A DNA stretch of 64,000 nucleotides from Pseudomonadota bacterium. GTDB taxonomy: Bacteria > Pseudomonadota > Alphaproteobacteria > Rhizobiales > Aestuariivirgaceae. Positions 1 through 64,000 of the stretch are shown here, piece after piece. Each line of letters begins with the position of its first letter. Position 1 is the stretch's first letter. The stretch covers positions 1 through 64,000 of the forward strand of contig CAUJIO010000082.1 in NCBI GenBank assembly GCA_963205315.1, given 5' to 3'. The notes beneath the pieces were generated by a model. It ran no database searches and had not been told where the DNA came from. It worked only from the letters and a program-made list of their open reading frames with translations. The position numbers and the translations under genes were made by a program.

Positions 1-690
1 TTGGATCGCGAACGATCCGAGTCCGCCGGACGCGCCCCACACCAGCACGTTATGGCCCGGCCGCAGGATGTGTGGGCGATGGCCGAACAACATCCGGTAG
101 GCGGTGGCGAGCGTGAGCGTGTAGCAGGCGCTCTCCTCCCAAGTTAGGTGCTTGGGCCGCTCCATGAGCTGGCGATCCTGCACGCGGGCGAACTGGGCGA
201 ACGAGCCGTCCGGTGTTTCGTAGCCCCAGATGCGCTGCGAGGGCGAAAACATCGGATCGCCGCCGTTGCACTCCTCGTCGTCGCCGTCATCCTGGTTGCA
301 GTGGACGACGACCTCGTCGCCGACCTTCCAGCGTTTGACCTTGGCGCCGACCGCATAGACGATGCCCGAGGCATCGGAGCCCGCGATGTGGTAGGGATTC
401 TTGTGTCCGTCGATGGGCGAAATGGGTTTTCCCAGCGCCGCCCACACGCCATTGTAGTTGACGCCCGCCGCCATCACCAGAATCAGGCACTCGTCCTCGC
501 CGATTTTCCAGGTGGGAACCACTTCGAGCTGCATCGCCGTGTCGGGTGGCCCATGCCGCTCATGCCGGATGCACCAGGCATGCATTTTCTCCGGTACATG
601 GCCAAGCGGCGGGATCTCGCCCACGGCATAGAGATCCTTCACCGGCTGGTTGGCGTTGGCGGGCTTTGGCGTGGCGGCGGTGGCACTCAT
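1..690 (-). CDS. ccr: Crotonyl-CoA carboxylase/reductase, N-terminal part (runs off window)
   Basis: The first 230 codons are present and the frame is open to base 1, so the 3' end lies outside. The protein is a medium-chain dehydrogenase/reductase. After a short polar leader come HAWCIRHERHGPP, the GROES-like fold with MAAGVNYNGVWAALG, and the start of the nucleotide fold with VWGASGGLGSFAIQ at residues 217-230. These match crotonyl-CoA carboxylase/reductase, which converts crotonyl-CoA, CO2 and NADPH into ethylmalonyl-CoA in the cytosol. The ATG at 690 is chosen because GGGGAGA precedes it. The mutase for a later step of the same pathway lies at 2183, which supports the call. A palindromic site sits about 50 bp upstream. 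Confidence 0.93.
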   Translation of the reverse strand, partial: MSATAATPKPANANQPVKDLYAVGEIPPLGHVPEKMHAWCIRHERHGPPDTAMQLEVVPTWKIGEDECLILVMAAGVNYNGVWAALGKPISPIDGHKNPYHIAGSDASGIVYAVGAKVKRWKVGDEVVVHCNQDDGDDEECNGGDPMFSPSQRIWGYETPDGSFAQFARVQDRQLMERPKHLTWEESACYTLTLATAYRMLFGHRPHILRPGHNVLVWGASGGLGSFAIQ

Positions 691-738
691 GACAGTCTCC
701 CCTTGTCTGGGCATCAGGATAGCCGAGGCTAATCCATT

Positions 739-749
739 TTGCACCGCAA
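739..749. promoter_or_regulatory. YTGC-N3-GCAR site upstream of ccr (candidate PhaR site)
   Basis: The sequence TTGCACCGCAA is a near-perfect palindrome of the form YTGC-N3-GCAR, 49 bp upstream of the ccr start codon. The same pattern occurs in front of meaA, obgE, the helicase and phaA in this window. It resembles the CTGC-N3/4-GCAG pattern reported for PhaR in purple bacteria. That PhaR is the protein that binds here is inference. Confidence 0.45.
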
Positions 750-981
750 CAAAAGGCGAAGGCGATTGAAGACGGCGGTTTGTCGCCTCCTGCTCTGCCG
801 AAACCGCGGCGCCTTGGCGAAAATTCCCATCAAATCCAGCGAAAGATTGAGAAAATTTGAGCGTCAGGATGAAAGGTTTCGCCCACCATCGTCACATCCT
901 GCGGTTGGTTAACACCGTAAACAGAGTCATAACTTGATCACAGAAACAGCAACCCCAACGACAGGACTAAGGAGCCGCATC

Positions 982-1302
982 ATGGAATTGATCTACAGCT
1001 TCTTCGGAAATCCCCGGGACTACGCCAGCCTGTCGCCCGACCTGATGCCGCTGACGGCACTGTTTGCGCTGATCGGCGGGGTGATCCTCACGAAGTTCAC
1101 CGGGTCGTTCGGCAACCTCACGTTGCCAATGAACATTTCCGCCCTGTTTATCGGCGCCATGTCGTCCAACTGGATGCTGAAAAACGTCAAGCTGCCGGTG
1201 GAGTCGACCATCGAGGCACCGCTGATGGTGTCGATGATCGGGATGACCATCGCCTCGCTGCTGATGATCTGGTGGATTCAGGGCGACGCCGTCCGGCGCT
1301 GA
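982..1302 (+). CDS. Small conserved-looking membrane protein, unknown function
   Basis: The protein has 106 residues and two or three hydrophobic segments: LMPLTALFALIGGVIL near residue 23, an amphipathic middle, and MVSMIGMTIASLLMIWWI near the C-terminus. It is probably an inner-membrane protein. The ATG at 982 follows an AAGGAG ribosome site; an in-frame ATT at 934 lacks one and would add a polar leader. It stands alone between ccr and meaA, in the opposite orientation to ccr. I do not recognise the family, and no function is proposed. Confidence 0.7.
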   Translation: MELIYSFFGNPRDYASLSPDLMPLTALFALIGGVILTKFTGSFGNLTLPMNISALFIGAMSSNWMLKNVKLPVESTIEAPLMVSMIGMTIASLLMIWWIQGDAVRR

Positions 1303-1603
1303 AGCTCCCGGGGCGCTCTCACCCGGCACGAAAGTCTGAATTGCAGTGCAGCAATGGTCATGCTTCCATTGCTGCACCATGCTTTTTCGTGACGCGTCTC
1401 TCAATGACAAGCTCTGGTTCTTCCGCTCCAGTCTGTCCATGATCCGGTCCATGTATTGCCATTGCTGGTGCGAACGGAGAACGGCAAAGTCCGCGATTGG
1501 CTTCGCGCAACGTGTTGCATTTGGCCGCGGCATTCACCGATTTCTGGAAAGCGCGGGAGCGCCGGTTGCTACGGCATATGCCCGCACCGGAATGAACGCG
1601 GAC
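1303..1603. other. Intergenic region, no supported gene
   Basis: This 301-bp stretch separates two convergent small genes. A cysteine-rich 92-codon frame crosses it but lacks a ribosome site and has atypical composition. The only structure I see is the hairpin at 1347-1376 with an overlapping YTGC-N3-GCAG site at 1341-1351. Confidence 0.6.
1341..1376. promoter_or_regulatory. Hairpin with 11-bp perfect arms and an overlapping YTGC-N3-GCAG site
   Basis: TGCAGCAATGG (1347-1357) is repeated as its exact reverse complement at 1366-1376 around an 8-nt loop. TTGCAGTGCAG at 1341-1351 fits the same palindrome class seen near ccr and meaA. A run of five T begins six bases after the hairpin, so it might act as a weak terminator for the small membrane gene at 982. 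It could instead be a double binding site. Nothing else in the region decides between these. Confidence 0.45.
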
Positions 1604-2002
1604 TTAGTTCATCGGAACGGCTGACTTGATGAATTTGCCGCCTTCAGTGCTGATTTCAACAAGGCCGGAAACCAGCGGCTTACCCAAGGTCGCTGTCACT
1701 GTCGCTTGACATGTCAGGGCAGCATTCGCAGTAAAGCTATAAACGAGAGAACACTGCTTCTGACTTTGAAGTGTGGTGCAGTTGTCGAACACTTTCGTCA
1801 ATGTCGCGCTGTTGTTGGTTGTGAGAACCTTGGCTGAAAAAGTAACGGGCGAGGTGCCAGCGTTGTAGAACCGGCACGCGATTTGTGAGTCGACAAGACC
1901 GTTTCCGCCGAACACGGGGCCACCAACCAGAGTTTTGGCATCGGCGGTGACGCCGAAGCCAACTAGAATTGCCAGTGCGGCGAAGGGTAAAGACGAATTC
2001 AT
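1604..2002 (-). CDS. Secreted small protein, unknown function
   Basis: The protein has 132 residues and begins with a clear Sec signal peptide: MNSSLPFAALAILVGFGVTADA, with cleavage likely after ADA. The mature part is about 110 residues with four cysteines (residues 43, 74, 87 and 97), which could form two periplasmic disulphides. Its many Thr/Ser/Val residues suggest a beta-rich fold. The start is supported by AGGAG about seven bases upstream. It lies between ccr and meaA but shows no link to that pathway. I do not recognise the family. Confidence 0.75.
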   Translation of the reverse strand: MNSSLPFAALAILVGFGVTADAKTLVGGPVFGGNGLVDSQIACRFYNAGTSPVTFSAKVLTTNNSATLTKVFDNCTTLQSQKQCSLVYSFTANAALTCQATVTATLGKPLVSGLVEISTEGGKFIKSAVPMN

Positions 2003-2158
2003 TTCAATCTCCTGCTTAGCTTGATAGGCGCGGCGCTGGTTTTGTTCGCCAGCGCGTCAGTCAGGCTGTCAGAGTGAACCGGCGTTCGCGTCCTTCATTT
2101 GAATGACCAGAGAGGCGTGCGAAAAATATTGCCGTGCGCCGGGCGGCATGCTTCCATG

Positions 2159-2169
2159 CTGCATTGCAA
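2159..2169. promoter_or_regulatory. YTGC-N3-GCAR site upstream of meaA (candidate PhaR site)
   Basis: CTGCATTGCAA lies only 14 bp before the meaA start codon. The wider 15-base context at 2156-2170 matches the site in front of obgE (12328-12342) at 14 of 15 positions. The position suggests repression by blocking transcription or initiation, if a protein binds it. The PhaR assignment is inference. Confidence 0.45.
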
Positions 2170-2182
2170 CAGAGATCTTTCT

Positions 2183-4162
2183 ATGACCACCGACAAGCCC
2201 TGGCTCTTCCGCACCTATGCCGGTCACTCGACCGCATCCGACTCCAACGCGCTGTTCCGAACCAATCTGGCCAAGGGCCAGACGGGCCTGTCGGTGGCCT
2301 TCGATCTTCCAACCCAGACCGGCTATGATTCCGACCATGTGCTGGCCCGGGGCGAGGTCGGCAAGGTCGGCGTGCCGGTCTCGCATATCGGCGACATGCG
2401 GACGCTGTTCGAGGCCATTCCGCTGGCCACCATGAATACGTCGATGACCATCAACGCCACAGCGGCCTGGCTGCTGGCGCTCTACGTGGCAGTGGCTGAC
2501 GAACAGGGCGCACCCCGCACGTCCCTCTCCGGCACGACCCAGAACGACATCATCAAGGAATATCTGTCGCGCGGCACCTATGTGTTCCCGCCTGCACCAT
2601 CGATGCGGCTGATCACCGACACCATCGCGTTCTCCAACGCCGAATTGCCCAAATGGAATCCGATGAACGTCTGCTCCTATCACTTGCAGGAGGCGGGCGC
2701 GACGCCGGTGCAGGAACTTTCGTTTGCGCTGGCAACAGCAATCACCGTTCTCGATGGCGTGAAGGCCAGCGGTGCCGTTGCGGAACAGGACTTCCCGCAG
2801 GTGTTCGGGCAGATCTCGTTCTTCGTCAACGCCGGCATCCGTTTTGTCACCGAATTGTGCAAGATGCGCGCCTTCACCGAACTCTGGGACGAGATCGGCC
2901 GCGAGCGTTACGGCATCGCCGAAGACAAGTACCGCCGCTTCCGCTATGGCGTGCAGGTGAACTCGCTGGGGCTCACCGAGCAACAGCCCGAGAACAACGT
3001 CTATCGGATCCTGCTCGAGATGCTGGCCGTGGTGCTGTCGAAAAATGCCCGCGCCCGCGCCGTGCAGTTGCCCGCCTGGAACGAGGCGCTGGGCTTGCCC
3101 CGCGCCTGGGACCAGCAATGGTCGCTGCGCATGCAGCAGGTGGTGGCCTTTGAAACCGACCTGCTCGAATATGGCGACATCTTCGATGGCTCTTCGGAAA
3201 TCACCGCAAAGGTCGAGGCCTTGAAGGCTGAAGCCCGCATCGAGCTGGCCAAGGTGCAGAGCCTGGGCGGCGGCACCTCCGAAACGGTGATCGCCTATAT
3301 GAAGCAGGCGCTGGTCGCCAGCAACACGGCGCGGCTACGCGCCATCGAAAGCGGCGAGACCAAGATCGTCGGCGTCAACGCCTTCACCACCACCGAGGCC
3401 TCGCCGCTGTCGGGCGGTGACGGCGAACAGATCATGACGGTGAAGGACAATGTCGAATACGAACAGATCGAGCGGCTGAAGGCATGGCGGCAAGGACGCG
3501 ATGGCAAGGCCGTCGCTTCTGCATTGGACGCCTTGCGCCGCGCGGCAGCCGAAGGCCGCAACATCATGGAGCCCTCGATCGCCTGCGCCAAGCTGGGCGT
3601 CACCACTGGCGAATGGGGCGCAACGCTGCGTGATGTATTCGGCGAATATCGCGCGCCGACTGGCGTCGCGCTGGTAATGACCTCGGATGCCGATGCGAAG
3701 ATCGGCGACATCCGCGCGCGCGTAAAGGCATTGGCCGCGAGGCTTGGCGAAACGCCGCGCTTCCTGATGGGCAAGCCCGGCCTTGACGGCCACTCCAATG
3801 GCGCCGAGCAGATTGCCGTGCGGGCAGCCGACGTGGGGCTCGAGGTGATCTATGACGGCATCCGCGTGACGCCCGAGCAACTTGTGAAGACGGTGGCCGA
3901 GAAACGCGTGCACATCCTCGGCCTGTCGATACTTTCGGGCAGCCACGTGCCCTTGATCCGCGAGGTGATGCAGCGTCTGCGCGCCGCAGGATTGGCCCAC
4001 GTTCCGGTGGTGGCCGGCGGCATAATCCCGGCAGATGACATCAACGTGCTGAAGCAACTGGGCGTCGCCGCGGTCTATACGCCCAGAGACTTCGACTTGA
4101 ATCGCATCGTCAGCGATCTGGTCGAACAGATCGAGAAGACGGCGGATGACCGCGTTGCCTGA
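2183..4162 (+). CDS. meaA: Ethylmalonyl-CoA mutase, B12-dependent
   Basis: The 659-residue protein has the full methylmalonyl-CoA mutase architecture in one chain. A TIM-barrel catalytic half begins KPWLFRTYAGH and includes GLSVAFDLPTQTGYDSDH. The C-terminal cobalamin domain carries the base-off motif D535-x-H537-x-x-G540 (GLDGHSNGAEQ). Overall sequence and proximity to ccr favour ethylmalonyl-CoA mutase (Ecm/MeaA), which turns (2R)-ethylmalonyl-CoA into (2S)-methylsuccinyl-CoA, over methylmalonyl-CoA mutase. I place the start at 2183 (MTTDKPW), because the 28 codons upstream look non-coding and contain the palindrome at 2159. The exact substrate cannot be proven from sequence alone. Confidence 0.92.
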   Translation: MTTDKPWLFRTYAGHSTASDSNALFRTNLAKGQTGLSVAFDLPTQTGYDSDHVLARGEVGKVGVPVSHIGDMRTLFEAIPLATMNTSMTINATAAWLLALYVAVADEQGAPRTSLSGTTQNDIIKEYLSRGTYVFPPAPSMRLITDTIAFSNAELPKWNPMNVCSYHLQEAGATPVQELSFALATAITVLDGVKASGAVAEQDFPQVFGQISFFVNAGIRFVTELCKMRAFTELWDEIGRERYGIAEDKYRRFRYGVQVNSLGLTEQQPENNVYRILLEMLAVVLSKNARARAVQLPAWNEALGLPRAWDQQWSLRMQQVVAFETDLLEYGDIFDGSSEITAKVEALKAEARIELAKVQSLGGGTSETVIAYMKQALVASNTARLRAIESGETKIVGVNAFTTTEASPLSGGDGEQIMTVKDNVEYEQIERLKAWRQGRDGKAVASALDALRRAAAEGRNIMEPSIACAKLGVTTGEWGATLRDVFGEYRAPTGVALVMTSDADAKIGDIRARVKALAARLGETPRFLMGKPGLDGHSNGAEQIAVRAADVGLEVIYDGIRVTPEQLVKTVAEKRVHILGLSILSGSHVPLIREVMQRLRAAGLAHVPVVAGGIIPADDINVLKQLGVAAVYTPRDFDLNRIVSDLVEQIEKTADDRVA

Positions 4163-4272
4163 GGCAGCGGCGTTGATCTTAAGCAAGGAATGACGTCCCC
4201 ATTCGTGCATGAATGGCCCAGATACAAGCTCCGCCGCTGGACGGACAGCGGCGGTCAATCCGGGATTTCACG

Positions 4273-6162
4273 ATGCCAGTCACCATCACCTATTCCTTCA
4301 GCGATCTGGGCGATCTCTATCCGCAGCCAACTGCCATGTCGGCAGGACCCGACGCCGTCACGTTGAGCGATGGATCGATCCTCGTGGCCGCGAGCGACAC
4401 GCCCGTGTCAGCCGCCTCGATCTTCTCAACCGATGGTGTGGAGACTCTGGCGCTGTCGGCCCTGCCCTACAGCCGCCCCGCCGTTGCGGCATTGGCCAGT
4501 GGCGGCTTCGCTATGGCGGGCTTCGACAACGGCAATCTGGTCATCACGGGCTATGGCCCCACCGGCACGGTGAACTTCAGTGCCACGCGCGATTTTGCCT
4601 ATGACTTCAGCAATGCCGACATCGTGCAATTGACCGGCGGCCATGTCGTGACCGTATGCCAGGCCGACTATGACACGGACAACGATGACTATGACATCTA
4701 CGTGGACATTCGCAGTGCCACGGGTTCGGGCGATACGTTCATCGGCCTCGCCACCGACAAGGCATCCGACACCAACCCTTGCGCCGCGGCCCTGGCCGAC
4801 GGCAATGTGGCGATCGCCTGGACGCACTGGAACGCCGTGACCGCCAGCAGCGAAGTGGTGTTCGTCATCTATGACGAGGACGGCAACGAAGTGAAGGCCC
4901 AGACTGTGGCCGATGGCACCGGCACACAGAACAGCGACGTCAGCATCGTCGCGACCCCAACCGGCTTCGTGCTGGCCTATACCGACAACGAGGCGGACGG
5001 CACGCACACCGACATCGGCCTTGCGGCTTTCAACATGGCCGGAGATTTCCGCGGACACGCACTGATCGACAATGCCGGCCTCAACGACAGCCATGCGGCG
5101 CTGACCACGGTATCCGGCAATCTTCTCGCCCTGACGCGGAGCGTGTTCAATGGCGACAACGATATCTATCTCGATCTGATCGATGCCACGACGTTGGAAC
5201 AGGTCGCCACCCGCACCGTGGTGACAGGTCCGCTCGGCACGCAGCAGGACGCCTCGACGGTGACCACCGCAGCGCTGGGCCATATCGCGGTGTTCTGGCA
5301 GGACATCGGCTTCCTGCATGACGAGATCAATGGCACGCTGTTGCAGGCCAACCGCAATGCCGTGGGCACCGATGGAGACGATGTCATCACCGGCGACGAT
5401 TTGTGCGACAGCTTCTCGGGCGGCGAAGGCGACGATGTGCTGGTGGGCGCCGCCAATGTCGATTCGCTCAATGGCCAGGACGGTGACGACACACTGGTCG
5501 GCGGTGGCGGACTCGACATGCTGATGGGCGGCAATGGCAACGACGTGTTGAATGGCGGTGCAGGCAATGACTACGCCGAGGGTGGTGCCGGCGCCGACAT
5601 TCTCTCCGGTGGACGCGGTATCGACGTACTCAGCTATGCCGGATCTGCAAAGGGCGTGACGGTCAACCTGGACCTGGGCATCGCCAAGGGCGGCGACGCC
5701 GGGGGCGATCTCTTCACCGGCTTCGAAACGCTGCAGGGCAGTGCCTATGCCGACACATTGACGGGCGACAGGCTTGCCAACCGCATCTTCGGCGGCAACG
5801 GCCTCGACACGCTCACCGGCGGCGCTGGCCGCGACAGCTTCGTGTTCGAAGCGATTGCCACCTCTGGCACCGGCACGCCTGATGTCATCAACGACTTCCG
5901 GCTGGACACAGCGGCCGGAACGGGCTTTGTCGACCGCATCGACGTGAGCTTCATTGACGCGGCCGCATCGACCGGCACGGACGATGCGTTCACCTTCATC
6001 GGAGCTGCGAACTTTACCGCCGAGGGCCAGATCCGCGCCCTGCAGATCGGCGCCGACACGCTGCTCAAGTTCAACACGCAGGGCACCTCCGGTACCGAGA
6101 TGGAGATCCTGCTCAAGAACGTGACGGCGGCGGCGCTGGGGGACGTGGACTTCATCTTGTAA
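4273..6162 (+). CDS. RTX calcium-binding repeat protein, probably secreted by a type I system
   Basis: The 629-residue protein has two parts. The first about 360 residues are acidic and form repeated beta-type units of roughly 45-60 residues (patterns such as SILVAASD and GNVAIAWT), suggestive of a propeller. Residues of about 365-530 carry glycine/aspartate nonapeptides (GGEGDDVL, GGNGNDVL, GGAGNDYA, GGAGRDSF), typical of Ca2+-binding parallel beta rolls. The last about 90 residues resemble the serralysin C-terminal region that serves type I export. There is no Sec signal and no HEXXH protease motif. No ABC exporter genes are nearby. ATG at 4273 is preferred; an in-frame ATG at 4213 is possible. 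Confidence 0.85.
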   Translation: MPVTITYSFSDLGDLYPQPTAMSAGPDAVTLSDGSILVAASDTPVSAASIFSTDGVETLALSALPYSRPAVAALASGGFAMAGFDNGNLVITGYGPTGTVNFSATRDFAYDFSNADIVQLTGGHVVTVCQADYDTDNDDYDIYVDIRSATGSGDTFIGLATDKASDTNPCAAALADGNVAIAWTHWNAVTASSEVVFVIYDEDGNEVKAQTVADGTGTQNSDVSIVATPTGFVLAYTDNEADGTHTDIGLAAFNMAGDFRGHALIDNAGLNDSHAALTTVSGNLLALTRSVFNGDNDIYLDLIDATTLEQVATRTVVTGPLGTQQDASTVTTAALGHIAVFWQDIGFLHDEINGTLLQANRNAVGTDGDDVITGDDLCDSFSGGEGDDVLVGAANVDSLNGQDGDDTLVGGGGLDMLMGGNGNDVLNGGAGNDYAEGGAGADILSGGRGIDVLSYAGSAKGVTVNLDLGIAKGGDAGGDLFTGFETLQGSAYADTLTGDRLANRIFGGNGLDTLTGGAGRDSFVFEAIATSGTGTPDVINDFRLDTAAGTGFVDRIDVSFIDAAASTGTDDAFTFIGAANFTAEGQIRALQIGADTLLKFNTQGTSGTEMEILLKNVTAAALGDVDFIL

Positions 6163-6213
6163 GTCCATCGCCTTGCGCGCATCCCGCGGCCAGGCCACAC
6201 GGGCGGCGCTTGG

Positions 6214-7122
6214 TTACCTGCAGAAGCTTTCTGCCGATGACGACTTGCACGCCTTGGCAGAGATGACGCGCTCGACATTGGCAGTGTCGGTCACCAGCTT
6301 GAGCTGTTTGCGCCGCTTGAAGTCATAGAACATCATCGAGGCGAAAGGCGTCTTGTCCATATCGGACACGACATCGCGCGAGATACCCATGGTGGTGAGG
6401 TAGCCCGAGATCATGTTGCGCACGACTCCGTCCCAGGCGGGGTCTCTCCTGGCGGGCGCGGCAGCGACTTTGCCATCCGGACCCGGCAACTCGTATCCCC
6501 AATGATGGACGCCGACCGCCGCATCGATGCCAGCCAGCCGCCGCACACCACCGGCGAGGATCAGCGGACAAGCCGAGAGGCAGACCGCTCCGCGTGACAG
6601 CAATTGTCCGCGATAGGCGCCATCAGCCGCAGGCGCGCTGCATTTCGCCTTGAACGGCCCGCAGCCGGAATACAGTGTTTGCCCGACGGCAACATCGACA
6701 CTCCGTGCACGGAGAAAATGCCCGATCTGCAGTGCCGCGATGATATTGCCGCCGCTGGAATGCAGGATCACCGGGCTGGGCTTTCCGCCGTTGCGCTGTT
6801 TCGCGCGCTCGTAAACCTCGGCGATCAGCTTCGGCGTTTCGCCTGTGATCATGCCTTCCGCCATGATCCATTCCGGGCACGAGGTCTCGCAGCCCTTTTC
6901 GCTGCTGCGCACGATGACGACCTGCATCGGCTGGTCAAACGCCGGCTTGGACTCGCCCTTGCGTTGGGCTGGCGGCTTTGCCGTTTTCGTCTTGACGAGA
7001 AGATTGGCGGGGGCAGTTTCTGACGGCAAAGAGAGCCTGTCCCCGCTAAACGCCGGAACGGCGAGCCATAAGGCCGTCAATACCATCGTCAGGCCGCGCA
7101 GCATCCCGCTTGCTCTTGTCAT
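6214..7122 (-). CDS. Secreted ClpP/crotonase-fold protein (COG3904-like), unknown function
   Basis: The 302-residue protein starts with a signal peptide (MLRGLTMVLTALWLAVPAFS). The core has features of periplasmic ClpP-like proteins: VILHSSGGNIIAALQIGHFLRA (the oxyanion-loop-like region), then GAVCLSACPLILAGGVRRL, where Ser and Cys follow a pattern close to the SACxxA motif of this group, and VGVHHWGYE. Several cysteines probably form disulphides. Such proteins are exported and poorly characterised; peptidase activity is not shown. The start at 7122 has no good ribosome site, and ATG codons at 7104 and 7086 are alternatives. The mobile element begins 52 bp upstream and may have separated the gene from its promoter. 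Confidence 0.75.
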   Translation of the reverse strand: MTRASGMLRGLTMVLTALWLAVPAFSGDRLSLPSETAPANLLVKTKTAKPPAQRKGESKPAFDQPMQVVIVRSSEKGCETSCPEWIMAEGMITGETPKLIAEVYERAKQRNGGKPSPVILHSSGGNIIAALQIGHFLRARSVDVAVGQTLYSGCGPFKAKCSAPAADGAYRGQLLSRGAVCLSACPLILAGGVRRLAGIDAAVGVHHWGYELPGPDGKVAAAPARRDPAWDGVVRNMISGYLTTMGISRDVVSDMDKTPFASMMFYDFKRRKQLKLVTDTANVERVISAKACKSSSAESFCR

Positions 7123-7166
7123 GGACGCGAGGAGAACACCAAGTCATGGCCGTTTCAAGCCCATGC

Positions 7167-7174
7167 CCCAATTC
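7167..7174. repeat. Target site duplication, left copy
   Basis: CCCAATTC directly precedes the left inverted repeat and is repeated directly after the right one (9786-9793). Eight base pairs is within the range made by IS1-type elements. Confidence 0.92.
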
Positions 7175-7193
7175 GGTAGTGTCTCAGTTTGAA
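7175..7193 (+). repeat. Left terminal inverted repeat of the mobile element
   Basis: Nineteen bases identical to the reverse complement of 9767-9785. Similarity ends abruptly inward of base 19. Confidence 0.92.
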
Positions 7194-7370
7194 AGATGCG
7201 GCCCTTGAATAGCGCGCGCTCGATCACGATATCCAAACTATTCTCAAAAATAGCAGGGTTTGGGCAACGGTTCCGTGCGACTCTTAAGGGGTTGCGCGGG
7301 GTGCAACGTGCCGGTAACGTCAACCGTACCACCACGGGAGGCGTCCGGCCTGAGTCGGACGAGGTGCAAT

Positions 7371-7592
7371 ATGCCACGAGGACCACAAGGCCAGAAGAGG
7401 CCAGCGGATGTGATCGGAGCCGCCGTCATGGTGGCCAGGATCGCAACGGGCGAAATTACGGAAGAACTGAAACCCAAGTCAGGCCGGACCAAGAGCGGTA
7501 AGGCTGGATCGCTGGCGCGCGCCAAGTCGCTGACAGCAGAGGAGCGTTCCGAGATCGCCAAGAAGGCTGCAAGGGCGAGGTGGGAATCATGA
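7371..7592 (+). CDS. Small basic protein in mobile element, possible nucleic-acid binder
   Basis: The protein has 73 residues and starts MPRGPQGQKRPADVIGAAV, followed by VARIATGEI, a Lys/Ser-rich linker, and a C-terminal helix LTAEERSEIAKKAARARW. Short proteins of this pattern are common in Alphaproteobacteria and are often labelled RNA-binding, but I know of no proven function. GAGG lies at a good distance from the ATG at 7371. The stop overlaps the start of the Panacea gene as ATGA, so the two are almost certainly translated together. It could be a regulator, or a partner of the downstream proteins. Confidence 0.75.
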   Translation: MPRGPQGQKRPADVIGAAVMVARIATGEITEELKPKSGRTKSGKAGSLARAKSLTAEERSEIAKKAARARWES

Positions 7593-8047
7593 CAGCGCGG
7601 CTTGATTCCGTCTGCAAAGTGATTTGCCAGGAGGGTGGCTGGAAAGTTTCGAACTTGCAGCTCCAGAAAATATTGTATGTCTCGCAGATGCTATATATGG
7701 GGCAGAATGATGGGAAAAGGCTTGTAGACGCGAATTTTGAGGCTTGGGATTATGGACCTGTTGAACCTAGCCTTTATCGAAAAGTTCGGATGTTCGGAGG
7801 CCGTCCCATTGAAGACGTATTTTATGAAGCCCGCCCGTTCAAAGATGATGACACCAGACTCGCCTTTATAAAGGATGGGTGCGCTGCGTTGTTGCCTTTG
7901 AGGCCGGGGCAATTGGTCGATATTACTCATTGGTCAAAGGGAGCATGGGCGAATAATTATGTCCCAGGAATTAGGGGAATCAAAATCCCAGACCAGGATA
8001 TCATTGCCGAGTATCGGAAAAGGGACGAAGCAGAAATTCCCAGTTGA
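7589..8047 (+). CDS. Panacea (DUF4065/SocA-like) domain protein, candidate antitoxin
   Basis: The 152-residue protein shows the DUF4065/SocA pattern: LQLQKILYVSQMLYM near residue 22, FEAWDYGPVEPSLYRKV at 51-67, and a C-terminal ITHWSKGAWANNYVPG with a closing helix. The domain is known from the SocA antitoxin of Caulobacter, phage genes, and the PanA antitoxins that neutralise many unrelated toxins. The ATG at 7589 overlaps the stop of the upstream gene; a GTG three codons earlier is the alternative. The downstream membrane gene starts 89 bp before this gene ends. Context inside a mobile element fits an addiction module, but that function is inferred. Confidence 0.85.
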   Translation: MTARLDSVCKVICQEGGWKVSNLQLQKILYVSQMLYMGQNDGKRLVDANFEAWDYGPVEPSLYRKVRMFGGRPIEDVFYEARPFKDDDTRLAFIKDGCAALLPLRPGQLVDITHWSKGAWANNYVPGIRGIKIPDQDIIAEYRKRDEAEIPS

Positions 8048-8351
8048 TCTTGCTCAGTCTCCGGATGAGTTGAACCCTGTTGAAAAGGCTGCGGCTGAGT
8101 TAGGGCAACAGCTAGAGACCATCAAGACTGAGCGCAAACAGGAACGATATTTCTGGATTTTTTGCGTCGTTGCGCTCCTCAATGTGATCGTGATCTCTTT
8201 CGCTCCCGTGCTGGCAAGTGGAACATTTCTTATTTTTTCTTTGATAGCGCTGATAGGTCTGGCCAGTTGGTTGGAAGTTCCATGGATTGTACGACACCTA
8301 GAAAGGTGGCTTGATCGCACCCATAATGCAAAGCCAGGCGAAACAGAATGA
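7959..8351 (+). CDS. Two-helix membrane protein overlapping the Panacea gene, candidate toxin
   Basis: The 130-residue protein has a polar N-terminal region with a charged helix (LNPVEKAAAELGQQLETIKTERKQER, about residues 38-63). Two close membrane segments follow (FWIFCVVALLNVIVISFAPVLA and GTFLIFSLIALIGLASWL). A short basic tail ends the protein. The ATG at 7959 lies inside the Panacea gene, giving an 89-bp overlap in another frame. A later GTT or TTG start would shorten the overlap but lacks a ribosome site. Membrane-active toxins are one class paired with Panacea antitoxins, so this is the best toxin candidate of the module. No homologue is recognised. Confidence 0.65.
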   Translation: MSQELGESKSQTRISLPSIGKGTKQKFPVDLAQSPDELNPVEKAAAELGQQLETIKTERKQERYFWIFCVVALLNVIVISFAPVLASGTFLIFSLIALIGLASWLEVPWIVRHLERWLDRTHNAKPGETE

Positions 8352-8394
8352 ACTGTATGCTTGATATCTTGATTCGCTGATATATCTTAGGGGC

Positions 8395-9222
8395 ATGAAC
8401 AAGTTGCCCCTTGAAAAGCGCGTCCAAATCCTCTCCATGCTGGTTGAGGATTCGTCCATGCGGTCAATATCTCGCGTGGTAGGCGTGTCCATCAATACTG
8501 TGACCAAGTTGCTTGTGGACGCAGGCAACGCTTGTGCGGCTTATCACGATGAACATGTGCGAGGCCTGACTTGCAAGCGCGTCCAGTGCGATGAGATCTG
8601 GTCATTCTGCTATTCCAAGCAAAAAAACGTTCCCGACCATAAGCAGGGCAGCGGGGGCGATATCTGGACGTGGACGGCCTTGGACGCCGATACCAAGCTG
8701 ATCTGCAACTGGCTGGTTGGCGGGCGTGACGCCGAATACGCCTACGCCTTCATTCAGGACTTGCAGGAACGGCTCACCAATCGCGTCCAGCTAACCACGG
8801 ACGGCCATGGGGCCTATCTCAGTGCCGCTGATCAGACGTTCGGTCTCGACGTGGATTATGCCCAGCTTGTGAAGATGTATGGCGAGGCCCCAGAAGTCGC
8901 CAAGGGCAAGTACAGCCCCGCTGAATGCACTCGCATCAAGAAAACCCGCGTGGCCGGGAAGCCCGATGAGAAGCACATTTCCACATCATCAGTGGAATGG
9001 CAAAACCTCACGATGAGCATGAGCATGAGGCGGTTTACCCGCTTGACAAATGCATTCTCCAAAAAATTCGAGAACCATTGTCACGCGCTGGCACTGTACT
9101 TTGTCAACTATAACTTTGTGCGCATTCACAAGAGCCTCAAGGTCACTCCTGCCATGGCGTCGGGCGTGTCGTCACGCCTTTGGGACGTGGCTGATATCGT
9201 GGCGCTGATCGACGCTCGTTAG
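8395..9222 (+). CDS. IS1-family transposase (single-frame type)
   Basis: The 275-residue protein begins with an HTH region ([37 protein letters not shown], residues 6-42). It continues with the DDE catalytic core: CDEIWSF (first Asp, about residue 63), TTDGHGAY (second Asp, about residue 134) and [16 protein letters not shown] (Glu, about residue 224). These match IS1-type transposases that are made from one frame without programmed frameshifting. The frame is intact. AGGGG precedes the ATG. It lies in the centre of the element rather than next to an end, which is unusual for a simple IS. Confidence 0.93.
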
Positions 9223-9314
9223 GGGTAAGTTACACCGAAAGCCGATAATCGGACTCGACTCTACCCTCGCTCCGCCCCAGAGTCCGGATGCTGATTCGCG
9301 TCAGCCATGAAGAA

Positions 9315-9347
9315 AGGCCGCCCCGTGGTGGAACACGGAAGCGGCCT
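9315..9347 (+). terminator. Hairpin after the transposase
   Basis: AGGCCGC and GCGGCCT form an outer stem, CCGTG and CACGG an inner one. No T run follows, so this may be a weak or factor-dependent terminator, or a structure separating the transposase from the HTH gene. Confidence 0.4.
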
Positions 9348-9500
9348 GTATTCGTGACGATCTGCAATCCCTAGTCTAGTCAACTTGTGCAGCAGATCAC
9401 CGGTTTGTACTTGAGGTACTGCGTCCCCAGTTGCAAAGAACGCATATACTTTTTGCACGAATCTGGCAAGCACGAGTTGGCACATCAGTGGAGACAGCAC

Positions 9501-9719
9501 ATGGCTGTTTTTGAAGACGTGCCTAAACCTCGCCGTCGTTCTCCCCGTGTTACGCGGGAAATGGCAGAGCGCATCCTGTACTTGTTCTTTATCAAGCGGA
9601 TGCTTCAACACGATATCGCGGCGCTGTTCCGGATCAACCAGGGCCGCGTGTCCGAGGTTGTGAACGGACTGCGCTTCCCAGACCTGCTGGCGAAAATAAC
9701 TTCGCGGCATTCTGCGTAA
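9501..9719 (+). CDS. Small helix-turn-helix protein at right end of mobile element
   Basis: The 72-residue protein contains a clear HTH: residues about 37-55 read MLQHDIAALFRINQGRVSEVVNG, resembling sigma-region-4 or Cro-like helices. The N-terminal part is basic (PKPRRRSPRVT). The ATG at 9501 is chosen because GGAGACAG precedes it; a longer frame from a GTG at 9387 has no such site. It lies between the transposase and the right end and is followed by a strong terminator. It may regulate transposition or the cargo. Similar short proteins occur near transposases, but I do not know a characterised one. Confidence 0.7.
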   Translation: MAVFEDVPKPRRRSPRVTREMAERILYLFFIKRMLQHDIAALFRINQGRVSEVVNGLRFPDLLAKITSRHSA

Positions 9720-9729
9720 CGAGAACGGA

Positions 9730-9756
9730 CCCCGGCCAGCAATGACCGGGGTTTTT
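9730..9756 (+). terminator. Rho-independent terminator inside right end of the element
   Basis: CCCCGG and CCGGGG pair around a 10-nt loop and are followed by TTTTT. It lies 10 bp after the HTH gene stop and just inside the right inverted repeat, so cargo transcripts would not run into rplU. Confidence 0.85.
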
Positions 9757-9766
9757 CTTGCGGTCA

Positions 9767-9785
9767 TTCAAACTGAGACACTACC
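9767..9785 (-). repeat. Right terminal inverted repeat of the mobile element
   Basis: Exact reverse complement of 7175-7193 over 19 bases. Confidence 0.92.
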
Positions 9786-9793
9786 CCCAATTC
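9786..9793. repeat. Target site duplication, right copy
   Basis: CCCAATTC, identical to 7167-7174. Removing the element and one copy restores a continuous intergenic sequence of about 230 bp between the gene at 6214-7122 and rplU. Confidence 0.92.
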
Positions 9794-9971
9794 CTTGACT
9801 CTTTCGGCCGTTTCCCCTATTTCCCGCCCATCCGCGCGGAGGGTTTTCACCCAAGGCGCGTTTTGCGCTGCCTCCGGCAACCCAAATTCGTCTGATTTAT
9901 CAGACACTTAAAGTCCACCGGATCACGGGTCCCGGTGGCGCCAAAGGGCGCGGGATAAGAAGGACGAAAAA

Positions 9972-10625
9972 ATGTACGCAGTCATCAAGACGGGCGGCAA
10001 GCAGTATCGCGTTGCAGCCGACCAGAAAGTTCAGATCGAGAAGCTTGAAGGCAACCCGGGCGACCAGGTTGAATTCACCAGCGTTCTCATGGTGTCGAAC
10101 GGCTCGACCATCGACATCGGCGCGCCCTTCGTGGCCGGCGCCACCGTGGTGGGCGAAATCGCCTCGCAGGACCGCGGTCCGCACATCATCATCTTCAAGA
10201 AGCGCCGCCGCAAGCACTACCGCCGGCGCAACGGCCACCGCCAGGACCTGACCTCGGTGACCATCCGCGAAATTCTTCTCGGCGGCGCCAAGCCTTCCAA
10301 GAAGGCGGCTGCTCCCAAGAAGGCCGAAGCCGCACCGGCCCCCGCCGCACTGGCCTCGGGACTCGCCGAAGGCGTCAACGCCGATGACATTTCGCTGATC
10401 GGCGGCATCGGCCCGAAGCTGCTGAAGGGCTTGAACGACATTGGCATCACCACGCTGGCGCAGATCGCCGCGTGGAGCGACTCCGATGTCGAGCGCATCG
10501 AGACCGAGCTGAAGCAGAAGGGCCGCGTTGCCCGCGAAGAATGGATCGAGCAGGCCAAGGAACTTCTCGCCGGCAAGCCGCCGCGCGCCAAGTCCGACAA
10601 GGCCCGCGCCAAGGACCAGGAATAA
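9972..10625 (+). CDS. rplU: 50S ribosomal protein L21 with C-terminal helix-hairpin-helix extension
   Basis: Residues 1-103 are a standard L21 (MYAVIKTGGKQYRV through FKKRRRKHYRRRNGHRQDLT), which binds 23S rRNA in the large subunit. Usual L21 proteins have about 100-105 residues; this one has 217. The extra part is an Ala/Lys-rich linker followed by ISLIGGIGPKLLKGLNDIGITTLAQIAAWS, a helix-hairpin-helix of the type found in DNA-binding proteins and in L21 of many rhizobia, and ends in a basic tail. rpmA follows after 12 bp. The mobile element sits 187 bp upstream of the start and may have replaced or displaced promoter elements. Confidence 0.95.
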   Translation: MYAVIKTGGKQYRVAADQKVQIEKLEGNPGDQVEFTSVLMVSNGSTIDIGAPFVAGATVVGEIASQDRGPHIIIFKKRRRKHYRRRNGHRQDLTSVTIREILLGGAKPSKKAAAPKKAEAAPAPAALASGLAEGVNADDISLIGGIGPKLLKGLNDIGITTLAQIAAWSDSDVERIETELKQKGRVAREEWIEQAKELLAGKPPRAKSDKARAKDQE

Positions 10626-10637
10626 GGAGAACACACC

Positions 10638-10904
10638 ATGGCTCATAAAAAAGCAGGCGGTTCATCCCGCAACGGACGCGATACGGCAGGCCGCCGTCTC
10701 GGCGTCAAGGCCTTCGGTGGCGAAACCGTCATCCCCGGCAACATCATCGTCCGCCAGCGCGGCACCAAGGTCCATCCGGGCACTGGCGTCGGCCTCGGCC
10801 GCGACCACACGATTTTCGCCGTGGTTGCCGGCACCGTGACGTTCCGCAAGACCAAGGGTGACCGCCAGACCGTGTCTGTGGTCCCGCCACTGGCCGCGGA
10901 GTAA
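10638..10904 (+). CDS. rpmA: 50S ribosomal protein L27
   Basis: The 88-residue protein begins [24 protein letters not shown], the highly conserved L27 N-terminus that reaches the peptidyl-transferase centre. Length and sequence are standard. AAGGAG lies just before the start. It forms the usual two-gene operon with rplU and is closed by a strong terminator. Confidence 0.97.
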
Positions 10905-10964
10905 CCGGCGGGCTCCTGTGATATCGCCGCCGGGTCCACCGGTCCGGCTGTATAAGAATTAAAG

Positions 10965-10994
10965 CGGAGAGGTGGATCGCCACCTCTCCGTTTT
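10965..10994 (+). terminator. Rho-independent terminator after rplU-rpmA
   Basis: An 11-bp perfect stem (CGGAGAGGTGG with its complement) around a 4-nt loop is followed by TTTT. It ends 32 bp before the start of the next gene. Confidence 0.93.
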
Positions 10995-11026
10995 GCGTTT
11001 TGGAATTCGTTCCTCTTGGACACACA

Positions 11027-11551
11027 ATGACAACCATCGCCACGCCGAGACTGTTTCTCTGCCCGCACGAACCGTGGGATGCGGACGCACTTGTCCGTGG
11101 ACTGAACAATTTCAACGTGGCGCAATGGACGGCGCGCGTGCCGCATCCCTATGGCATGGCCGATGCGCAGGCATTCCTTTTGATGTGCCGCGACAAGACG
11201 CCGAACGTGCTGCGCCTGGCCATCACCCGGACGAGCCAGCTGATCGGCGGTATCGGCATCGAGGGTGGAGAGATCGGCTATTGGCTGGCCGAGGAGCAAT
11301 GGGGCAAGGGCTATGGCAGCGAAGCCGCTGCAGCCGTGACCGACTATGCCTTCGAGGCGATGGAACTTCCGTCGCTGCAGGCGCGTTATCGCATTGGAAA
11401 CGCCGCATCGCGCCGCATCTTGCTCGGACTGGGCTTTGCCGAGCTTGGTGAGATCAAGAGTCATTCGAAAGCCACGGGCGGCGAAACCGTGGTGATGCGG
11501 CTTGAACTCAGCCGCGCGGCCTGGGAACAGGCAAGAGAGCGGAGGCGTTGA
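11027..11551 (+). CDS. GNAT family N-acetyltransferase (RimJ/RimL-like)
   Basis: The 174-residue protein has the order of GNAT motifs: TPRLFLCPHEPWDADALV at the N-terminus, an acceptor strand region, GYWLAEEQWGKGYGSEAA (the acetyl-CoA binding Q/RxxGxG/A motif, about residues 87-104), and NAASRRILLGLGFAELG near the C-terminus. This layout is closest to RimJ/RimL-type enzymes that acetylate protein N-termini or small amines. The true substrate is unknown. The ATG at 11027 matches the usual start of the family. It stands in the same direction as rpmA but behind a terminator. Confidence 0.85.
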   Translation: MTTIATPRLFLCPHEPWDADALVRGLNNFNVAQWTARVPHPYGMADAQAFLLMCRDKTPNVLRLAITRTSQLIGGIGIEGGEIGYWLAEEQWGKGYGSEAAAAVTDYAFEAMELPSLQARYRIGNAASRRILLGLGFAELGEIKSHSKATGGETVVMRLELSRAAWEQARERRR

Positions 11552-11571
11552 TGCTCCGCTCCCGCCGGAGG

Positions 11572-12195
11572 CTAGAAAATTTTGGCGACGTAGCCGCGGA
11601 CTTCGGTTTTGCGGCCGAGACCGCCATTGTGCTTCGAGGCCGCAAGCCTGAGATTGCCGCGCGACGACTTCATCGCCAGCGCCAGATGCTTGAGACCGTA
11701 GCGCACGTTGACACTCGGGTCGAGCAGGGCGGAACAATTGCCGCTGAAGCCGATGCCCTTGGCGGTTGCGCACTTGAGCTGGAACACCCCGTACTCGCCG
11801 GCAGCTCCGCGCAGCGACGGGTTGTAGTTAGATTCGACCTTGGCGATGCGCAGGGCAAACCAGGTCGGCACCCCTTGCGCGGGGGCCATGGCGGAGATGA
11901 GAGACACGACGCGGCCGGCTGCGGCCGGCTCATGCCGCGAGGCGGAGGCCACATGACGGCGCGACGACTTCACGGCCCTGGCCTTGCCGGAACGATGGTG
12001 CCTGGTGGCCTTGCTGCCCCGGGAACTCTTGGTCGTATAGGCGGTCTTGTGCCGGGCGGCCGTCGCCTTGCCAGACTTCTGGGAGGTAGTATTGGTGCAG
12101 GTACCAGAGTCACGGCAACCAGCTTCAGCCGGTATAGCCGATGCCAGGCACAGTATTGCACCGGCAACGAGTCCCGCAGACAGACTGTTCTTCAT
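11572..12195 (-). CDS. Secreted lytic transglycosylase (SLT domain)
   Basis: The 207-residue protein has a signal peptide (MKNSLSAGLVAGAILCLASAIPAEA), then a basic Ser/Lys/Arg-rich linker of about 75 residues. A C-terminal SLT domain follows: VPTWFALRIAKVESNYNPSLRGAAGEYGVFQLK. The ES of KVESNYNP supplies the catalytic Glu typical of family 1 lytic transglycosylases, which cut peptidoglycan in the periplasm. The domain is about 110 residues, shorter than in Slt70-type enzymes. The start at 12195 is supported by AGGAAAGG. The gene diverges from obgE and shares the intergenic palindrome at 12331. The basic linker may bind the cell wall or nucleic acid. Confidence 0.85.
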   Translation of the reverse strand: MKNSLSAGLVAGAILCLASAIPAEAGCRDSGTCTNTTSQKSGKATAARHKTAYTTKSSRGSKATRHHRSGKARAVKSSRRHVASASRHEPAAAGRVVSLISAMAPAQGVPTWFALRIAKVESNYNPSLRGAAGEYGVFQLKCATAKGIGFSGNCSALLDPSVNVRYGLKHLALAMKSSRGNLRLAASKHNGGLGRKTEVRGYVAKIF

Positions 12196-12296
12196 GTCTT
12201 TCCTTTCCTGAACGACATAGACAAGCGCGATGAACTCCGAAATACCGGAACTCATCTCCACGCGATCGCCGATGTTCGGGTGAAGGGCTCCCGTAA

Positions 12297-14583
<2,287 letters not shown>

Positions 14584-14587
<4 letters not shown>

Positions 14588-15855
14588 ACGTCAACATTTC
14601 CAATCGCGAACTTATGCAGACGATCGGTGCGGCGGCACGCACCGCCGCACGCCATCTTGCATTGGCAACCAGCGATCAGAAGAACCAGGCGCTGAACGCC
14701 ATGGCGGCGAAGATTCGCCGGTCTGCCGCCGATATTCTCTCCGAGAATGCCCGCGATCTCGAAAATGCCAGGGCCCGCGACCTGAAGCCAAGCTTCATCG
14801 ACCGGTTGACGCTGAACGAAGCACGGATCGAAGCCATGGCCGCCGGGCTGGAGGAGATTGCCGCCCTGCCCGATCCCGTCGGCCAGACAATCGCCGAGTG
14901 GGCGAGGCCCAACGGCCTTCGGTTCGCGCGCGTGCGCGTGCCGATCGGCGTCATCGGCATCATCTATGAATCGCGTCCCAACGTGACGGCCGATGCGGGT
15001 GGCCTGTGCCTCAAGTCCGGCAATGCCGCGATCCTGCGCGGCGGCTCCGACAGCTTCCATTCGTCATCCGCCATCATTGCCTGTCTGCAGCGCGGGCTGG
15101 ATGCCGCGGGACTTCCCCGCACGGCCATTCAGATGGTGCCGAATGCCGACCGCGACTGTGTCGGCCTGATGCTCGAGGGGCTTGATGGCGCAATCGACCT
15201 GATTGTGCCGCGTGGCGGAAAGAGCCTCGTGGCGCGGGTGCAGGCCGATGCGCGGGTCCCGGTGTTCAGCCATCTCGAAGGCATCTGCCATGTCTACGTC
15301 GACAAGGCGGCGGACACGGAGATGGCTTGCAAGATCGTGCTCAATGCCAAGATGCGCCGCACCGGCGTCTGTGGTTCCGCCGAGACGATTCTCATCGACA
15401 GGGCCGGAGCAGCTTCGCACCTGAAACCAGTGATCCGTACACTGATCGATGCCGGTTGCGAAGTGCGCGGCGATGCCGAGACGCAGGCCGCGGACCCGCG
15501 CGTCAAAGCCGCCACCGAAGCCGATTGGCCCACCGAATATCTCGATGCCATCGTGGCGATGCGCGTTGTCGATGGCGTCGACGAGGCGATGGCGCATATC
15601 GCGCGCTATGGCTCTCAACACACCGACGCGATCGTCACTGCGGATCAGTCCACCGCTGACCGTTTCCTGAAGGAAGTCGACAGCGCCATCGTGCTGCACA
15701 ATGCCTCGACGCAATTTGCCGATGGCGGCGAGTTCGGCTTTGGCGCCGAGATTGGCATTGCCACCGGCAAGATGCATGCAAGAGGCCCGGTTGGCGTCGA
15801 ACAGCTCACCACCTTCAAGTACCAGGTGCGGGGCAATGGGCAGACCCGCCCATGA
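14584..15855 (+). CDS. proA: Glutamate-5-semialdehyde dehydrogenase (gamma-glutamyl phosphate reductase)
   Basis: The 423-residue protein follows the aldehyde dehydrogenase fold: [27 protein letters not shown] is the cofactor-binding region, and [14 protein letters not shown] holds the catalytic Cys (about residue 264). It reduces gamma-glutamyl phosphate to glutamate-5-semialdehyde with NADPH, the second step of proline synthesis. Both ends overlap neighbours by ATGA (proB before, nadD after), showing tight operon structure. Confidence 0.97.
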
Positions 15856-16460
15856 TCCATCCGCCGCCCTTCGGTGACGGCCAGCGTATCGGCCTGTTCG
15901 GCGGCTCGTTCAACCCGGCGCATTACGGCCACTACATGGTGGCGCTCTATGCATTGAAGAAATTGCGGCTCGACTGGGTGTGGTGGATGGTGTCGCCGCA
16001 GAATCCGCTGAAGGACACGCGCGAGACCGGCGAATATTCCACCCGCCTTGCCGAGACCCGCAGGATCGCGCGGCATCCGCGCTTCATCGTCACCGATATC
16101 GAAAAACAACTGGGTGCGCGCACCACAGCCGAGACGCTCAACGGCCTGAAACCGGTTCTCGAGCGCGGACATTTTGTGTGGATCATGGGTGCCGACAGCT
16201 TTGCCGATCTGCACCGCTGGCACAATTGGCTGGACATACCGGCGGCCTTGCCGCTGGCCGTGCTGGCACGCCCCGGCTATTCGCTGCGGGCCCTGGGCGG
16301 ACCGGCGGCGACACGTTTCGACAATGAGCAGGTGCCGACGAGCCTGAGCTTCCAGCTGGCCGGCATGCAGCCGCCTGCGTGGTGCTTCATCCCCATGCCA
16401 CTCAGGCCCGAAAGCTCGACGGCCATCCGCAAGCGCCGGCTCAAGCCGTCAACCGCCTGA
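15852..16460 (+). CDS. nadD: Nicotinate-nucleotide adenylyltransferase
   Basis: The 202-residue protein has the nucleotidyltransferase signature [20 protein letters not shown], in which HYGH is the HxGH motif. [15 protein letters not shown] follows in the middle and [11 protein letters not shown], equivalent to ISSTxxR, lies at the end. It makes nicotinic acid adenine dinucleotide for NAD synthesis. In many relatives rsfS and rlmH follow directly; here they appear only at 21490 and 22297. The last 20 bases overlap the convergent acetyltransferase gene. Confidence 0.95.
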
Positions 16461-16929
16461 ACATCACCAGCGCATCCACATAGCCGAGCGCCGGGTGGAG
16501 GAAGGCCTGTGGCAATGTTCCAACCACCTCGAATCCAAAGCTCTTCCACAGAGCGACCGCTCGCGTATTGCTGGCCACCACAAAGTTGAACTGCATGGCA
16601 CGGAAGCCCTGAGCACGGGCAAGCTCCAGCGCATGTGCGCACATGGTACGGGCGATGCCGCGGCCTGTCGCTTGCGTTGCAGTGACGAAACCGCAATTGG
16701 CGACATGCGACCCGCCGCCCTTCTGGTTGGCCTGGAGATAGTAGGCACCGCAGATGATGCCCTGGTCCTCGGCGACAAAAACCTGATGGCCGGGCATGCA
16801 CCAGAAGGCCAGCGCCTCATCCCGATTCCAGTCTGACGGCAATGCGTAGGTGTCGCCAGCCCGCAGCACGGGCTCGAGAATGCACCAGACCTCACCGGCA
16901 TCGGTCGCGCGATAGGGACGTATTTCCAT
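16441..16929 (-). CDS. GNAT family N-acetyltransferase
   Basis: The 162-residue protein matches the GNAT layout: MEIRPYRATDAGEVWCIL at the N-terminus, VAEDQGIICGAYYLQAN as the central strands, ATQATGRGIARTMCAHALELA as the acetyl-CoA binding loop and helix, and NTRAVALWKSFGFEVVGTLP as motif B. Substrate unknown; the family includes enzymes that acetylate small amines and antibiotics. It converges on and overlaps nadD by 20 bp. It marks the left edge of the block that splits nadD from rsfS. Confidence 0.87.
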   Translation of the reverse strand: MEIRPYRATDAGEVWCILEPVLRAGDTYALPSDWNRDEALAFWCMPGHQVFVAEDQGIICGAYYLQANQKGGGSHVANCGFVTATQATGRGIARTMCAHALELARAQGFRAMQFNFVVASNTRAVALWKSFGFEVVGTLPQAFLHPALGYVDALVMFRRLTA

Positions 16930-17005
16930 TGGCTGCTTATAGCCGTCCTTGCATCAGGGAAAAATGGCCGGGACGAGTCCCGGCCACCAAGGCAGGGGAG
17001 AACCG

Positions 17006-18151
17006 TCAGTATACGGTGGCAACCGGCAGGCCGAGCGCCATGGCACCGGCATATTCGGCTTGCGGACCCGCCTGCAGCACGTGATAGCGGGCACCCTGGA
17101 TATCGCGGAAGCGACGTTCGAGGCCCTGGGCACGATAGAACCCGGCGCCGCCCGCCGCTTCCATCGCATACTCGACCGCGCGGATGGCATGGTCCGTCAG
17201 CAACCGCTTGCCGGTCATCACGTCATCCACCGATTGAGCCGACATGGCGCCACCCGTCGAGTCCACCATGAAGCGCTGCGCCAGTTGCGCGCCCTTGAGT
17301 TCGGTCTGCATGCGGCCGACAAGTTCGGTCACATGGATATTGCTCTTGCGCTTGCGGGCCAGATCGAGCGCGATCGCGCAGGCGCTTTCGGCAACGCCGA
17401 GATAGGCGGAATAGACCAGCGGGAAGGCGATCGAGGCGATGATCTGAAACAGCGGATGCCATTCGCCCGCCTTGCGCTTCAACGCTACGGCGGCGTCGGG
17501 CACGACATGGCCATCGATGATGACATCATGCGAACCGGTGCCGCGCATGCCGAGCGTCTTCCACACCGGATCGATGCGCACATGCGGCGATGACATGGGG
17601 ATGCCGAAATGCAGCACCATCGGTTCGGCGCCGTCTTCCGCCAGCACGGCTCCGGTCATCAGCAGATCACCGGCCGGTGCGCCCGAGGTGAAAATCTTGC
17701 GCCCCGAAATGCGATAGCCGCCCTCGACCTTCTCGGCGCGGCCCGAGCCGGCGATCCAGTCCGAGCCGCCGCTCGACAGCAGGATGATGCGTTCAGCGGC
17801 GATGCGCTTCAGCAGCGGCTCGACCGCCGCGACTTTCTGGGTGGACCAGCGCCAGGCCGGGATCGCCACCTGGTGCGTATGCATGGAGAAGGCCAGCGCG
17901 GTGGAACTGCAATGATGCCCCAGCACCCGCAGCATGTCGGCCAGCGTGGCGATGGATGCACCGCCGCCGCCAAGCTCGAGCGGCACGCCGGCCTCGACCA
18001 GACCTGAATTTTTCAGGGCCGCGTAATTCTCGGCGACGAAGCAATCCGTCTCGTCGGCCTCAGCGGCATTGGCCGCAAAACGCTGGCCCAGTGTTTCGGC
18101 CAGTGCAATGAAATCGGGTTCAGGGGTTGGTTTGAGGGCTTGTACGTTCAT
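17006..18151 (-). CDS. Acyl-CoA dehydrogenase family flavoprotein
   Basis: The 381-residue protein follows the acyl-CoA dehydrogenase fold: an N-terminal helical part (GLVEAGVPLELGGGGASIATLADMLRVLGHHCSS is split over residues 51-83), a central beta domain (ISGRKIFTSGAPAGDLLMTGAVL), and a C-terminal helical domain. The usual catalytic Glu region is not clear; HCSSTALAFSMHTHQVAIPAWRW and the late RFRDIQGARYHVLQ resemble the group of flavin-dependent monooxygenases and desulfurisation-type enzymes. It may therefore act on a xenobiotic or sulphur compound rather than a fatty acid. AGGAG supports the start. It diverges from an HxlR regulator, its likely controller. Confidence 0.82.
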   Translation of the reverse strand: MNVQALKPTPEPDFIALAETLGQRFAANAAEADETDCFVAENYAALKNSGLVEAGVPLELGGGGASIATLADMLRVLGHHCSSTALAFSMHTHQVAIPAWRWSTQKVAAVEPLLKRIAAERIILLSSGGSDWIAGSGRAEKVEGGYRISGRKIFTSGAPAGDLLMTGAVLAEDGAEPMVLHFGIPMSSPHVRIDPVWKTLGMRGTGSHDVIIDGHVVPDAAVALKRKAGEWHPLFQIIASIAFPLVYSAYLGVAESACAIALDLARKRKSNIHVTELVGRMQTELKGAQLAQRFMVDSTGGAMSAQSVDDVMTGKRLLTDHAIRAVEYAMEAAGGAGFYRAQGLERRFRDIQGARYHVLQAGPQAEYAGAMALGLPVATVY

Positions 18152-18348
18152 GGGCTTCGCTCCTGTGAAGATGCAGCCAGTATTGAGGCCGGCGCCTCAC
18201 GCTTCCAGTGCAGGAACTGTACTGCAGGCGCGGCCAAATGGCGGTGATGGCTGTCACAGCACTCTTGCTAGTGGTACAGAAACTGGACTGACGTCCGGCC
18301 GCCGCTTCGTGCTATGGTTCTGACCTCCGGGGGAAACGGAGAGACAGC

Positions 18349-19065
18349 ATGGACCAATCTGGTTATGGCCAGTTCTGCCCCGTCGCCATGGCGGCGGAAA
18401 TCGTTTGTACGCGGTGGACGGCGCTGCTGCTGCGCGAGCTGCTCTGCGGTAATTGCCGCTTCAACGACCTGCGCAAAGGCCTGCCGCGCATGTCGCCCAC
18501 ACTTCTGTCAAAGCGGCTCAAGGAACTGGAAGAAGCCGGCATCGTGGCGCAGGTGACCGGCAAGAAGAGCGGCGTCAGCGAATATCACCTCACCCCGGCA
18601 GGCGAAGATCTGCGGCCGATCATCATGTCGCTTGGCACCTGGGGCCAGCGCTGGATCGATTCCAACATCAGCCTGCGCAATCTCGATCCGACGTTGCTCA
18701 TGTGGGACATGCGGCGCTGGATCGATCCCAAGCCCTTGCCCAAACGCCGCGTCACCATCCGCTTCAACTATCCGGAACTGGCCGCCAACCATCGCGACTG
18801 GTGGCTTGTCGTCAATCCCGAGGATGGCGCCGATATCTGCCAGGTCGATCCGGGGCACGAGGTCGATCTTTTCATCACCAGTACCCTGCGCGCCATGACG
18901 GCGGTGTGGATGGGCGTAACCACCGTCGCGGCAGAAATCGACAAGGGCACGATGTCCCTCGAAGGGGACCGCAGCATTTCGCGTAGCGTGCAGCTGTGGC
19001 TGGGCCTCAGCCCCTTCGCCAAGGAGAAGTCGCGGCGGCCGGAGCAGGCAGGTGCGGCGGCGTGA
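18349..19065 (+). CDS. HxlR-type transcriptional regulator with C-terminal SCP2-like domain
   Basis: The 238-residue protein has a HxlR winged helix at residues 9-100: CPVAMAAEIVCTRWTALLLREL, FNDLRKGLPRMSPTLLSKRLKELEEAGIV, and YHLTPAGEDL. The first Cys of HxlR proteins, often a redox or electrophile sensor, is at residue 10. The remaining about 130 residues, with RVTIRFNYPEL and DLFITSTLRAMTAVWMG, look like a sterol-carrier-type fold that could bind a lipid-like ligand. It diverges from the acyl-CoA dehydrogenase-like gene with 197 bp between them. GGAGAG precedes the ATG. Confidence 0.87.
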   Translation: MDQSGYGQFCPVAMAAEIVCTRWTALLLRELLCGNCRFNDLRKGLPRMSPTLLSKRLKELEEAGIVAQVTGKKSGVSEYHLTPAGEDLRPIIMSLGTWGQRWIDSNISLRNLDPTLLMWDMRRWIDPKPLPKRRVTIRFNYPELAANHRDWWLVVNPEDGADICQVDPGHEVDLFITSTLRAMTAVWMGVTTVAAEIDKGTMSLEGDRSISRSVQLWLGLSPFAKEKSRRPEQAGAAA

Positions 19066-19071
19066 CGGGCA

Positions 19072-19236
19072 TCAGCGGATATGGTCGTGCCCATGAACCT
19101 GTTGTCCGGCGTCCATGTAGCGATTGAAATCGGCGAGCGTACGGGCAATCAGCCCCAACACGGCTGAAAGCTGCGAGACGAAACCGATGTGCACTGCAGG
19201 GGCTTGCGGCTTGAGGTGTGTTGCTGTCGCGGCCAT
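19072..19236 (-). CDS. Small protein, unknown function
   Basis: The frame codes for 54 residues: an Ala/Thr/Pro-rich start, then FVSQLSAVLGLIARTLADFNRYMDAG, which could form one amphipathic helix, and a His-rich tail. It is too short for strong statistics, but AGGAG stands eight bases before the ATG. It lies tail to tail with the HxlR gene (6 bp apart) and head to head with the SARP gene, and it may share the dyad at 19314-19365. I do not recognise it. Confidence 0.5.
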   Translation of the reverse strand: MAATATHLKPQAPAVHIGFVSQLSAVLGLIARTLADFNRYMDAGQQVHGHDHIR

Positions 19237-19313
19237 GTGGGTTGCTCCTTTGTGATGACCGCTATCCTGCGCCCTGCCCCGCAAGCCCACCGTGAGACTG
19301 GCCGTGAAATGGT

Positions 19314-19365
19314 GTGAGAAATGCGCTAATATTGATACAAATTTGAAATTTGGGGCATTTCTCAC
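19314..19365. promoter_or_regulatory. Inverted repeat with 11-bp perfect arms before the SARP gene
   Basis: GTGAGAAATGC (19314-19324) is matched by GCATTTCTCAC (19355-19365) across a 30-bp A/T-rich spacer. The right arm ends two bases before the ATG at 19368. Arms on successive helical turns with a low-melting middle suggest an operator or a looped control element for the SARP gene or the small divergent ORF. Confidence 0.55.
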
Positions 19366-19367
19366 GC

Positions 19368-21260
19368 ATGGCGGGCGGGCAAAGGAGTTGGCGGCTGGCG
19401 TTGACGGGCGGCTTCAGACTGACTTCCGCCGAAGGTGCCGACATCAGGGTGAGCGGCAAGAAGGCAAAGGGGTTGCTGGCCATCCTGGCGATGTCTCCCG
19501 GACTTGCATCGACCCGCGCGCGGCTCAGGTCGCTGCTGTGGAGCGACCGCGGTGAGGCCCAGGCGGGCGACAGCTTGCGGCAACTGCTCGCCGTCCTGCG
19601 CAAGGAACTGACTGATCAGGGCTGCGAGATTCTTTACGTCCGCGACGATCAGGTCGGACTGCACGCTGCGACGCTTCGCGTCGACGCGGTCGAGATCATG
19701 ACGCTTCCGGCCCAGGAGGCTGCCGGCCTCTATCAGGGGCCGCTTCTCGATGGGCTCGACATCGGTGACGATCAATTCGAGGAGTGGCTGGCAGCCGACC
19801 GCAATGCGCTGCAAGCCGGCATGATCAAGATACTGGAACAGCTCTGCGCCGAAACCACCGGTGAAGCGCGGATTGCCACGGCAAAGCGCCTTGTTGCACT
19901 CGATCCGCTGCGCGAGGCCTCGCACCGCGCTCTGATCTCCGCCTTTCTCGCCATGGGAGAGAAAGCCCTTGCAAAGAAGCAGCTCGAGTTCTTGCGGCAG
20001 TTCCTCGAGCGCGAGCTTGGCAGCAAACCGTCTGCCGAAACGCTGCAGCTGTTCGAGTCTCCGATTGCGGCGGCAACTGCGGAATTGGCACAGCAATCGG
20101 CAAGGCCGGCCATTGCGGTGCTTGCCTTTGCGAACCTGAGCGACGACGCCGAGCAGCGCTATTTCAGCGACGGGATCAGTGCCGACATCGCCACCGAACT
20201 CTCACGCTTCCGCGAATTCGTGGTGAAGACCGACCGTGGTGACGATGGCAGCACCGACCTCGCGGCCTGGGGGCGGCGGCACGGATTTGACTTCGTGGTG
20301 ACGGGCAGTGTGCGGCGCCTGGGTCCGCGCATTCGCATCGCCGTCGTGCTGAATGCCACGCAGTCGGGCGAGCAAGTATGGCGCGAGCGTTTCGATGCCG
20401 ACGAACAGACTCTGTTCGACGTGCAGGACGCCATCGTGCAATCGATCACCTCACAGCTGGCAAGCCGCCTGCGGCTGGCGCGCCTCGATGCCGTAAAGCG
20501 CAAGCCGCCCGCCAGCCTCGCTGCCTATGACTATGTACTGCGCGGTGATTCCCTTCCCATTGGCAACCCAGCGATCGAGGAGGAAGCCCGCAAACTGTTC
20601 ATGCGCGCGATCGAACTGGATCCGGGTTATGCCCGCGCCCACGCGGCCCTCGCCGAATACGTGATGCTCAAATGGCTGCGCGATCTCGATGCCCCGAGCA
20701 GCCTTCTGGACGAAGCACTCGCCATAAGCGCCAAGAGCGTGTTGCTCGATGACAACGACCATATGTGCCATCTCACCTTGGGCAATATCCTTGCAGTATC
20801 GGGAAATTTCGTGAAGGCGCTGCATCACAGCCAGAGGGCGGTCGCCCTCAATCCCAACCACGCCGCATCCATTGCCCAGCTGGGATTTCTCCACGGTTTC
20901 TTGGGTGAGCCCGATGCCGGACTCGAATACTTTCACAAGGCCCGGCTCATCAATCCGCATTTCGAACCAAGTTGGTATTGGCGCGATATGGGGGTCGTCC
21001 TGTTCGTCGCAAGGCGCTATGAGGACGCCATCGCGGCCTTCGTCCGGTCGCCCGAGATGCTCGACTGGGTCGAGGCCTATCTTGCGGCGTGCTGCATCTA
21101 TCTCGGCCAGAAAGATCAGGCCCACGCGCACGCGGCGCGCCTGTTGCAACTGAAGCCCGGTTTCACCATCAGGAAATTCATGAGCCGCGAAGTCTACAAG
21201 CGCGACGAGGATACCGCGCATCTGGCGGAAGGACTGCGCCAAGCAGGAATTCCCGAATGA
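19368..21260 (+). CDS. SARP/BTAD-type regulator with TPR region
   Basis: The 630-residue protein begins with an OmpR-like winged helix (LTGGFRLTSAEGADIRVSGKKAKGLLAILA, residues about 10-85). A bacterial transcriptional activator domain follows (about 90-225; EEWLAADRNALQAGMIKILEQL, HRALISAFLAMGEKALAKKQ). A TolB/adenylate-cyclase-associated segment starts PAIAVLAFANLSDDAEQRYFSDGISADIATEL (about 245-375), and TPR repeats run to the end. There is no receiver domain, so it is not a two-component regulator. It probably senses a ligand through the TPR part. No target cluster is evident nearby. ATG at 19368 is preferred to a TTG at 19350. Confidence 0.8.
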   Translation: MAGGQRSWRLALTGGFRLTSAEGADIRVSGKKAKGLLAILAMSPGLASTRARLRSLLWSDRGEAQAGDSLRQLLAVLRKELTDQGCEILYVRDDQVGLHAATLRVDAVEIMTLPAQEAAGLYQGPLLDGLDIGDDQFEEWLAADRNALQAGMIKILEQLCAETTGEARIATAKRLVALDPLREASHRALISAFLAMGEKALAKKQLEFLRQFLERELGSKPSAETLQLFESPIAAATAELAQQSARPAIAVLAFANLSDDAEQRYFSDGISADIATELSRFREFVVKTDRGDDGSTDLAAWGRRHGFDFVVTGSVRRLGPRIRIAVVLNATQSGEQVWRERFDADEQTLFDVQDAIVQSITSQLASRLRLARLDAVKRKPPASLAAYDYVLRGDSLPIGNPAIEEEARKLFMRAIELDPGYARAHAALAEYVMLKWLRDLDAPSSLLDEALAISAKSVLLDDNDHMCHLTLGNILAVSGNFVKALHHSQRAVALNPNHAASIAQLGFLHGFLGEPDAGLEYFHKARLINPHFEPSWYWRDMGVVLFVARRYEDAIAAFVRSPEMLDWVEAYLAACCIYLGQKDQAHAHAARLLQLKPGFTIRKFMSREVYKRDEDTAHLAEGLRQAGIPE

Positions 21261-21489
21261 CGGCAGGCCCCTTGAACCGCGAGGCCGAACCATCTAACTT
21301 GCCATGCCAGTATCACCCATGATGACGTGACCCGCAGATCCATGCAGTTCCGCTTCTGGAAAGAGGACAACTCCACTGAAAGCACCAGCTAAGAAGACGT
21401 CTGCGTCCAAGGGCGCGGCGAAGAAGAAGCCCGCCACCAGCACCAAGGCTCGCAGCAGCAAGCCGAAATCGGCGAGTACCGCACGCGCG

Positions 21490-22293
21490 GTGAAGCCTAA
21501 GTCTCCGGCCCGGACGACATCCGCAAAGAAGCCTGCGGCAAAGAAATCCGCCTCGAAGGCAGGCGCTTCCAAGGCAAAGCCGTCCGTCAAGTTGAAGACA
21601 TTCGGCACAAAGTCCAAGGTGGCAGCCAAGACCACCGGCACCAAGGCAGTGGGCACCAAGGCCAAGACTCCTGCAAGGAAGCCGTCCGCCGGCAAGACCG
21701 CTGCGACCAAGTCTGCATCCTCGCGCACGCGGACGGTTGTCAGCAAGGGCGGCCCGAAGCGCGCTGCACCGCGTTCGAACCGCGCCGATGCCGCCACCAC
21801 GCGGCGGGCGCCCTATCGCCGCGCGCCGGTGAAGCCGGTTGAAGCGCCAGCGCCAGAGCCTGAGGTCGTGATCCCCGCCGAACTGCTGGAGGATGCGCCG
21901 AAGGCCGCGAAGCCCCGCAAGCCGCGCGGCAAGAAGGCCGAGCCGCCAAAGCCCCACGGCTCGCTTGATCTGGTGCTGGCCCAGCTCGACGATTCCAAGG
22001 CCGAGCAGATCGTCACCATCAACCTCGATGACAAGACGGCGATTGCCGACACCATGGTTGTAGCGTCCGGCCGTTCCAACCGTCATGTCGGCGCCATTGC
22101 CGACCAGCTGGTGGAAAAGCTCAAAGCGTCTGGCCGCCGCGACCTCAAGGTCGAGGGCATGCCGCAATGCGACTGGGTGCTGGTCGATGCCGGGGACGTC
22201 GTCGTCCACATCTTCCGTCCGGAAGTCAGAAGTTTCTACAATCTCGAGAAGCTCTGGTCGGAACACGCACCCAACGAACGCGCCATTCAGTAG
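21490..22293 (+). CDS. rsfS: Ribosomal silencing factor RsfS with long basic N-terminal extension
   Basis: The C-terminal about 110 residues are RsfS (LDLVLAQLDDSKAEQIVTINL, VVASGRSNRHVGAIADQLVEKL, DWVLVDAGDVVVHIFRPEVRSFYNLEKLW), which binds L14 and prevents subunit joining. The first about 155 residues are Lys/Ala/Pro/Ser-rich and histone-H1-like. GTG at 21490 is the first conventional start. However, the frame is open from 21331 and has the same Lys/Ala-rich composition from 21376, where a CTG follows AGAGGA. True initiation may be there. rlmH follows after 3 bp, as usual. Confidence 0.88.
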   Translation: MKPKSPARTTSAKKPAAKKSASKAGASKAKPSVKLKTFGTKSKVAAKTTGTKAVGTKAKTPARKPSAGKTAATKSASSRTRTVVSKGGPKRAAPRSNRADAATTRRAPYRRAPVKPVEAPAPEPEVVIPAELLEDAPKAAKPRKPRGKKAEPPKPHGSLDLVLAQLDDSKAEQIVTINLDDKTAIADTMVVASGRSNRHVGAIADQLVEKLKASGRRDLKVEGMPQCDWVLVDAGDVVVHIFRPEVRSFYNLEKLWSEHAPNERAIQ

Positions 22294-22296
22294 CCC

Positions 22297-22779
22297 GTGC
22301 GCCTGCAGGTCGTCGCCGTCGGCCGCTTGAAACCGGGACCGGAAAAGCTGATTGCCGAGGACTACCAGACGCGCGCCGAGGGCCTGGGCAAGAAAGCTGG
22401 CATCACCCGCATCGCGGTGACGGAGTTCTCCGAGTCACAGGCCTCCTCGCCTGCCGCCCGCATGGGCGATGAAGCGAAGCTGATTGCCGCAGCCCTGCCG
22501 CAAAAAGCATTCTCCATCGTCCTTGACGAGCGCGGCAAGGCGATGGCCAGCGAGGCGTTTGCCCAGACCCTGCAACGGCATCTCGATGGCGGGACACAGG
22601 ATCTGGCATTCCTGATCGGCGGACCCGACGGCCACGCAGCGGAAACCCGTGACCGCGCCGGCCTGCTGTTGAGTTTCGGCCCGATGACCTGGCCGCACCG
22701 CCTCGTCCGCATCATGTTGTTCGAACAGATTTACCGGGCGGTGACGATTATGGTTAATCATCCGTATCACCGCGCTTGA
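22297..22779 (+). CDS. rlmH: 23S rRNA (pseudouridine1915-N3)-methyltransferase
   Basis: The 160-residue protein has the SPOUT fold signature: [23 protein letters not shown] at the start, ALPQKAFSIVLDERGKAMASEAFA in the middle, LAFLIGGPDGHA (SAM-binding knot), and LLLSFGPMTWPHRLVRIMLFEQIYRAVTIMVNHPYHR at the C-terminus, which is almost invariant in RlmH. It starts with GTG right after rsfS, the usual neighbour. Length is typical. Confidence 0.96.
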   Translation: MRLQVVAVGRLKPGPEKLIAEDYQTRAEGLGKKAGITRIAVTEFSESQASSPAARMGDEAKLIAAALPQKAFSIVLDERGKAMASEAFAQTLQRHLDGGTQDLAFLIGGPDGHAAETRDRAGLLLSFGPMTWPHRLVRIMLFEQIYRAVTIMVNHPYHRA

Positions 22780-22836
22780 GTCGCCAGCCCCGGCTGAAGC
22801 CGCATTTTGAACAATAGGCAGCGATAGCACGGCCCG

Positions 22837-24078
22837 ATGATGAGACTGCGGAGTGCCCTGACGGTCCTCGCACTGGTATCGCTGATGCCGGGGGCGCGAG
22901 GGCTTGCGCAGGAACAGCAGCTCGACACGGTTGAACAGCAGCTTGAAAGTTCAAAGCAGGCCGAGGCCCGCATCGCCGCCGAAATCGCCGCCGCGATCAA
23001 GGAGCAGGATGGCGTAGCCGACAAGCTGGTGGCCATTTCCAAAGCCATTCAGGCGCAGGAGGCCTCGATTGCCGGCACCGAGACGGAACTGGCGAAACTC
23101 GCCACCGCCCGTGCCGAACTGTTGATCGATCTGGGCGAGAAGCAGGATGTCCTGTCGGAACTGCTGGCCGCCCTGCAGCGGCTGGAACAGAACCCGCCCC
23201 CGGCGCTGGTCGTGAAGCCCGACGACATTCTCTCCGCCCTGCGCGGTGCCATGCTGCTCGGCACCATCGTGCCCGAACTGCAGGAGGACGCCAACAAGCT
23301 GGTTGCCGAACTCGACCGGCTGAAACAGCTCGAGGCCCGCATCACCGAGCGCAAGCAGGCGGTGGCCGATGAAATCGCAAGACTTGAAACGGCACGCCTG
23401 GACCTGAATTCGCTTGTGGCCCGCAAGAAGGATCTGGTGAGCCGCGGCAGTGCCGACCTCGAATCCGAGAAGAAGCGCATTGCCGAACTGGGCGACAAGG
23501 CGAAATCGCTGAAGCAATTGCTCGCCAACCTTGCGGCAGAGAAAAAACGCGCCGAGGCCGAGGCCAGCCAGAAACTTGCCGCCGAAGAGCGTGAACGCCG
23601 CCGCCAGGAGGATATGCAGCGCCGCCCGAAGATGGTGTTTGCGGAAGCCCGCGGCAAACTGGACATTCCGGCCCAGGGCCAGGTGGTGCGCCGCTTCGGC
23701 GACGAAGATGGACTGGGCGGCCGGGTGCAGGGTGTGATGATTGCGACAAGGCCAGGTGCTCAGGTGATGACGCCCGCCGACGGCAAGGTGGAGTTCGCCG
23801 GCAACTTCCGCTCATATGGACAAGTTTTAATATTGAACCCGGGCGGCGGTTACCGCGTATTGCTGGCGGGAATGGACAAGGTCATACCGGGCGTGGGAGA
23901 GTTCCTGCGCGCCGGCGAGCCGGTGGGCGAAATGGGAAATGGCCCCGCTTCGGTCACACTTTTCGGTGAAGTGGTGCAGGACGGTCGCCCTGTGCTGTAT
24001 ATAGAATTCAGGAATAGCACTGAGGCTATCGATTCTGGTCCGTGGTGGATCGGCGGTTTGAAAGAGGCGCGTGGATGA
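22837..24078 (+). CDS. EnvC-like murein hydrolase activator (degenerate M23 domain)
   Basis: The 413-residue protein has a signal peptide (MMRLRSALTVLALVSLMPGARGLA), a long coiled coil (residues about 25-265, many Glu/Lys/Ala/Gln), and a C-terminal LytM/M23 domain beginning IPAQGQVVRRFGDEDGLGG. The zinc ligands of active M23 peptidases are absent: the expected HxxxD region reads GVMIAT and the HxH region reads YRVLLAGM. Such domains activate amidases rather than cut peptidoglycan, as in EnvC. It overlaps ctpA by ATGA, the usual alphaproteobacterial neighbour, and is likely co-transcribed with it. Confidence 0.9.
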   Translation: MMRLRSALTVLALVSLMPGARGLAQEQQLDTVEQQLESSKQAEARIAAEIAAAIKEQDGVADKLVAISKAIQAQEASIAGTETELAKLATARAELLIDLGEKQDVLSELLAALQRLEQNPPPALVVKPDDILSALRGAMLLGTIVPELQEDANKLVAELDRLKQLEARITERKQAVADEIARLETARLDLNSLVARKKDLVSRGSADLESEKKRIAELGDKAKSLKQLLANLAAEKKRAEAEASQKLAAEERERRRQEDMQRRPKMVFAEARGKLDIPAQGQVVRRFGDEDGLGGRVQGVMIATRPGAQVMTPADGKVEFAGNFRSYGQVLILNPGGGYRVLLAGMDKVIPGVGEFLRAGEPVGEMGNGPASVTLFGEVVQDGRPVLYIEFRNSTEAIDSGPWWIGGLKEARG

Positions 24079-25424
24079 AGAAGACTTCCCGTTTACAGAA
24101 TTTCGGTCTGGTTCTGGCTGGCGCGGTGTCCGCGTCCCTGCTGTGGCATGCATTCGGCGAGGCCGGTGCATCCTCCAACGCCGATACCTACAAGCAGCTC
24201 AACCTGTTCGGCGACGTGTTTGACCGGGTGCGTGCCGATTACGTCGAGGAGCCCAACGAGGGCCAGATGATCGAGGCCGCCATCAACGGCATGTTGGCCT
24301 CGCTCGATCCGCATTCGAGCTTCATGAACGCCAAGCAGTTCCAGGACATGAGCGTCCAGACGCGCGGCGAGTTCGGTGGCCTGGGCATCGAGGTGACCAT
24401 GGAGAATGGCGTCATCAAGGTGGTGTCTCCCATCGATGACACGCCGGCCTCGCGCGCCGGACTCATGGCAAATGACCTGATCGTCAAGATCGACGGCACC
24501 GAAATCCAGGGCATGACGCTGAACGACGCCGTCGACAAGATGCGCGGCAAGATCGGCAGCGACATCGTGTTGACCATCCAGCGCGAGGGCAAGGAGCCCT
24601 TCGAGCAGAAGCTGACGCGCGACCGCATCCGCGTGCAGTCGGTGAAGTACAATATCGAGGCCAATGACATCGGCTATATCCGCATCTCCTCCTTCACCGA
24701 GCAGACGCAGGAAGGCCTGGAAAAGGCCATGGCTCATTTCCGCACCACGCTGGGCGACAAGGCCAAGGGCTATATCCTCGACCTGCGCAACGACCCGGGC
24801 GGCCTGCTGGACATGGCGATCTCGGTGTCGGATTCCTTCCTCGACCGTGGCGAGGTCGTCTCGACCCGCGGCCGCCATGCGGATGAGACCCAGCGCTACA
24901 ACGCCACCAAGGGCGATCTGGCCGATGGCAAGCCGGTGATCATTCTCATCAACGGCGGCTCGGCCTCGGCCTCTGAAATCGTCGCCGGTGCCCTGCAGGA
25001 CCACAAGCGGGCCACGCTGATCGGCACCCGCAGCTTCGGCAAGGGATCGGTGCAGACCATCATCCCGCTGGGTGGGCAGGGCGCGCTCCGTCTGACCACG
25101 GCGCGCTATTACACGCCGGCCGGCCGCTCGATCCAGGCCAAGGGTATCGACGCCGATATCGTCATCGAGCAGGATCTGCCGCCTGAGCTCAAGGGCAAGA
25201 ATGTTTCGACCGAGGGCGAAGCCGGACTGCGCGGCCATCTGTCCAACGAGGCAGGCGGCGACGAGGGCGGCGGTTCATCCGCCTATGTGCCAGAAGACAA
25301 GACCAAGGACATGCAGCTGAAGGCGGCCATCGACATGCTGCATGGCGTGAAGGTCGTCACCAACGTCAAGCCCAAGGACGAGAAGCCGGCTGACGGCGGC
25401 AAGGCCGTGGCGACCCCCAACTGA
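24075..25424 (+). CDS. ctpA: C-terminal processing peptidase, S41 family
   Basis: The 449-residue protein has an N-terminal membrane anchor or signal (FGLVLAGAVSASLLWHAFG), a PDZ domain (about 100-165, GGLGIEVTMENGVIKVVSPIDDTPASRAG), and the S41 core. The Ser-Lys dyad is visible as Ser298 in NGGSASASEI and Lys323 in SFGKGSVQT, 25 residues apart as in CtpB. It cuts C-terminal tails of periplasmic proteins. The start overlaps the EnvC-like gene, and the pair is closed by a strong terminator. Confidence 0.96.
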   Translation: MKKTSRLQNFGLVLAGAVSASLLWHAFGEAGASSNADTYKQLNLFGDVFDRVRADYVEEPNEGQMIEAAINGMLASLDPHSSFMNAKQFQDMSVQTRGEFGGLGIEVTMENGVIKVVSPIDDTPASRAGLMANDLIVKIDGTEIQGMTLNDAVDKMRGKIGSDIVLTIQREGKEPFEQKLTRDRIRVQSVKYNIEANDIGYIRISSFTEQTQEGLEKAMAHFRTTLGDKAKGYILDLRNDPGGLLDMAISVSDSFLDRGEVVSTRGRHADETQRYNATKGDLADGKPVIILINGGSASASEIVAGALQDHKRATLIGTRSFGKGSVQTIIPLGGQGALRLTTARYYTPAGRSIQAKGIDADIVIEQDLPPELKGKNVSTEGEAGLRGHLSNEAGGDEGGGSSAYVPEDKTKDMQLKAAIDMLHGVKVVTNVKPKDEKPADGGKAVATPN

Positions 25425-25449
25425 AGCCTGACTGAATCCTTTCGAAAGG

Positions 25450-25477
25450 GCCGGAAGTTCCTGCTTCCGGCTTTTTT
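25450..25477 (+). terminator. Rho-independent terminator after ctpA
   Basis: GCCGGAAG and CTTCCGGC pair around a 6-nt loop, followed by TTTTTT. It lies 25 bp after the ctpA stop codon. Confidence 0.93.
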
Positions 25478-25492
25478 ATTGGTGCGCGTGCT

Positions 25493-25879
25493 TCAGTTGC
25501 CTGCCACTGCATCGCGGCGGAACTTCAGGATCTGTCCGCCGCTGCCGTTCGCCACGAACCATCCGGACTGCTGGGAGATCTTCCCGCATGTGGACTTACC
25601 CTCGGCCCATTTGTTCCACGCGACACACAGGGTATTGCCCTTCATGTACCACCGGCCGCGATCCTGCTGCCCGTAGGCTTCGCCCACCAGCCTGCCACCG
25701 GCAGACCCGGAGATATGAATGCGATAGCCCCGGACAACGGCTTCAAACTCACCCGGAAACAGTTTCCTGATCGAACTGGAGTCCAGATTGCCGGCAACCG
25801 CCGCGCCGTGAGGGGCTGCAAGGCCGATGGCCGAGATGGCCAAGACGATGATCTTCCGAGATATGCTGCTGCGTTCCAT
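25493..25879 (-). CDS. Secreted DUF995-like protein
   Basis: The 128-residue protein has a signal peptide (SRKIIVLAISAIGLAAPHGAAVA). The mature part has the DUF995 pattern: IRKLFPGEFEAVVRGYRIHISG, GGRLVGEAYGQQDRGRWYMKGNTLCVAWNKWAEGK (in two stretches), and a closing Trp-rich strand. These are beta-rich periplasmic proteins of unknown role found in rhizobia. ATG at 25879 is chosen for the AGAGGA upstream; a longer frame begins at 25906. It converges on ctpA and diverges from the deacetylase-like gene. Confidence 0.75.
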   Translation of the reverse strand: MERSSISRKIIVLAISAIGLAAPHGAAVAGNLDSSSIRKLFPGEFEAVVRGYRIHISGSAGGRLVGEAYGQQDRGRWYMKGNTLCVAWNKWAEGKSTCGKISQQSGWFVANGSGGQILKFRRDAVAGN

Positions 25880-25943
25880 CTTCGTTGTCCTCTCCCAGGT
25901 TCCCAATTGTGCCCAATCTGTGGCATCGCGACTGAACTCGCAT

Positions 25944-25958
25944 TGAACCCTCGGTTCA
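25944..25958. promoter_or_regulatory. Short dyad in divergent promoter region
   Basis: TGAACC and GGTTCA flank a 3-bp centre between the DUF995-like gene and the deacetylase-like gene. It may be an operator. The arms are short, so chance is possible. Confidence 0.25.
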
Positions 25959-26105
25959 TCGAAAGTTCATCTTTGAGCGCGTTTTCGCCCTGCAGGCCTG
26001 GCGCGCATCCAGTGTTTGGTCAATTTTATCGTGGTTAACAGGGTGTTAACGGTTGGCCTTCCAAACTCGCCCCAGTCGAATCAAAAGCTGTTGGTCAGAG
26101 AGTTC

Positions 26106-27296
26106 ATGTCCCGCGACGAGTTGCGGCAACCCTTGCGAAAGCGGAGCCTGAAGGAACGCCTGTGGTCGAGGCGGCCGAGTGCATTTGCGGCCACCGCAGT
26201 CGCACTTGCCGCCCTGATGACCGTTGGCGGCATCTGGGCCGCGCGTATTCCCTATCCCCATGCCGGCGAGCCGATCGTGACCGCCGCCATTCCGCCCGCC
26301 GAGGAACTGACGACCGCGTCAACCGACTCCGCTGACCAGCCGGACGGCACGGCAAAACCCGCTGAAGACGTGATCGATGAGAACGCCGCCGTTGCCGATG
26401 CGCCAGCCGAAGACGTCGAGACCGTCACGGAGCCGGAACCGGCCTACAAGAATGAGGCCGCGATCTATATTTCGCCCAACCGCCCGCTGAAGAAGGCACC
26501 CGTCGACAAGGTAACCGAAAACAGCCCGGACGGACCGCTGCCGCGCATTTCGGACAATGGCCGCAAGCCCTTCGACGTCTATTCACAGGTGACGCCGCTG
26601 GCCGTCTCGACGTCCGCCCGGCCGAAGATCACCATTCTCCTCGGCGGAATGGGCCTCAATGCAAGGCTGACTGACCGGGCGATCAAGGAACTGCCGGGCG
26701 ACATCAGTTTCGGCTTCGCGCCCTACGGCGACAACCTGCAGGAACAGGTGAATCGCGCCCGTGGCCGCGGCCACGAAATCATGCTGCAGGTTCCGATGGA
26801 ACCGGTTGGATATCCTGGCAATAACCCCGGCCCCAACACCATTCTCACCGATGCGACGGAGGATGCCAACCTCACGGCGCTGCGCTGGCACATGAGCCGC
26901 TTTGCCGGTTATTCAGGGGTCACCAACTACATGGGCGCCCGCCTGCTAGTCACCGAAGAGGCGATGAAGCCGGTGATGAAGGAACTGAAGAAACGCGGGC
27001 TGGTGTATTTCGAGGATGCGACGGTCAACCTGACGCTGTCGCCCAAGGTTGTGCAGCAGCTGCGCTTGCCGATGCAGCGTGCCACCATGGTCATCGATTC
27101 GGATCCAACGGCCCCGGCCATCGCCGAGGCTTTGCAGAAGCTTGAGGCTGAGGCCGTCGCCAACGGCTCTGCCATTGGTACGGGCTCCGGCCTTGAAGTC
27201 ACGATCGACACCGTTGCAGAGTGGGCCAAGGGCTTGCAGGAAAAAGGCATTCTGCTGGTGCCGGTCAGCGCCGCCTACAAGGGACGGGCGACCTGA
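26106..27296 (+). CDS. Divergent polysaccharide deacetylase family protein (YibQ-like)
   Basis: The 396-residue protein has a basic start, one membrane anchor ([20 protein letters not shown], residues about 25-44), and an acidic Ala/Pro/Glu linker to about residue 165. A deacetylase-like barrel follows: [59 protein letters not shown] (in parts), [19 protein letters not shown]. The family (DUF610/YibQ) has a degenerate polysaccharide deacetylase fold and often accompanies envC and ctpA, pointing to cell-wall work. Enzymatic activity is unproven. Its stop overlaps the rppH start (TGATG). Confidence 0.88.
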
Positions 27297-27790
27297 TGGG
27301 CAAGGACAAACCAATGGGCTACCGGCCTTGCGTTGGCGTGATGCTGCTCAACGCAGAAGGACTGGTGTGGATCGGCCGCCGTTTTGAAAAGCAGAACGAT
27401 GAGGGACTCGGCCACTGGTGGCAGATGCCGCAGGGCGGCATCGACGATGGTGAGGACCCGAAACTGGCTGCGCTGCGCGAGTTGGCGGAAGAAACCGCGG
27501 TCACCTCGGCCGAGGTCATCGCCGAATCGCGCGGCTGGTACAATTACGACCTGCCGGCGCATCTGATTGGAAAGTCTTGGAAAGGCCGCTACCGGGGCCA
27601 GACACAAAAGTGGTTCGCCTTGCGCTTCCTCGGCGAGGATTCGGAAGTCAATCTCGCACCAACAGGCCACAAGCAGGAATTTGACCAGTGGCGCTGGGCG
27701 AAGATGGACGAGGTGCTCGATCTCATCGTACCCTTCAAGCGCGGCGTCTATGAACAGGTCATCGCTGACTTTCGCAGTCTCGGAAAATAG
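27296..27790 (+). CDS. rppH: RNA pyrophosphohydrolase
   Basis: The 164-residue protein is a Nudix hydrolase: [21 protein letters not shown] at the start, the Nudix box [23 protein letters not shown] at residues about 46-68, and [19 protein letters not shown], which is typical of RppH. It removes pyrophosphate from 5'-triphosphate mRNA ends and so starts decay. The ATG shares a base with the upstream stop codon. In many alphaproteobacteria it follows the envC-ctpA-deacetylase genes, as here. Confidence 0.94.
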
Positions 27791-27792
27791 TC

Positions 27793-27812
27793 TGTCTATA
27801 CTTGTATAGACA
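27793..27812. promoter_or_regulatory. Palindrome TGTCTATA-N4-TATAGACA, GntR/HutC-like operator candidate
   Basis: Two perfect 8-bp arms flank CTTG just after the rppH stop and 157 bp before the HAD gene. The right half, TTGTATAGACAA, resembles operators of HutC-type GntR regulators. No GntR gene is in the window. It may control the HAD gene. Confidence 0.5.
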
Positions 27813-27968
27813 AATCGAATTACCCCCGACTTTCCGCGATCCACGTCACAGTCTGATATCTTTATTTCTTGCAAATTGTTGTTCATGTCAGCGGTAACGT
27901 TTAAGAATCCGGCTGACCTTGCGTTGACGATAACGCCTCAGCCACAGACCAAGGGATGACCACGCACC

Positions 27969-28643
27969 ATGGCCAGCCACCATATCATTTTCGATTGCGA
28001 TGGCGTCCTCGTCGACAGTGAGCCCCTGTCGATGAAAGTCGATGTCGAGATCCTGTCCGAGCACGGCGTCGCGATGAGCGAAGAGGAGGCTCACACGCGT
28101 TTTGTCGGCAAGACCTTCGCTGCAATGATCGACGAGGTCGCCCGCGAATATGGCGTCAGTTTTCCGGCCGACACTTCGTCCCACAAGGACCTGCGCCTGC
28201 TTGAACTCTATGAGCGCGAACTGCAGGTTGTGCCGGGCGTTCCGGAGGCGCTGCGGGATATTGGCCACCATCATTATAGCGTCGCCTCGAACAGTCCGGC
28301 CCAGCGCGTCGAGGCCGCCTTGCGCATCACCGGGCTGACGCCGTTCTTTGGCAATCGCATCACCTCGTTCGAGCATGTGGCGAGGCCGAAGCCGGAGCCC
28401 GACGTGTTCATCGAAGCGGCCCGCCGCGCCGGCTATCATGCTGAAAATTGCATCGTCATCGAGGATTCGGTGACAGGGGTCACGGCGGCGCATGCGGCCG
28501 GCTGTCAGGTTCTTGGCTTCACCGGCACCCATCCACAGCAGGAACAGCAGGCGATGAAACTGCTGGGTGTTGGCGCCCGCTTTGCGTTCAGCCGCATGGA
28601 AGCCCTTCCCAATCTGGTGCGAAGCATTCTTCATGCTGATTGA
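27969..28643 (+). CDS. HAD superfamily phosphatase, beta-phosphoglucomutase/GPH type
   Basis: The 224-residue protein shows all HAD motifs: IIFDCDGVLVDSEP (motif I; nucleophile Asp9 and acid Asp11), SVASNSPAQRVEAAL (motif II, Ser near 105), KPEPDVFIEAARRAG (motif III Lys), and CIVIEDSVTGVTAAHAAGC (motif IV). The helical cap lies between motifs I and II, as in subclass I enzymes such as phosphoglycolate phosphatase and beta-phosphoglucomutase. The sugar phosphate substrate cannot be chosen from sequence. It stands alone with its own upstream palindrome. Confidence 0.88.
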   Translation: MASHHIIFDCDGVLVDSEPLSMKVDVEILSEHGVAMSEEEAHTRFVGKTFAAMIDEVAREYGVSFPADTSSHKDLRLLELYERELQVVPGVPEALRDIGHHHYSVASNSPAQRVEAALRITGLTPFFGNRITSFEHVARPKPEPDVFIEAARRAGYHAENCIVIEDSVTGVTAAHAAGCQVLGFTGTHPQQEQQAMKLLGVGARFAFSRMEALPNLVRSILHAD

Positions 28644-28651
28644 AGAATGTT

Positions 28652-28680
28652 TTGACATTGCACTGCAACACGCCCATATG
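28652..28680 (+). promoter_or_regulatory. Candidate promoter with embedded YTGC-N3-GCAR site, upstream of helicase
   Basis: TTGACA (28652-28657) and a CATATG-like -10 (28675-28680) are 17 bp apart. Between them is the perfect palindrome TTGCACTGCAA (28658-28668), differing by one base from the ccr site. A protein bound there would cover the promoter. The leader to the helicase start would be about 200 nt. Confidence 0.5.
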
Positions 28681-28886
28681 GGGCTGGTCGCTCGTCATTG
28701 ACGCAGGAATACGTGAGGCGCACCCCATGGTGCAGCCGTTCCCGCCCAGAGCGAAATTCCCAAACATACCTTTCACGTGGGTAGGTTTAAGCGCCAGCCC
28801 GGCCTTGCCACGGATGTCCCATGGCAGGCTATTCGGACATGGCAGGCGCTTGTCCCCCAACGGTTCCGAACAGAAAGTCTATCATC

Positions 28887-30299
28887 GTGACGTCTTTTTC
28901 AGACCTCAATCTTTCCCAGCCCATCCTCAAGGCGCTTGCCGCCGAAGGTTACGAAACCCCCACTCCCATCCAGGCCCAGGCCATTCCGCAGCTGCTCGCC
29001 GGCAAGGACCTGCTCGGCATCGCCCAGACCGGCACCGGCAAGACGGCGGCCTTCGCGCTGCCCATCCTGCAGAAGCTCTCGGAAAAGCCCGAGCGCGCCG
29101 CAAAGGGAACCTGCCGCGCCCTGATCCTGTCGCCAACGCGTGAACTCGCCTCGCAGATCGCCGAGAGCTTCAAGACCTACGGCCGCAATCTCAAGGTCAG
29201 CCGAGCCGTCGTCTTCGGCGGCGTCTCGCTCGGCAAGCAGATCGAGATCCTGCGCGGCGGTGTTGACGTTCTCGTCGCCACGCCGGGCCGCCTCGTCGAC
29301 CTGATCGAGCGCCGCGCCCTGACGCTGTCGAAGGTCGAGATCTTCGTGCTCGACGAAGTTGACCAGATGCTCGACCTGGGCTTCATTCATGCCATTCGCA
29401 AGATCACCGGCATGCTGCCCACCCAGCGCCAGAACCTGTTCTTCTCGGCCACCATGCCGAAGGAGATCGCAGGGCTTGCGGCATCGCTCCTGACCGATCC
29501 GGTCCGCGTTGAAGTAGCACCCGTCGCCACCACCGCCGAGCGCGTCAACCAGAGCGTTATCCATGTCGATCCCGCCAACAAGGTGAAGCTGCTGGCCGAG
29601 TTGTTGAAGGACAACAACATGACCCGCACGCTGGTGTTCACCCGCACCAAGCACGGCGCCGACAAGGTGATGAAGCATCTTTCCAATGCCGGCTTCACGG
29701 CGGCGGCGATCCACGGCAACAAGAGCCAGAACAACCGCGAGCGCGCGCTTGCGGGCTTCAAGGCCGGCAAGATCCTCGTGCTGGTGGCCACCGACATCGC
29801 CGCCCGCGGCATCGACGTCGATGGCGTGAGCCACGTCATCAACTACGACCTGCCGCATGTGCCGGAATCCTATGTCCACCGCATCGGCCGCACGGCGCGG
29901 GCCGGAGCCGAAGGCTCAGCCATCGCCTTCTGCACGCCGGAAGATCGTGGCCTGCTGCGCGACATCGAGAAGACCATCCGCAGCCAGGTTCCCGTCGTCG
30001 AACATGCGCTTGGCCTCAAGAACATCCAGACGCTCGCCCCGACCTTTGGCTGGAATCCCGCCGGCAATGGCGGCAAGCCCGGAAGCAAGCCGCGCAGCGG
30101 CAAGCCCGGCGGTGGCGGCAATCGCAATCATGGCAACGGGGCTCCGGCCAAGTCCAACGGTTCCGGCTTCCAGGGCAAACCCAAGGCCAAACCGCATCGC
30201 GGTGCCGCCACGGGCGCTGGTAACGGCTCGCCCAAGCGCAGCACCGGTGCCACCCCCGGCGGCAGCTGGATGAGCGATATCGGCAAGCGCCAGGCCTGA
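28887..30299 (+). CDS. DEAD-box ATP-dependent RNA helicase, RhlE-like
   Basis: The 470-residue protein has the Q motif (FSDLNLSQPILKALAAEGYETPTPIQ), Walker A AQTGTGKT, PTREL, TPGR, DEVD in place of DEAD, SAT, and the C-terminal helicase domain with HRIGRTARAG. The tail (from about residue 385) is Gly/Lys/Pro/Asn-rich and basic, as in RNA helicases that act on ribosome assembly or cold-shock mRNA. The DEVD form of motif II keeps the ATPase Asp-Glu pair. The start is uncertain: GTG at 28887 fits the usual family N-terminus, while ATG at 28821 would add 22 residues. A strong terminator follows. Confidence 0.92.
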   Translation: MTSFSDLNLSQPILKALAAEGYETPTPIQAQAIPQLLAGKDLLGIAQTGTGKTAAFALPILQKLSEKPERAAKGTCRALILSPTRELASQIAESFKTYGRNLKVSRAVVFGGVSLGKQIEILRGGVDVLVATPGRLVDLIERRALTLSKVEIFVLDEVDQMLDLGFIHAIRKITGMLPTQRQNLFFSATMPKEIAGLAASLLTDPVRVEVAPVATTAERVNQSVIHVDPANKVKLLAELLKDNNMTRTLVFTRTKHGADKVMKHLSNAGFTAAAIHGNKSQNNRERALAGFKAGKILVLVATDIAARGIDVDGVSHVINYDLPHVPESYVHRIGRTARAGAEGSAIAFCTPEDRGLLRDIEKTIRSQVPVVEHALGLKNIQTLAPTFGWNPAGNGGKPGSKPRSGKPGGGGNRNHGNGAPAKSNGSGFQGKPKAKPHRGAATGAGNGSPKRSTGATPGGSWMSDIGKRQA

Positions 30300-30315
30300 T
30301 CGACAGAGCCAACTC

Positions 30316-30350
30316 AATGCCCGCTGTCAGGACACCTGACAGCGGGCATT
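30316..30350. terminator. Strong hairpin terminator between convergent genes
   Basis: A 16-bp perfect stem (AATGCCCGCTGTCAGG and its complement) surrounds a 3-nt loop, with TTTC on the plus side. It lies 17 bp after the helicase stop and 7 bp from the end of the convergent gene, so it can serve both. Confidence 0.92.
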
Positions 30351-30356
30351 TTCATG

Positions 30357-32561
30357 TCATGGCGCCGGTGATGGTGTCAGGGTGCAGCCACCGCGGTTAT
30401 TGCTGATGCCCGCGAATTCCTCGACGATCTTCGGCTGATCGTCGGCAGTTCCGGCCGACTCCCAGAACAGGTTCATCGTCCGCAGCGAATTGGGCATCGA
30501 GAATGTCCTCAGCCATGACGACGAGCCGCCACAGACCGCCACCGAGGTGCGCAAGTTGCCATCCTCATGCACCGGCGAAGCGGAATTCTGGAAATTGTCG
30601 AAATGATCGAAATTGAGAAGCTCGGAGAAGGCCACGTGGCAGGTGCGGCAGCTCTTGGCATAGACCTTGTGATAGAAGCGCTTCGCCAGATCGCTCTGCG
30701 CCTGCCAGCTCGCCGGCAGGTAGTCCTTGTCGAGCGTGTGACTGCCCTGATACCAGCCGGCAATTAACTCGCTGACACCGGCGGGCGGATCCGTCTTGAG
30801 GACATTCTGGTTCAGCTGATATATCGCCTCCTCCTGATCCGCCTCGGTTAGTCCGGATTTCGTCGAGAACGAGAAATTGCCGGTGTCGTAGGGCAGGAAA
30901 TGCGCGCCGATGTTAGCAGGTCCGGCACCCGGCGAGCCAAGCGGCGTCTCGGGGAAGCGGCCCGCATAGTGATCGCCGCCGTGGCAGGCGACACACGTGC
31001 CGGGCACGAACTTCTCGCCGCGCCCATCGAGATTGACGGACGGCAGGAGTTCTCCGCTCGGTCCGAAGATCAGGAAGCGCACGAAGGGCTTGTTGCCGTT
31101 GACGCCCGGCGAGACGCTGAAATCCATGGCGACGCAGGCAACCAGATTGCGCCCGTTCTTGGCATTGTTGATGGCGGTGTTGACCGCCTGCTGGGTCTCA
31201 TCCGTGGGACCCAGATGATTGCAGACATAGGCCGCCGTCCGGTTGTTGTTCGCCACCGAGTGATGGTTGCGCGTGAGATTCAGGTCCACGCGGTTGATAT
31301 AGGTGGCCTCCGCCTCGACCGCGCCAGCGGGCAGGAACGGCTTCATCTTCATCTTGCGCTTCCAGTCGCGGAAGGAGATGGCCCCGGCGAACGTGCCGTC
31401 GGAATTGCAACGCGTCACCGCGCCGATCGACAGATAGTAGCGGCATGCCGACATCCTGCTGTCGAGGCCCTTGGCGGCGAGGTAGAAGTTGTTGATGTCG
31501 ACATTGTCCGAGGCAAGGCCAGCTGGCGGCGGCAGATACTGGCCCACGTCCACGCCATTGAGTTTGGCCGACATCGCGAAGACATCGGGTGCTGCCGTTG
31601 ATCCGAGAAGCGTACGCGCCGATACGAAGTTCAGATAGTCGGGCACCGGGATCGAAGCCTTGGCGCCCTCGCATTCAAGCAGGATGGTGGCGGGAACGGC
31701 TGTCGACAACGGATTGAGCCCGAAGCTGTAGTGGCCATAGCGATTGACGGTATAGGGACCTGCCAGCACAGCACCGGTGTTGTCGAACAGCGTGGCTCGC
31801 CCGGCCGACTTGACACCGAACAACCCGAACTCGGCTCCGCATGGGCTGCCATCTGCCAACAGCAGGCGCCCGGTGATCTCGTTGCGGCCGTCCTGCGGTC
31901 CGACAAAGGGATCGTTGGCCGCTTCATCGCCGATCTTGATGCCCGTGTTGCAGACGGCGAAGGGCAGCGCCTTGTCCATCCGGCACATCAGCCTGTAAGC
32001 GCCGGGCGGAACGTCGAAGATCGAGATGACGCCGCTCAGATTGGCTTTGACGACCGGCGTCTTGAAGCCGGTCTTCGACTTCAGAAATGCTTCGACACCG
32101 GGCGTATAGACGCCTTCCTCCTCCGAGGTGGATGGATTGGAAAGCGGCGAGACATAATAGCCGCTGCGCAGGATGGCACTGTAGGTTTCGCCCGCTGGCG
32201 GCGTCGTTGCCGGAGCCGCGAAGTCTCTGTCCGGGCGGACTTCCGGCGGCGTGCCGATGGAATCGGTCGACACCACGATGCGCCGCTCGGTATAGCCGCC
32301 TTTGCCGTTGGAGATCAGCACATAGGCGAAGTGGAGGCCCTTGCCGGCCGGCAGTTCCCAGCTGATCGAAGCGCCATTCTTGGCGATGATGCGGCCATCG
32401 GTGACACGCCAGTCATAGGTGAGCGGGTTGCCGAACTGTTCCTTGGCCTTGACGCTGACATGCACCGTTGGACCCGCCGCAAGCGATACGGCCGCAGCAC
32501 TGATCAGCAGGAAACCGAAAGCAATGGCGTGGCCAAGGGCCTTGCCGAGATAACGTAACAT
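30357..32561 (-). CDS. Large secreted protein with two CxxCH haem-binding motifs
   Basis: The 734-residue protein has a signal peptide (LGKALGHAIAFGFLLISAAAVSLA). The N-terminal part contains immunoglobulin/PKD-like and carboxypeptidase-regulatory-like beta domains (VHVSVKAKEQFGNPLTYDWRVTDG; ISIFDVPPGAYRLMC). The C-terminal third has CVACH (residues 523-527) and CRTCH (638-642), so it should carry two c-type haems in the periplasm. Cys are also frequent elsewhere. The function is unknown; a redox or oxygenase role is possible. ATG at 32561 is favoured because GGGG stands six bases upstream; 32573 and 32564 are alternatives. Haem attachment would use the Ccm system encoded at 52963-55716. Confidence 0.8.
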   Translation of the reverse strand: MLRYLGKALGHAIAFGFLLISAAAVSLAAGPTVHVSVKAKEQFGNPLTYDWRVTDGRIIAKNGASISWELPAGKGLHFAYVLISNGKGGYTERRIVVSTDSIGTPPEVRPDRDFAAPATTPPAGETYSAILRSGYYVSPLSNPSTSEEEGVYTPGVEAFLKSKTGFKTPVVKANLSGVISIFDVPPGAYRLMCRMDKALPFAVCNTGIKIGDEAANDPFVGPQDGRNEITGRLLLADGSPCGAEFGLFGVKSAGRATLFDNTGAVLAGPYTVNRYGHYSFGLNPLSTAVPATILLECEGAKASIPVPDYLNFVSARTLLGSTAAPDVFAMSAKLNGVDVGQYLPPPAGLASDNVDINNFYLAAKGLDSRMSACRYYLSIGAVTRCNSDGTFAGAISFRDWKRKMKMKPFLPAGAVEAEATYINRVDLNLTRNHHSVANNNRTAAYVCNHLGPTDETQQAVNTAINNAKNGRNLVACVAMDFSVSPGVNGNKPFVRFLIFGPSGELLPSVNLDGRGEKFVPGTCVACHGGDHYAGRFPETPLGSPGAGPANIGAHFLPYDTGNFSFSTKSGLTEADQEEAIYQLNQNVLKTDPPAGVSELIAGWYQGSHTLDKDYLPASWQAQSDLAKRFYHKVYAKSCRTCHVAFSELLNFDHFDNFQNSASPVHEDGNLRTSVAVCGGSSSWLRTFSMPNSLRTMNLFWESAGTADDQPKIVEEFAGISNNRGGCTLTPSPAP

Positions 32562-32705
32562 CATGAACCCCATGACACTGTGGCAGGATCACCTGCGCTC
32601 GACGGCCCCGGCCACATTCTATCCACGACCGGCTGGGCTTCGCAATGCCTGAATTGCGCAGGCGTCATCAGGGGCTGACGATTGTCTGGCCTGGGATGAA
32701 TGAAT

Positions 32706-33869
32706 ATGCTCGGTCAACACAACTCCTTTAGCCACCGGACGCGCGTCATGAACATCCTCAAATCCGCATTCTTCGGACTGATCCTGGTGATCGGTGCCTG
32801 CATCCTCCTGTTCTGGGCGGAGGGCCGGGCGGTGAAGACGGCGCGGGCGCTGGAGGAAGGCAAGGGCCTTGTTGTCGAGGTCGACGCCACGAAAATCGAT
32901 GCCGGCAATGAGGGCAAGCTCGTACACATCTCGGGAGATGCCGTGCCGCAGGATGTTCCCGTCGACCCGCGGCTGGGCGTCGCGGCCAAGGGTGCCGTGA
33001 GCCTGACGCGCATCGTCGAGGTGCTGCAATGGAAGGAGACCTCGAAAGAGGTGGAACGCACCGCCAGCGACGGCTCTAAGACCAAGACCACCGTCTATGA
33101 CTATGGCAAGGTCTGGTCCTCGACGCCGATCGATTCGGCGAAATTCAAGACTGCTTCGGCGCCAAGCAATCCACCGATGCCGCTGGTGGGCGAGGAGTTC
33201 GACATCAGCGCCGCGAAGGTGGGCACCTTCCGGCTCGACGGCCCCGCGGTGGCTGCGCTGGGCAAGGACACACCGTTGCAACTCTCCGACAGCGGCCTTG
33301 CACAGGCAGCGGCGGCGCTCGGCGGCAACAACCCGGTGTGGATCGTCAACAATCAATATGTGTTTGCCGCCAACCCCGATGCACCGCAGGTCGGCGATGT
33401 CCGCATCGGCTTCGCGCGGGGCGACGTGTCGCGCGTCAGCGCGGTGGGGCAACAGGCCGGCGACAAGCTGCAGCCCTATACCGCCAGCAATGGCCGCGAG
33501 GTCTTCCTTATTCAGGCCGGGAATGCGTCGGCCTCTGAAATGTTCAAGGACGCCATCGAGGGCAACGTCTTTCTCACCTGGGTGATCCGTGCCGGCGGAC
33601 TCCTGATGATGTTCGTGGGGCTGATGCTGAGCTTCGCGCCGCTGACCGGCACGCTGGGCCAGCTGCCGCTGATCGGCGGATTGATCCGGGGCGGCGCCTC
33701 GCTGGTAGCCCTCGTCATGACGCTGGCTCTGGGCTCCATCGTCATTGCCATGGGCTGGATCTTCTACCGCCCGCTGCTGGCGCTGGCGATCGTCGTGGTG
33801 GGCTTGGGCCTGGCCGTGGTGTTCGGCTTCATTGGACGCAAGAAACAGGTGGCGGCACAGGTGGCGTAA
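32706..33869 (+). CDS. TMEM43-like membrane protein
   Basis: The protein has about 387 residues. An N-terminal membrane helix (MNILKSAFFGLILVIGACILLFWAEG) is followed by a large extracytoplasmic region with EGKGLVVEVDATKIDAGNEGKLVHISGDA, SLTRIVEVLQWKETSKE and VWSSTPIDSAKF. Three C-terminal membrane helices begin FLTWVIRAGGLLMMFVGLML. This matches the bacterial members of the TMEM43/LUMA family, whose role in bacteria is unknown. The start is uncertain among ATGs at 32700, 32706 and 32748; 32706 has GGGA at good spacing. It converges on lepB with 4 bp between stops. Confidence 0.85.
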   Translation: MLGQHNSFSHRTRVMNILKSAFFGLILVIGACILLFWAEGRAVKTARALEEGKGLVVEVDATKIDAGNEGKLVHISGDAVPQDVPVDPRLGVAAKGAVSLTRIVEVLQWKETSKEVERTASDGSKTKTTVYDYGKVWSSTPIDSAKFKTASAPSNPPMPLVGEEFDISAAKVGTFRLDGPAVAALGKDTPLQLSDSGLAQAAAALGGNNPVWIVNNQYVFAANPDAPQVGDVRIGFARGDVSRVSAVGQQAGDKLQPYTASNGREVFLIQAGNASASEMFKDAIEGNVFLTWVIRAGGLLMMFVGLMLSFAPLTGTLGQLPLIGGLIRGGASLVALVMTLALGSIVIAMGWIFYRPLLALAIVVVGLGLAVVFGFIGRKKQVAAQVA

Positions 33870-33873
33870 CGGC

Positions 33874-34860
33874 TCACGGCCCAGCCGTTGTTTCCTCCGG
33901 CCGGTTATCGAGCGGCACGCCTTCCGAGTTCCAGATGCGGAAGGCGATTGGGCCGATGAGATTTTCTTCCGGCACCATGCCGACCGCATCAGCAAACCGG
34001 CTGTCCTGGGAATTGTCGCGGTTGTCGCCCATCATGAAGTAGTGGCCTTCGGGGATCGTGTATTCTTCGGTGTCGTCGGCAGGCCCTCCGTCCATCTCAT
34101 TGGCTATGACGTAGGAACGGCCGTTGGGCAGCGTCTCACGCTGGAATGTCAGCCTGCCGCCGTCCGTAAACATGTCCGGCAATTGCACCGGCTCGAGTTT
34201 CACCGGCGCGCCATTGATCTGCAGCACGCCATGGATCATCTGGATGCGGTCGCCCGGCAAACCGATGACGCGCTTCACGTAGTCGACACCGGTGTCCGTG
34301 GGGAGCTTGAACACCGCGACATCGCCACGCTCCGGCGCATGCCCGAAGACGCGACCGTCGAATTGCAACAGGCCCAGGGGGAATGAATGGCGGCTGTAGC
34401 CATAGCGCCATTTGGACGCCAGCACGTAATCCCCCACCATATAGTTCGGTGCGAGGCTGGACGACGGGATGTTGAAGGGCTGCAGCACAAGGATCCGCAC
34501 CGGGTAGACCAGCACGATCAACAGCAGGACGGCAATGGCCGGAACCCCGGCAATCCAGCGATACCACGGCCGGGTCAGCGCCAAGTGCCGGATGCGGAAG
34601 CCGTGGACGAGACCGATCAGTCCGACAATGGCAAGCGTCCAGAGATCAGCCCTTGTGAAGGCCGCAAAGACGATGCTGCCATCAAGGATGGCACGATCTT
34701 CAAGCTCGCCGGTGGCGAAACCTGCAGCGAGGCCAAGCAGAAAATAACCCAGCGCCCATTTCCAGCGACCAAGCCACAGCATCAGCATCCCCGGTCCAAG
34801 AAAGATGCCGATGAACAGGAGCGACAGGATGCTGCGCGGAGGTGCGAGGGTGCTGGTCAT
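33874..34860 (-). CDS. lepB: Signal peptidase I with N-terminal multi-helix extension and variant active site
   Basis: The 328-residue protein has about four N-terminal hydrophobic helices (residues about 10-115) before the S26 domain; E. coli LepB has two. The nucleophile motif reads FNIPSSSLAPNYMVGDYVLASKW with Ser135, where most enzymes have PSGSMxPT. The general base is Lys196 in VDYVKRVIGLPGD, and HYFMMGDNRDNSQDSR is intact. Activity as leader peptidase is therefore likely, with altered substrate-pocket residues. It is not next to rnc-era, the usual context of the main lepB, so it may be a second paralogue. A terminator separates it from atpC. Confidence 0.85.
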   Translation of the reverse strand: MTSTLAPPRSILSLLFIGIFLGPGMLMLWLGRWKWALGYFLLGLAAGFATGELEDRAILDGSIVFAAFTRADLWTLAIVGLIGLVHGFRIRHLALTRPWYRWIAGVPAIAVLLLIVLVYPVRILVLQPFNIPSSSLAPNYMVGDYVLASKWRYGYSRHSFPLGLLQFDGRVFGHAPERGDVAVFKLPTDTGVDYVKRVIGLPGDRIQMIHGVLQINGAPVKLEPVQLPDMFTDGGRLTFQRETLPNGRSYVIANEMDGGPADDTEEYTIPEGHYFMMGDNRDNSQDSRFADAVGMVPEENLIGPIAFRIWNSEGVPLDNRPEETTAGP

Positions 34861-34924
34861 GGCTTTCACCTGTTGGAGATTAGATAACCCTGTCATCCAC
34901 TCCGCAAAGTCGCAAGCCCAGCAA

Positions 34925-34952
34925 AAAAGCCCGCCATATCTGGCGGGCTTTT
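34925..34952 (-). terminator. Terminator of the atpHAGDC operon
   Basis: A 12-bp perfect stem (AAAAGCCCGCCA with its complement) around TATC. On the minus strand it ends in TTTTTT, 25 bp after the atpC stop. Confidence 0.92.
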
Positions 34953-34976
34953 CAATTCATCAGCCTACGGAGCGTT

Positions 34977-35372
34977 TCAGGTGACGCTCTTCATTGCCTT
35001 GAGATGCTCGAGCGCCTCGTTGGCCTTGCGGCGCGCTTCGTCCGACTTGGCATCGGCCACGTCGTCTTCGGCGTCCTTGATCTGCCGGGCCAGGGCTTCG
35101 GCGTTGAGTTCGGCCATCGGGATCGCCACTTCGGCAAGAAGCGTGAGACCCGATGGATTCACTTCCACCATGCCGCCGTTGACGAAGATGCGGTCGGTCG
35201 AGCCGCCGTCCTTGTAGACGGTGACGACGCCCGGCTTCAATGTCGAGAGGATCGGCGAATGACCCGGGAAAATGCCCATCTCGCCCTCGGTTCCCGGGAT
35301 GGTGACGGAAGCCACGTCGCCCGAGAACAGAAGCCGCGAGGGGCTTACGAGTTCGAAATGAAGGCCAGCCAT
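34977..35372 (-). CDS. atpC: ATP synthase F1 subunit epsilon
   Basis: The 131-residue protein starts MAGLHFELVSPSRLLFSGDVASVTIPGTEGEMGIFPGHSP (in parts), the beta-sandwich of epsilon, and ends with a helical hairpin (LNAEALARQIKDAEDDVADAKSDEARRKANEALEHLKAM, in parts). It is part of the central stalk and inhibits ATP hydrolysis. The ATG at 35372 lies 5 bp after the atpD stop. Confidence 0.96.
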   Translation of the reverse strand: MAGLHFELVSPSRLLFSGDVASVTIPGTEGEMGIFPGHSPILSTLKPGVVTVYKDGGSTDRIFVNGGMVEVNPSGLTLLAEVAIPMAELNAEALARQIKDAEDDVADAKSDEARRKANEALEHLKAMKSVT

Positions 35373-35377
35373 CTGGT

Positions 35378-36925
<1,548 letters not shown>

Positions 36926-37804
36926 TTAGAGCGCTTCCGCGCCCGAAATGATTTCGATGAGTTCCTTGGTGATCTGCGCCTGGCGCTGACGGTTGTACTT
37001 GATCGACAGCTTGTTGATCATGTCACCGGCGTTGCGCGTGGCGTTGTCCATGGCGCTCATGCGGGCGCCCTGTTCGGATGCGGCATTCTCGAGAAGGCCG
37101 CGGAACACCTGCACCGCGATATTGCGCGGCAGCAGCTCGGCGAGGATCTCGCCTTCTTCGGGTTCGGCCTCGTAGACGGCGCCGCCGAGATCGGCGGGCT
37201 TGCCGCCCGAGACATCGGCCGGGATAAGGCGCAGGGCCGTCGGCTTCTGCGAGATCACCGACTTGAACTCGGCGAAGAACAGGGTGGCGACGTCGAACTG
37301 GCCGTCTTCGTACATCCTGAGCAGTGTCGAGGCGACGTCCTGGGCGTTCTCGAAATTGACGGCCTTCTGGCCGCGGAAGTCCACCGCCTCGACGAAGTAC
37401 TTGCCATAGAGGCGCTTCAGCGAGTCGTTGCCCTTCTTGCCGACGGTGAAGATCTTCACGGTCTTGCCCTGGGCGAGCAGCCGGTCGGCATGTTCGCGCG
37501 CCAGCTTGGAGATCGACGAATTGAAGCCACCGCACAGGCCGCGCTCGGCGGTGGCGACGACGAGCAGGTGCACATCATCCTTTCCGGTGCCGGCCAGAAG
37601 CTTCGGCGCACCCGCCTGGCCTTCCATGGCGGCCGACAGGTTGGCCAGCACGCTCGCCATGCGCACCGAATAGGGGCGCGCGGCGACGGCCGCTTCCTGG
37701 GCGCGGCGCAATTTCGCCGCGGCCACCATTTGCATGGCCTTGGTGATCTTGCGGGTCGCCTTGACCGAGGCGATGCGGTTTCGGAGGTCCTTGAGGCTTG
37801 CCAT
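36926..37804 (-). CDS. atpG: ATP synthase F1 subunit gamma
   Basis: The 292-residue protein begins [36 protein letters not shown] and ends [29 protein letters not shown], the two long helices that form the rotating coiled coil. Length is standard. It lies 13 bp after atpA and 24 bp before atpD. Confidence 0.97.
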
Positions 37805-37817
37805 CTAAGGCCCCTTA

Positions 37818-39347
37818 TCAGGCGAAGGACTTGGCGAAGGCTTCAACCGCCGCCTTGAGCTTCGGCATCGTCGCGTCCGAAATCGACTTCTCGCTGCGGA
37901 TCGCCTCGAGAACATCGGCGGCCTTGTCGCGCACGTAGCGCAGCAGGCCTTCCTCGAACGGCTTCACCTTGTTGACGGCGAGCTTGTCGAGATAGCCGTT
38001 GACGCCGGCATAGATCGACACGACCTGCTCTTCCGTCTTCATCGGCGAGAACTGGGCCTGCTTCAGCAACTCGGTCAGGCGCGCACCACGGTTCAGCAGG
38101 CGCTGGGTGGAGGCGTCGAGGTCCGAGCCGAACTGGGCGAAGGCGGCCATTTCACGATACTGGGCGAGCTCGCCCTTGATCTTGCCGGCCACCTGCTTCA
38201 TCGCCTTGGTCTGGGCGGCGGAGCCGACGCGCGACACCGAGAGGCCGACGTTCACGGCCGGGCGGATGCCCTGGTAGAACAGTTCGGTTTCAAGGAAGAT
38301 CTGGCCGTCGGTGATCGAGATGACGTTCGTCGGGATGTAGGCCGACACGTCGTTGGCCTGGGTTTCGATGACCGGCAGGGCGGTGAGCGAACCGGCACCG
38401 AGGTCGTCGTTCATCTTGGCCGCACGCTCGAGCAGGCGGGAATGGAGATAGAACACGTCGCCCGGATAGGCTTCGCGGCCCGGCGGGCGGCGCAGCAGCA
38501 GCGACATCTGGCGATAGGCGACAGCCTGCTTCGAGAGATCGTCATAGGCGATCAGGGCGTGCATGCCGTTGTCGCGGAAATATTCGCCCATGGTGCAACC
38601 GGCGAACGGAGCGAGATACTGCAGCGGTGCCGGATCCGACGCCGTGGCGGCGACGATGATCGAATATTCCAGAGCGCCGTTGTCCTCAAGGATCTTGACG
38701 AACTGGGCAACCGTCGAGCGCTTCTGGCCGCAGGCGACGTAGACACAGTAGAGCTTGTCCTTTTCCGGGCCCGCGATGTGGATGGGCTTCTGGTTCAGGA
38801 TGGTGTCGAGAATGATGGCGGTCTTGCCGGTCTGACGGTCACCGATGACCAACTCGCGCTGGCCGCGGCCGATCGGGATCAGCGCGTCGATGGCCTTGAG
38901 GCCGGTCGACATCGGCTCGTGCACCGACTTGCGCGGAATGATGCCGGGCGCCTTGACGTCGACGCGCATCATCTGCTTGGCCTTGATTGGGCCCTTGCCG
39001 TCGATCGGGTTGCCGAGCGGATCGACGACGCGGCCGAGCAGTTCCTTGCCGACCGGCACTTCGACGATGGCGCCGGTGCGCTTGACGGTGTCGCCTTCCT
39101 TGATCTCGCGGTCCGATCCGAAGATCACGATGCCGACATTGTCGGTTTCGAGGTTGAGAGCCATGCCCTTCAGGCCGTTGGCAAACTCGACCATTTCACC
39201 GGCCTGGACGTTGTCGAGGCCGTAGACGCGAGCGATACCGTCGCCGACAGACAGCACCTGGCCGATTTCGGTGACTTCGGCTTCCTTGCCGAAGTCCTTG
39301 ATCTGCTTCTTGAGAATTGCGGAAATTTCGGCGGCGCGAATGTCCAT
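37818..39347 (-). CDS. atpA: ATP synthase F1 subunit alpha
   Basis: The 509-residue protein begins [20 protein letters not shown] and has the nucleotide-binding [19 protein letters not shown] (about residue 169) and [17 protein letters not shown]. It is the non-catalytic head subunit. Its start codon shares one base with the atpH stop (TGATG), so translation is coupled. Confidence 0.97.
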
Positions 39348-39907
39348 CAGGCGGTTCCCTTCATGGCGATCTTGAGATTCTGGAGTTTGGTCTTGAGCGA
39401 GTTGTCCATCATGCGGGACCCCACCTTGACGATGAGTCCGCCGAGGATCGAGCTATCGACCTTGGTGGAAAGTGCAACTTCACGGCCGAGCGACGACTTG
39501 AGCGCGGCCTTGAGATCTTTGAGCTGGGCGGGGGTCAGCGGTTCGGCGCTGATCACTTCACCTGCCGTCTCGCCCTTCGACTGGCTGAGCAGGGTGGCAT
39601 AGGCCGCGATCATGTCGGGCAGCGCCGCCAGACGGCGGTTACGGGCCACGAGCTTGAGGAAGTTGAGCGCAGCACCCTTGGCGCCGGTCGCAGCGGCTAC
39701 AGCTTCGATGGCGGCCAGCTGGTCATCGGACGAGAAGACTGGTGAGCGCACCAGGCGCTTCAGGTCGTCCGAGGCCTCGATGGCCGCGCCGAATGCCTGC
39801 AGCTGCTGGCCGACCACATCGGTGGATTTTTCGTCTGATGCGAGTTCGAAGAGCGCGCTGGCATAGCGGCCCGGAACTCCGGAAACTGTCTGATCTGTGC
39901 TCGCCAC
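39347..39907 (-). CDS. atpH: ATP synthase F1 subunit delta
   Basis: The 186-residue protein matches Atp[18 protein letters not shown] at the start and [34 protein letters not shown] at the end. It connects F1 to the peripheral stalk. GTG at 39907 is chosen since it gives the usual family length and has GGA upstream. A longer frame from 40003 has a Cys/Met-rich leader unlike the family. It is the first gene of the operon. F0 genes are not in the window, as expected in Alphaproteobacteria, where F0 and F1 operons are separate. Confidence 0.93.
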
Positions 39908-40195
39908 GATCCGTCTTTCATTCAGCTTTGCGGTGAGACCCTCGGGGAGAGCATCCAACCGCTTGAATTTGCAGGAAGCCGGCATGCACAAGCACATGCC
40001 CACGGAGCGAAGCCCCAGCCCCGCCGCGCGCGTTGGCTATCACAGTGGAAAAAGACTCGCAACCACGATCGCGCGGCGGATTGCCGCGACCTTCAGCGGA
40101 CTCAATCCCCCGCTGCCCGGCCAGACCTAGGGAAGCCGCCTTACGATCGGCGGGCCAAGCGCCTATGTTATGCGTTTGCGAGGGGAACAGCACAG

Positions 40196-41170
40196 ATGGA
40201 ACTTGGCATTATCGGACTGGGGCGCATGGGCGCCAATATCGCGCGCCGGCTGATGCGGGCAGGCCACGGCTGTTGCGTCTTCGACCGCAGTGCCGAGGCC
40301 ACGGCGAAAGTCGCCGCCGATGGCGGGCGTCCCGCAGCGTCCGTCGACGGGCTGATTGCCCTGCTCACCCCGCCGCGCGCCATCTGGCTGATGCTGCCGT
40401 CCGGTGCCGTCACCGAACAGGCCATCGCCGAGATGGCGGCCAAGCTGTCGTCCGGTGACATCCTGATTGATGGCGGCAACAGCTTCTTCAAGGACAGCGT
40501 CAAGCGTGGCCAGATGCTGGCGCAGCGTGGCATCCACTTTATCGATGTCGGGACGTCTGGCGGTGTCTGGGGTCTCGAGCGCGGCTACTGCATGATGATT
40601 GGCGGCGATGAGGCCGCCGTGCGGCGTCTCGATCCCATCTTCGCGGCCCTGGCGCCGGGCAAGGGCAGTATCGAACCCACTCCCAACCGGCAAACCCGCG
40701 ATCCACGCGTCGAACAGGGCTACATGCATTGCGGACCCATGGGCTCGGGTCATTTCGCCAAGATGATCCACAACGGCATCGAATACGGCATGATGCAGGC
40801 CTATGCCGAGGGCTTCAACATTCTGGAAACCCGCGGCGACGCCAAGTTGCCCGAGGCGGAGCGCTTCACCTATGACGTCGCCGATCTGGCCGAGGTGTGG
40901 CGGCGGGGCAGTGTCGTTTCTTCCTGGCTGCTCGATCTCGCCAGCATCGCCCTCGCCAAGGACCAGGCGCTCGGTTCCTATTCCGGCGAAGTGGCGGATT
41001 CAGGCGAAGGCCGCTGGACGGTGGAGGCCGCCATCGAACAGGCAGTGCCGGCCGAGGTGCTGGCCGCCGCCATCTTCACCCGCTTCCGCTCGCGCCGCGA
41101 TCACACGTTTGCCGAGAAGCTGCTCTCGGCCCTCCGCTACGAATTCGGCGGTCACGTCGAGCCCAAGTAG
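40196..41170 (+). CDS. 6-phosphogluconate dehydrogenase, short (NAD-type) form
   Basis: The 324-residue protein has the Rossmann start MELGIIGLGRMGANIARRLMRAGH, DGGNSFFKDSVKRG, and the active-site helix GSGHFAKMIHNGIEYGMMQAYAEG with the catalytic Lys and the HNGIEYG signature. The full-length Gnd has about 470 residues; this about 320-residue type (sometimes GndA or YqeC) often prefers NAD. It oxidatively decarboxylates 6-phosphogluconate to ribulose 5-phosphate. AGGGGAA precedes the ATG. It stands alone, head to head with atpH. Confidence 0.9.
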   Translation: MELGIIGLGRMGANIARRLMRAGHGCCVFDRSAEATAKVAADGGRPAASVDGLIALLTPPRAIWLMLPSGAVTEQAIAEMAAKLSSGDILIDGGNSFFKDSVKRGQMLAQRGIHFIDVGTSGGVWGLERGYCMMIGGDEAAVRRLDPIFAALAPGKGSIEPTPNRQTRDPRVEQGYMHCGPMGSGHFAKMIHNGIEYGMMQAYAEGFNILETRGDAKLPEAERFTYDVADLAEVWRRGSVVSSWLLDLASIALAKDQALGSYSGEVADSGEGRWTVEAAIEQAVPAEVLAAAIFTRFRSRRDHTFAEKLLSALRYEFGGHVEPK

Positions 41171-41183
41171 GAGGTGAAAACAA

Positions 41184-41215
41184 AAACCCGCCACCGGACG
41201 ACCGGCGGCGGGCTT
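41184..41215. terminator. Hairpin terminator between gnd-like gene and DUF1127 cluster
   Basis: CCCGCC and GGCGGG form the outer stem, CCGG and CCGG an inner stem, with an A-rich 5' side and CTT on the 3' side. It can terminate both convergent transcripts. Confidence 0.75.
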
Positions 41216-41246
41216 AAGGCCCCTCTCAGAAAGAGGTTGTAATGAT

Positions 41247-41399
41247 TTAGCGGCGGGTCGCGGCCCGGGCCACGGCAGCAATATCGCCGCGGGCAATTCC
41301 GAGGTCTTCCAGTTCGCGGAAGCTCAGGCTTTGTAGCGCCGCGACAGTTTCGCTGTAGCGCTTCCACGTGGTGAGGCGGGTTTTCATGACTTCGAACAT
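41247..41399 (-). CDS. DUF1127 small protein (third of three in tandem)
   Basis: The 50-residue protein reads MFEVMKTRLTTWKRYSETV at its start, then ALQSLSFRELEDLGIARGDIAAVARAA. The pattern RELxDLGIxRxDI is the DUF1127 (YjiS-like) core. Such proteins are short, basic and often stress- or phosphate-linked; a relative in Rhodobacter (CcaF1) binds RNA. AAGGA lies before the ATG. It is 28 bp from the next member upstream. Confidence 0.85.
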   Translation of the reverse strand: MFEVMKTRLTTWKRYSETVAALQSLSFRELEDLGIARGDIAAVARAATRR

Positions 41400-41427
41400 G
41401 ATATGATCCTTTCGGATGGCAGTTTGG

Positions 41428-41595
41428 TTAGGACAAGGCACGGACGCGGGCCACATGGCCCAGCTGGTAGCGCTTGAGACCGATGTCGGCCAAATCGGCA
41501 TCGGACATCGCTTCTGCTTCCGCGCGGGCTTTGCGATAGGCTTTCAGGCGCTGGCCCCGGCGCAATGCCGCGGCAAGACCGCCGAGCCCGATCAC
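41428..41595 (-). CDS. DUF1127 small protein (second of three in tandem)
   Basis: The 55-residue frame begins with GTG at 41595: VIGLGGLAAALRRGQRLKAYRKA, then ARAEAEAMSDADLADIGLKR and a short tail. DADLADIGLKR corresponds to the DUF1127 core. The GTG overlaps the stop of the upstream member by two bases, so it is likely translated by coupling. The N-terminal part is more hydrophobic than in the other two copies. Confidence 0.7.
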   Translation of the reverse strand: MIGLGGLAAALRRGQRLKAYRKARAEAEAMSDADLADIGLKRYQLGHVARVRALS

Positions 41596-41744
41596 GAGCG
41601 GGCGGCTTCCTTGGCGAGCCGCGGAATATCGACGCGCGAGATGCCGAGATCGGCCAGGTCGCGGTTGGAAAGGCTCTCGAGCTCCTGCAGCGTGCGTGAA
41701 TAGCGCTTCCAGGTCGAGTAGCGGGACTTCAGAGATTCAAACAT
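41592..41744 (-). CDS. DUF1127 small protein (first of three in tandem)
   Basis: The 50-residue protein starts MFESLKSRYSTWKRYSRTL and continues LQELESLSNRDLADLGISR, then VDIPRLAKEAARS. NRDLADLGISRVDI is the DUF1127 core. It resembles the third copy in its N-terminus (MFE, WKRYS), suggesting duplication. AAAGGGGA lies before the ATG. A hairpin 70 bp upstream (41814-41848) may be part of its control region. Confidence 0.85.
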   Translation of the reverse strand: MFESLKSRYSTWKRYSRTLQELESLSNRDLADLGISRVDIPRLAKEAARS

Positions 41745-42123
41745 GGTCATTCCCCTTTGGATTGACGGTCACTTGGTTGCTTTCTACGACCCGGAATTTA
41801 GGTGCGGCGCAGCAAAATGAGCAATGCTATTTTTGCATGACTCATTTTCAGTGAGCCAAATCATGAGTTTAACACATTTGTAATACTGATGAATTGTCAT
41901 GCCGCACTGCCGCATGAGCGGGCAAACCGTCTGATTTAAAAGCGCTTTGGGGGTCATGAAGCTGTCATCTGCCCAATTCCGCCGCACCCCCGGTGCCACA
42001 GGTCTGCCAAATTATTACGAGATCTGAAAAAATGTCGCAGGGGGTTGCCGGGGAGCTGACGCCAGCCTTGGCAGGGGATTTGATGGGCAATGACGCAAGC
42101 CCGGCACGAGATAGGGCCATCTG
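41745..42123. other. Intergenic region without a supported gene
   Basis: This 379-bp stretch is A/T-richer than its surroundings. A 71-codon minus-strand frame crosses it but has no ribosome site and no recognisable domain. I see the hairpin at 41814-41848 and nothing else definite. Confidence 0.55.
41814..41848. promoter_or_regulatory. Interrupted dyad upstream of DUF1127 cluster
   Basis: AAAATGAG and CTCATTTT are perfect 8-bp arms. ATGC and GCAT pair further inside, around a T-rich loop. It could be an operator or the 5' part of a transcript leader for the cluster. Confidence 0.45.
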
Positions 42124-42157
42124 AAAATAAAGAACCCGGCACTTTCGCGCCGGGCTC
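42124..42157 (-). terminator. Terminator after fhs
   Basis: On the minus strand GCCCGGC pairs with GCCGGGT around a short loop, followed by a T-rich run (TTCTTTATTTT), 25 bp after the fhs stop. Confidence 0.8.
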
Positions 42158-42181
42158 TCGATTCGTCAGAAACGGATTGCC

Positions 42182-43858
42182 TTAGAACAGTCCGGCGATC
42201 TGGCCCTTTTCGTCGAGGCCGATGACTTCCGCCGACGGCACCTTCGGCAGGCCAGGCATGGTCATGATGTCACCGCAGACGACGACGATGAACTCGGCAC
42301 CTGCCGACAGGCGGACTTCACGGATCGGCACCACGTGGTTGACGGGAGCGCCCTTGAGGTTCGGGTCGGTCGAGAACGAATATTGCGTCTTGGCCATGCA
42401 GATCGGGAACTTGCCGTAGCCCTGGGCCTCATAACCCTTGAGCTGGTCGCGCACGCTCTTGTCGGCGACGATGTCGTCGGCCCGGTAGATTTCGCGGGCG
42501 ATTGTCTTGATCTTGTCCCACAGCGGCAACTCTTCGCCGTAAATCGGCTTGAACTGCGACGAGGACTTGTCGGCCAGCGCCGCGACGTGCTTGGCCAGAC
42601 CCTCGATGCCCTTGCCGCCCTCGCCCCAGTGGGTGCACTTGAAGGCCTCGACGCCATGCGTCTTGCAGAATTCGATGACCGCATTCACTTCCGCATCAGT
42701 GTCGGAGATGAAGTGGTTGATGGCAACCGCGATCGGCACGCCGAACTTCTTGACGTTCTCGATATGGCGGCCAAGGTTGGCGAGGCCCTTCTTCAGCACC
42801 TCGACATTCTCGGTCTTGAGTTCGTCCTTGGCCGCACCGCCATGCATCTTCAGTGCACGGACGGTTGCGACGATGACCGTGACCGACGGTGTCAGGCCGG
42901 CCTTGCGGCACTTGATGTCGAAGAACTTCTCGGCACCGAGGTCGGCACCGAAGCCGGCTTCCGTCACCACATAATCGGTGAGCTTGAGTGCGGCCTTGGT
43001 GGCCATGACCGAGTTGCAGCCGTGGGCGATGTTGGCGAACGGGCCGCCATGCACGAAGGCTGGGTTGTTTTCCAGCGTCTGCACCAGGTTGGGCATCAGC
43101 GCGTCCTTGAGGAGAACCACCATGGCGCCCGGCGCCTTGAGGTCCTTGGCGAGGACGGGAGTCTTGTCTTTCTTGTAGGCGACGACGATCTGGCCGATGC
43201 GGCGCTCGAGATCCTCGATCGAATTCGAGAGGCAGAGGATGGCCATGATCTCGGACGCCACCGTGATGTCGAATCCGGCCTCTCTGGGATAGCCGTTGGC
43301 GACACCGCCGAGCGAGCAGACGATCTCGCGCAGCGCGCGGTCGTTCATGTCCATGACGCGCCGCCAGGCGACACGGCGGGTGTCGATGCCAAGCTCGTTG
43401 CCCCAGTAGATATGGTTGTCGATCATCGCCGACAGCAGGTTGTGTGCCGAGGTGATGGCGTGGAAGTCGCCGGTAAAGTGCAGGTTGATGTCCTCCATCG
43501 GCACGATCTGGGCATAGCCGCCGCCGGCCGCACCGCCCTTCATGCCGAAGCACGGACCGAGCGACGGTTCGCGAAGCGCCACCATCGCCTTCTTGCCGAT
43601 GCGGTTGAGGCCATCGCCCAGGCCAACGGTCGTCGTGGTCTTGCCTTCACCGGCCGGGGTGGGGTTGATGGCGGTGACCAGAATGAGCTTGCCATCGGGC
43701 TTGCTCTTCAGCGTGTCGATGTAGTCGAGATGCACCTTGGCCTTGGTGTGGCCATAGGGGATCAGGTCCTTCTCGGGAATCCCGAGGCCTTTGCCGATCT
43801 GCATGATCGGCTTCATCTTCGCTTCGCGTGCAATCTCGATATCGGACTTGACGGTCAT
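42182..43858 (-). CDS. fhs: Formate-tetrahydrofolate ligase
   Basis: The 558-residue protein has the formyl-THF synthetase signatures: [20 protein letters not shown] (P-loop, about residues 65-84), [22 protein letters not shown], and GLPKVPSAE near the C-terminus. It joins formate to tetrahydrofolate with ATP, for one-carbon assimilation or serine and purine supply. In methylotrophic relatives it runs beside the ethylmalonyl-CoA pathway. Length is typical. AGGGAAA precedes the ATG. It is a single-gene unit with its own terminator. Confidence 0.97.
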
Positions 43859-44126
43859 GTTGTGGCGTTTCCCTTGTATGGCCTGAATTTTCCTGTCAGT
43901 AAAAATACATTACTGATGAGAAATGTCGAGTGACTCGTTGTGACAGCGTGGTGCCTGCCTGCTGATCCCGCTGTAAATGCCAGGCGGGACCGGGAGGCAA
44001 GCCCGGATGGAAGTTTCTTGCAATAGACCTCAGCGACATGCGATCCCAGTTGCGACGTTTCTGAGAGTTTTTCTCCAGATGCGGCGTTCCCAGATTGCCC
44101 AGGCCCCCAAGACAGGACTTTGACAG

Positions 44127-45704
44127 ATGCGTGCATTCGACCGGCCAGGACGTTCCGCCGCCTATGGATCGCGCGGCATGGCCGCAACCTCGGCTCCGCT
44201 GGCAACGCTTGCCGCAGTCGACTGCTTGCGCGCCGGCGGCAACGCCGTCGACGCAGCCGTCACCGCCTCCGCCGTGCTCTGTGTCGTCGAGCCAGCCATG
44301 ACCGGTATCGGCGGCGATTGCTTCGCCCTGATTGGCACGCCGGAAGGAAAAGTCCTGGGCCTCAATGGGTCCGGGCGCTCGGCCCTGGCGGCCGATGCCG
44401 ATTGGCTGAAGGCCTCAAAACTCGAAACGATTGCGCCGCGCTCGATCCATGCCGTCACCGTGCCCGGCGCCATCGACGCCTGGGACAGGTTGCTGAATGA
44501 GCACGGCACCATGGACCTTTATGAGGCGCTGCAACCGGCCATCCGCATGGCGGAACAGGGTGTTCCCATTACCCCGCGCGTCGCCTTCGACTGGCCGGAA
44601 GATGAGCCGGTGCTCGCCGCCGACGCCGGCGGCAGGATGCATTACCTGAAGAATGGCCGTTCACCGGGGGTGGGTGAAACCATGTCCTATCCGGCACTTG
44701 GCGAGACGTTGCGGCTGATCGCCCGCGACGGCCGCGATGCGTTCTATCGGGGGGCCATCGCCGAGGACATTGTCAAGACCGTCCGGCCGATGGGGTCGCT
44801 GCTGACGGCAGATGACCTGGCCGCGCACAAGTCAAACTGGGTGAAGCCGATTTCAACCGAGTTCGCGGGCCACGAGATCCTCGAGATTCCGCCCAGCGGC
44901 CAGGGTCTCACGGCGCTGATTGCCCTTAACATCCTGGCGGTGACGGGCATCCGCCGCCACGCGCCCGATTCGGCCGAGCGCCTGCACCTCGAGATCGAAG
45001 CGATGAAACTCGCCTGGGAACTCCGCAACCGCCATATCGCCGACCCCGAATTTTCCGAAGTTCCGGTGGACGAACTGCTGAGCAAGAAGATGACGTCGCG
45101 ACTTGCCTCGACCATCGACATGAACAAGGCACTCGATATCGAAACAGTAATGCGTCGATCCGATACCATCTATCTGACGGTTGTAGACAAGAAGCGTATG
45201 GCGGTGTCCTTCATCAATTCCGTTTATTATGGTTTTGGTTCGGGCATCGTGACGCCGAAGACCGGCATTGCCCTGCAAAATCGTGGCGCCTGCTTCGTCA
45301 CCGACCCGAAGCATCCCAATTGCATCGGCCCGGCCAAGCGGCCGCTGCACACAATTATTCCCGCCATGGTGCGCAAGGACGGCGTCATCGACATGAGTTA
45401 CGGCGTCATGGGCGGAGATTACCAGCCGATGGGCCACATGAGCGTGGCGGTGAACCGCTATATCTATGGCATGGACCCGCAGGAGGCGCTCGACTGGCCG
45501 CGCTACTTCCCCAAGCAGCGCAAGGTGCAGGTCGAGAGTGGCGTGTCGGAAGCGGCCCGCTCCGGACTGCTGGCGCGCGGCCACGACCTGGTGGAGGCGC
45601 CAGAACCGCTGGGCGGTGGCCAGGCCATCTCCATCGACCGCCAGAACGGCATGCTCATCGGTGGATCGGACCCGCGCAAGGATGGTTTTGCATTGGGGTA
45701 TTGA
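44127..45704 (+). CDS. Gamma-glutamyltransferase family protein
   Basis: The 525-residue protein has the Ntn-hydrolase layout of GGT: MAATSAPLATLAAVDCLRAGGNAVDAAVTASAVL at the start of the large chain, GIGGDCFALI, and SGQGLTALIALNIL. The small chain would begin at Thr in SDTIYLTVVDKKRMAVSFINSVYYGFGSG, where T takes the place of the self-cleaving nucleophile. Classic GGT has T-T-H-x-S there, so this is a divergent subgroup common in rhizobia. There is no signal peptide, suggesting a cytosolic enzyme acting on glutathione or other gamma-glutamyl compounds. Confidence 0.87.
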   Translation: MRAFDRPGRSAAYGSRGMAATSAPLATLAAVDCLRAGGNAVDAAVTASAVLCVVEPAMTGIGGDCFALIGTPEGKVLGLNGSGRSALAADADWLKASKLETIAPRSIHAVTVPGAIDAWDRLLNEHGTMDLYEALQPAIRMAEQGVPITPRVAFDWPEDEPVLAADAGGRMHYLKNGRSPGVGETMSYPALGETLRLIARDGRDAFYRGAIAEDIVKTVRPMGSLLTADDLAAHKSNWVKPISTEFAGHEILEIPPSGQGLTALIALNILAVTGIRRHAPDSAERLHLEIEAMKLAWELRNRHIADPEFSEVPVDELLSKKMTSRLASTIDMNKALDIETVMRRSDTIYLTVVDKKRMAVSFINSVYYGFGSGIVTPKTGIALQNRGACFVTDPKHPNCIGPAKRPLHTIIPAMVRKDGVIDMSYGVMGGDYQPMGHMSVAVNRYIYGMDPQEALDWPRYFPKQRKVQVESGVSEAARSGLLARGHDLVEAPEPLGGGQAISIDRQNGMLIGGSDPRKDGFALGY

Positions 45705-45819
45705 GCCGCCTTGCCGTTAACAAAAGATTTTTCGGTTTTCTCTAGAGTTGAAGGATAGCTCGAACCAGCCCGGCGCGCGACAGTGCTTGCCGGCGAATCA
45801 GAATGTGTCCGGAGGCAGT

Positions 45820-48264
45820 TTGACCGACCAGCAGAATCCCTCAGCTTTCAGCTTCGAGACGATGACCGGGCAGGAAGCCGTTCTGGAGATCACCCAGCAG
45901 AGCATGCCGCCCGCCGCCAGCGACGACCAGTTGCGAATGGCGGTGGAAGCCTCGGGCATCGCCACCTATCACTGGAACATCGACAGCGACACCATCACCT
46001 GGTCATCCAATGCCATCGACGTGCTGGGCAGCGACCCTCGCGGCTTTGCCACCGGACGGGGCTTTGCTTCCTATCTCGACCCCGACAATTTCACCAGCCG
46101 CTACGACACCGTGATGCGCAATTCTCTGTCGGACGATGGCGCGGGCGTTGCCTTCCAGATCGAATACAAGTTCCGGCCGGAAGGCCGTGCCGGCCGCGGC
46201 AGTGTCTGGCTCGAAGACCATGGCCGCTGGTTCGCCGGCAGCGACGGCCGCCCGGCTGAGGTGATGGGCACGGTACGCCGCATCGACGACCGCCATATGC
46301 GCGACCAGCACCTGAGCTTCCTCGGCAATTGCGATCCGCTGACCGGCATGATGAACCGTGGCCGCATGATGGAAGCCCTGGGCGGCGCCATGTCCGTGGC
46401 CGGCCGCGATGGCACCAATTGCGCCTTCGTCATCGCCGCCATCAACAATCTCTCGGTCGTGAACGACGCCTATGGCTTCGAGGTGGCCGACGAGGTCATC
46501 ATCAACATGGGCCGCAGGCTTCGCCAGGTGGTGCGGACCGGCGATGCCATTGCCCGCTATTCCGGCTCGAAATTCGGCCTTATCCTCAACAATTGCGGCG
46601 AGGACGATCTCATCATCGCCGCCGAGCGCTTCCTGAGTGTCGCGCGCGAAAGCGTCATCGAGACCGAGCGGGGCCCGGTCTGGGCGCTGCTGTCGATCGG
46701 CACTCTCATTCTGCCGAAACATGCGGCAGACCCCAATATGGCGGTGGCCCGTGCCGAAGAAGCATTGACCGAAGCCCGCAAGCTGCCCTCCGACGGTTAT
46801 GTGATCTACAAGCCATCGCAGCAGCGTTCATCCGAGCGTTCGCTCAACGCCCACAGCGCCACCGAGATCGTCCGCTGCCTGCGCGAACAACGCTTCCGCC
46901 TGGCTTTCCAGCCTGTGGTTTCCGCCAAGGACGGCACCCCGGCCTTCCATGAGGCCCTGTTGCGCATGACCGACCAGGCCGGCGAAATCGTCGCCGCCGG
47001 TCACCTGATACCAGTTGCCGAAAAGCTAGGCCTCGTGCGCCTGATCGACCGCGCCGTGGTGCAGATGACCGTGGCTGCGTTGAACAAGTTTCCCGACGCC
47101 AGGCTGTCCTTCAACATTTCCGGGACAACGGCGACCGACCCGCGCTGGTACCCGCAGATCATCGAGATCCTGGCGTCGAACCGCAACGTCACCAGCCGGT
47201 TGATTGTCGAGATCACCGAAACCGTGGCGCTGGGCGACTTGCGCGAAACCATCCGCTTCGTCGAGCAGCTGCGCGAACTGGGCTGTGGCGTGGCGATCGA
47301 CGATTTCGGTGCCGGTTACACCTCGTTCCGCAACCTGCGCGGCATGCCTGTCGACGTCCTGAAACTCGATGGTACCTTCTGCAGCAATCTGTCAGACAAC
47401 CCCGACAGCCAGTACTTCGTCCGCTCGCTGATCGATCTGGCTCACAATTTCAACATGCAGACCGTAGCCGAATGGGTCGAAACGGAAGAGGACGCCGCCC
47501 TGCTGCGGCAATGGGGCGTCGATCTGATGCAGGGCCACCTGTTTGGTGAAGCCCAGCTCGATCCACCCTGGGCTGAAGCCGCCAACGTTCCGGGCTTCGA
47601 GCCGGGCGAGGCTGTTCCCTTCATCCTGCCGTCCGAACAGGACTGGGAGACCGAGGCTTTGCCGGTGAAAGACGAGGCGGACAGCGATCTGGCGGACGTT
47701 GAACCGGCCGCAATCGCGGCTGAGCCGGATGCCGCACCTGACATGGCCCCGATGGCGGAAGTCTTCACGTTGGAACCGCTGACAGTGTCCGATGTCGAGG
47801 AACATCCCTTACTTTCTGACGTGCCTGATCCGGTGCATGACCAGAGCCTTGAAACCGCGACAGCGTTCGTACCGGATTTGCCGCTCGTGACCGAGGCCGA
47901 GATCGCCGGACATCCACCAACCGAGGCCGCAACGCCCGACGCCGTGGCGGCGAGCGAGCCGGAGCCGTTGGAAACCGTTGAACTGGCTGCCGCTTTTGAA
48001 TCTGAGTCCGTGACCGCGATGGAATCCGGCGAGGCGTTTGACATCGAGGCGCCTGCGACCGAGTCGCCAGACAATCAGCCGCAACCCGTGCAAGATGCTG
48101 TCGAGATCTTCGAGGACGGCTTGAGCGGCGAACTTGCCAAGCTGCGCCTTGCCATCGCCGCACTCGACAAGGCGTTCAAGCGCCAGCCCGAGCCACAAGC
48201 CGTCGAAGCCGAACCCAGCTTCGCGGACCTGGTCAGCGACACGGCGATGCGCAAGACCGGTTAG
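45820..48264 (+). CDS. PAS-GGDEF-EAL protein, degenerate GGDEF, probable c-di-GMP phosphodiesterase
   Basis: The protein has about 814 residues. A PAS-like domain (about 35-160) is followed by a GGDEF domain whose signature is SGSKF, so cyclase activity should be lost. The EAL domain keeps EALLR, FNISG, EITET, IDDFGAGYTSF, LKLDG and AEWVETEE, so c-di-GMP hydrolysis is likely. The last about 200 residues are acidic, Ala/Pro/Glu-rich and probably disordered, ending in a short helix. No membrane helix is seen. TTG at 45820 has GGAGG just upstream; another TTG at 45748 is possible. Confidence 0.88.
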   Translation: MTDQQNPSAFSFETMTGQEAVLEITQQSMPPAASDDQLRMAVEASGIATYHWNIDSDTITWSSNAIDVLGSDPRGFATGRGFASYLDPDNFTSRYDTVMRNSLSDDGAGVAFQIEYKFRPEGRAGRGSVWLEDHGRWFAGSDGRPAEVMGTVRRIDDRHMRDQHLSFLGNCDPLTGMMNRGRMMEALGGAMSVAGRDGTNCAFVIAAINNLSVVNDAYGFEVADEVIINMGRRLRQVVRTGDAIARYSGSKFGLILNNCGEDDLIIAAERFLSVARESVIETERGPVWALLSIGTLILPKHAADPNMAVARAEEALTEARKLPSDGYVIYKPSQQRSSERSLNAHSATEIVRCLREQRFRLAFQPVVSAKDGTPAFHEALLRMTDQAGEIVAAGHLIPVAEKLGLVRLIDRAVVQMTVAALNKFPDARLSFNISGTTATDPRWYPQIIEILASNRNVTSRLIVEITETVALGDLRETIRFVEQLRELGCGVAIDDFGAGYTSFRNLRGMPVDVLKLDGTFCSNLSDNPDSQYFVRSLIDLAHNFNMQTVAEWVETEEDAALLRQWGVDLMQGHLFGEAQLDPPWAEAANVPGFEPGEAVPFILPSEQDWETEALPVKDEADSDLADVEPAAIAAEPDAAPDMAPMAEVFTLEPLTVSDVEEHPLLSDVPDPVHDQSLETATAFVPDLPLVTEAEIAGHPPTEAATPDAVAASEPEPLETVELAAAFESESVTAMESGEAFDIEAPATESPDNQPQPVQDAVEIFEDGLSGELAKLRLAIAALDKAFKRQPEPQAVEAEPSFADLVSDTAMRKTG

Positions 48265-48287
48265 ACTCGGCCTCTGACATCACGCAA

Positions 48288-48317
48288 GCCGCTGGGGTCC
48301 GGCAAACACCCCGCGGC
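48288..48317. terminator. Hairpin between convergent GGDEF/EAL gene and phaR
   Basis: GCCGC-GGGGT pairs with ACCCC-GCGGC with one bulged base. No clear T run follows. It fills most of the 55-bp gap between the two stops. Confidence 0.4.
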
Positions 48318-48319
48318 AG

Positions 48320-48943
48320 TTACTTACCGGCGATTGAATCCAGCCGCTGCTGCATTGCGGCCAACTGCTCCTTCAGCGCCTGAAGATCGTCCTTCGACGT
48401 CGGGGCGGCAGCGGCGGGCTGCGGTTTCGGACCCGTTCCAGGCGGCGTCATTCCGGGCATGCCACCGGGCATGCCGGTCAAGGCGGCGAGAGGATTGAAC
48501 ATCTTCACCGCGTCATTGAACATCGCCATGTTGCGGGTGGCTGAATCCTGCATGGCCTTGAACGGATCGGCTCCCCAGGCTTCCAACATCTGGGCGCGGT
48601 ACTTCTCCTGGTCCTTGCCGAGATTGTCGAGCGAGAACTCAAGGAAGCCGGGCACGAAGGCCTGCATGGAGTCGCCATAAAAACGGATCAACTGCCGGAG
48701 GAAATTGATGGGCAGAAGATTGGTGCCCTTGTTCTCTTCCTCGAAAATGATCTGGGTCAGCACCGAGCGGGTGATGTCCTCGCCGGTCTTGGCATCATAG
48801 ACCAGGAAATCCGTTCCGCCCTTGACCATCGTGGCCAGATCGTCGAGCGTTACATAGGTGCTGGTCGACGTGTTGTAGAGACGCCGGTTGGCGTATTTCT
48901 TGATAACTACGGCGTTCTGCGGGGCTGTCTTTTCTTCACTCAC
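48320..48943 (-). CDS. phaR: Polyhydroxyalkanoate synthesis repressor PhaR
   Basis: The 207-residue protein has the PHB/PHA accumulation regulator domain at the N-terminus: VVIKKYANRRLYNTSTSTYVTLDDLATMVKGG and VYDAKTGEDITRSVLTQIIFEEE. A helical region, a Pro/Gly-rich linker and a final coiled coil follow. PhaR binds DNA and also PHB granules, and releases phasin and other promoters when polymer is made. The start is GTG at 48943, with GGAGG upstream. It diverges from phaA. Confidence 0.96.
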   Translation of the reverse strand: MSEEKTAPQNAVVIKKYANRRLYNTSTSTYVTLDDLATMVKGGTDFLVYDAKTGEDITRSVLTQIIFEEENKGTNLLPINFLRQLIRFYGDSMQAFVPGFLEFSLDNLGKDQEKYRAQMLEAWGADPFKAMQDSATRNMAMFNDAVKMFNPLAALTGMPGGMPGMTPPGTGPKPQPAAAAPTSKDDLQALKEQLAAMQQRLDSIAGK

Positions 48944-49034
48944 CGGACCAACTCCTCCTCGTCAGAACCTCCGCCGTTGACCGGCTTTTTGCGGTTCACC
49001 CTCTGATGGAAAGCTTGCCCCCCGCACTGCACAA

Positions 49035-49046
49035 TTGCAAGCGCAA
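49035..49046. promoter_or_regulatory. YTGC-N4-GCAR site in phaR-phaA intergenic region
   Basis: TTGCAAGCGCAA lies between divergent phaR and phaA, 111 bp from the phaA start. The stretch contains further TGCA words at 49027 and 49084. It fits the N4 form of the reported PhaR site and would allow autoregulation. Confidence 0.5.
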
Positions 49047-49145
49047 AAATTTTTGGGCGCGGCAAAGTCAAGACCTATGTCGCATTGCACAAATGATGCT
49101 AAGAAGAGCATAAGCACGTCAACAAACATCGATAAGGAGGCAAAT

Positions 49146-50330
49146 ATGGCCGGTTCTGGTAATGGGGTTGTCATCGTCTCGGGCGCACGTACGCCGGTGG
49201 GCTCGTTCAACGGTTCGCTGGCGAGCCTCGCCGCATCCGCCCTCGGCAGCATCGCGCTGAAGGCCGCGATGGCCCGCGCCAATCTCGAAGGCGCCGACAT
49301 CGACGAAGTGATCCTTGGTCAGGTGCTGGCCGCCGGAGCCGGACAGAACCCTGCCCGCCAGGCTTCGATCAACGCCGGAATCCCCAAGGAAAGCCCGGCA
49401 TGGGGCATGAACCAGCTCTGCGGTTCGGGCCTGCGCGCTGTTGCCCTCGGCATGCAGCAGATCATGAGCGGTGACGCCAATGTCGTGGCGGCTGGTGGCC
49501 AGGAAAGCATGAGCAAGGCTCCGCACGTCGCACATCTGCGCGATGGCGTGAAGATGGGTGATTGGTCGCTGGTCGATACCATGATCCGTGACGGCCTGTG
49601 GGACGCCTTCAACGGCTACCACATGGGCACCACCGCCGAGAACGTGGCCCGCCAGTGGCAGATTACCCGCGACATGCAGGACGAGTTCGCAGTGAAGAGC
49701 CAGAACAAGGCCGAAGCTGCACAGGCCGCCGGAAAGTTCAAGGACGAGATCGCCCCCGTCACCATTTCCACCCGCAAGGGCGATGTGACGGTCTCTGACG
49801 ACGAATACATCAAGAAGGGCGTGACCCTCGACTCGGTGCAAAAGCTCAAGCCCGCCTTCGCCAAGGATGGTTCGGTGACGGCTGCCAATGCCAGCGGTAT
49901 CAATGACGGCGCCGCGGTGGTGATCCTGATGAGCGAGAAGGAGGCCGCCAAGCGCGGACTGACGCCGCTCGCCCGCATCGCCTCCTGGGCCTCCGTCGGC
50001 GTCGATCCGGCGGTGATGGGTTCGGGCCCAATTCCCGCCTCGCGCGCCGCGCTGAAGAAGGCTGGTTGGAACGTCGGCGATCTCGATCTGGTCGAGGCCA
50101 ATGAAGCCTTTGCCGCGCAGGCCTGCGCCGTCAACCAGGACATGGGCTGGAACCCGGACATCGTCAACGTCAACGGTGGCGCCATCGCCATCGGCCATCC
50201 GATCGGCGCGTCAGGTGCCCGCGTGCTCAACACGCTGCTGTTCGAGATGGGCCGCCGCAACGCCAAGAAGGGCCTCGCTACCCTCTGCATCGGCGGTGGC
50301 ATGGGCGTCGCCATGTGCCTCGAGCGGTAA
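49146..50330 (+). CDS. phaA: Acetyl-CoA C-acetyltransferase (PHB beta-ketothiolase)
   Basis: The 394-residue protein has the thiolase catalytic triad: Cys in NQLCGSGLRAV (about residue 91), His in NGGAIAIGHPIGASGAR and Cys in CIGGGMGVAMCLE. It condenses two acetyl-CoA to acetoacetyl-CoA. ATG at 49146 follows a perfect AAGGAGG. phaB lies 158 bp downstream, with two hairpins between them. phaC is not in the window. Confidence 0.96.
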   Translation: MAGSGNGVVIVSGARTPVGSFNGSLASLAASALGSIALKAAMARANLEGADIDEVILGQVLAAGAGQNPARQASINAGIPKESPAWGMNQLCGSGLRAVALGMQQIMSGDANVVAAGGQESMSKAPHVAHLRDGVKMGDWSLVDTMIRDGLWDAFNGYHMGTTAENVARQWQITRDMQDEFAVKSQNKAEAAQAAGKFKDEIAPVTISTRKGDVTVSDDEYIKKGVTLDSVQKLKPAFAKDGSVTAANASGINDGAAVVILMSEKEAAKRGLTPLARIASWASVGVDPAVMGSGPIPASRAALKKAGWNVGDLDLVEANEAFAAQACAVNQDMGWNPDIVNVNGGAIAIGHPIGASGARVLNTLLFEMGRRNAKKGLATLCIGGGMGVAMCLER

Positions 50331-50353
50331 AGCGGAATACGTCATCTGAATAC

Positions 50354-50432
50354 TGGTCACCCCAACGCAAGCTGGGGTGACCACTTCCGCACGAGTCTCG
50401 CAGATAAAACCGGATGCCAGCTTTCGCTGGCA
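50354..50432. repeat. Pair of intergenic hairpins between phaA and phaB (REP-like)
   Basis: The first has 11-bp perfect arms (TGGTCACCCCA, 50354-50364 and 50373-50383) with loop ACGCAAGC. The second has 7-bp arms (TGCCAGC, 50415-50421 and 50426-50432) with loop TTTC. Paired palindromes of this kind often belong to dispersed intergenic repeats in Alphaproteobacteria. Neither is followed by a T run. They may tune the phaA/phaB transcript ratio. Confidence 0.5.
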
Positions 50433-50488
50433 CGGCGGATGTGAGATGGTTTCAACACAATGGACTCAAGAACGATGGGGAGAGAGAT

Positions 50489-51214
50489 ATGGGACGTGTT
50501 GCAGTCGTAACCGGTGGATCGCGCGGCATTGGCGCTGCGATTTCGAAGGCGTTGAAAGCTGCGGGCTACAAGGTGGCCGCCACCTATGCCGGCAATGACG
50601 CCGCCGCCGAAGCGTTCAAGGCAGAGACCGGCATTGCCGTCTACAAGTGGGACGTCTCGAACTACGAGGCCTGTGCCGCCGGTCTGAAGCAGGTCGAGGC
50701 CGATCTCGGCCCCGTCGAGGTACTGGTAAACAATGCCGGCATCACTCGCGACGCAATGTTCCACAAGATGACTCCGGCGCAGTGGAACGAGGTCATCAAC
50801 ACCAACCTCACCTCGCTGTTCAACATGACCCAGCCGGTGTGGGGCGGCATGCGTGACAGGAGCTTCGGCCGCGTCATCTGCATCTCCTCGATCAATGGCC
50901 AGAAGGGCCAGATGGGCCAGGCGAACTATTCCGCCGCCAAGGCTGGCGACATCGGCTTCGTCAAGGCGCTGGCGCAGGAAGGCGCCGCCAAGGGCATCAC
51001 CGTCAACGCCATTTGCCCCGGCTACATCGCCACCGAAATGGTGAAGGCCATTGCCCAGGACGTCCTCGACAAGCGCATCCTGCCGCTGATCCCGGTCGGC
51101 CGACTCGGCGAACCCGAAGAAATCGCCCGCGCCGTGGTGTTCCTCGCCTCCGATGATGCAGGCTTCATCACCGGCTCGACCATCTCCGCCAATGGCGGCC
51201 AGTACATGATGTGA
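50489..51214 (+). CDS. phaB: Acetoacetyl-CoA reductase
   Basis: The 241-residue protein is a short-chain dehydrogenase: VAVVTGGSRGIGAAISKAL (cofactor loop), VLVNNAGITRDAMFHKMTPAQWNEVI, and the active site with Ser in ICISSINGQKGQMGQANYSAAKAG, Tyr and Lys (YSAAK). It ends GSTISANGGQYMM, typical of PhaB. It reduces acetoacetyl-CoA to (R)-3-hydroxybutyryl-CoA with NADPH. GGGGAGAG precedes the ATG. Confidence 0.96.
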   Translation: MGRVAVVTGGSRGIGAAISKALKAAGYKVAATYAGNDAAAEAFKAETGIAVYKWDVSNYEACAAGLKQVEADLGPVEVLVNNAGITRDAMFHKMTPAQWNEVINTNLTSLFNMTQPVWGGMRDRSFGRVICISSINGQKGQMGQANYSAAKAGDIGFVKALAQEGAAKGITVNAICPGYIATEMVKAIAQDVLDKRILPLIPVGRLGEPEEIARAVVFLASDDAGFITGSTISANGGQYMM

Positions 51215-51543
51215 TGAAACGCGCAGCGGCCATCGCGATCTCGATTGCAGCTCTGGCCGCTGCCCCCTCTGCCCGTGCCGATGCCATCGACGGCGAATGG
51301 TGCTCGGCCAAGGGCCTCAACCTGATGATCACCGGCCCGAAGATCAGACTGCCATCCGGCAAGGAGATCGACGGGAAATATGCGCGGCATGAATTCGCCT
51401 ATCAGATTCCAGCCGGCGAGGCCGATGCCGGCACCATCGTCTATCTCCAGATGCGCGACGAGGAATCGATGCTGTTCCGCATCATCAAGGATGGCGCGCC
51501 AGGCGCGCCCGACCTATGGCGCCGCTGCAATGTGACGAGTTGA
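51214..51543 (+). CDS. Small secreted protein, unknown function
   Basis: The 109-residue protein has a signal peptide (MKRAAAIAISIAALAAAPSARA). The mature part has two cysteines, GEWCSAKG and WRRCNVTS, that could form one disulphide. It starts on the last base of the phaB stop, so it is likely translated with phaB. No known role in PHB metabolism comes to mind. It resembles short periplasmic proteins of rhizobia without assigned function. Confidence 0.75.
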   Translation: MKRAAAIAISIAALAAAPSARADAIDGEWCSAKGLNLMITGPKIRLPSGKEIDGKYARHEFAYQIPAGEADAGTIVYLQMRDEESMLFRIIKDGAPGAPDLWRRCNVTS

Positions 51544-51621
51544 CTCCGCACCCGCGTCGCGTGGATGCCGCGCCGGGCCATACTTGACCTCCATCAATCG
51601 CCCGCCAGCAAACTGAGCTAT

Positions 51622-52815
51622 ATGGATCGCATGTTCTGGCTCGTTGACCTTGACCACGCGCTTGCCGAGGGGACCGTGACGGCTTCCGCCGCAGCCGCCT
51701 TGAAGAAGCGCGCGCGTGAGGCCTTGGTCGCAGGCGCCATCAATGCGGCGTTGTTTGCCGGCGTCATCATGGTCATCGGCGGAACCGCCGCCTGGCTTGG
51801 GGACAACCGCACGCTTGCCGCCCTGGGTGCCGCGCTGGCGGTCATCGGTGTGCTTGCCATTCTGTCCGGGAACCAGCTTCTGCAATTCATTTCCAATGCC
51901 GTCGCCATTATCGGCGTGTCCCTCGCCGTCGTGGCGGCAGGGGACCTGATCTTCGAGCGGGCAGCGGGACAGCTGTTTCTTCCGCTCACGGCTCTGGGCC
52001 TCCCGGTTGCGGTGTTTGGCGGAATGCTGCGTGGGTTCAAGCCCAAGAACTTTGCCGTCGTTGGCGGATGGATGATCCTGCTCGGCATCGGCGCTCATCT
52101 GACAGGTCTTCTCATGACCAAGAGCGATCTGGGCCTCGATTGGCTGGCCCTGCTCTACGCGGGCGTAGCGATTGCCGGATGCGGCATTTTCCTGAACATC
52201 CGTTTTGTCACCGCCCTCTCGATGATTCCCTTTGCGGCGGCGCTGTCGTCGCGCACGTTCTATGGCCACGCGTATTATGGAGTCTCGATCTATGAAGTGA
52301 CGCTGACCACTCTGCAAATGACACTCATGGCAGGGCTGGCGTTGCTGGTTTCGATGCGCTCATCCGAACGTATGGCGCGTCACGCCCGGATCATCGGCCA
52401 GCTTTCGCTCATCTGGGCGAACATGGCGCTATGGATCGGTTCGCTGTGGGGCGATGTCGTGGGCTACTATCTCTGGGGCCCCCGCTGGATCGACGGCGAA
52501 GACTACAGCAAGTGGGAAGAGAGAATGCGGGCGTTCCATGCCCAGACCCTCTATATCTCACCGGATATTTTTGCTGCGATATGGGCGCTGGTGATCGTGG
52601 CCGTTGGCGCCTGGGGCGCCTACACGGCACGGCGCGCCGTCATCAATATCGCCATGACCTTCGGCGCCATTCATTTCTACACCCAGTATTTCGAGCGCTT
52701 CAGCACATCTCCCGGCACTATCGCGATCGCTGGAATCATCGCAATTCTGGCGGCGTGGGGTTTATGGACGGCCAATCGCAGGTTCTTTCCTCCTGCCCGG
52801 CCTGACAAGCATTAG
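51622..52815 (+). CDS. DUF2157-like multi-pass membrane protein
   Basis: The 397-residue protein has a short soluble start (MDRMFWLVDLDHALAEGTVTASAAAALKKRAREA), which resembles the DUF2157 N-terminus, and about ten membrane helices. GVIMVIGGTAAWLGDNRTLAALGAAL is the first pair. The family is not characterised. The start is uncertain (ATGs at 51622 and 51631). It shares direction with phaB and lies upstream of the ccm genes by 147 bp. Confidence 0.75.
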   Translation: MDRMFWLVDLDHALAEGTVTASAAAALKKRAREALVAGAINAALFAGVIMVIGGTAAWLGDNRTLAALGAALAVIGVLAILSGNQLLQFISNAVAIIGVSLAVVAAGDLIFERAAGQLFLPLTALGLPVAVFGGMLRGFKPKNFAVVGGWMILLGIGAHLTGLLMTKSDLGLDWLALLYAGVAIAGCGIFLNIRFVTALSMIPFAAALSSRTFYGHAYYGVSIYEVTLTTLQMTLMAGLALLVSMRSSERMARHARIIGQLSLIWANMALWIGSLWGDVVGYYLWGPRWIDGEDYSKWEERMRAFHAQTLYISPDIFAAIWALVIVAVGAWGAYTARRAVINIAMTFGAIHFYTQYFERFSTSPGTIAIAGIIAILAAWGLWTANRRFFPPARPDKH

Positions 52816-52962
52816 GGCAAAGAACGGTCCGTTGGCTTTTCCTTGCGAACACGCCGGGCGATTGCGATCCGCCACCATGCCCGGCCCTTGGTCCGGACTT
52901 GATCATTGCCCGCTTTTCCGCTGGATAGGGGCAGCCGGCACATCCGGCAAGGCGGATTGGAC

Positions 52963-53562
52963 ATGATTCTCAGTGGCGGCAACTTGACCTGCGAGCGCGG
53001 TGGACGGACCGTGTTCAGCGCCGTGTCGCTGTCGCTCCGGTCGGGCGAATTGATGCAGCTCACCGGGCCCAATGGCTCGGGCAAGTCATCACTGTTGCGA
53101 TTGATTGCTGGATTGAACGAACAGGCGTCGGGCACGCTGGCGCTCGAAGATGGCCATGGCGACCTGACGATCGGCCAGCAGGCGCATTACATCGCGCACC
53201 AGGAGGCGGTGAAGACGGCACTGAGCGTTCATGAGAACCTCGCCTTCTGGCGTGACTTCATGGGGGGCGGCGATGTCGGCGAGGCTCTGTCCGCGTTCGG
53301 CCTCTCACGGCTTTCCACCTATCCCGCAGGGCTTCTGTCGGCTGGACAGAAGCGGCGGCTGGCCTTGGCCCGGCTCGTGCTTGTACCACGCGTCTTGTGG
53401 CTCCTCGACGAACCCACCGTCGGACTTGATTCCGCCTCTCTGGACCGGCTGGTCAAGGTGATGGCTGCCCATCTGGGCACTGGCGGCATGATCATCGCCG
53501 CAACGCATGTGCCGCTCGGCCGCGAGCCGGACACGCGCCTCGAACTGGGGGCATCGTCGTGA
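52963..53562 (+). CDS. ccmA: Haem exporter ATPase CcmA
   Basis: The 199-residue ABC ATPase has Walker A GPNGSGKSSLL (about residue 33), signature LLSAGQKRRLALARL, and Walker B LWLLDEPTVGLD. Short length and position before ccmB fit CcmA, which drives release of holo-CcmE in cytochrome c maturation. It overlaps ccmB by 4 bp. Confidence 0.94.
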   Translation: MILSGGNLTCERGGRTVFSAVSLSLRSGELMQLTGPNGSGKSSLLRLIAGLNEQASGTLALEDGHGDLTIGQQAHYIAHQEAVKTALSVHENLAFWRDFMGGGDVGEALSAFGLSRLSTYPAGLLSAGQKRRLALARLVLVPRVLWLLDEPTVGLDSASLDRLVKVMAAHLGTGGMIIAATHVPLGREPDTRLELGASS

Positions 53563-54227
53563 AGCTCATTCTCGCGCTGATCCGCCGCGATCTCGTGTTG
53601 AGCTACCGCCAGGGCGGCGGGGCCGGATCGGCACTCGGATTCTTTCTCGCCGTCGTCGTGCTGCTGCCGATCGGCATCGGCCCCGACCAGCAATTGTTGG
53701 CGCGCATTGCGCCGGGCGCCTTGTGGATCTCCTTGCTGCTCTCGGTGCTCTTGTCAGCCGACCGCATCTATCAGCAGGACTATGAAGACGGATCTCTCGA
53801 CATCATGACCATGGGCCCGGTGCCCTTCGAGATGGTCGCACTGGCGAAATCCGTTGCGCATTGGCTCTCCACCAGCCTGCCCTTGGCCATTGCCGCACCG
53901 CTTCTGGGCTTCCTCCTCAATCTCGATCCGGCAACTATACTGCCCCTGGGCATCGCCATGATGCTGGGCTCGATTGCCCTCTCGCTGCTCGCTTCCATTG
54001 GTGCGGCAGTGACGGTGGGATTGCGCCGCGGCGGGTTGCTGGTGTCGATCCTGGTGCTGCCGCTTTATGTGCCGGTGCTGATCTTCGGCCTGTCGGCCAG
54101 CCAGGGCCCGGCCAGCGGCCCCGAAATCGCCACAGCCGCGTTGCTGATATTGACTGCCATCACCCTCGTGAGCCTCGTCGTATCTCCTCTTGCATCGGCT
54201 GCGGCACTCAGGTCCTATCTGAAATGA
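53559..54227 (+). CDS. ccmB: Haem exporter membrane subunit CcmB
   Basis: The 222-residue protein has six hydrophobic helices and typical CcmB stretches: LILALIRRDLVLSYRQGG at the start and DRIYQQDYEDGSLDIMTMGP. It forms the membrane part with CcmA and CcmC. It starts with GTG overlapping the ccmA stop. Confidence 0.95.
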   Translation: MKLILALIRRDLVLSYRQGGGAGSALGFFLAVVVLLPIGIGPDQQLLARIAPGALWISLLLSVLLSADRIYQQDYEDGSLDIMTMGPVPFEMVALAKSVAHWLSTSLPLAIAAPLLGFLLNLDPATILPLGIAMMLGSIALSLLASIGAAVTVGLRRGGLLVSILVLPLYVPVLIFGLSASQGPASGPEIATAALLILTAITLVSLVVSPLASAAALRSYLK

Positions 54228-54251
54228 TCCAGACTGATTAGATAACTCTTC

Positions 54252-54974
54252 ATGCAATATCTCGCCAATCCGACGCGCTTTCTCAAACTGGCCAATGCCG
54301 TGTTGCCCTATATTTGGGTCATCACCATCGGCCTATTCGCCGTGGGCCTCTATGGAGCCCTCTTCACCGCACCCCCGGATTATCAGCAGGGCGAAACCGT
54401 GCGCATCATGTTCGTGCATGTGCCCGCCGCCTGGATGGCGCTGTTCGTCTATTCGACCATGGCGCTGGCCAGTGCCATCGCGCTGATCTTCCGTCACCCG
54501 CTGGCCGACGCCGCGGCGAAAGTGGCAGCGCCCATTGGTGCGGTCTTCTGTTTCCTGTCGCTGGCCACAGGCTCGCTGTGGGGAAAACCCATGTGGGGCG
54601 CCTGGTGGGTTTGGGATGCACGGCTTACCTCGATGTTCGTGCTCATGTTGCTTTATCTGGGATACATGGCGATCTGGGCAGCGATCGACGAACCGCACCG
54701 TGCCGCCATGATCGCCCGGATCGTCGCCCTTGTCGGCTTCATCAATGTGCCGATCGTCAAGTTCTCGGTCGACTGGTGGAACTCGCTGCACCAGCCGGCC
54801 AGCGTCTTCCGCATGGGCGGGCCGACCATCGACAAATCCATGCTGTGGCCGCTGCTGGTAATGGGGCTCGCCTATACGTTCCTCTTCGTGGCGCTGCATT
54901 TGGTGTCGATCCGCGCCGAGATCGCCGCACGCAAGATTCGCCAGATTCACATTTCCGAAATTGGAGACCGCTGA
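54252..54974 (+). CDS. ccmC: Haem handling protein CcmC
   Basis: The 240-residue protein has six helices, the tryptophan-rich WWD motif GKPMWGAWWVWDARLTSM, and conserved His in FVHVPAAWM and WWNSLHQPAS, as expected for haem binding. It passes haem to CcmE. Its stop overlaps the ccmD start (TGATG). Confidence 0.96.
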   Translation: MQYLANPTRFLKLANAVLPYIWVITIGLFAVGLYGALFTAPPDYQQGETVRIMFVHVPAAWMALFVYSTMALASAIALIFRHPLADAAAKVAAPIGAVFCFLSLATGSLWGKPMWGAWWVWDARLTSMFVLMLLYLGYMAIWAAIDEPHRAAMIARIVALVGFINVPIVKFSVDWWNSLHQPASVFRMGGPTIDKSMLWPLLVMGLAYTFLFVALHLVSIRAEIAARKIRQIHISEIGDR

Positions 54975-55132
54975 TGGACCTCTCCGCCCCGCATATGGGC
55001 TTCGTCATCGCATCCTACGCGCTCTCGGCCGTTTTCATCTGTGGGCTGACGATCCGCATCCTGCTGCGTGACCGCAAACTGCGTGCCGAGGCCGCGGCCC
55101 TCGAAAGCCAGCGCCGCAAAGGTGGCGTATGA
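54974..55132 (+). CDS. ccmD: Haem exporter small subunit CcmD
   Basis: The 52-residue protein has one membrane helix (GFVIASYALSAVFICGLTI) followed by a basic tail (RILLRDRKLRAEAAALESQRRK), the normal form of CcmD. It sits between ccmC and ccmG and overlaps both. CcmD assists release of holo-CcmE. Confidence 0.92.
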   Translation: MDLSAPHMGFVIASYALSAVFICGLTIRILLRDRKLRAEAAALESQRRKGGV

Positions 55133-55716
55133 GCGAGACGCCTGAATCCCCGCAGCGCGGACGGCTTTGGATTGCAGCCATCCCCGTGATCGCCTTTGCC
55201 GGCCTCGCGCTGATGTTCTGGAAAGGCCTCTCGGGCAATCCTTCCGAATTGCCATCAGCACTGATCGGCAAGCCGGTGCCCGAGTTCAATCTGTCCGCCA
55301 TCCAGGATCTGGGGCCGCCGGGCTTCGATACCGCTGCGCTGAAGCAGGGACAGGTGACGCTGGTCAATGTCTGGGCCTCGTGGTGCGGCCCGTGCCGCAT
55401 CGAACATCCGATGCTGATGGAATTGTCGAAGCGCAGCGACATCCGCCTCTACGGCCTCAACTACAAGGACGAACCGGCCAATGCGCTGGCCTTCCTTGAA
55501 ACATTGGGCCAGCCCTATGCGGCGGCAGGTGCCGACCAGGCAGGACGCGCCGCCGTCGACTGGGGCGTGTACGGCGTGCCCGAGACCTTCGTCATCGATG
55601 GGCAGGGTTTCATCCGCTACAAGTTCATTGGCCCGCTGTCGCCGGACGCCATCACCAATGTTCTGAACCCGGAGATCGAGAAAGCCCGCACGCCGCTCGC
55701 CGCATCCGGGTCATGA
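55129..55716 (+). CDS. ccmG: Thiol:disulphide interchange protein CcmG/DsbE
   Basis: The 195-residue protein has an N-terminal anchor (LWIAAIPVIAFAGLALMFW) and a thioredoxin domain with WASWCGPCRIEHP, the WCxxC motif. It keeps apocytochrome cysteines reduced for haem attachment. It overlaps ccmD by 4 bp at its start and the lyase-fold gene by 4 bp at its end. ccmE, ccmF and ccmH are not seen here and must be elsewhere. Confidence 0.95.
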   Translation: MSETPESPQRGRLWIAAIPVIAFAGLALMFWKGLSGNPSELPSALIGKPVPEFNLSAIQDLGPPGFDTAALKQGQVTLVNVWASWCGPCRIEHPMLMELSKRSDIRLYGLNYKDEPANALAFLETLGQPYAAAGADQAGRAAVDWGVYGVPETFVIDGQGFIRYKFIGPLSPDAITNVLNPEIEKARTPLAASGS

Positions 55717-57140
55717 GCCTCACCCTCAACAGCCGCGCCGACCTGACGCTCGAAAACTGCCAGCGTGTGGCCTGGCATGGTGAGGCCGTAACGTTGAGTG
55801 ATACGGCCCGCGCCGTCATCGCACGCGCAAGGAAGGATTTTCTCCGCCTCATCGCGCGCGAGGACATCACCATCTATGGCGTCAACACCGGCTATGGCCA
55901 TCAGGCAAAGAAGCGGCTGACGCCAGAGGAACGCAAGGCCCACGCCCAGGTACCGACGCATCACCGCGCCGCCTCATGGGGCGACCCGCTGCCCGGCCGC
56001 GTGACGCGCGCCATTGTTTTCGCAAGACTGGCAAATATCATCGAGGGCCATGCCGCCCTGTCGCCGCACGTGGCAGATGCTGTGGTGGCGATGCTGGATG
56101 GCGGGCCGCTACCCACCGTTCCGGCCCGCGGGCAAGGCGGTGCGGGTGAAATCCTGTCGCTGTCGCATCTGTTTCTCGATCTCACCAATTGCATCGAACT
56201 GGCCGAGAAGGACATGCTGTCGCTGATCAACGGTTCTCCCGCCGCATCGGCACTGGTCGCCGACGCCGCTCTGGCGGCGCGAAACCGCATCGAAGTGGTG
56301 GCGGACGTTTTCGCGCTGGCGGCCGAAGCCTTCAACGCGCCGCTTGGACATTTCGCCGAAGAGCTCGAGGACCTGTGGAACAATCCGCATGATGCCTGGG
56401 GGTTGCGAGCCTTGCGCTCGCGCATCGCTGGTGGCCACGGCGGTGTCAGGCGGCCCTATCAGGCGCCGGTAAGCTTCCGCATCATGCCGCGCCTGTTGGG
56501 CGAGGCGCATCGCGCCACCGGGTCCGCCGAGACCGTGGCGCGGCAATCGCTCGCCGCCGTCAGCGACAATCCGGTGGTGTTTGTTGCCGGTGAACAACTG
56601 GGGCCTGACGAGGTCGTCTCGACCGGCGGCTATCATAATGCGCAGGCACCCGCCGTCATGGATGCGCTGACCGCCGCCTATGCCAATCTGGCGCTCATCG
56701 CCTCGCGCGTTGCCGCCAAGCTGCAGGACCCCGCCGTCTCGTTGCTGCCGCCTTTCCTCGGTTATACCGAAGGCCGCAGCTATCTCGGCTGCCTGCCGAT
56801 GGCCATGGTGGGCTATGAGGAGGAACTGCGCATGCTGGCCCAGCCGACGCTGTTGCCCGGCTCCGAATCCGGCGGCTTTGGACAGGATGATGTTGCGTCG
56901 CCGGTGTTTGCGGCCTGGAGCAAGCAGGAACGGGCCGGCGAATTGCTGGAACTGACGCTTGCCAGTCTGAGCCCTGTTGCCATGCGCGCCTTCAGGGTCA
57001 CTGGCAGACCCGTTCCTCAGCCATTGGCTGGCCTCGCTGCCGACACGGCGCGTCTGTTTCCGGATGATGACGCGCCCGAAGCGATGGGGCCGCAATGCGC
57101 CGCACTGGCCTCGATGTTCCGTAAACGGATTTATCTCTGA
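55713..57140 (+). CDS. Aromatic amino acid lyase-fold protein lacking the MIO triad
   Basis: The 475-residue protein aligns with histidine/phenylalanine ammonia-lyases: YGVNTGYGHQAK (Tyr55), LINGSPAASAL (Asn173), AVSDNPVVF, and GFGQDDVASPV. The region that normally reads GSVGASGDLAPLAH is GQGGAGEILSLSH (residues 140-152), so the Ser of the self-processing Ala-Ser-Gly is missing and the MIO group cannot form. The catalytic Tyr of QDxYSxR is Val253 (QAPVSFR), with Arg256 kept. It is either a non-catalytic relative or a MIO-free lyase; ergothionase is a known precedent. It starts ATGA-overlapped with ccmG. Confidence 0.85.
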   Translation: MSLTLNSRADLTLENCQRVAWHGEAVTLSDTARAVIARARKDFLRLIAREDITIYGVNTGYGHQAKKRLTPEERKAHAQVPTHHRAASWGDPLPGRVTRAIVFARLANIIEGHAALSPHVADAVVAMLDGGPLPTVPARGQGGAGEILSLSHLFLDLTNCIELAEKDMLSLINGSPAASALVADAALAARNRIEVVADVFALAAEAFNAPLGHFAEELEDLWNNPHDAWGLRALRSRIAGGHGGVRRPYQAPVSFRIMPRLLGEAHRATGSAETVARQSLAAVSDNPVVFVAGEQLGPDEVVSTGGYHNAQAPAVMDALTAAYANLALIASRVAAKLQDPAVSLLPPFLGYTEGRSYLGCLPMAMVGYEEELRMLAQPTLLPGSESGGFGQDDVASPVFAAWSKQERAGELLELTLASLSPVAMRAFRVTGRPVPQPLAGLAADTARLFPDDDAPEAMGPQCAALASMFRKRIYL

Positions 57141-57178
57141 TAGAACCGCTCCGGAACCGGAACGGAGGGGATGGACGT

Positions 57179-57679
57179 TCAGGCGCGCTTGCGCGATTTG
57201 ATCTTCCGGGCGGGCTTCGGCGGGTCCTTCTCTTCGATCTTGTCCATCTCGGCGGCGAGAACGGCAAGATTTTCGATGAAGGCCTTGCGGTCGGACGCCG
57301 CGATCAGCGCCATCATCTGGCGGTCGACTTCCTCGGCACCGGGCTGCGCCATCTTCAGCATCTTCTTGCCGACGGTGGTGATGCGGATGGCATTGGTGCG
57401 GCCATCGTCCTTGGTGCGCTTGCGCTGCAAGTAGCCCTGCGCCAGCAAACGCGCCACGAGATCGGCCAACGTCGAGCGGTCGATGCCGGTGATCTTCACC
57501 AGTTCCGTTTGGCTCTTGCCATCGTTGTTGTCGACAGCGAGCAGTACGGTGAACTGGCGCTGAGTGAGGCCGGACTTGCCGACTTCGCCCATGTAGATGA
57601 GATTTGCATACTGCGCCGCACGTTTCAGAAGATGGGATGGTGAACGCGAGAACTGCTTCACATCCTTGGTTATCGTCAT
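57179..57679 (-). CDS. MarR family transcriptional regulator
   Basis: The 166-residue protein has the MarR winged helix: SGLTQRQFTVLLAVDNNDGKSQTELVKITGIDRSTLADLVARLLAQGYLQRKRTKDDGRTNAIRIT (in parts, residues about 37-100), and a basic tail ending KPARKIKSRKRA. It should act as a dimer and respond to a small molecule. It converges on the lyase-fold gene and diverges from the Nudix gene. Targets are unknown. Confidence 0.9.
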   Translation of the reverse strand: MTITKDVKQFSRSPSHLLKRAAQYANLIYMGEVGKSGLTQRQFTVLLAVDNNDGKSQTELVKITGIDRSTLADLVARLLAQGYLQRKRTKDDGRTNAIRITTVGKKMLKMAQPGAEEVDRQMMALIAASDRKAFIENLAVLAAEMDKIEEKDPPKPARKIKSRKRA

Positions 57680-57934
57680 AAGCCCCTACTCCTGCTCGTC
57701 GAAAGATCTGCACGGCGTTCCGTGGATCAGTCGATGCGATCGTCTGTTGTCCGCCTCTGGCCCTGCCTCTTGCCTTGCCGCATCCGAGGGGCCCCCTCAA
57801 CGAAGCCGCGCACAACTAGCGGCTCGGTCATGACGCTGCAAGCAAAAAGAAGACCGTAAAATTCTGGAGACTGTACCCCCGTTGCAGAAAGGAGTTAAGA
57901 TGATCCGCGCACGGAATGCAACACTTGACAAGCG

Positions 57935-58480
57935 ATGAACAGCACATCCCAAACACCCGATTTCAAACGCCGCGTACCCGACGGCGACACGCACGAGCGC
58001 GATGTTTGCACTACATGCGGGTACATTCACTATGTGAACCCCAAGATCGTGACAGGATCGATCGTCAGGCATCAGGGACGCATCCTCCTGTGCCGGCGCG
58101 CCATTGAGCCGCGTGTCGGATTCTGGACATTGCCTGCCGGTTTCATGGAAGTGGGAGAGACTGCCGAGCAGGCCGCCATGCGCGAAGCCCGCGAAGAAGC
58201 CAATGCTGCGATCGTGATTGACAGGTTGCTTGCCGTCTACACCATTCCGCGTATCGCCCAGGTGCAGATCATGTACCTGGCGCACCTTGCTGATGCGAAT
58301 ATCGCCGCTGGACCTGAAAGCCTTGAGGTGATGCTTGCAAGCTGGGATGAAATTCCATGGCATGAAATTGCATTTCCCTCAGTGCACTGGGCTCTGAATC
58401 ACTACCGCAGCATTGAAGGTTCGGATGATTTCGCGCCCTTCAGCAATCCACCGGGAGAGTTCGGCGAAACAAGGCCATAG
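57935..58480 (+). CDS. Nudix hydrolase with N-terminal zinc ribbon
   Basis: The 181-residue protein has a half zinc ribbon (CTTCGYIHYVNPKIV) and the Nudix box GFMEVGETAEQAAMREAREEANA (about residues 69-91). This layout is that of the NudC-related ADP-ribose or NADH pyrophosphatase group, though it lacks the full NudC N-terminal domain. The substrate is probably a nucleoside diphosphate derivative. It starts at 57935, 255 bp from the divergent MarR gene. Confidence 0.85.
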   Translation: MNSTSQTPDFKRRVPDGDTHERDVCTTCGYIHYVNPKIVTGSIVRHQGRILLCRRAIEPRVGFWTLPAGFMEVGETAEQAAMREAREEANAAIVIDRLLAVYTIPRIAQVQIMYLAHLADANIAAGPESLEVMLASWDEIPWHEIAFPSVHWALNHYRSIEGSDDFAPFSNPPGEFGETRP

Positions 58481-58573
58481 CGCCTTGGGTGAACATGTGG
58501 AAACGGTTGCAAAGCGAAGAATGCGTCAAATTCTTCGGGCATCTTACCGGTGCTCGATCAAGCGCCGGTTGCG

Positions 58574-59124
58574 CTACGGCTGCTTGGCTTCGTCCTCGAT
58601 CATGTGCTTGCTCATGTATGGGGCGTTCGCGACCGCAAACACCAGCGTCAGCGGCAACAGGCCAAACACCTTGAAGTCCACCCACTGATCGGTGCTGAAC
58701 GTGCGCCAGACGACTTCGTTGAGCGCGGCCATGGCGAAGAAGAACACGCCCCAGCGGATCGACAGTGTCCGCCATGCGGCCTCTGTCAGTTTCATCGCCT
58801 CGCCCATGACGAGCTTCAGATAGCTCTTGCCGAAAGCGGCACCGCCCAGCAGCACCGCGCCGAACAGCGCGTTGATCAGCGTCACCTTCACCTTGATGAA
58901 AAGATCGCTCTGAAGATACAGGGTGAGTGCGCCGAACAGCGCCACGAACACGGCTGAGACCAGTGGCACCATGGCGATCTTGCGGGTGAGCGACCACGAT
59001 ACCGCGAGGGCAATGATCGTCGCCACCATGAACACGCCGGTGCCGACAAAGATGCCGCCAAACCAGTTGCCCGCAAAGAAGGCGATCAGTGGCCCCATCT
59101 CGATCACAAGTTTGAGACCCTGGC

Positions 59125-59128
<4 letters not shown>
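58574..59128 (-). CDS. yciB: Inner membrane septation protein A
   Basis: The 184-residue protein has five or six helices and IspZ/YciB signatures: IEMGPLIAFFAGNWFGGIFVGTG, SIRWGVFFFAMAALNEVVWRTFSTDQWVDFKVFG (in parts), and ANAPYMSKHM at the end. It is an inner-membrane protein linked to septation and envelope integrity. It overlaps the ftsY stop by 4 bp, the usual order in Alphaproteobacteria. Confidence 0.93.
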
Positions 59129-60819
<1,691 letters not shown>

Positions 60820-60822
<3 letters not shown>

Positions 60823-60865
60823 GCTGGACGTCTCGCTTCGCTCATGCTGGAAGTCTCGCTTCGCT
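60820..60865. repeat. 23-bp tandem duplication at mtaB-ftsY junction
   Basis: Two adjacent 23-bp units (60820-60842 and 60843-60865) differ at one base. Each unit holds a CATGAGCG-type word on the minus strand. The last copy supplies the ftsY start codon. Confidence 0.85.
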
Positions 60866-62112
60866 CATGCCGCAAGCCTTGCTTCGAGATGCGCGTCGCC
60901 GCGGCCCGTCACCTGTGCCCGCACAATGGCGCCGGGCGACATGCGGCTGGAGAACTTCACCTGCGCAAAATGCTCGGTGCGGCCCATCGCTTCGGTTTCA
61001 ATCAGCACCTGACGCGTGGCGCCGACTTCCGACGCCAGAAAATGGTCGAGCCGCTGCTGACCTTTTTCGCGCAAGCTTGCCGCGCGCGCCTTGATGATCG
61101 CCTTGTCGAGCTGCGGCATGCGCGCCGCCGGCGTGCCCGGCCGTGGCGAAAACGGAAACACATGCAGATAGGTGAGGCCGCAGTCATCGACGATGGCCAA
61201 CGAATTGGCAAACATCTCGTCGGTCTCGGTCGGGAACCCGGCGATGATGTCGGCACCGAACACGATGCCCGGACGCCGCGCCCGCAGCTCATTGCAGAAG
61301 GCAATCGAATCCTCGCGCGCGTGGCGGCGCTTCATGCGTTTCAGGATCATGTTGTCACCGGATTGCAGCGACAAGTGAATATGCGGCATGATGCGATCCT
61401 CACCGGCGATCACGTCGATCAATTCAGGATCGGCTTCGATGGAATCGATCGACGACAGCCGCAGCCGCTTCAGCTCGGGGACCATGCGCAGGATACGGGC
61501 CGAGAGACTTCCGAGCTTCGGCGCACCATCGAGATCGGCACCCCATGACGTGAGGTCGACGCCGGTGAGCACCACTTCGGAGTAGCCACCAGCCACCAGG
61601 CGCTTAACCTGCTCCACCACATCGCCAGCCGCAATCGAGCGCGAATTGCCGCGGCCGAAGGGAATAATGCAGAAGGTGCAGCGGTGATCGCAGCCATTCT
61701 GCACCTGCACGAAGGCGCGGGTGCGTTCCTTGAGGCCATCGATCAGATGCGGACGGGCGTTCTTCACCGTCATGATGTCGGCGACCGAGACGCGCGCGTT
61801 CGAGCCCCGGACCCAGCTTTCGGCCCTGAGCTTTTCTTCGTTGCCGAGCACGCGGGCGACTTCCGGCATCTGCGCGAACATCTCTGGCTCGGTCTGTGCA
61901 GCGCAACCGGTGACGATGATCTGTGCGTCCGGGTTCTGCGCGTGGGCCCGGCGGATTGCCTGGCGCGCCTGGCGTGTCGCTTCCGCCGTAACCGCACAGG
62001 TGTTGAAGACGATGGCATTGCCGACGCCGGCCTTCTCGGCATGCGCCCGCATCACCTCGGTTTCATAGGTGTTGAGACGGCAGCCGAAGGTGATGAATTC
62101 AGGGTCCGCCAT
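60865..62112 (-). CDS. mtaB: tRNA N6-threonylcarbamoyladenosine methylthiotransferase MtaB
   Basis: The 415-residue protein has the UPF0004 domain (ITFGCRLNTYE, NTCAVTAEAT, VTGCAAQ), the radical SAM motif CDHRCTFCIIPFGRG (about residues 141-155), and a short TRAM-like end. It adds a methylthio group to t6A37 of tRNAs that read ANN codons. It is encoded upstream of ftsY, the standard neighbour, and 3 bp after dapF. Confidence 0.96.
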   Translation of the reverse strand: MADPEFITFGCRLNTYETEVMRAHAEKAGVGNAIVFNTCAVTAEATRQARQAIRRAHAQNPDAQIIVTGCAAQTEPEMFAQMPEVARVLGNEEKLRAESWVRGSNARVSVADIMTVKNARPHLIDGLKERTRAFVQVQNGCDHRCTFCIIPFGRGNSRSIAAGDVVEQVKRLVAGGYSEVVLTGVDLTSWGADLDGAPKLGSLSARILRMVPELKRLRLSSIDSIEADPELIDVIAGEDRIMPHIHLSLQSGDNMILKRMKRRHAREDSIAFCNELRARRPGIVFGADIIAGFPTETDEMFANSLAIVDDCGLTYLHVFPFSPRPGTPAARMPQLDKAIIKARAASLREKGQQRLDHFLASEVGATRQVLIETEAMGRTEHFAQVKFSSRMSPGAIVRAQVTGRGDAHLEARLAA

Positions 62113-62115
62113 GTC

Positions 62116-62976
62116 TCAGACCGCCAGATGCGGCGGAAGCTCGCCTTCGAACTCGTAGGTGACTGGCCCGGTCATGACGATGTGGCCGTCACTCTCGCGG
62201 ATTTCCATGAACAGGTCACCACCGGGCAATGTGATCGTCGCCTTGCGATTGAACTTGCGCAGGCGATAGCCCGCCGCCATGACCGCACAGGCCGCGGTGC
62301 CGCAGGCCTTGGTCAGGCCGGCACCGCGTTCCCACACCTTGATCTCCGCATGATCCTTCGAATCGACGCGGGCCAGCGTGATGTTGGCGCGCTGCGGGAA
62401 CAGCGGATGGAATTCCAGCATCGGCCCGACCTTGGAAAGGTCGACGACGTCCAGATCCTTGACCCAGAAGATGCAATGCGGATTGCCGACGTTGACGACC
62501 GACGGCGAATGCAGCAGCGGCGCATCGGCAGGGCCAACCATCAACTCGATATAGCGCGTGTCGTGGAACTTCTCCGACAGCGGAATATCCTGCCATTCGA
62601 AGCGGGGAGCACCCATGTCGACGGTGACCAGCTTGTCGCCGCCCTTGTCCGCCACCAGAAACCCACCCTTGGTATCGATGGTGGCGTGCGACTTGTTCTG
62701 CTCGTTGAAAAGCAGGTCGGCAATGCAGCGCGTGGCATTGCCGCAGGATTCGACCTCGAAGCCCTCGTTGTTCCAGATACGCATGCGGACGTCCGCCCGG
62801 GCCGACGGCTCGAGCACAATCAACTGGTCGCAGCCAATGCCGGTCTTGCGATCGGCAATGGCGCGCGCCTTGGTTTCATCCATTGCCAAGGGCGCGGTGC
62901 GGGCATCGAAGACGACGAAATCGTTGCCCAGCCCGTTCATCTTGCGGAAATGGCGGGTGGTGGTCTCTGGGGTCAT
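62116..62976 (-). CDS. dapF: Diaminopimelate epimerase
   Basis: The 286-residue protein begins TRHFRKMNGLGNDFVVFDAR and has both catalytic cysteines in EVESCGNATRC and TKACGTAACAVMAA. It converts LL-DAP to meso-DAP for lysine and peptidoglycan. ATG at 62976 gives the usual length; a longer frame from 63114 has an atypical leader. It precedes mtaB and ftsY as in many rhizobia. Confidence 0.96.
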   Translation of the reverse strand: MTPETTTRHFRKMNGLGNDFVVFDARTAPLAMDETKARAIADRKTGIGCDQLIVLEPSARADVRMRIWNNEGFEVESCGNATRCIADLLFNEQNKSHATIDTKGGFLVADKGGDKLVTVDMGAPRFEWQDIPLSEKFHDTRYIELMVGPADAPLLHSPSVVNVGNPHCIFWVKDLDVVDLSKVGPMLEFHPLFPQRANITLARVDSKDHAEIKVWERGAGLTKACGTAACAVMAAGYRLRKFNRKATITLPGGDLFMEIRESDGHIVMTGPVTYEFEGELPPHLAV

Positions 62977-63125
62977 GACGCGCCTTATATGGTGAATCCG
63001 CCGCCAAAGGCTAGAGCCCTGCGGCAACAGGCCGAATGCGCCAGACAGGGCCGCGCATGGGGCCTTGCGGCCAAGTGTGTGCTGCGCCACATTGGCGCCA
63101 TGCGCCTCGGCCACGCATGCGGCTG

Positions 63126-63926
63126 ATGAAACTGGATAGTCTTATGGAACCTGCTCTCCCTCAACAGAAATTCGGCACCGAAGGCATGACGCCCATGTCC
63201 CGCCCCGGCGCCATGACGCGCTTTTTCATGGGCGTGGTACGCTGGGCCGAGAGCCTCAATCTCAAGTATGCCATCCACGGCAATCCGCCGGTGTATGATA
63301 CGGCCGTCTTCCCCTGGGCCAAGGCCATCGAGAACGCCTTCCCCGACATTCGCGCCGAACTGGAAAAAGTCTTGCAGCGCAAGTCCGAGCTGCCGAACTT
63401 TCAGGACATCTCGTCGGACGTGCAGACCATCACCAATGACGCCGGCTGGAAGACCTTCTTCCTCGTGGGCTTCGGCACGCCCAGTGCCCGCAACATCGCG
63501 CTCTGCCCGAAAACCTGGGCGGCCTTGCAGCACATTCCCGGCCTCAAGACGGCGATGTTCTCGATCTTTGAGCCGGGCAAGCACCTTCCCGCCCATCGTG
63601 GGCCCTACAATGGCGTCCTGCGGCTGCATCTGGGGCTCATCGTACCGGAAGCGGAGCGCGACCAGATCGCCATCCGCGTCGACAAGCAGATCTGTCATTG
63701 GGACGAGGGCAAGGTTCTGATTTTCGACGACGCCTATGAACACGAGGCGTGGAACCACTCGAACAAGACGCGCGTCGTGCTCTTCGTCGATTTCGTCAAG
63801 CCGACGCGCTTTCCCGCCAGCTTCATCAACCATCTCCTGATGAATCTTGCGATCTTCACACCCTTCATTCAAGAGGGCATGGAAAAGCACAAGGCCTGGG
63901 AAGAGGCCTTCCACAAACAGAAATAG
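63126..63926 (+). CDS. Aspartyl/asparaginyl beta-hydroxylase family protein (LpxO-like)
   Basis: The 266-residue protein has the double-stranded beta-helix fold of Fe(II)/2-oxoglutarate oxygenases of this family: MFSIFEPGKHLPAHRGPYNGVLRLHLGLIVP has the first His, and DDAYEHEAWNHSNKTRVVLFVDFVKP has the second. The hydrophobic C-terminal helix (FINHLLMNLAIFTPFI) resembles LpxO, which hydroxylates lipid A acyl chains. It could instead act on protein or amino acid. ATG at 63126 is used; 63117 and 63144 are alternatives. It diverges from dapF. Confidence 0.85.
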   Translation: MKLDSLMEPALPQQKFGTEGMTPMSRPGAMTRFFMGVVRWAESLNLKYAIHGNPPVYDTAVFPWAKAIENAFPDIRAELEKVLQRKSELPNFQDISSDVQTITNDAGWKTFFLVGFGTPSARNIALCPKTWAALQHIPGLKTAMFSIFEPGKHLPAHRGPYNGVLRLHLGLIVPEAERDQIAIRVDKQICHWDEGKVLIFDDAYEHEAWNHSNKTRVVLFVDFVKPTRFPASFINHLLMNLAIFTPFIQEGMEKHKAWEEAFHKQK

Positions 63927-63939
63927 GTTGCCCGTTCAA

Positions 63940-64000
63940 TGACCGCCTTCACCGCCTTGCCGGCGCGCCTGCTGTTGGCCGCCGCAGCTTTGTTCTTCTG
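63940..64000 (+). CDS. Start of a gene running off the window, probably secreted or membrane protein
   Basis: Twenty codons are visible after ATG at 63940: a short polar start, then ARLLLAAAALFF, a hydrophobic stretch like a signal peptide. It lies 13 bp after the hydroxylase stop in the same direction, so the two may be co-transcribed. The product cannot be named. Confidence 0.5.

Follow-up and report, generated by a model that had tools for sequence, protein, structure and literature searches.

The window, by which we mean the whole stretch of 64,000 nucleotides analyzed here, contains a solitary gene whose product most likely is exported and transfers electrons by means of two haems. The explanation that best accounts for our results, and in which we have moderate confidence, is that this product is an exported c-type cytochrome with two haems, that it belongs to a family for which the searched libraries hold no model, and that it was acquired as a single gene. 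The two CxxCH motifs, the family, its conserved residues, the swapping of modules, an empty site in a related genome and the linkage of a barrel gene to the cytochrome gene in relatives are all established here. The features of the gene and its product are the following:

30357..32573, minus strand: coding sequence of the two-haem protein, 738 amino acids (734 if the start is at 32561), supported by relatives
32475..32573, minus strand: putative export signal, Sec-type by eye and without lipobox, from hydropathy and a lipobox scan
32262..32468, minus strand: module 1, residues 36-104, beta-rich in the model and, by comparison, differently placed in the relative from G235
31983..32189, minus strand: putative module 2, residues 129-197, beta-rich in the model, boundary set by eye
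31641..31883, minus strand: module 3, residues 231-311, from the model and from comparison with G235, where its counterpart comes first
30426..31514, minus strand: conserved two-haem core, residues 354-716, from the family alignment
31125..31127, minus strand: Met483, possible partner of haem 1, from the alignment
30981..30995, minus strand: haem 1 attachment site CVACH (527-531), from a shuffling test and the alignment
30636..30650, minus strand: haem 2 attachment site CRTCH (642-646), from the same two analyses
30495..30497, minus strand: Met693, likely distal ligand of haem 2, from the alignment

The gene is a single open frame on the minus strand (30357-32573), with 738 codons counted from the first ATG. 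The ATG at 32561 is the fifth codon of this frame and gives the version of 734 residues with two CxxCH motifs that was described in the first-pass annotation. A GGGG stretch lies nearer to the 32561 ATG than to the first one; both the ATG at 32573 and that at 32561 are candidate start codons. An assembly artefact or a frameshift is ruled out, since the frame is open and the relative on L002 aligns almost end to end. Hydropathy and inspection by eye revealed an N terminus that is charged, then hydrophobic, and ends with small residues, and which therefore resembles a signal peptide of the Sec type, as expected for the secreted protein that had been proposed; a lipobox scan of the window protein found no lipobox. 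Thus, with two CxxCH motifs and an export signal recognized by eye, the protein has what generally marks a c-type cytochrome, namely CxxCH in an exported protein. The gene indeed stands alone, as had been noticed before: it is flanked on one side by a convergent DEAD-box helicase gene (end at 30299) and on the other by a divergent TMEM43-like gene (start at 32700), both names being our own reading of the sequences of these neighbors.

The protein is unfamiliar in the sense discussed below, but it is not an orphan, because 23 other family members were found. A scan of a genome collection covering 84,980 species with the single protein retrieved one relative, that on L002, which is 44-46% identical over nearly the full length. 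Within the genus the gene is present in one of 37 genomes, that of the window itself; it is present in two of 397 genomes of the order (own included), in one of 385 of the class (only the own genome) and, in a search with a core profile, in four of 398 of the phylum (own included). Around other members, the family was found in 1/78 genomes of the order of G848 (G848 itself), 7/185 of the class of G832, 6/54 of the order of G1250 and 5/150 of the order of G877. These clade counts are not independent of each other, since they share genomes, and the search centers themselves are counted. In total, 24 proteins from 21 genomes were identified as family members; the alignment contains 23 proteins from 20 genomes, the protein of G1212 having been dropped because it runs off its contig. 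The genome containing L002 (G1119) has a second copy (L010:346-4017), encoding a protein of 1224 residues in which RCC1 beta-propeller repeats are fused behind the core.

Several observations bear on the origin of the gene. The TMEM43-like gene is present in two of the 37 genomes of the genus, that of the window and G014. Only about 60 bases, without a cytochrome gene, separate the TMEM43-like gene from the helicase gene in G014, as compared with 2,400 bases in the window. Based on this empty site and on the rarity of the gene in genus, order and class, the two-haem gene probably entered the lineage of the window as a single gene, although its loss in the other genus members is also conceivable. 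In the tree, the window protein groups with both copies of G1119 (support 100/99), and then with the protein of G235 (99/97). The GC content at third codon positions is 0.785 for the two-haem gene and 0.705-0.854 for its neighbors, and its composition therefore bears no mark of foreign origin. Next to the TMEM43-like gene lies a signal-peptidase-like gene (window 33874-34896) for which G014 gave no match in a stretch where synteny is otherwise kept, so that the two-haem gene is not the sole difference between the two regions.

The two c-haem sites that the first-pass annotation had pointed out are confirmed as CxxCH motifs. Firstly, when the protein was shuffled 20,000 times, at least one CxxCH motif appeared in 114 cases and two motifs in none. 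Secondly, the motif of haem 1 is kept in 23/23 aligned proteins and that of haem 2 in 22/23, both lying within a core of about 360 residues common to the relatives, whose identity to the window protein ranges from 23 to 62% among the other aligned members. Fourteen residues are identical in all 23 rows (Y379, D430, R435, P524, C527, C530, H531, N588, Y608, P620, W623, C642, H646 and M693) and four more in 22 (Y380, N452, C645 and P694). In the protein of G1462, C645 is replaced by Phe, so that its haem 2 motif is CxxFH with a single cysteine. This copy (L046 / L056:1485-3434) also lacks a third CxxCH and lies downstream of a barrel remnant situated beside a frame that appears transposase-like by eye; it may be a decaying or altered copy.

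The two haems appear to differ in their ligands. Because Met693 is invariant and lies 30-63 residues past the histidine of the haem 2 motif in all 23 rows, as in ordinary cytochromes c, haem 2 is probably a His/Met electron-transfer haem of the ordinary type. Besides Met693 and the histidines of the two CxxCH motifs, no His or Met is invariant in the 23-row alignment. Between the two haem sites there is no conserved His or Met, and the protein of G1365 has none at all from the haem 1 histidine to the haem 2 cysteine. Position 483 is Met in 8/23 rows (nine with that of G877, in which Met was assigned by eye because of a misalignment at this position) and Ile in 14/23; 12 of these 14 rows have a His six residues earlier, as read from the alignment rows. 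Judged from the alignment, haem 1 would have either a distal ligand that depends on the clade or an open site. There is no clear sign that one haem segment arose by duplication of the other: hhalign aligned 17 columns with a probability of 29.6%.

The first-pass annotation had been unable to assign the protein to a known oxidase, peroxidase or dehydrogenase, and had proposed a distant homology search and a structure prediction. Our searches agree with its view, as no described family was matched. The window protein had no match above the cut-off in Pfam, NCBIfam or the PDB sequences, and neither had the cores of six relatives in Pfam and NCBIfam. Against PF13442, a class-I cytochrome c model, the window protein scored 16.2 bits, below the cut-off of 27; matches to this model at E up to 1 were obtained for 8/13 members (best E 0.00025), all of them short and sub-threshold, and the sub-threshold class-I cytochrome c match of L005 covers the haem 2 segment. 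A profile of 13 cores yielded nine matches at E up to 10 among the PDB sequences (best 0.11), all of them cytochromes or other haem proteins, and three of the alignments extended little beyond the flanks of a CxxCH or consisted of a gapped stretch with a CxxCH at its end. Neither the window protein nor the 13 family members matched PF03150. A tblastn search of a plasmid collection with four queries gave no match, and the 65 stretches retrieved from IMG/VR with the family alignment contained no relatives. In the literature we found no description of the two-haem family, which is a weak negative given the partial coverage and a family without a name; PMC11980579, in its available text, deals with a sorting system and not with this family. 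The structure prediction was informative in part: the AlphaFold2 model of the core, built from two sequences, has a mean pLDDT of 30, too low to be of use, and that of the N-terminal half, which is beta-rich, one of 42.8.

The properties of haem 1 raise the possibility that the protein is a two-haem enzyme, such as an oxidase, peroxidase or dehydrogenase, in which an open haem 1 would be catalytic and haem 2 would supply or remove electrons. It is chiefly the lack of a fixed partner of haem 1, with only the CxxCH histidine pair and Met693 invariant among His and Met residues and with G1365 as the extreme case, that makes us retain this reading as a tentative one, and the many invariant polar residues of the core fit an enzyme too. 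On the other hand, Met483 or the His six residues earlier could make haem 1 six-coordinate in most members, no substrate-linked gene was recognized in the neighborhood, and neither PF03150 nor solved haem enzymes were matched. The suggestion that the protein might be a new extracytoplasmic redox enzyme is thus allowed by the conserved residues, but the neighborhoods of the relatives, described below, fit electron transfer at the outer membrane equally well.

In contrast to the core, the parts of the protein around it vary. The module order is different in the relative from G235, where the stretch corresponding to module 3 (window residues 235-282) leads and is followed by the one corresponding to module 1 (29-96), which adjoins the core; the matches have E-values of 2e-5 and 2e-7, respectively, each from a single comparison. 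In other relatives, the core is preceded by an unlike region, whose length varies from 17 residues, in a protein cut by the contig start, to 450. Several relatives also extend beyond the core, by about 200 to 520 residues that often include a third CxxCH, and the post-core part of L006 matches Ig and cadherin models, with PKD below the cut-off. At the level of the sequence, the N-terminal modules are thus swapped and reordered between relatives. Their folds are less clear. A Foldseek search with the N-terminal model returned mostly assorted Ig-like and fibronectin-type folds, none at an E-value of 0.001 or better. The impression by eye that module 1 is PKD-like was not supported, its hhalign comparison with PKD-type regions of relatives giving a probability of 0.5%. 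Since the model is poor and these regions were not matched, we leave the module folds unnamed. The beta sandwiches seen in the N-terminal part by the first-pass annotation are therefore weakly supported: the low-confidence model is beta-rich, but the PKD-type comparison failed.

The gene neighborhoods of the relatives point to the outer membrane. In 8 of 22 of them (L027, L028, L029, L031, L048, L053, L054 and L055), a gene for an outer-membrane-type barrel adjoins the cytochrome gene on the same strand, the adjacency in L055 resting on the coordinates of L045 and L055. The eight barrel proteins are all homologous, have 288-323 residues and a signal-like start and, in seven cases, end with Phe. 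One of them has a weak MtrB_PioB match (E 0.0059); the others have at most a weak match of the Porin_4 type. A ninth case is G1462, in which the remnant just upstream of the cytochrome gene corresponds to 46 residues of the barrel. Many of the cytochromes next to a barrel gene have a lipobox, and the core is frequently part of a lipoprotein in relatives belonging to other classes than the window. This setting of a lipoprotein beside a barrel suggests that the relatives perform redox chemistry at the outer membrane. Beyond the barrel gene, on the side away from the cytochrome gene, lies a giant gene in 5/8 cases (L027, L028, L029, L031 and L048); the four giant proteins that were scanned match cadherin or bacterial Ig repeats, and that of L048 was judged by eye. 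The same four match the NCBI choice-of-anchor U domain, although in two cases the cut-off of this model is not reached, and the giant proteins L027:8339-12607 and L029:733-4362 have a CxxCH near the N terminus, which in the former lies inside a choice-of-anchor V domain. In G848, a gene for a CCP_MauG di-haem peroxidase (L024:6238-7338) adjoins the core-bearing gene.

A search of whole genomes with a barrel profile identified the barrel in 11 of 15 genomes. In G1308, G1310, G1295 and G1342, which belong to the order of G1250, it is encoded away from the cytochrome gene. At an E-value of 0.01, the barrel family was absent from the genomes of the window, G235, G1119 and G877, and no barrel gene adjoins the two-haem gene of the window. 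A role at the outer membrane may therefore not carry over to the subfamily of the window protein, which has no lipobox, no barrel neighbor and no barrel match in its genome.

The large and variable N-terminal modules, the fusion to RCC1 repeats in L010, the giant cadherin-repeat proteins beside other relatives and the CxxFH of G1462 would all fit a protein that functions mainly as a surface adhesin or binding protein, with a structural or vestigial haem core. We regard this as improbable, since few parts of the family are as well conserved as the haem sites and Met693, whereas other modules change. It is equally improbable that the protein serves as a haem-based sensor or as the carrier of a periplasmic partner encoded elsewhere, as the solitary position of the window gene and of several related genes might suggest, because Pfam identified no signaling domain in the protein and none was recognized directly beside the window gene.

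Our preferred reading of the protein as an exported two-haem electron-transfer protein can be set out as follows; haem loading, ligands, location and the role in electron transfer are what we infer here. The signal would export the protein, which would then receive two covalent haems. Haem 2 (C642-C645-H646 with Met693) would be a low-spin His/Met relay. Haem 1 (C527-C530-H531), having no fixed distal ligand, would be the likelier contact for a substrate or a terminal electron partner, and the polar core residues D430, R435, N452, N588, Y608 and W623 might join it at the place of contact. The variable N-terminal beta modules may fix the core to a surface or to a partner. The likeliest role would be to pass electrons between the periplasm or the outer membrane and something outside, given that the same core occurs as a lipoprotein beside a barrel in many relatives. 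A bolder idea, which we consider unlikely, is that the core represents two-haem enzymes of a lineage of their own, which arose independently of MauG and the peroxidases, combines an open haem and a relay haem with exchangeable surface modules and, in relatives, a barrel, and which acts on substrates outside the cell.

If our reading is correct, a two-haem cytochrome family scattered over one phylum has so far escaped modeling in the curated libraries that we searched. The known multihaem conduits would be joined by a redox protein that is small, modular and possibly surface-exposed and has two to three haems, and the same haem core would be paired with very different binding modules, with an outer-membrane barrel and with giant repeat proteins. 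Since haem 1 lacks a fixed ligand, the direct question arises of whether it is a relay or a catalyst.

How does the family compare with known systems? The class-I cytochromes c (PF00034 / PF13442) have a CxxCH followed by a Met, and the haem 2 segment fits this arrangement, as do the sub-threshold matches. On the other hand, the family stays under the Pfam cut-off and has one core of about 360 residues, and as to the class-I distal Met, located C-terminal to CxxCH, Met693 is invariant past haem 2 whereas haem 1 is followed by no fixed equivalent. With the CCP/MauG proteins (PF03150) the family has in common that one exported protein contains two c-type haems, of which one may be a relay and the other open. 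In the enzyme reading the logic would be comparable, but the sequence is not: comparison of the family profile with the CCP_MauG protein of L024 aligned 21 columns around CxxCH with a probability of 0.8%. The rubber oxygenases RoxA and RoxB are secreted, similar in size to the window protein and have two CxxCH motifs. A RoxA entry was presumably present among the PDB sequences searched, and none of the nine PDB sequences that the family profile retrieved at E up to 10 was such a chain. Finally, the family differs from the MtrAB/PioAB porin-cytochrome conduits in having two to three haems, where MtrA has ten or so, in its barrels of 288-323 residues and in the lack of a barrel in the window, but it resembles them in that the gene for an outer-membrane-type barrel directly adjoins the cytochrome gene in relatives.
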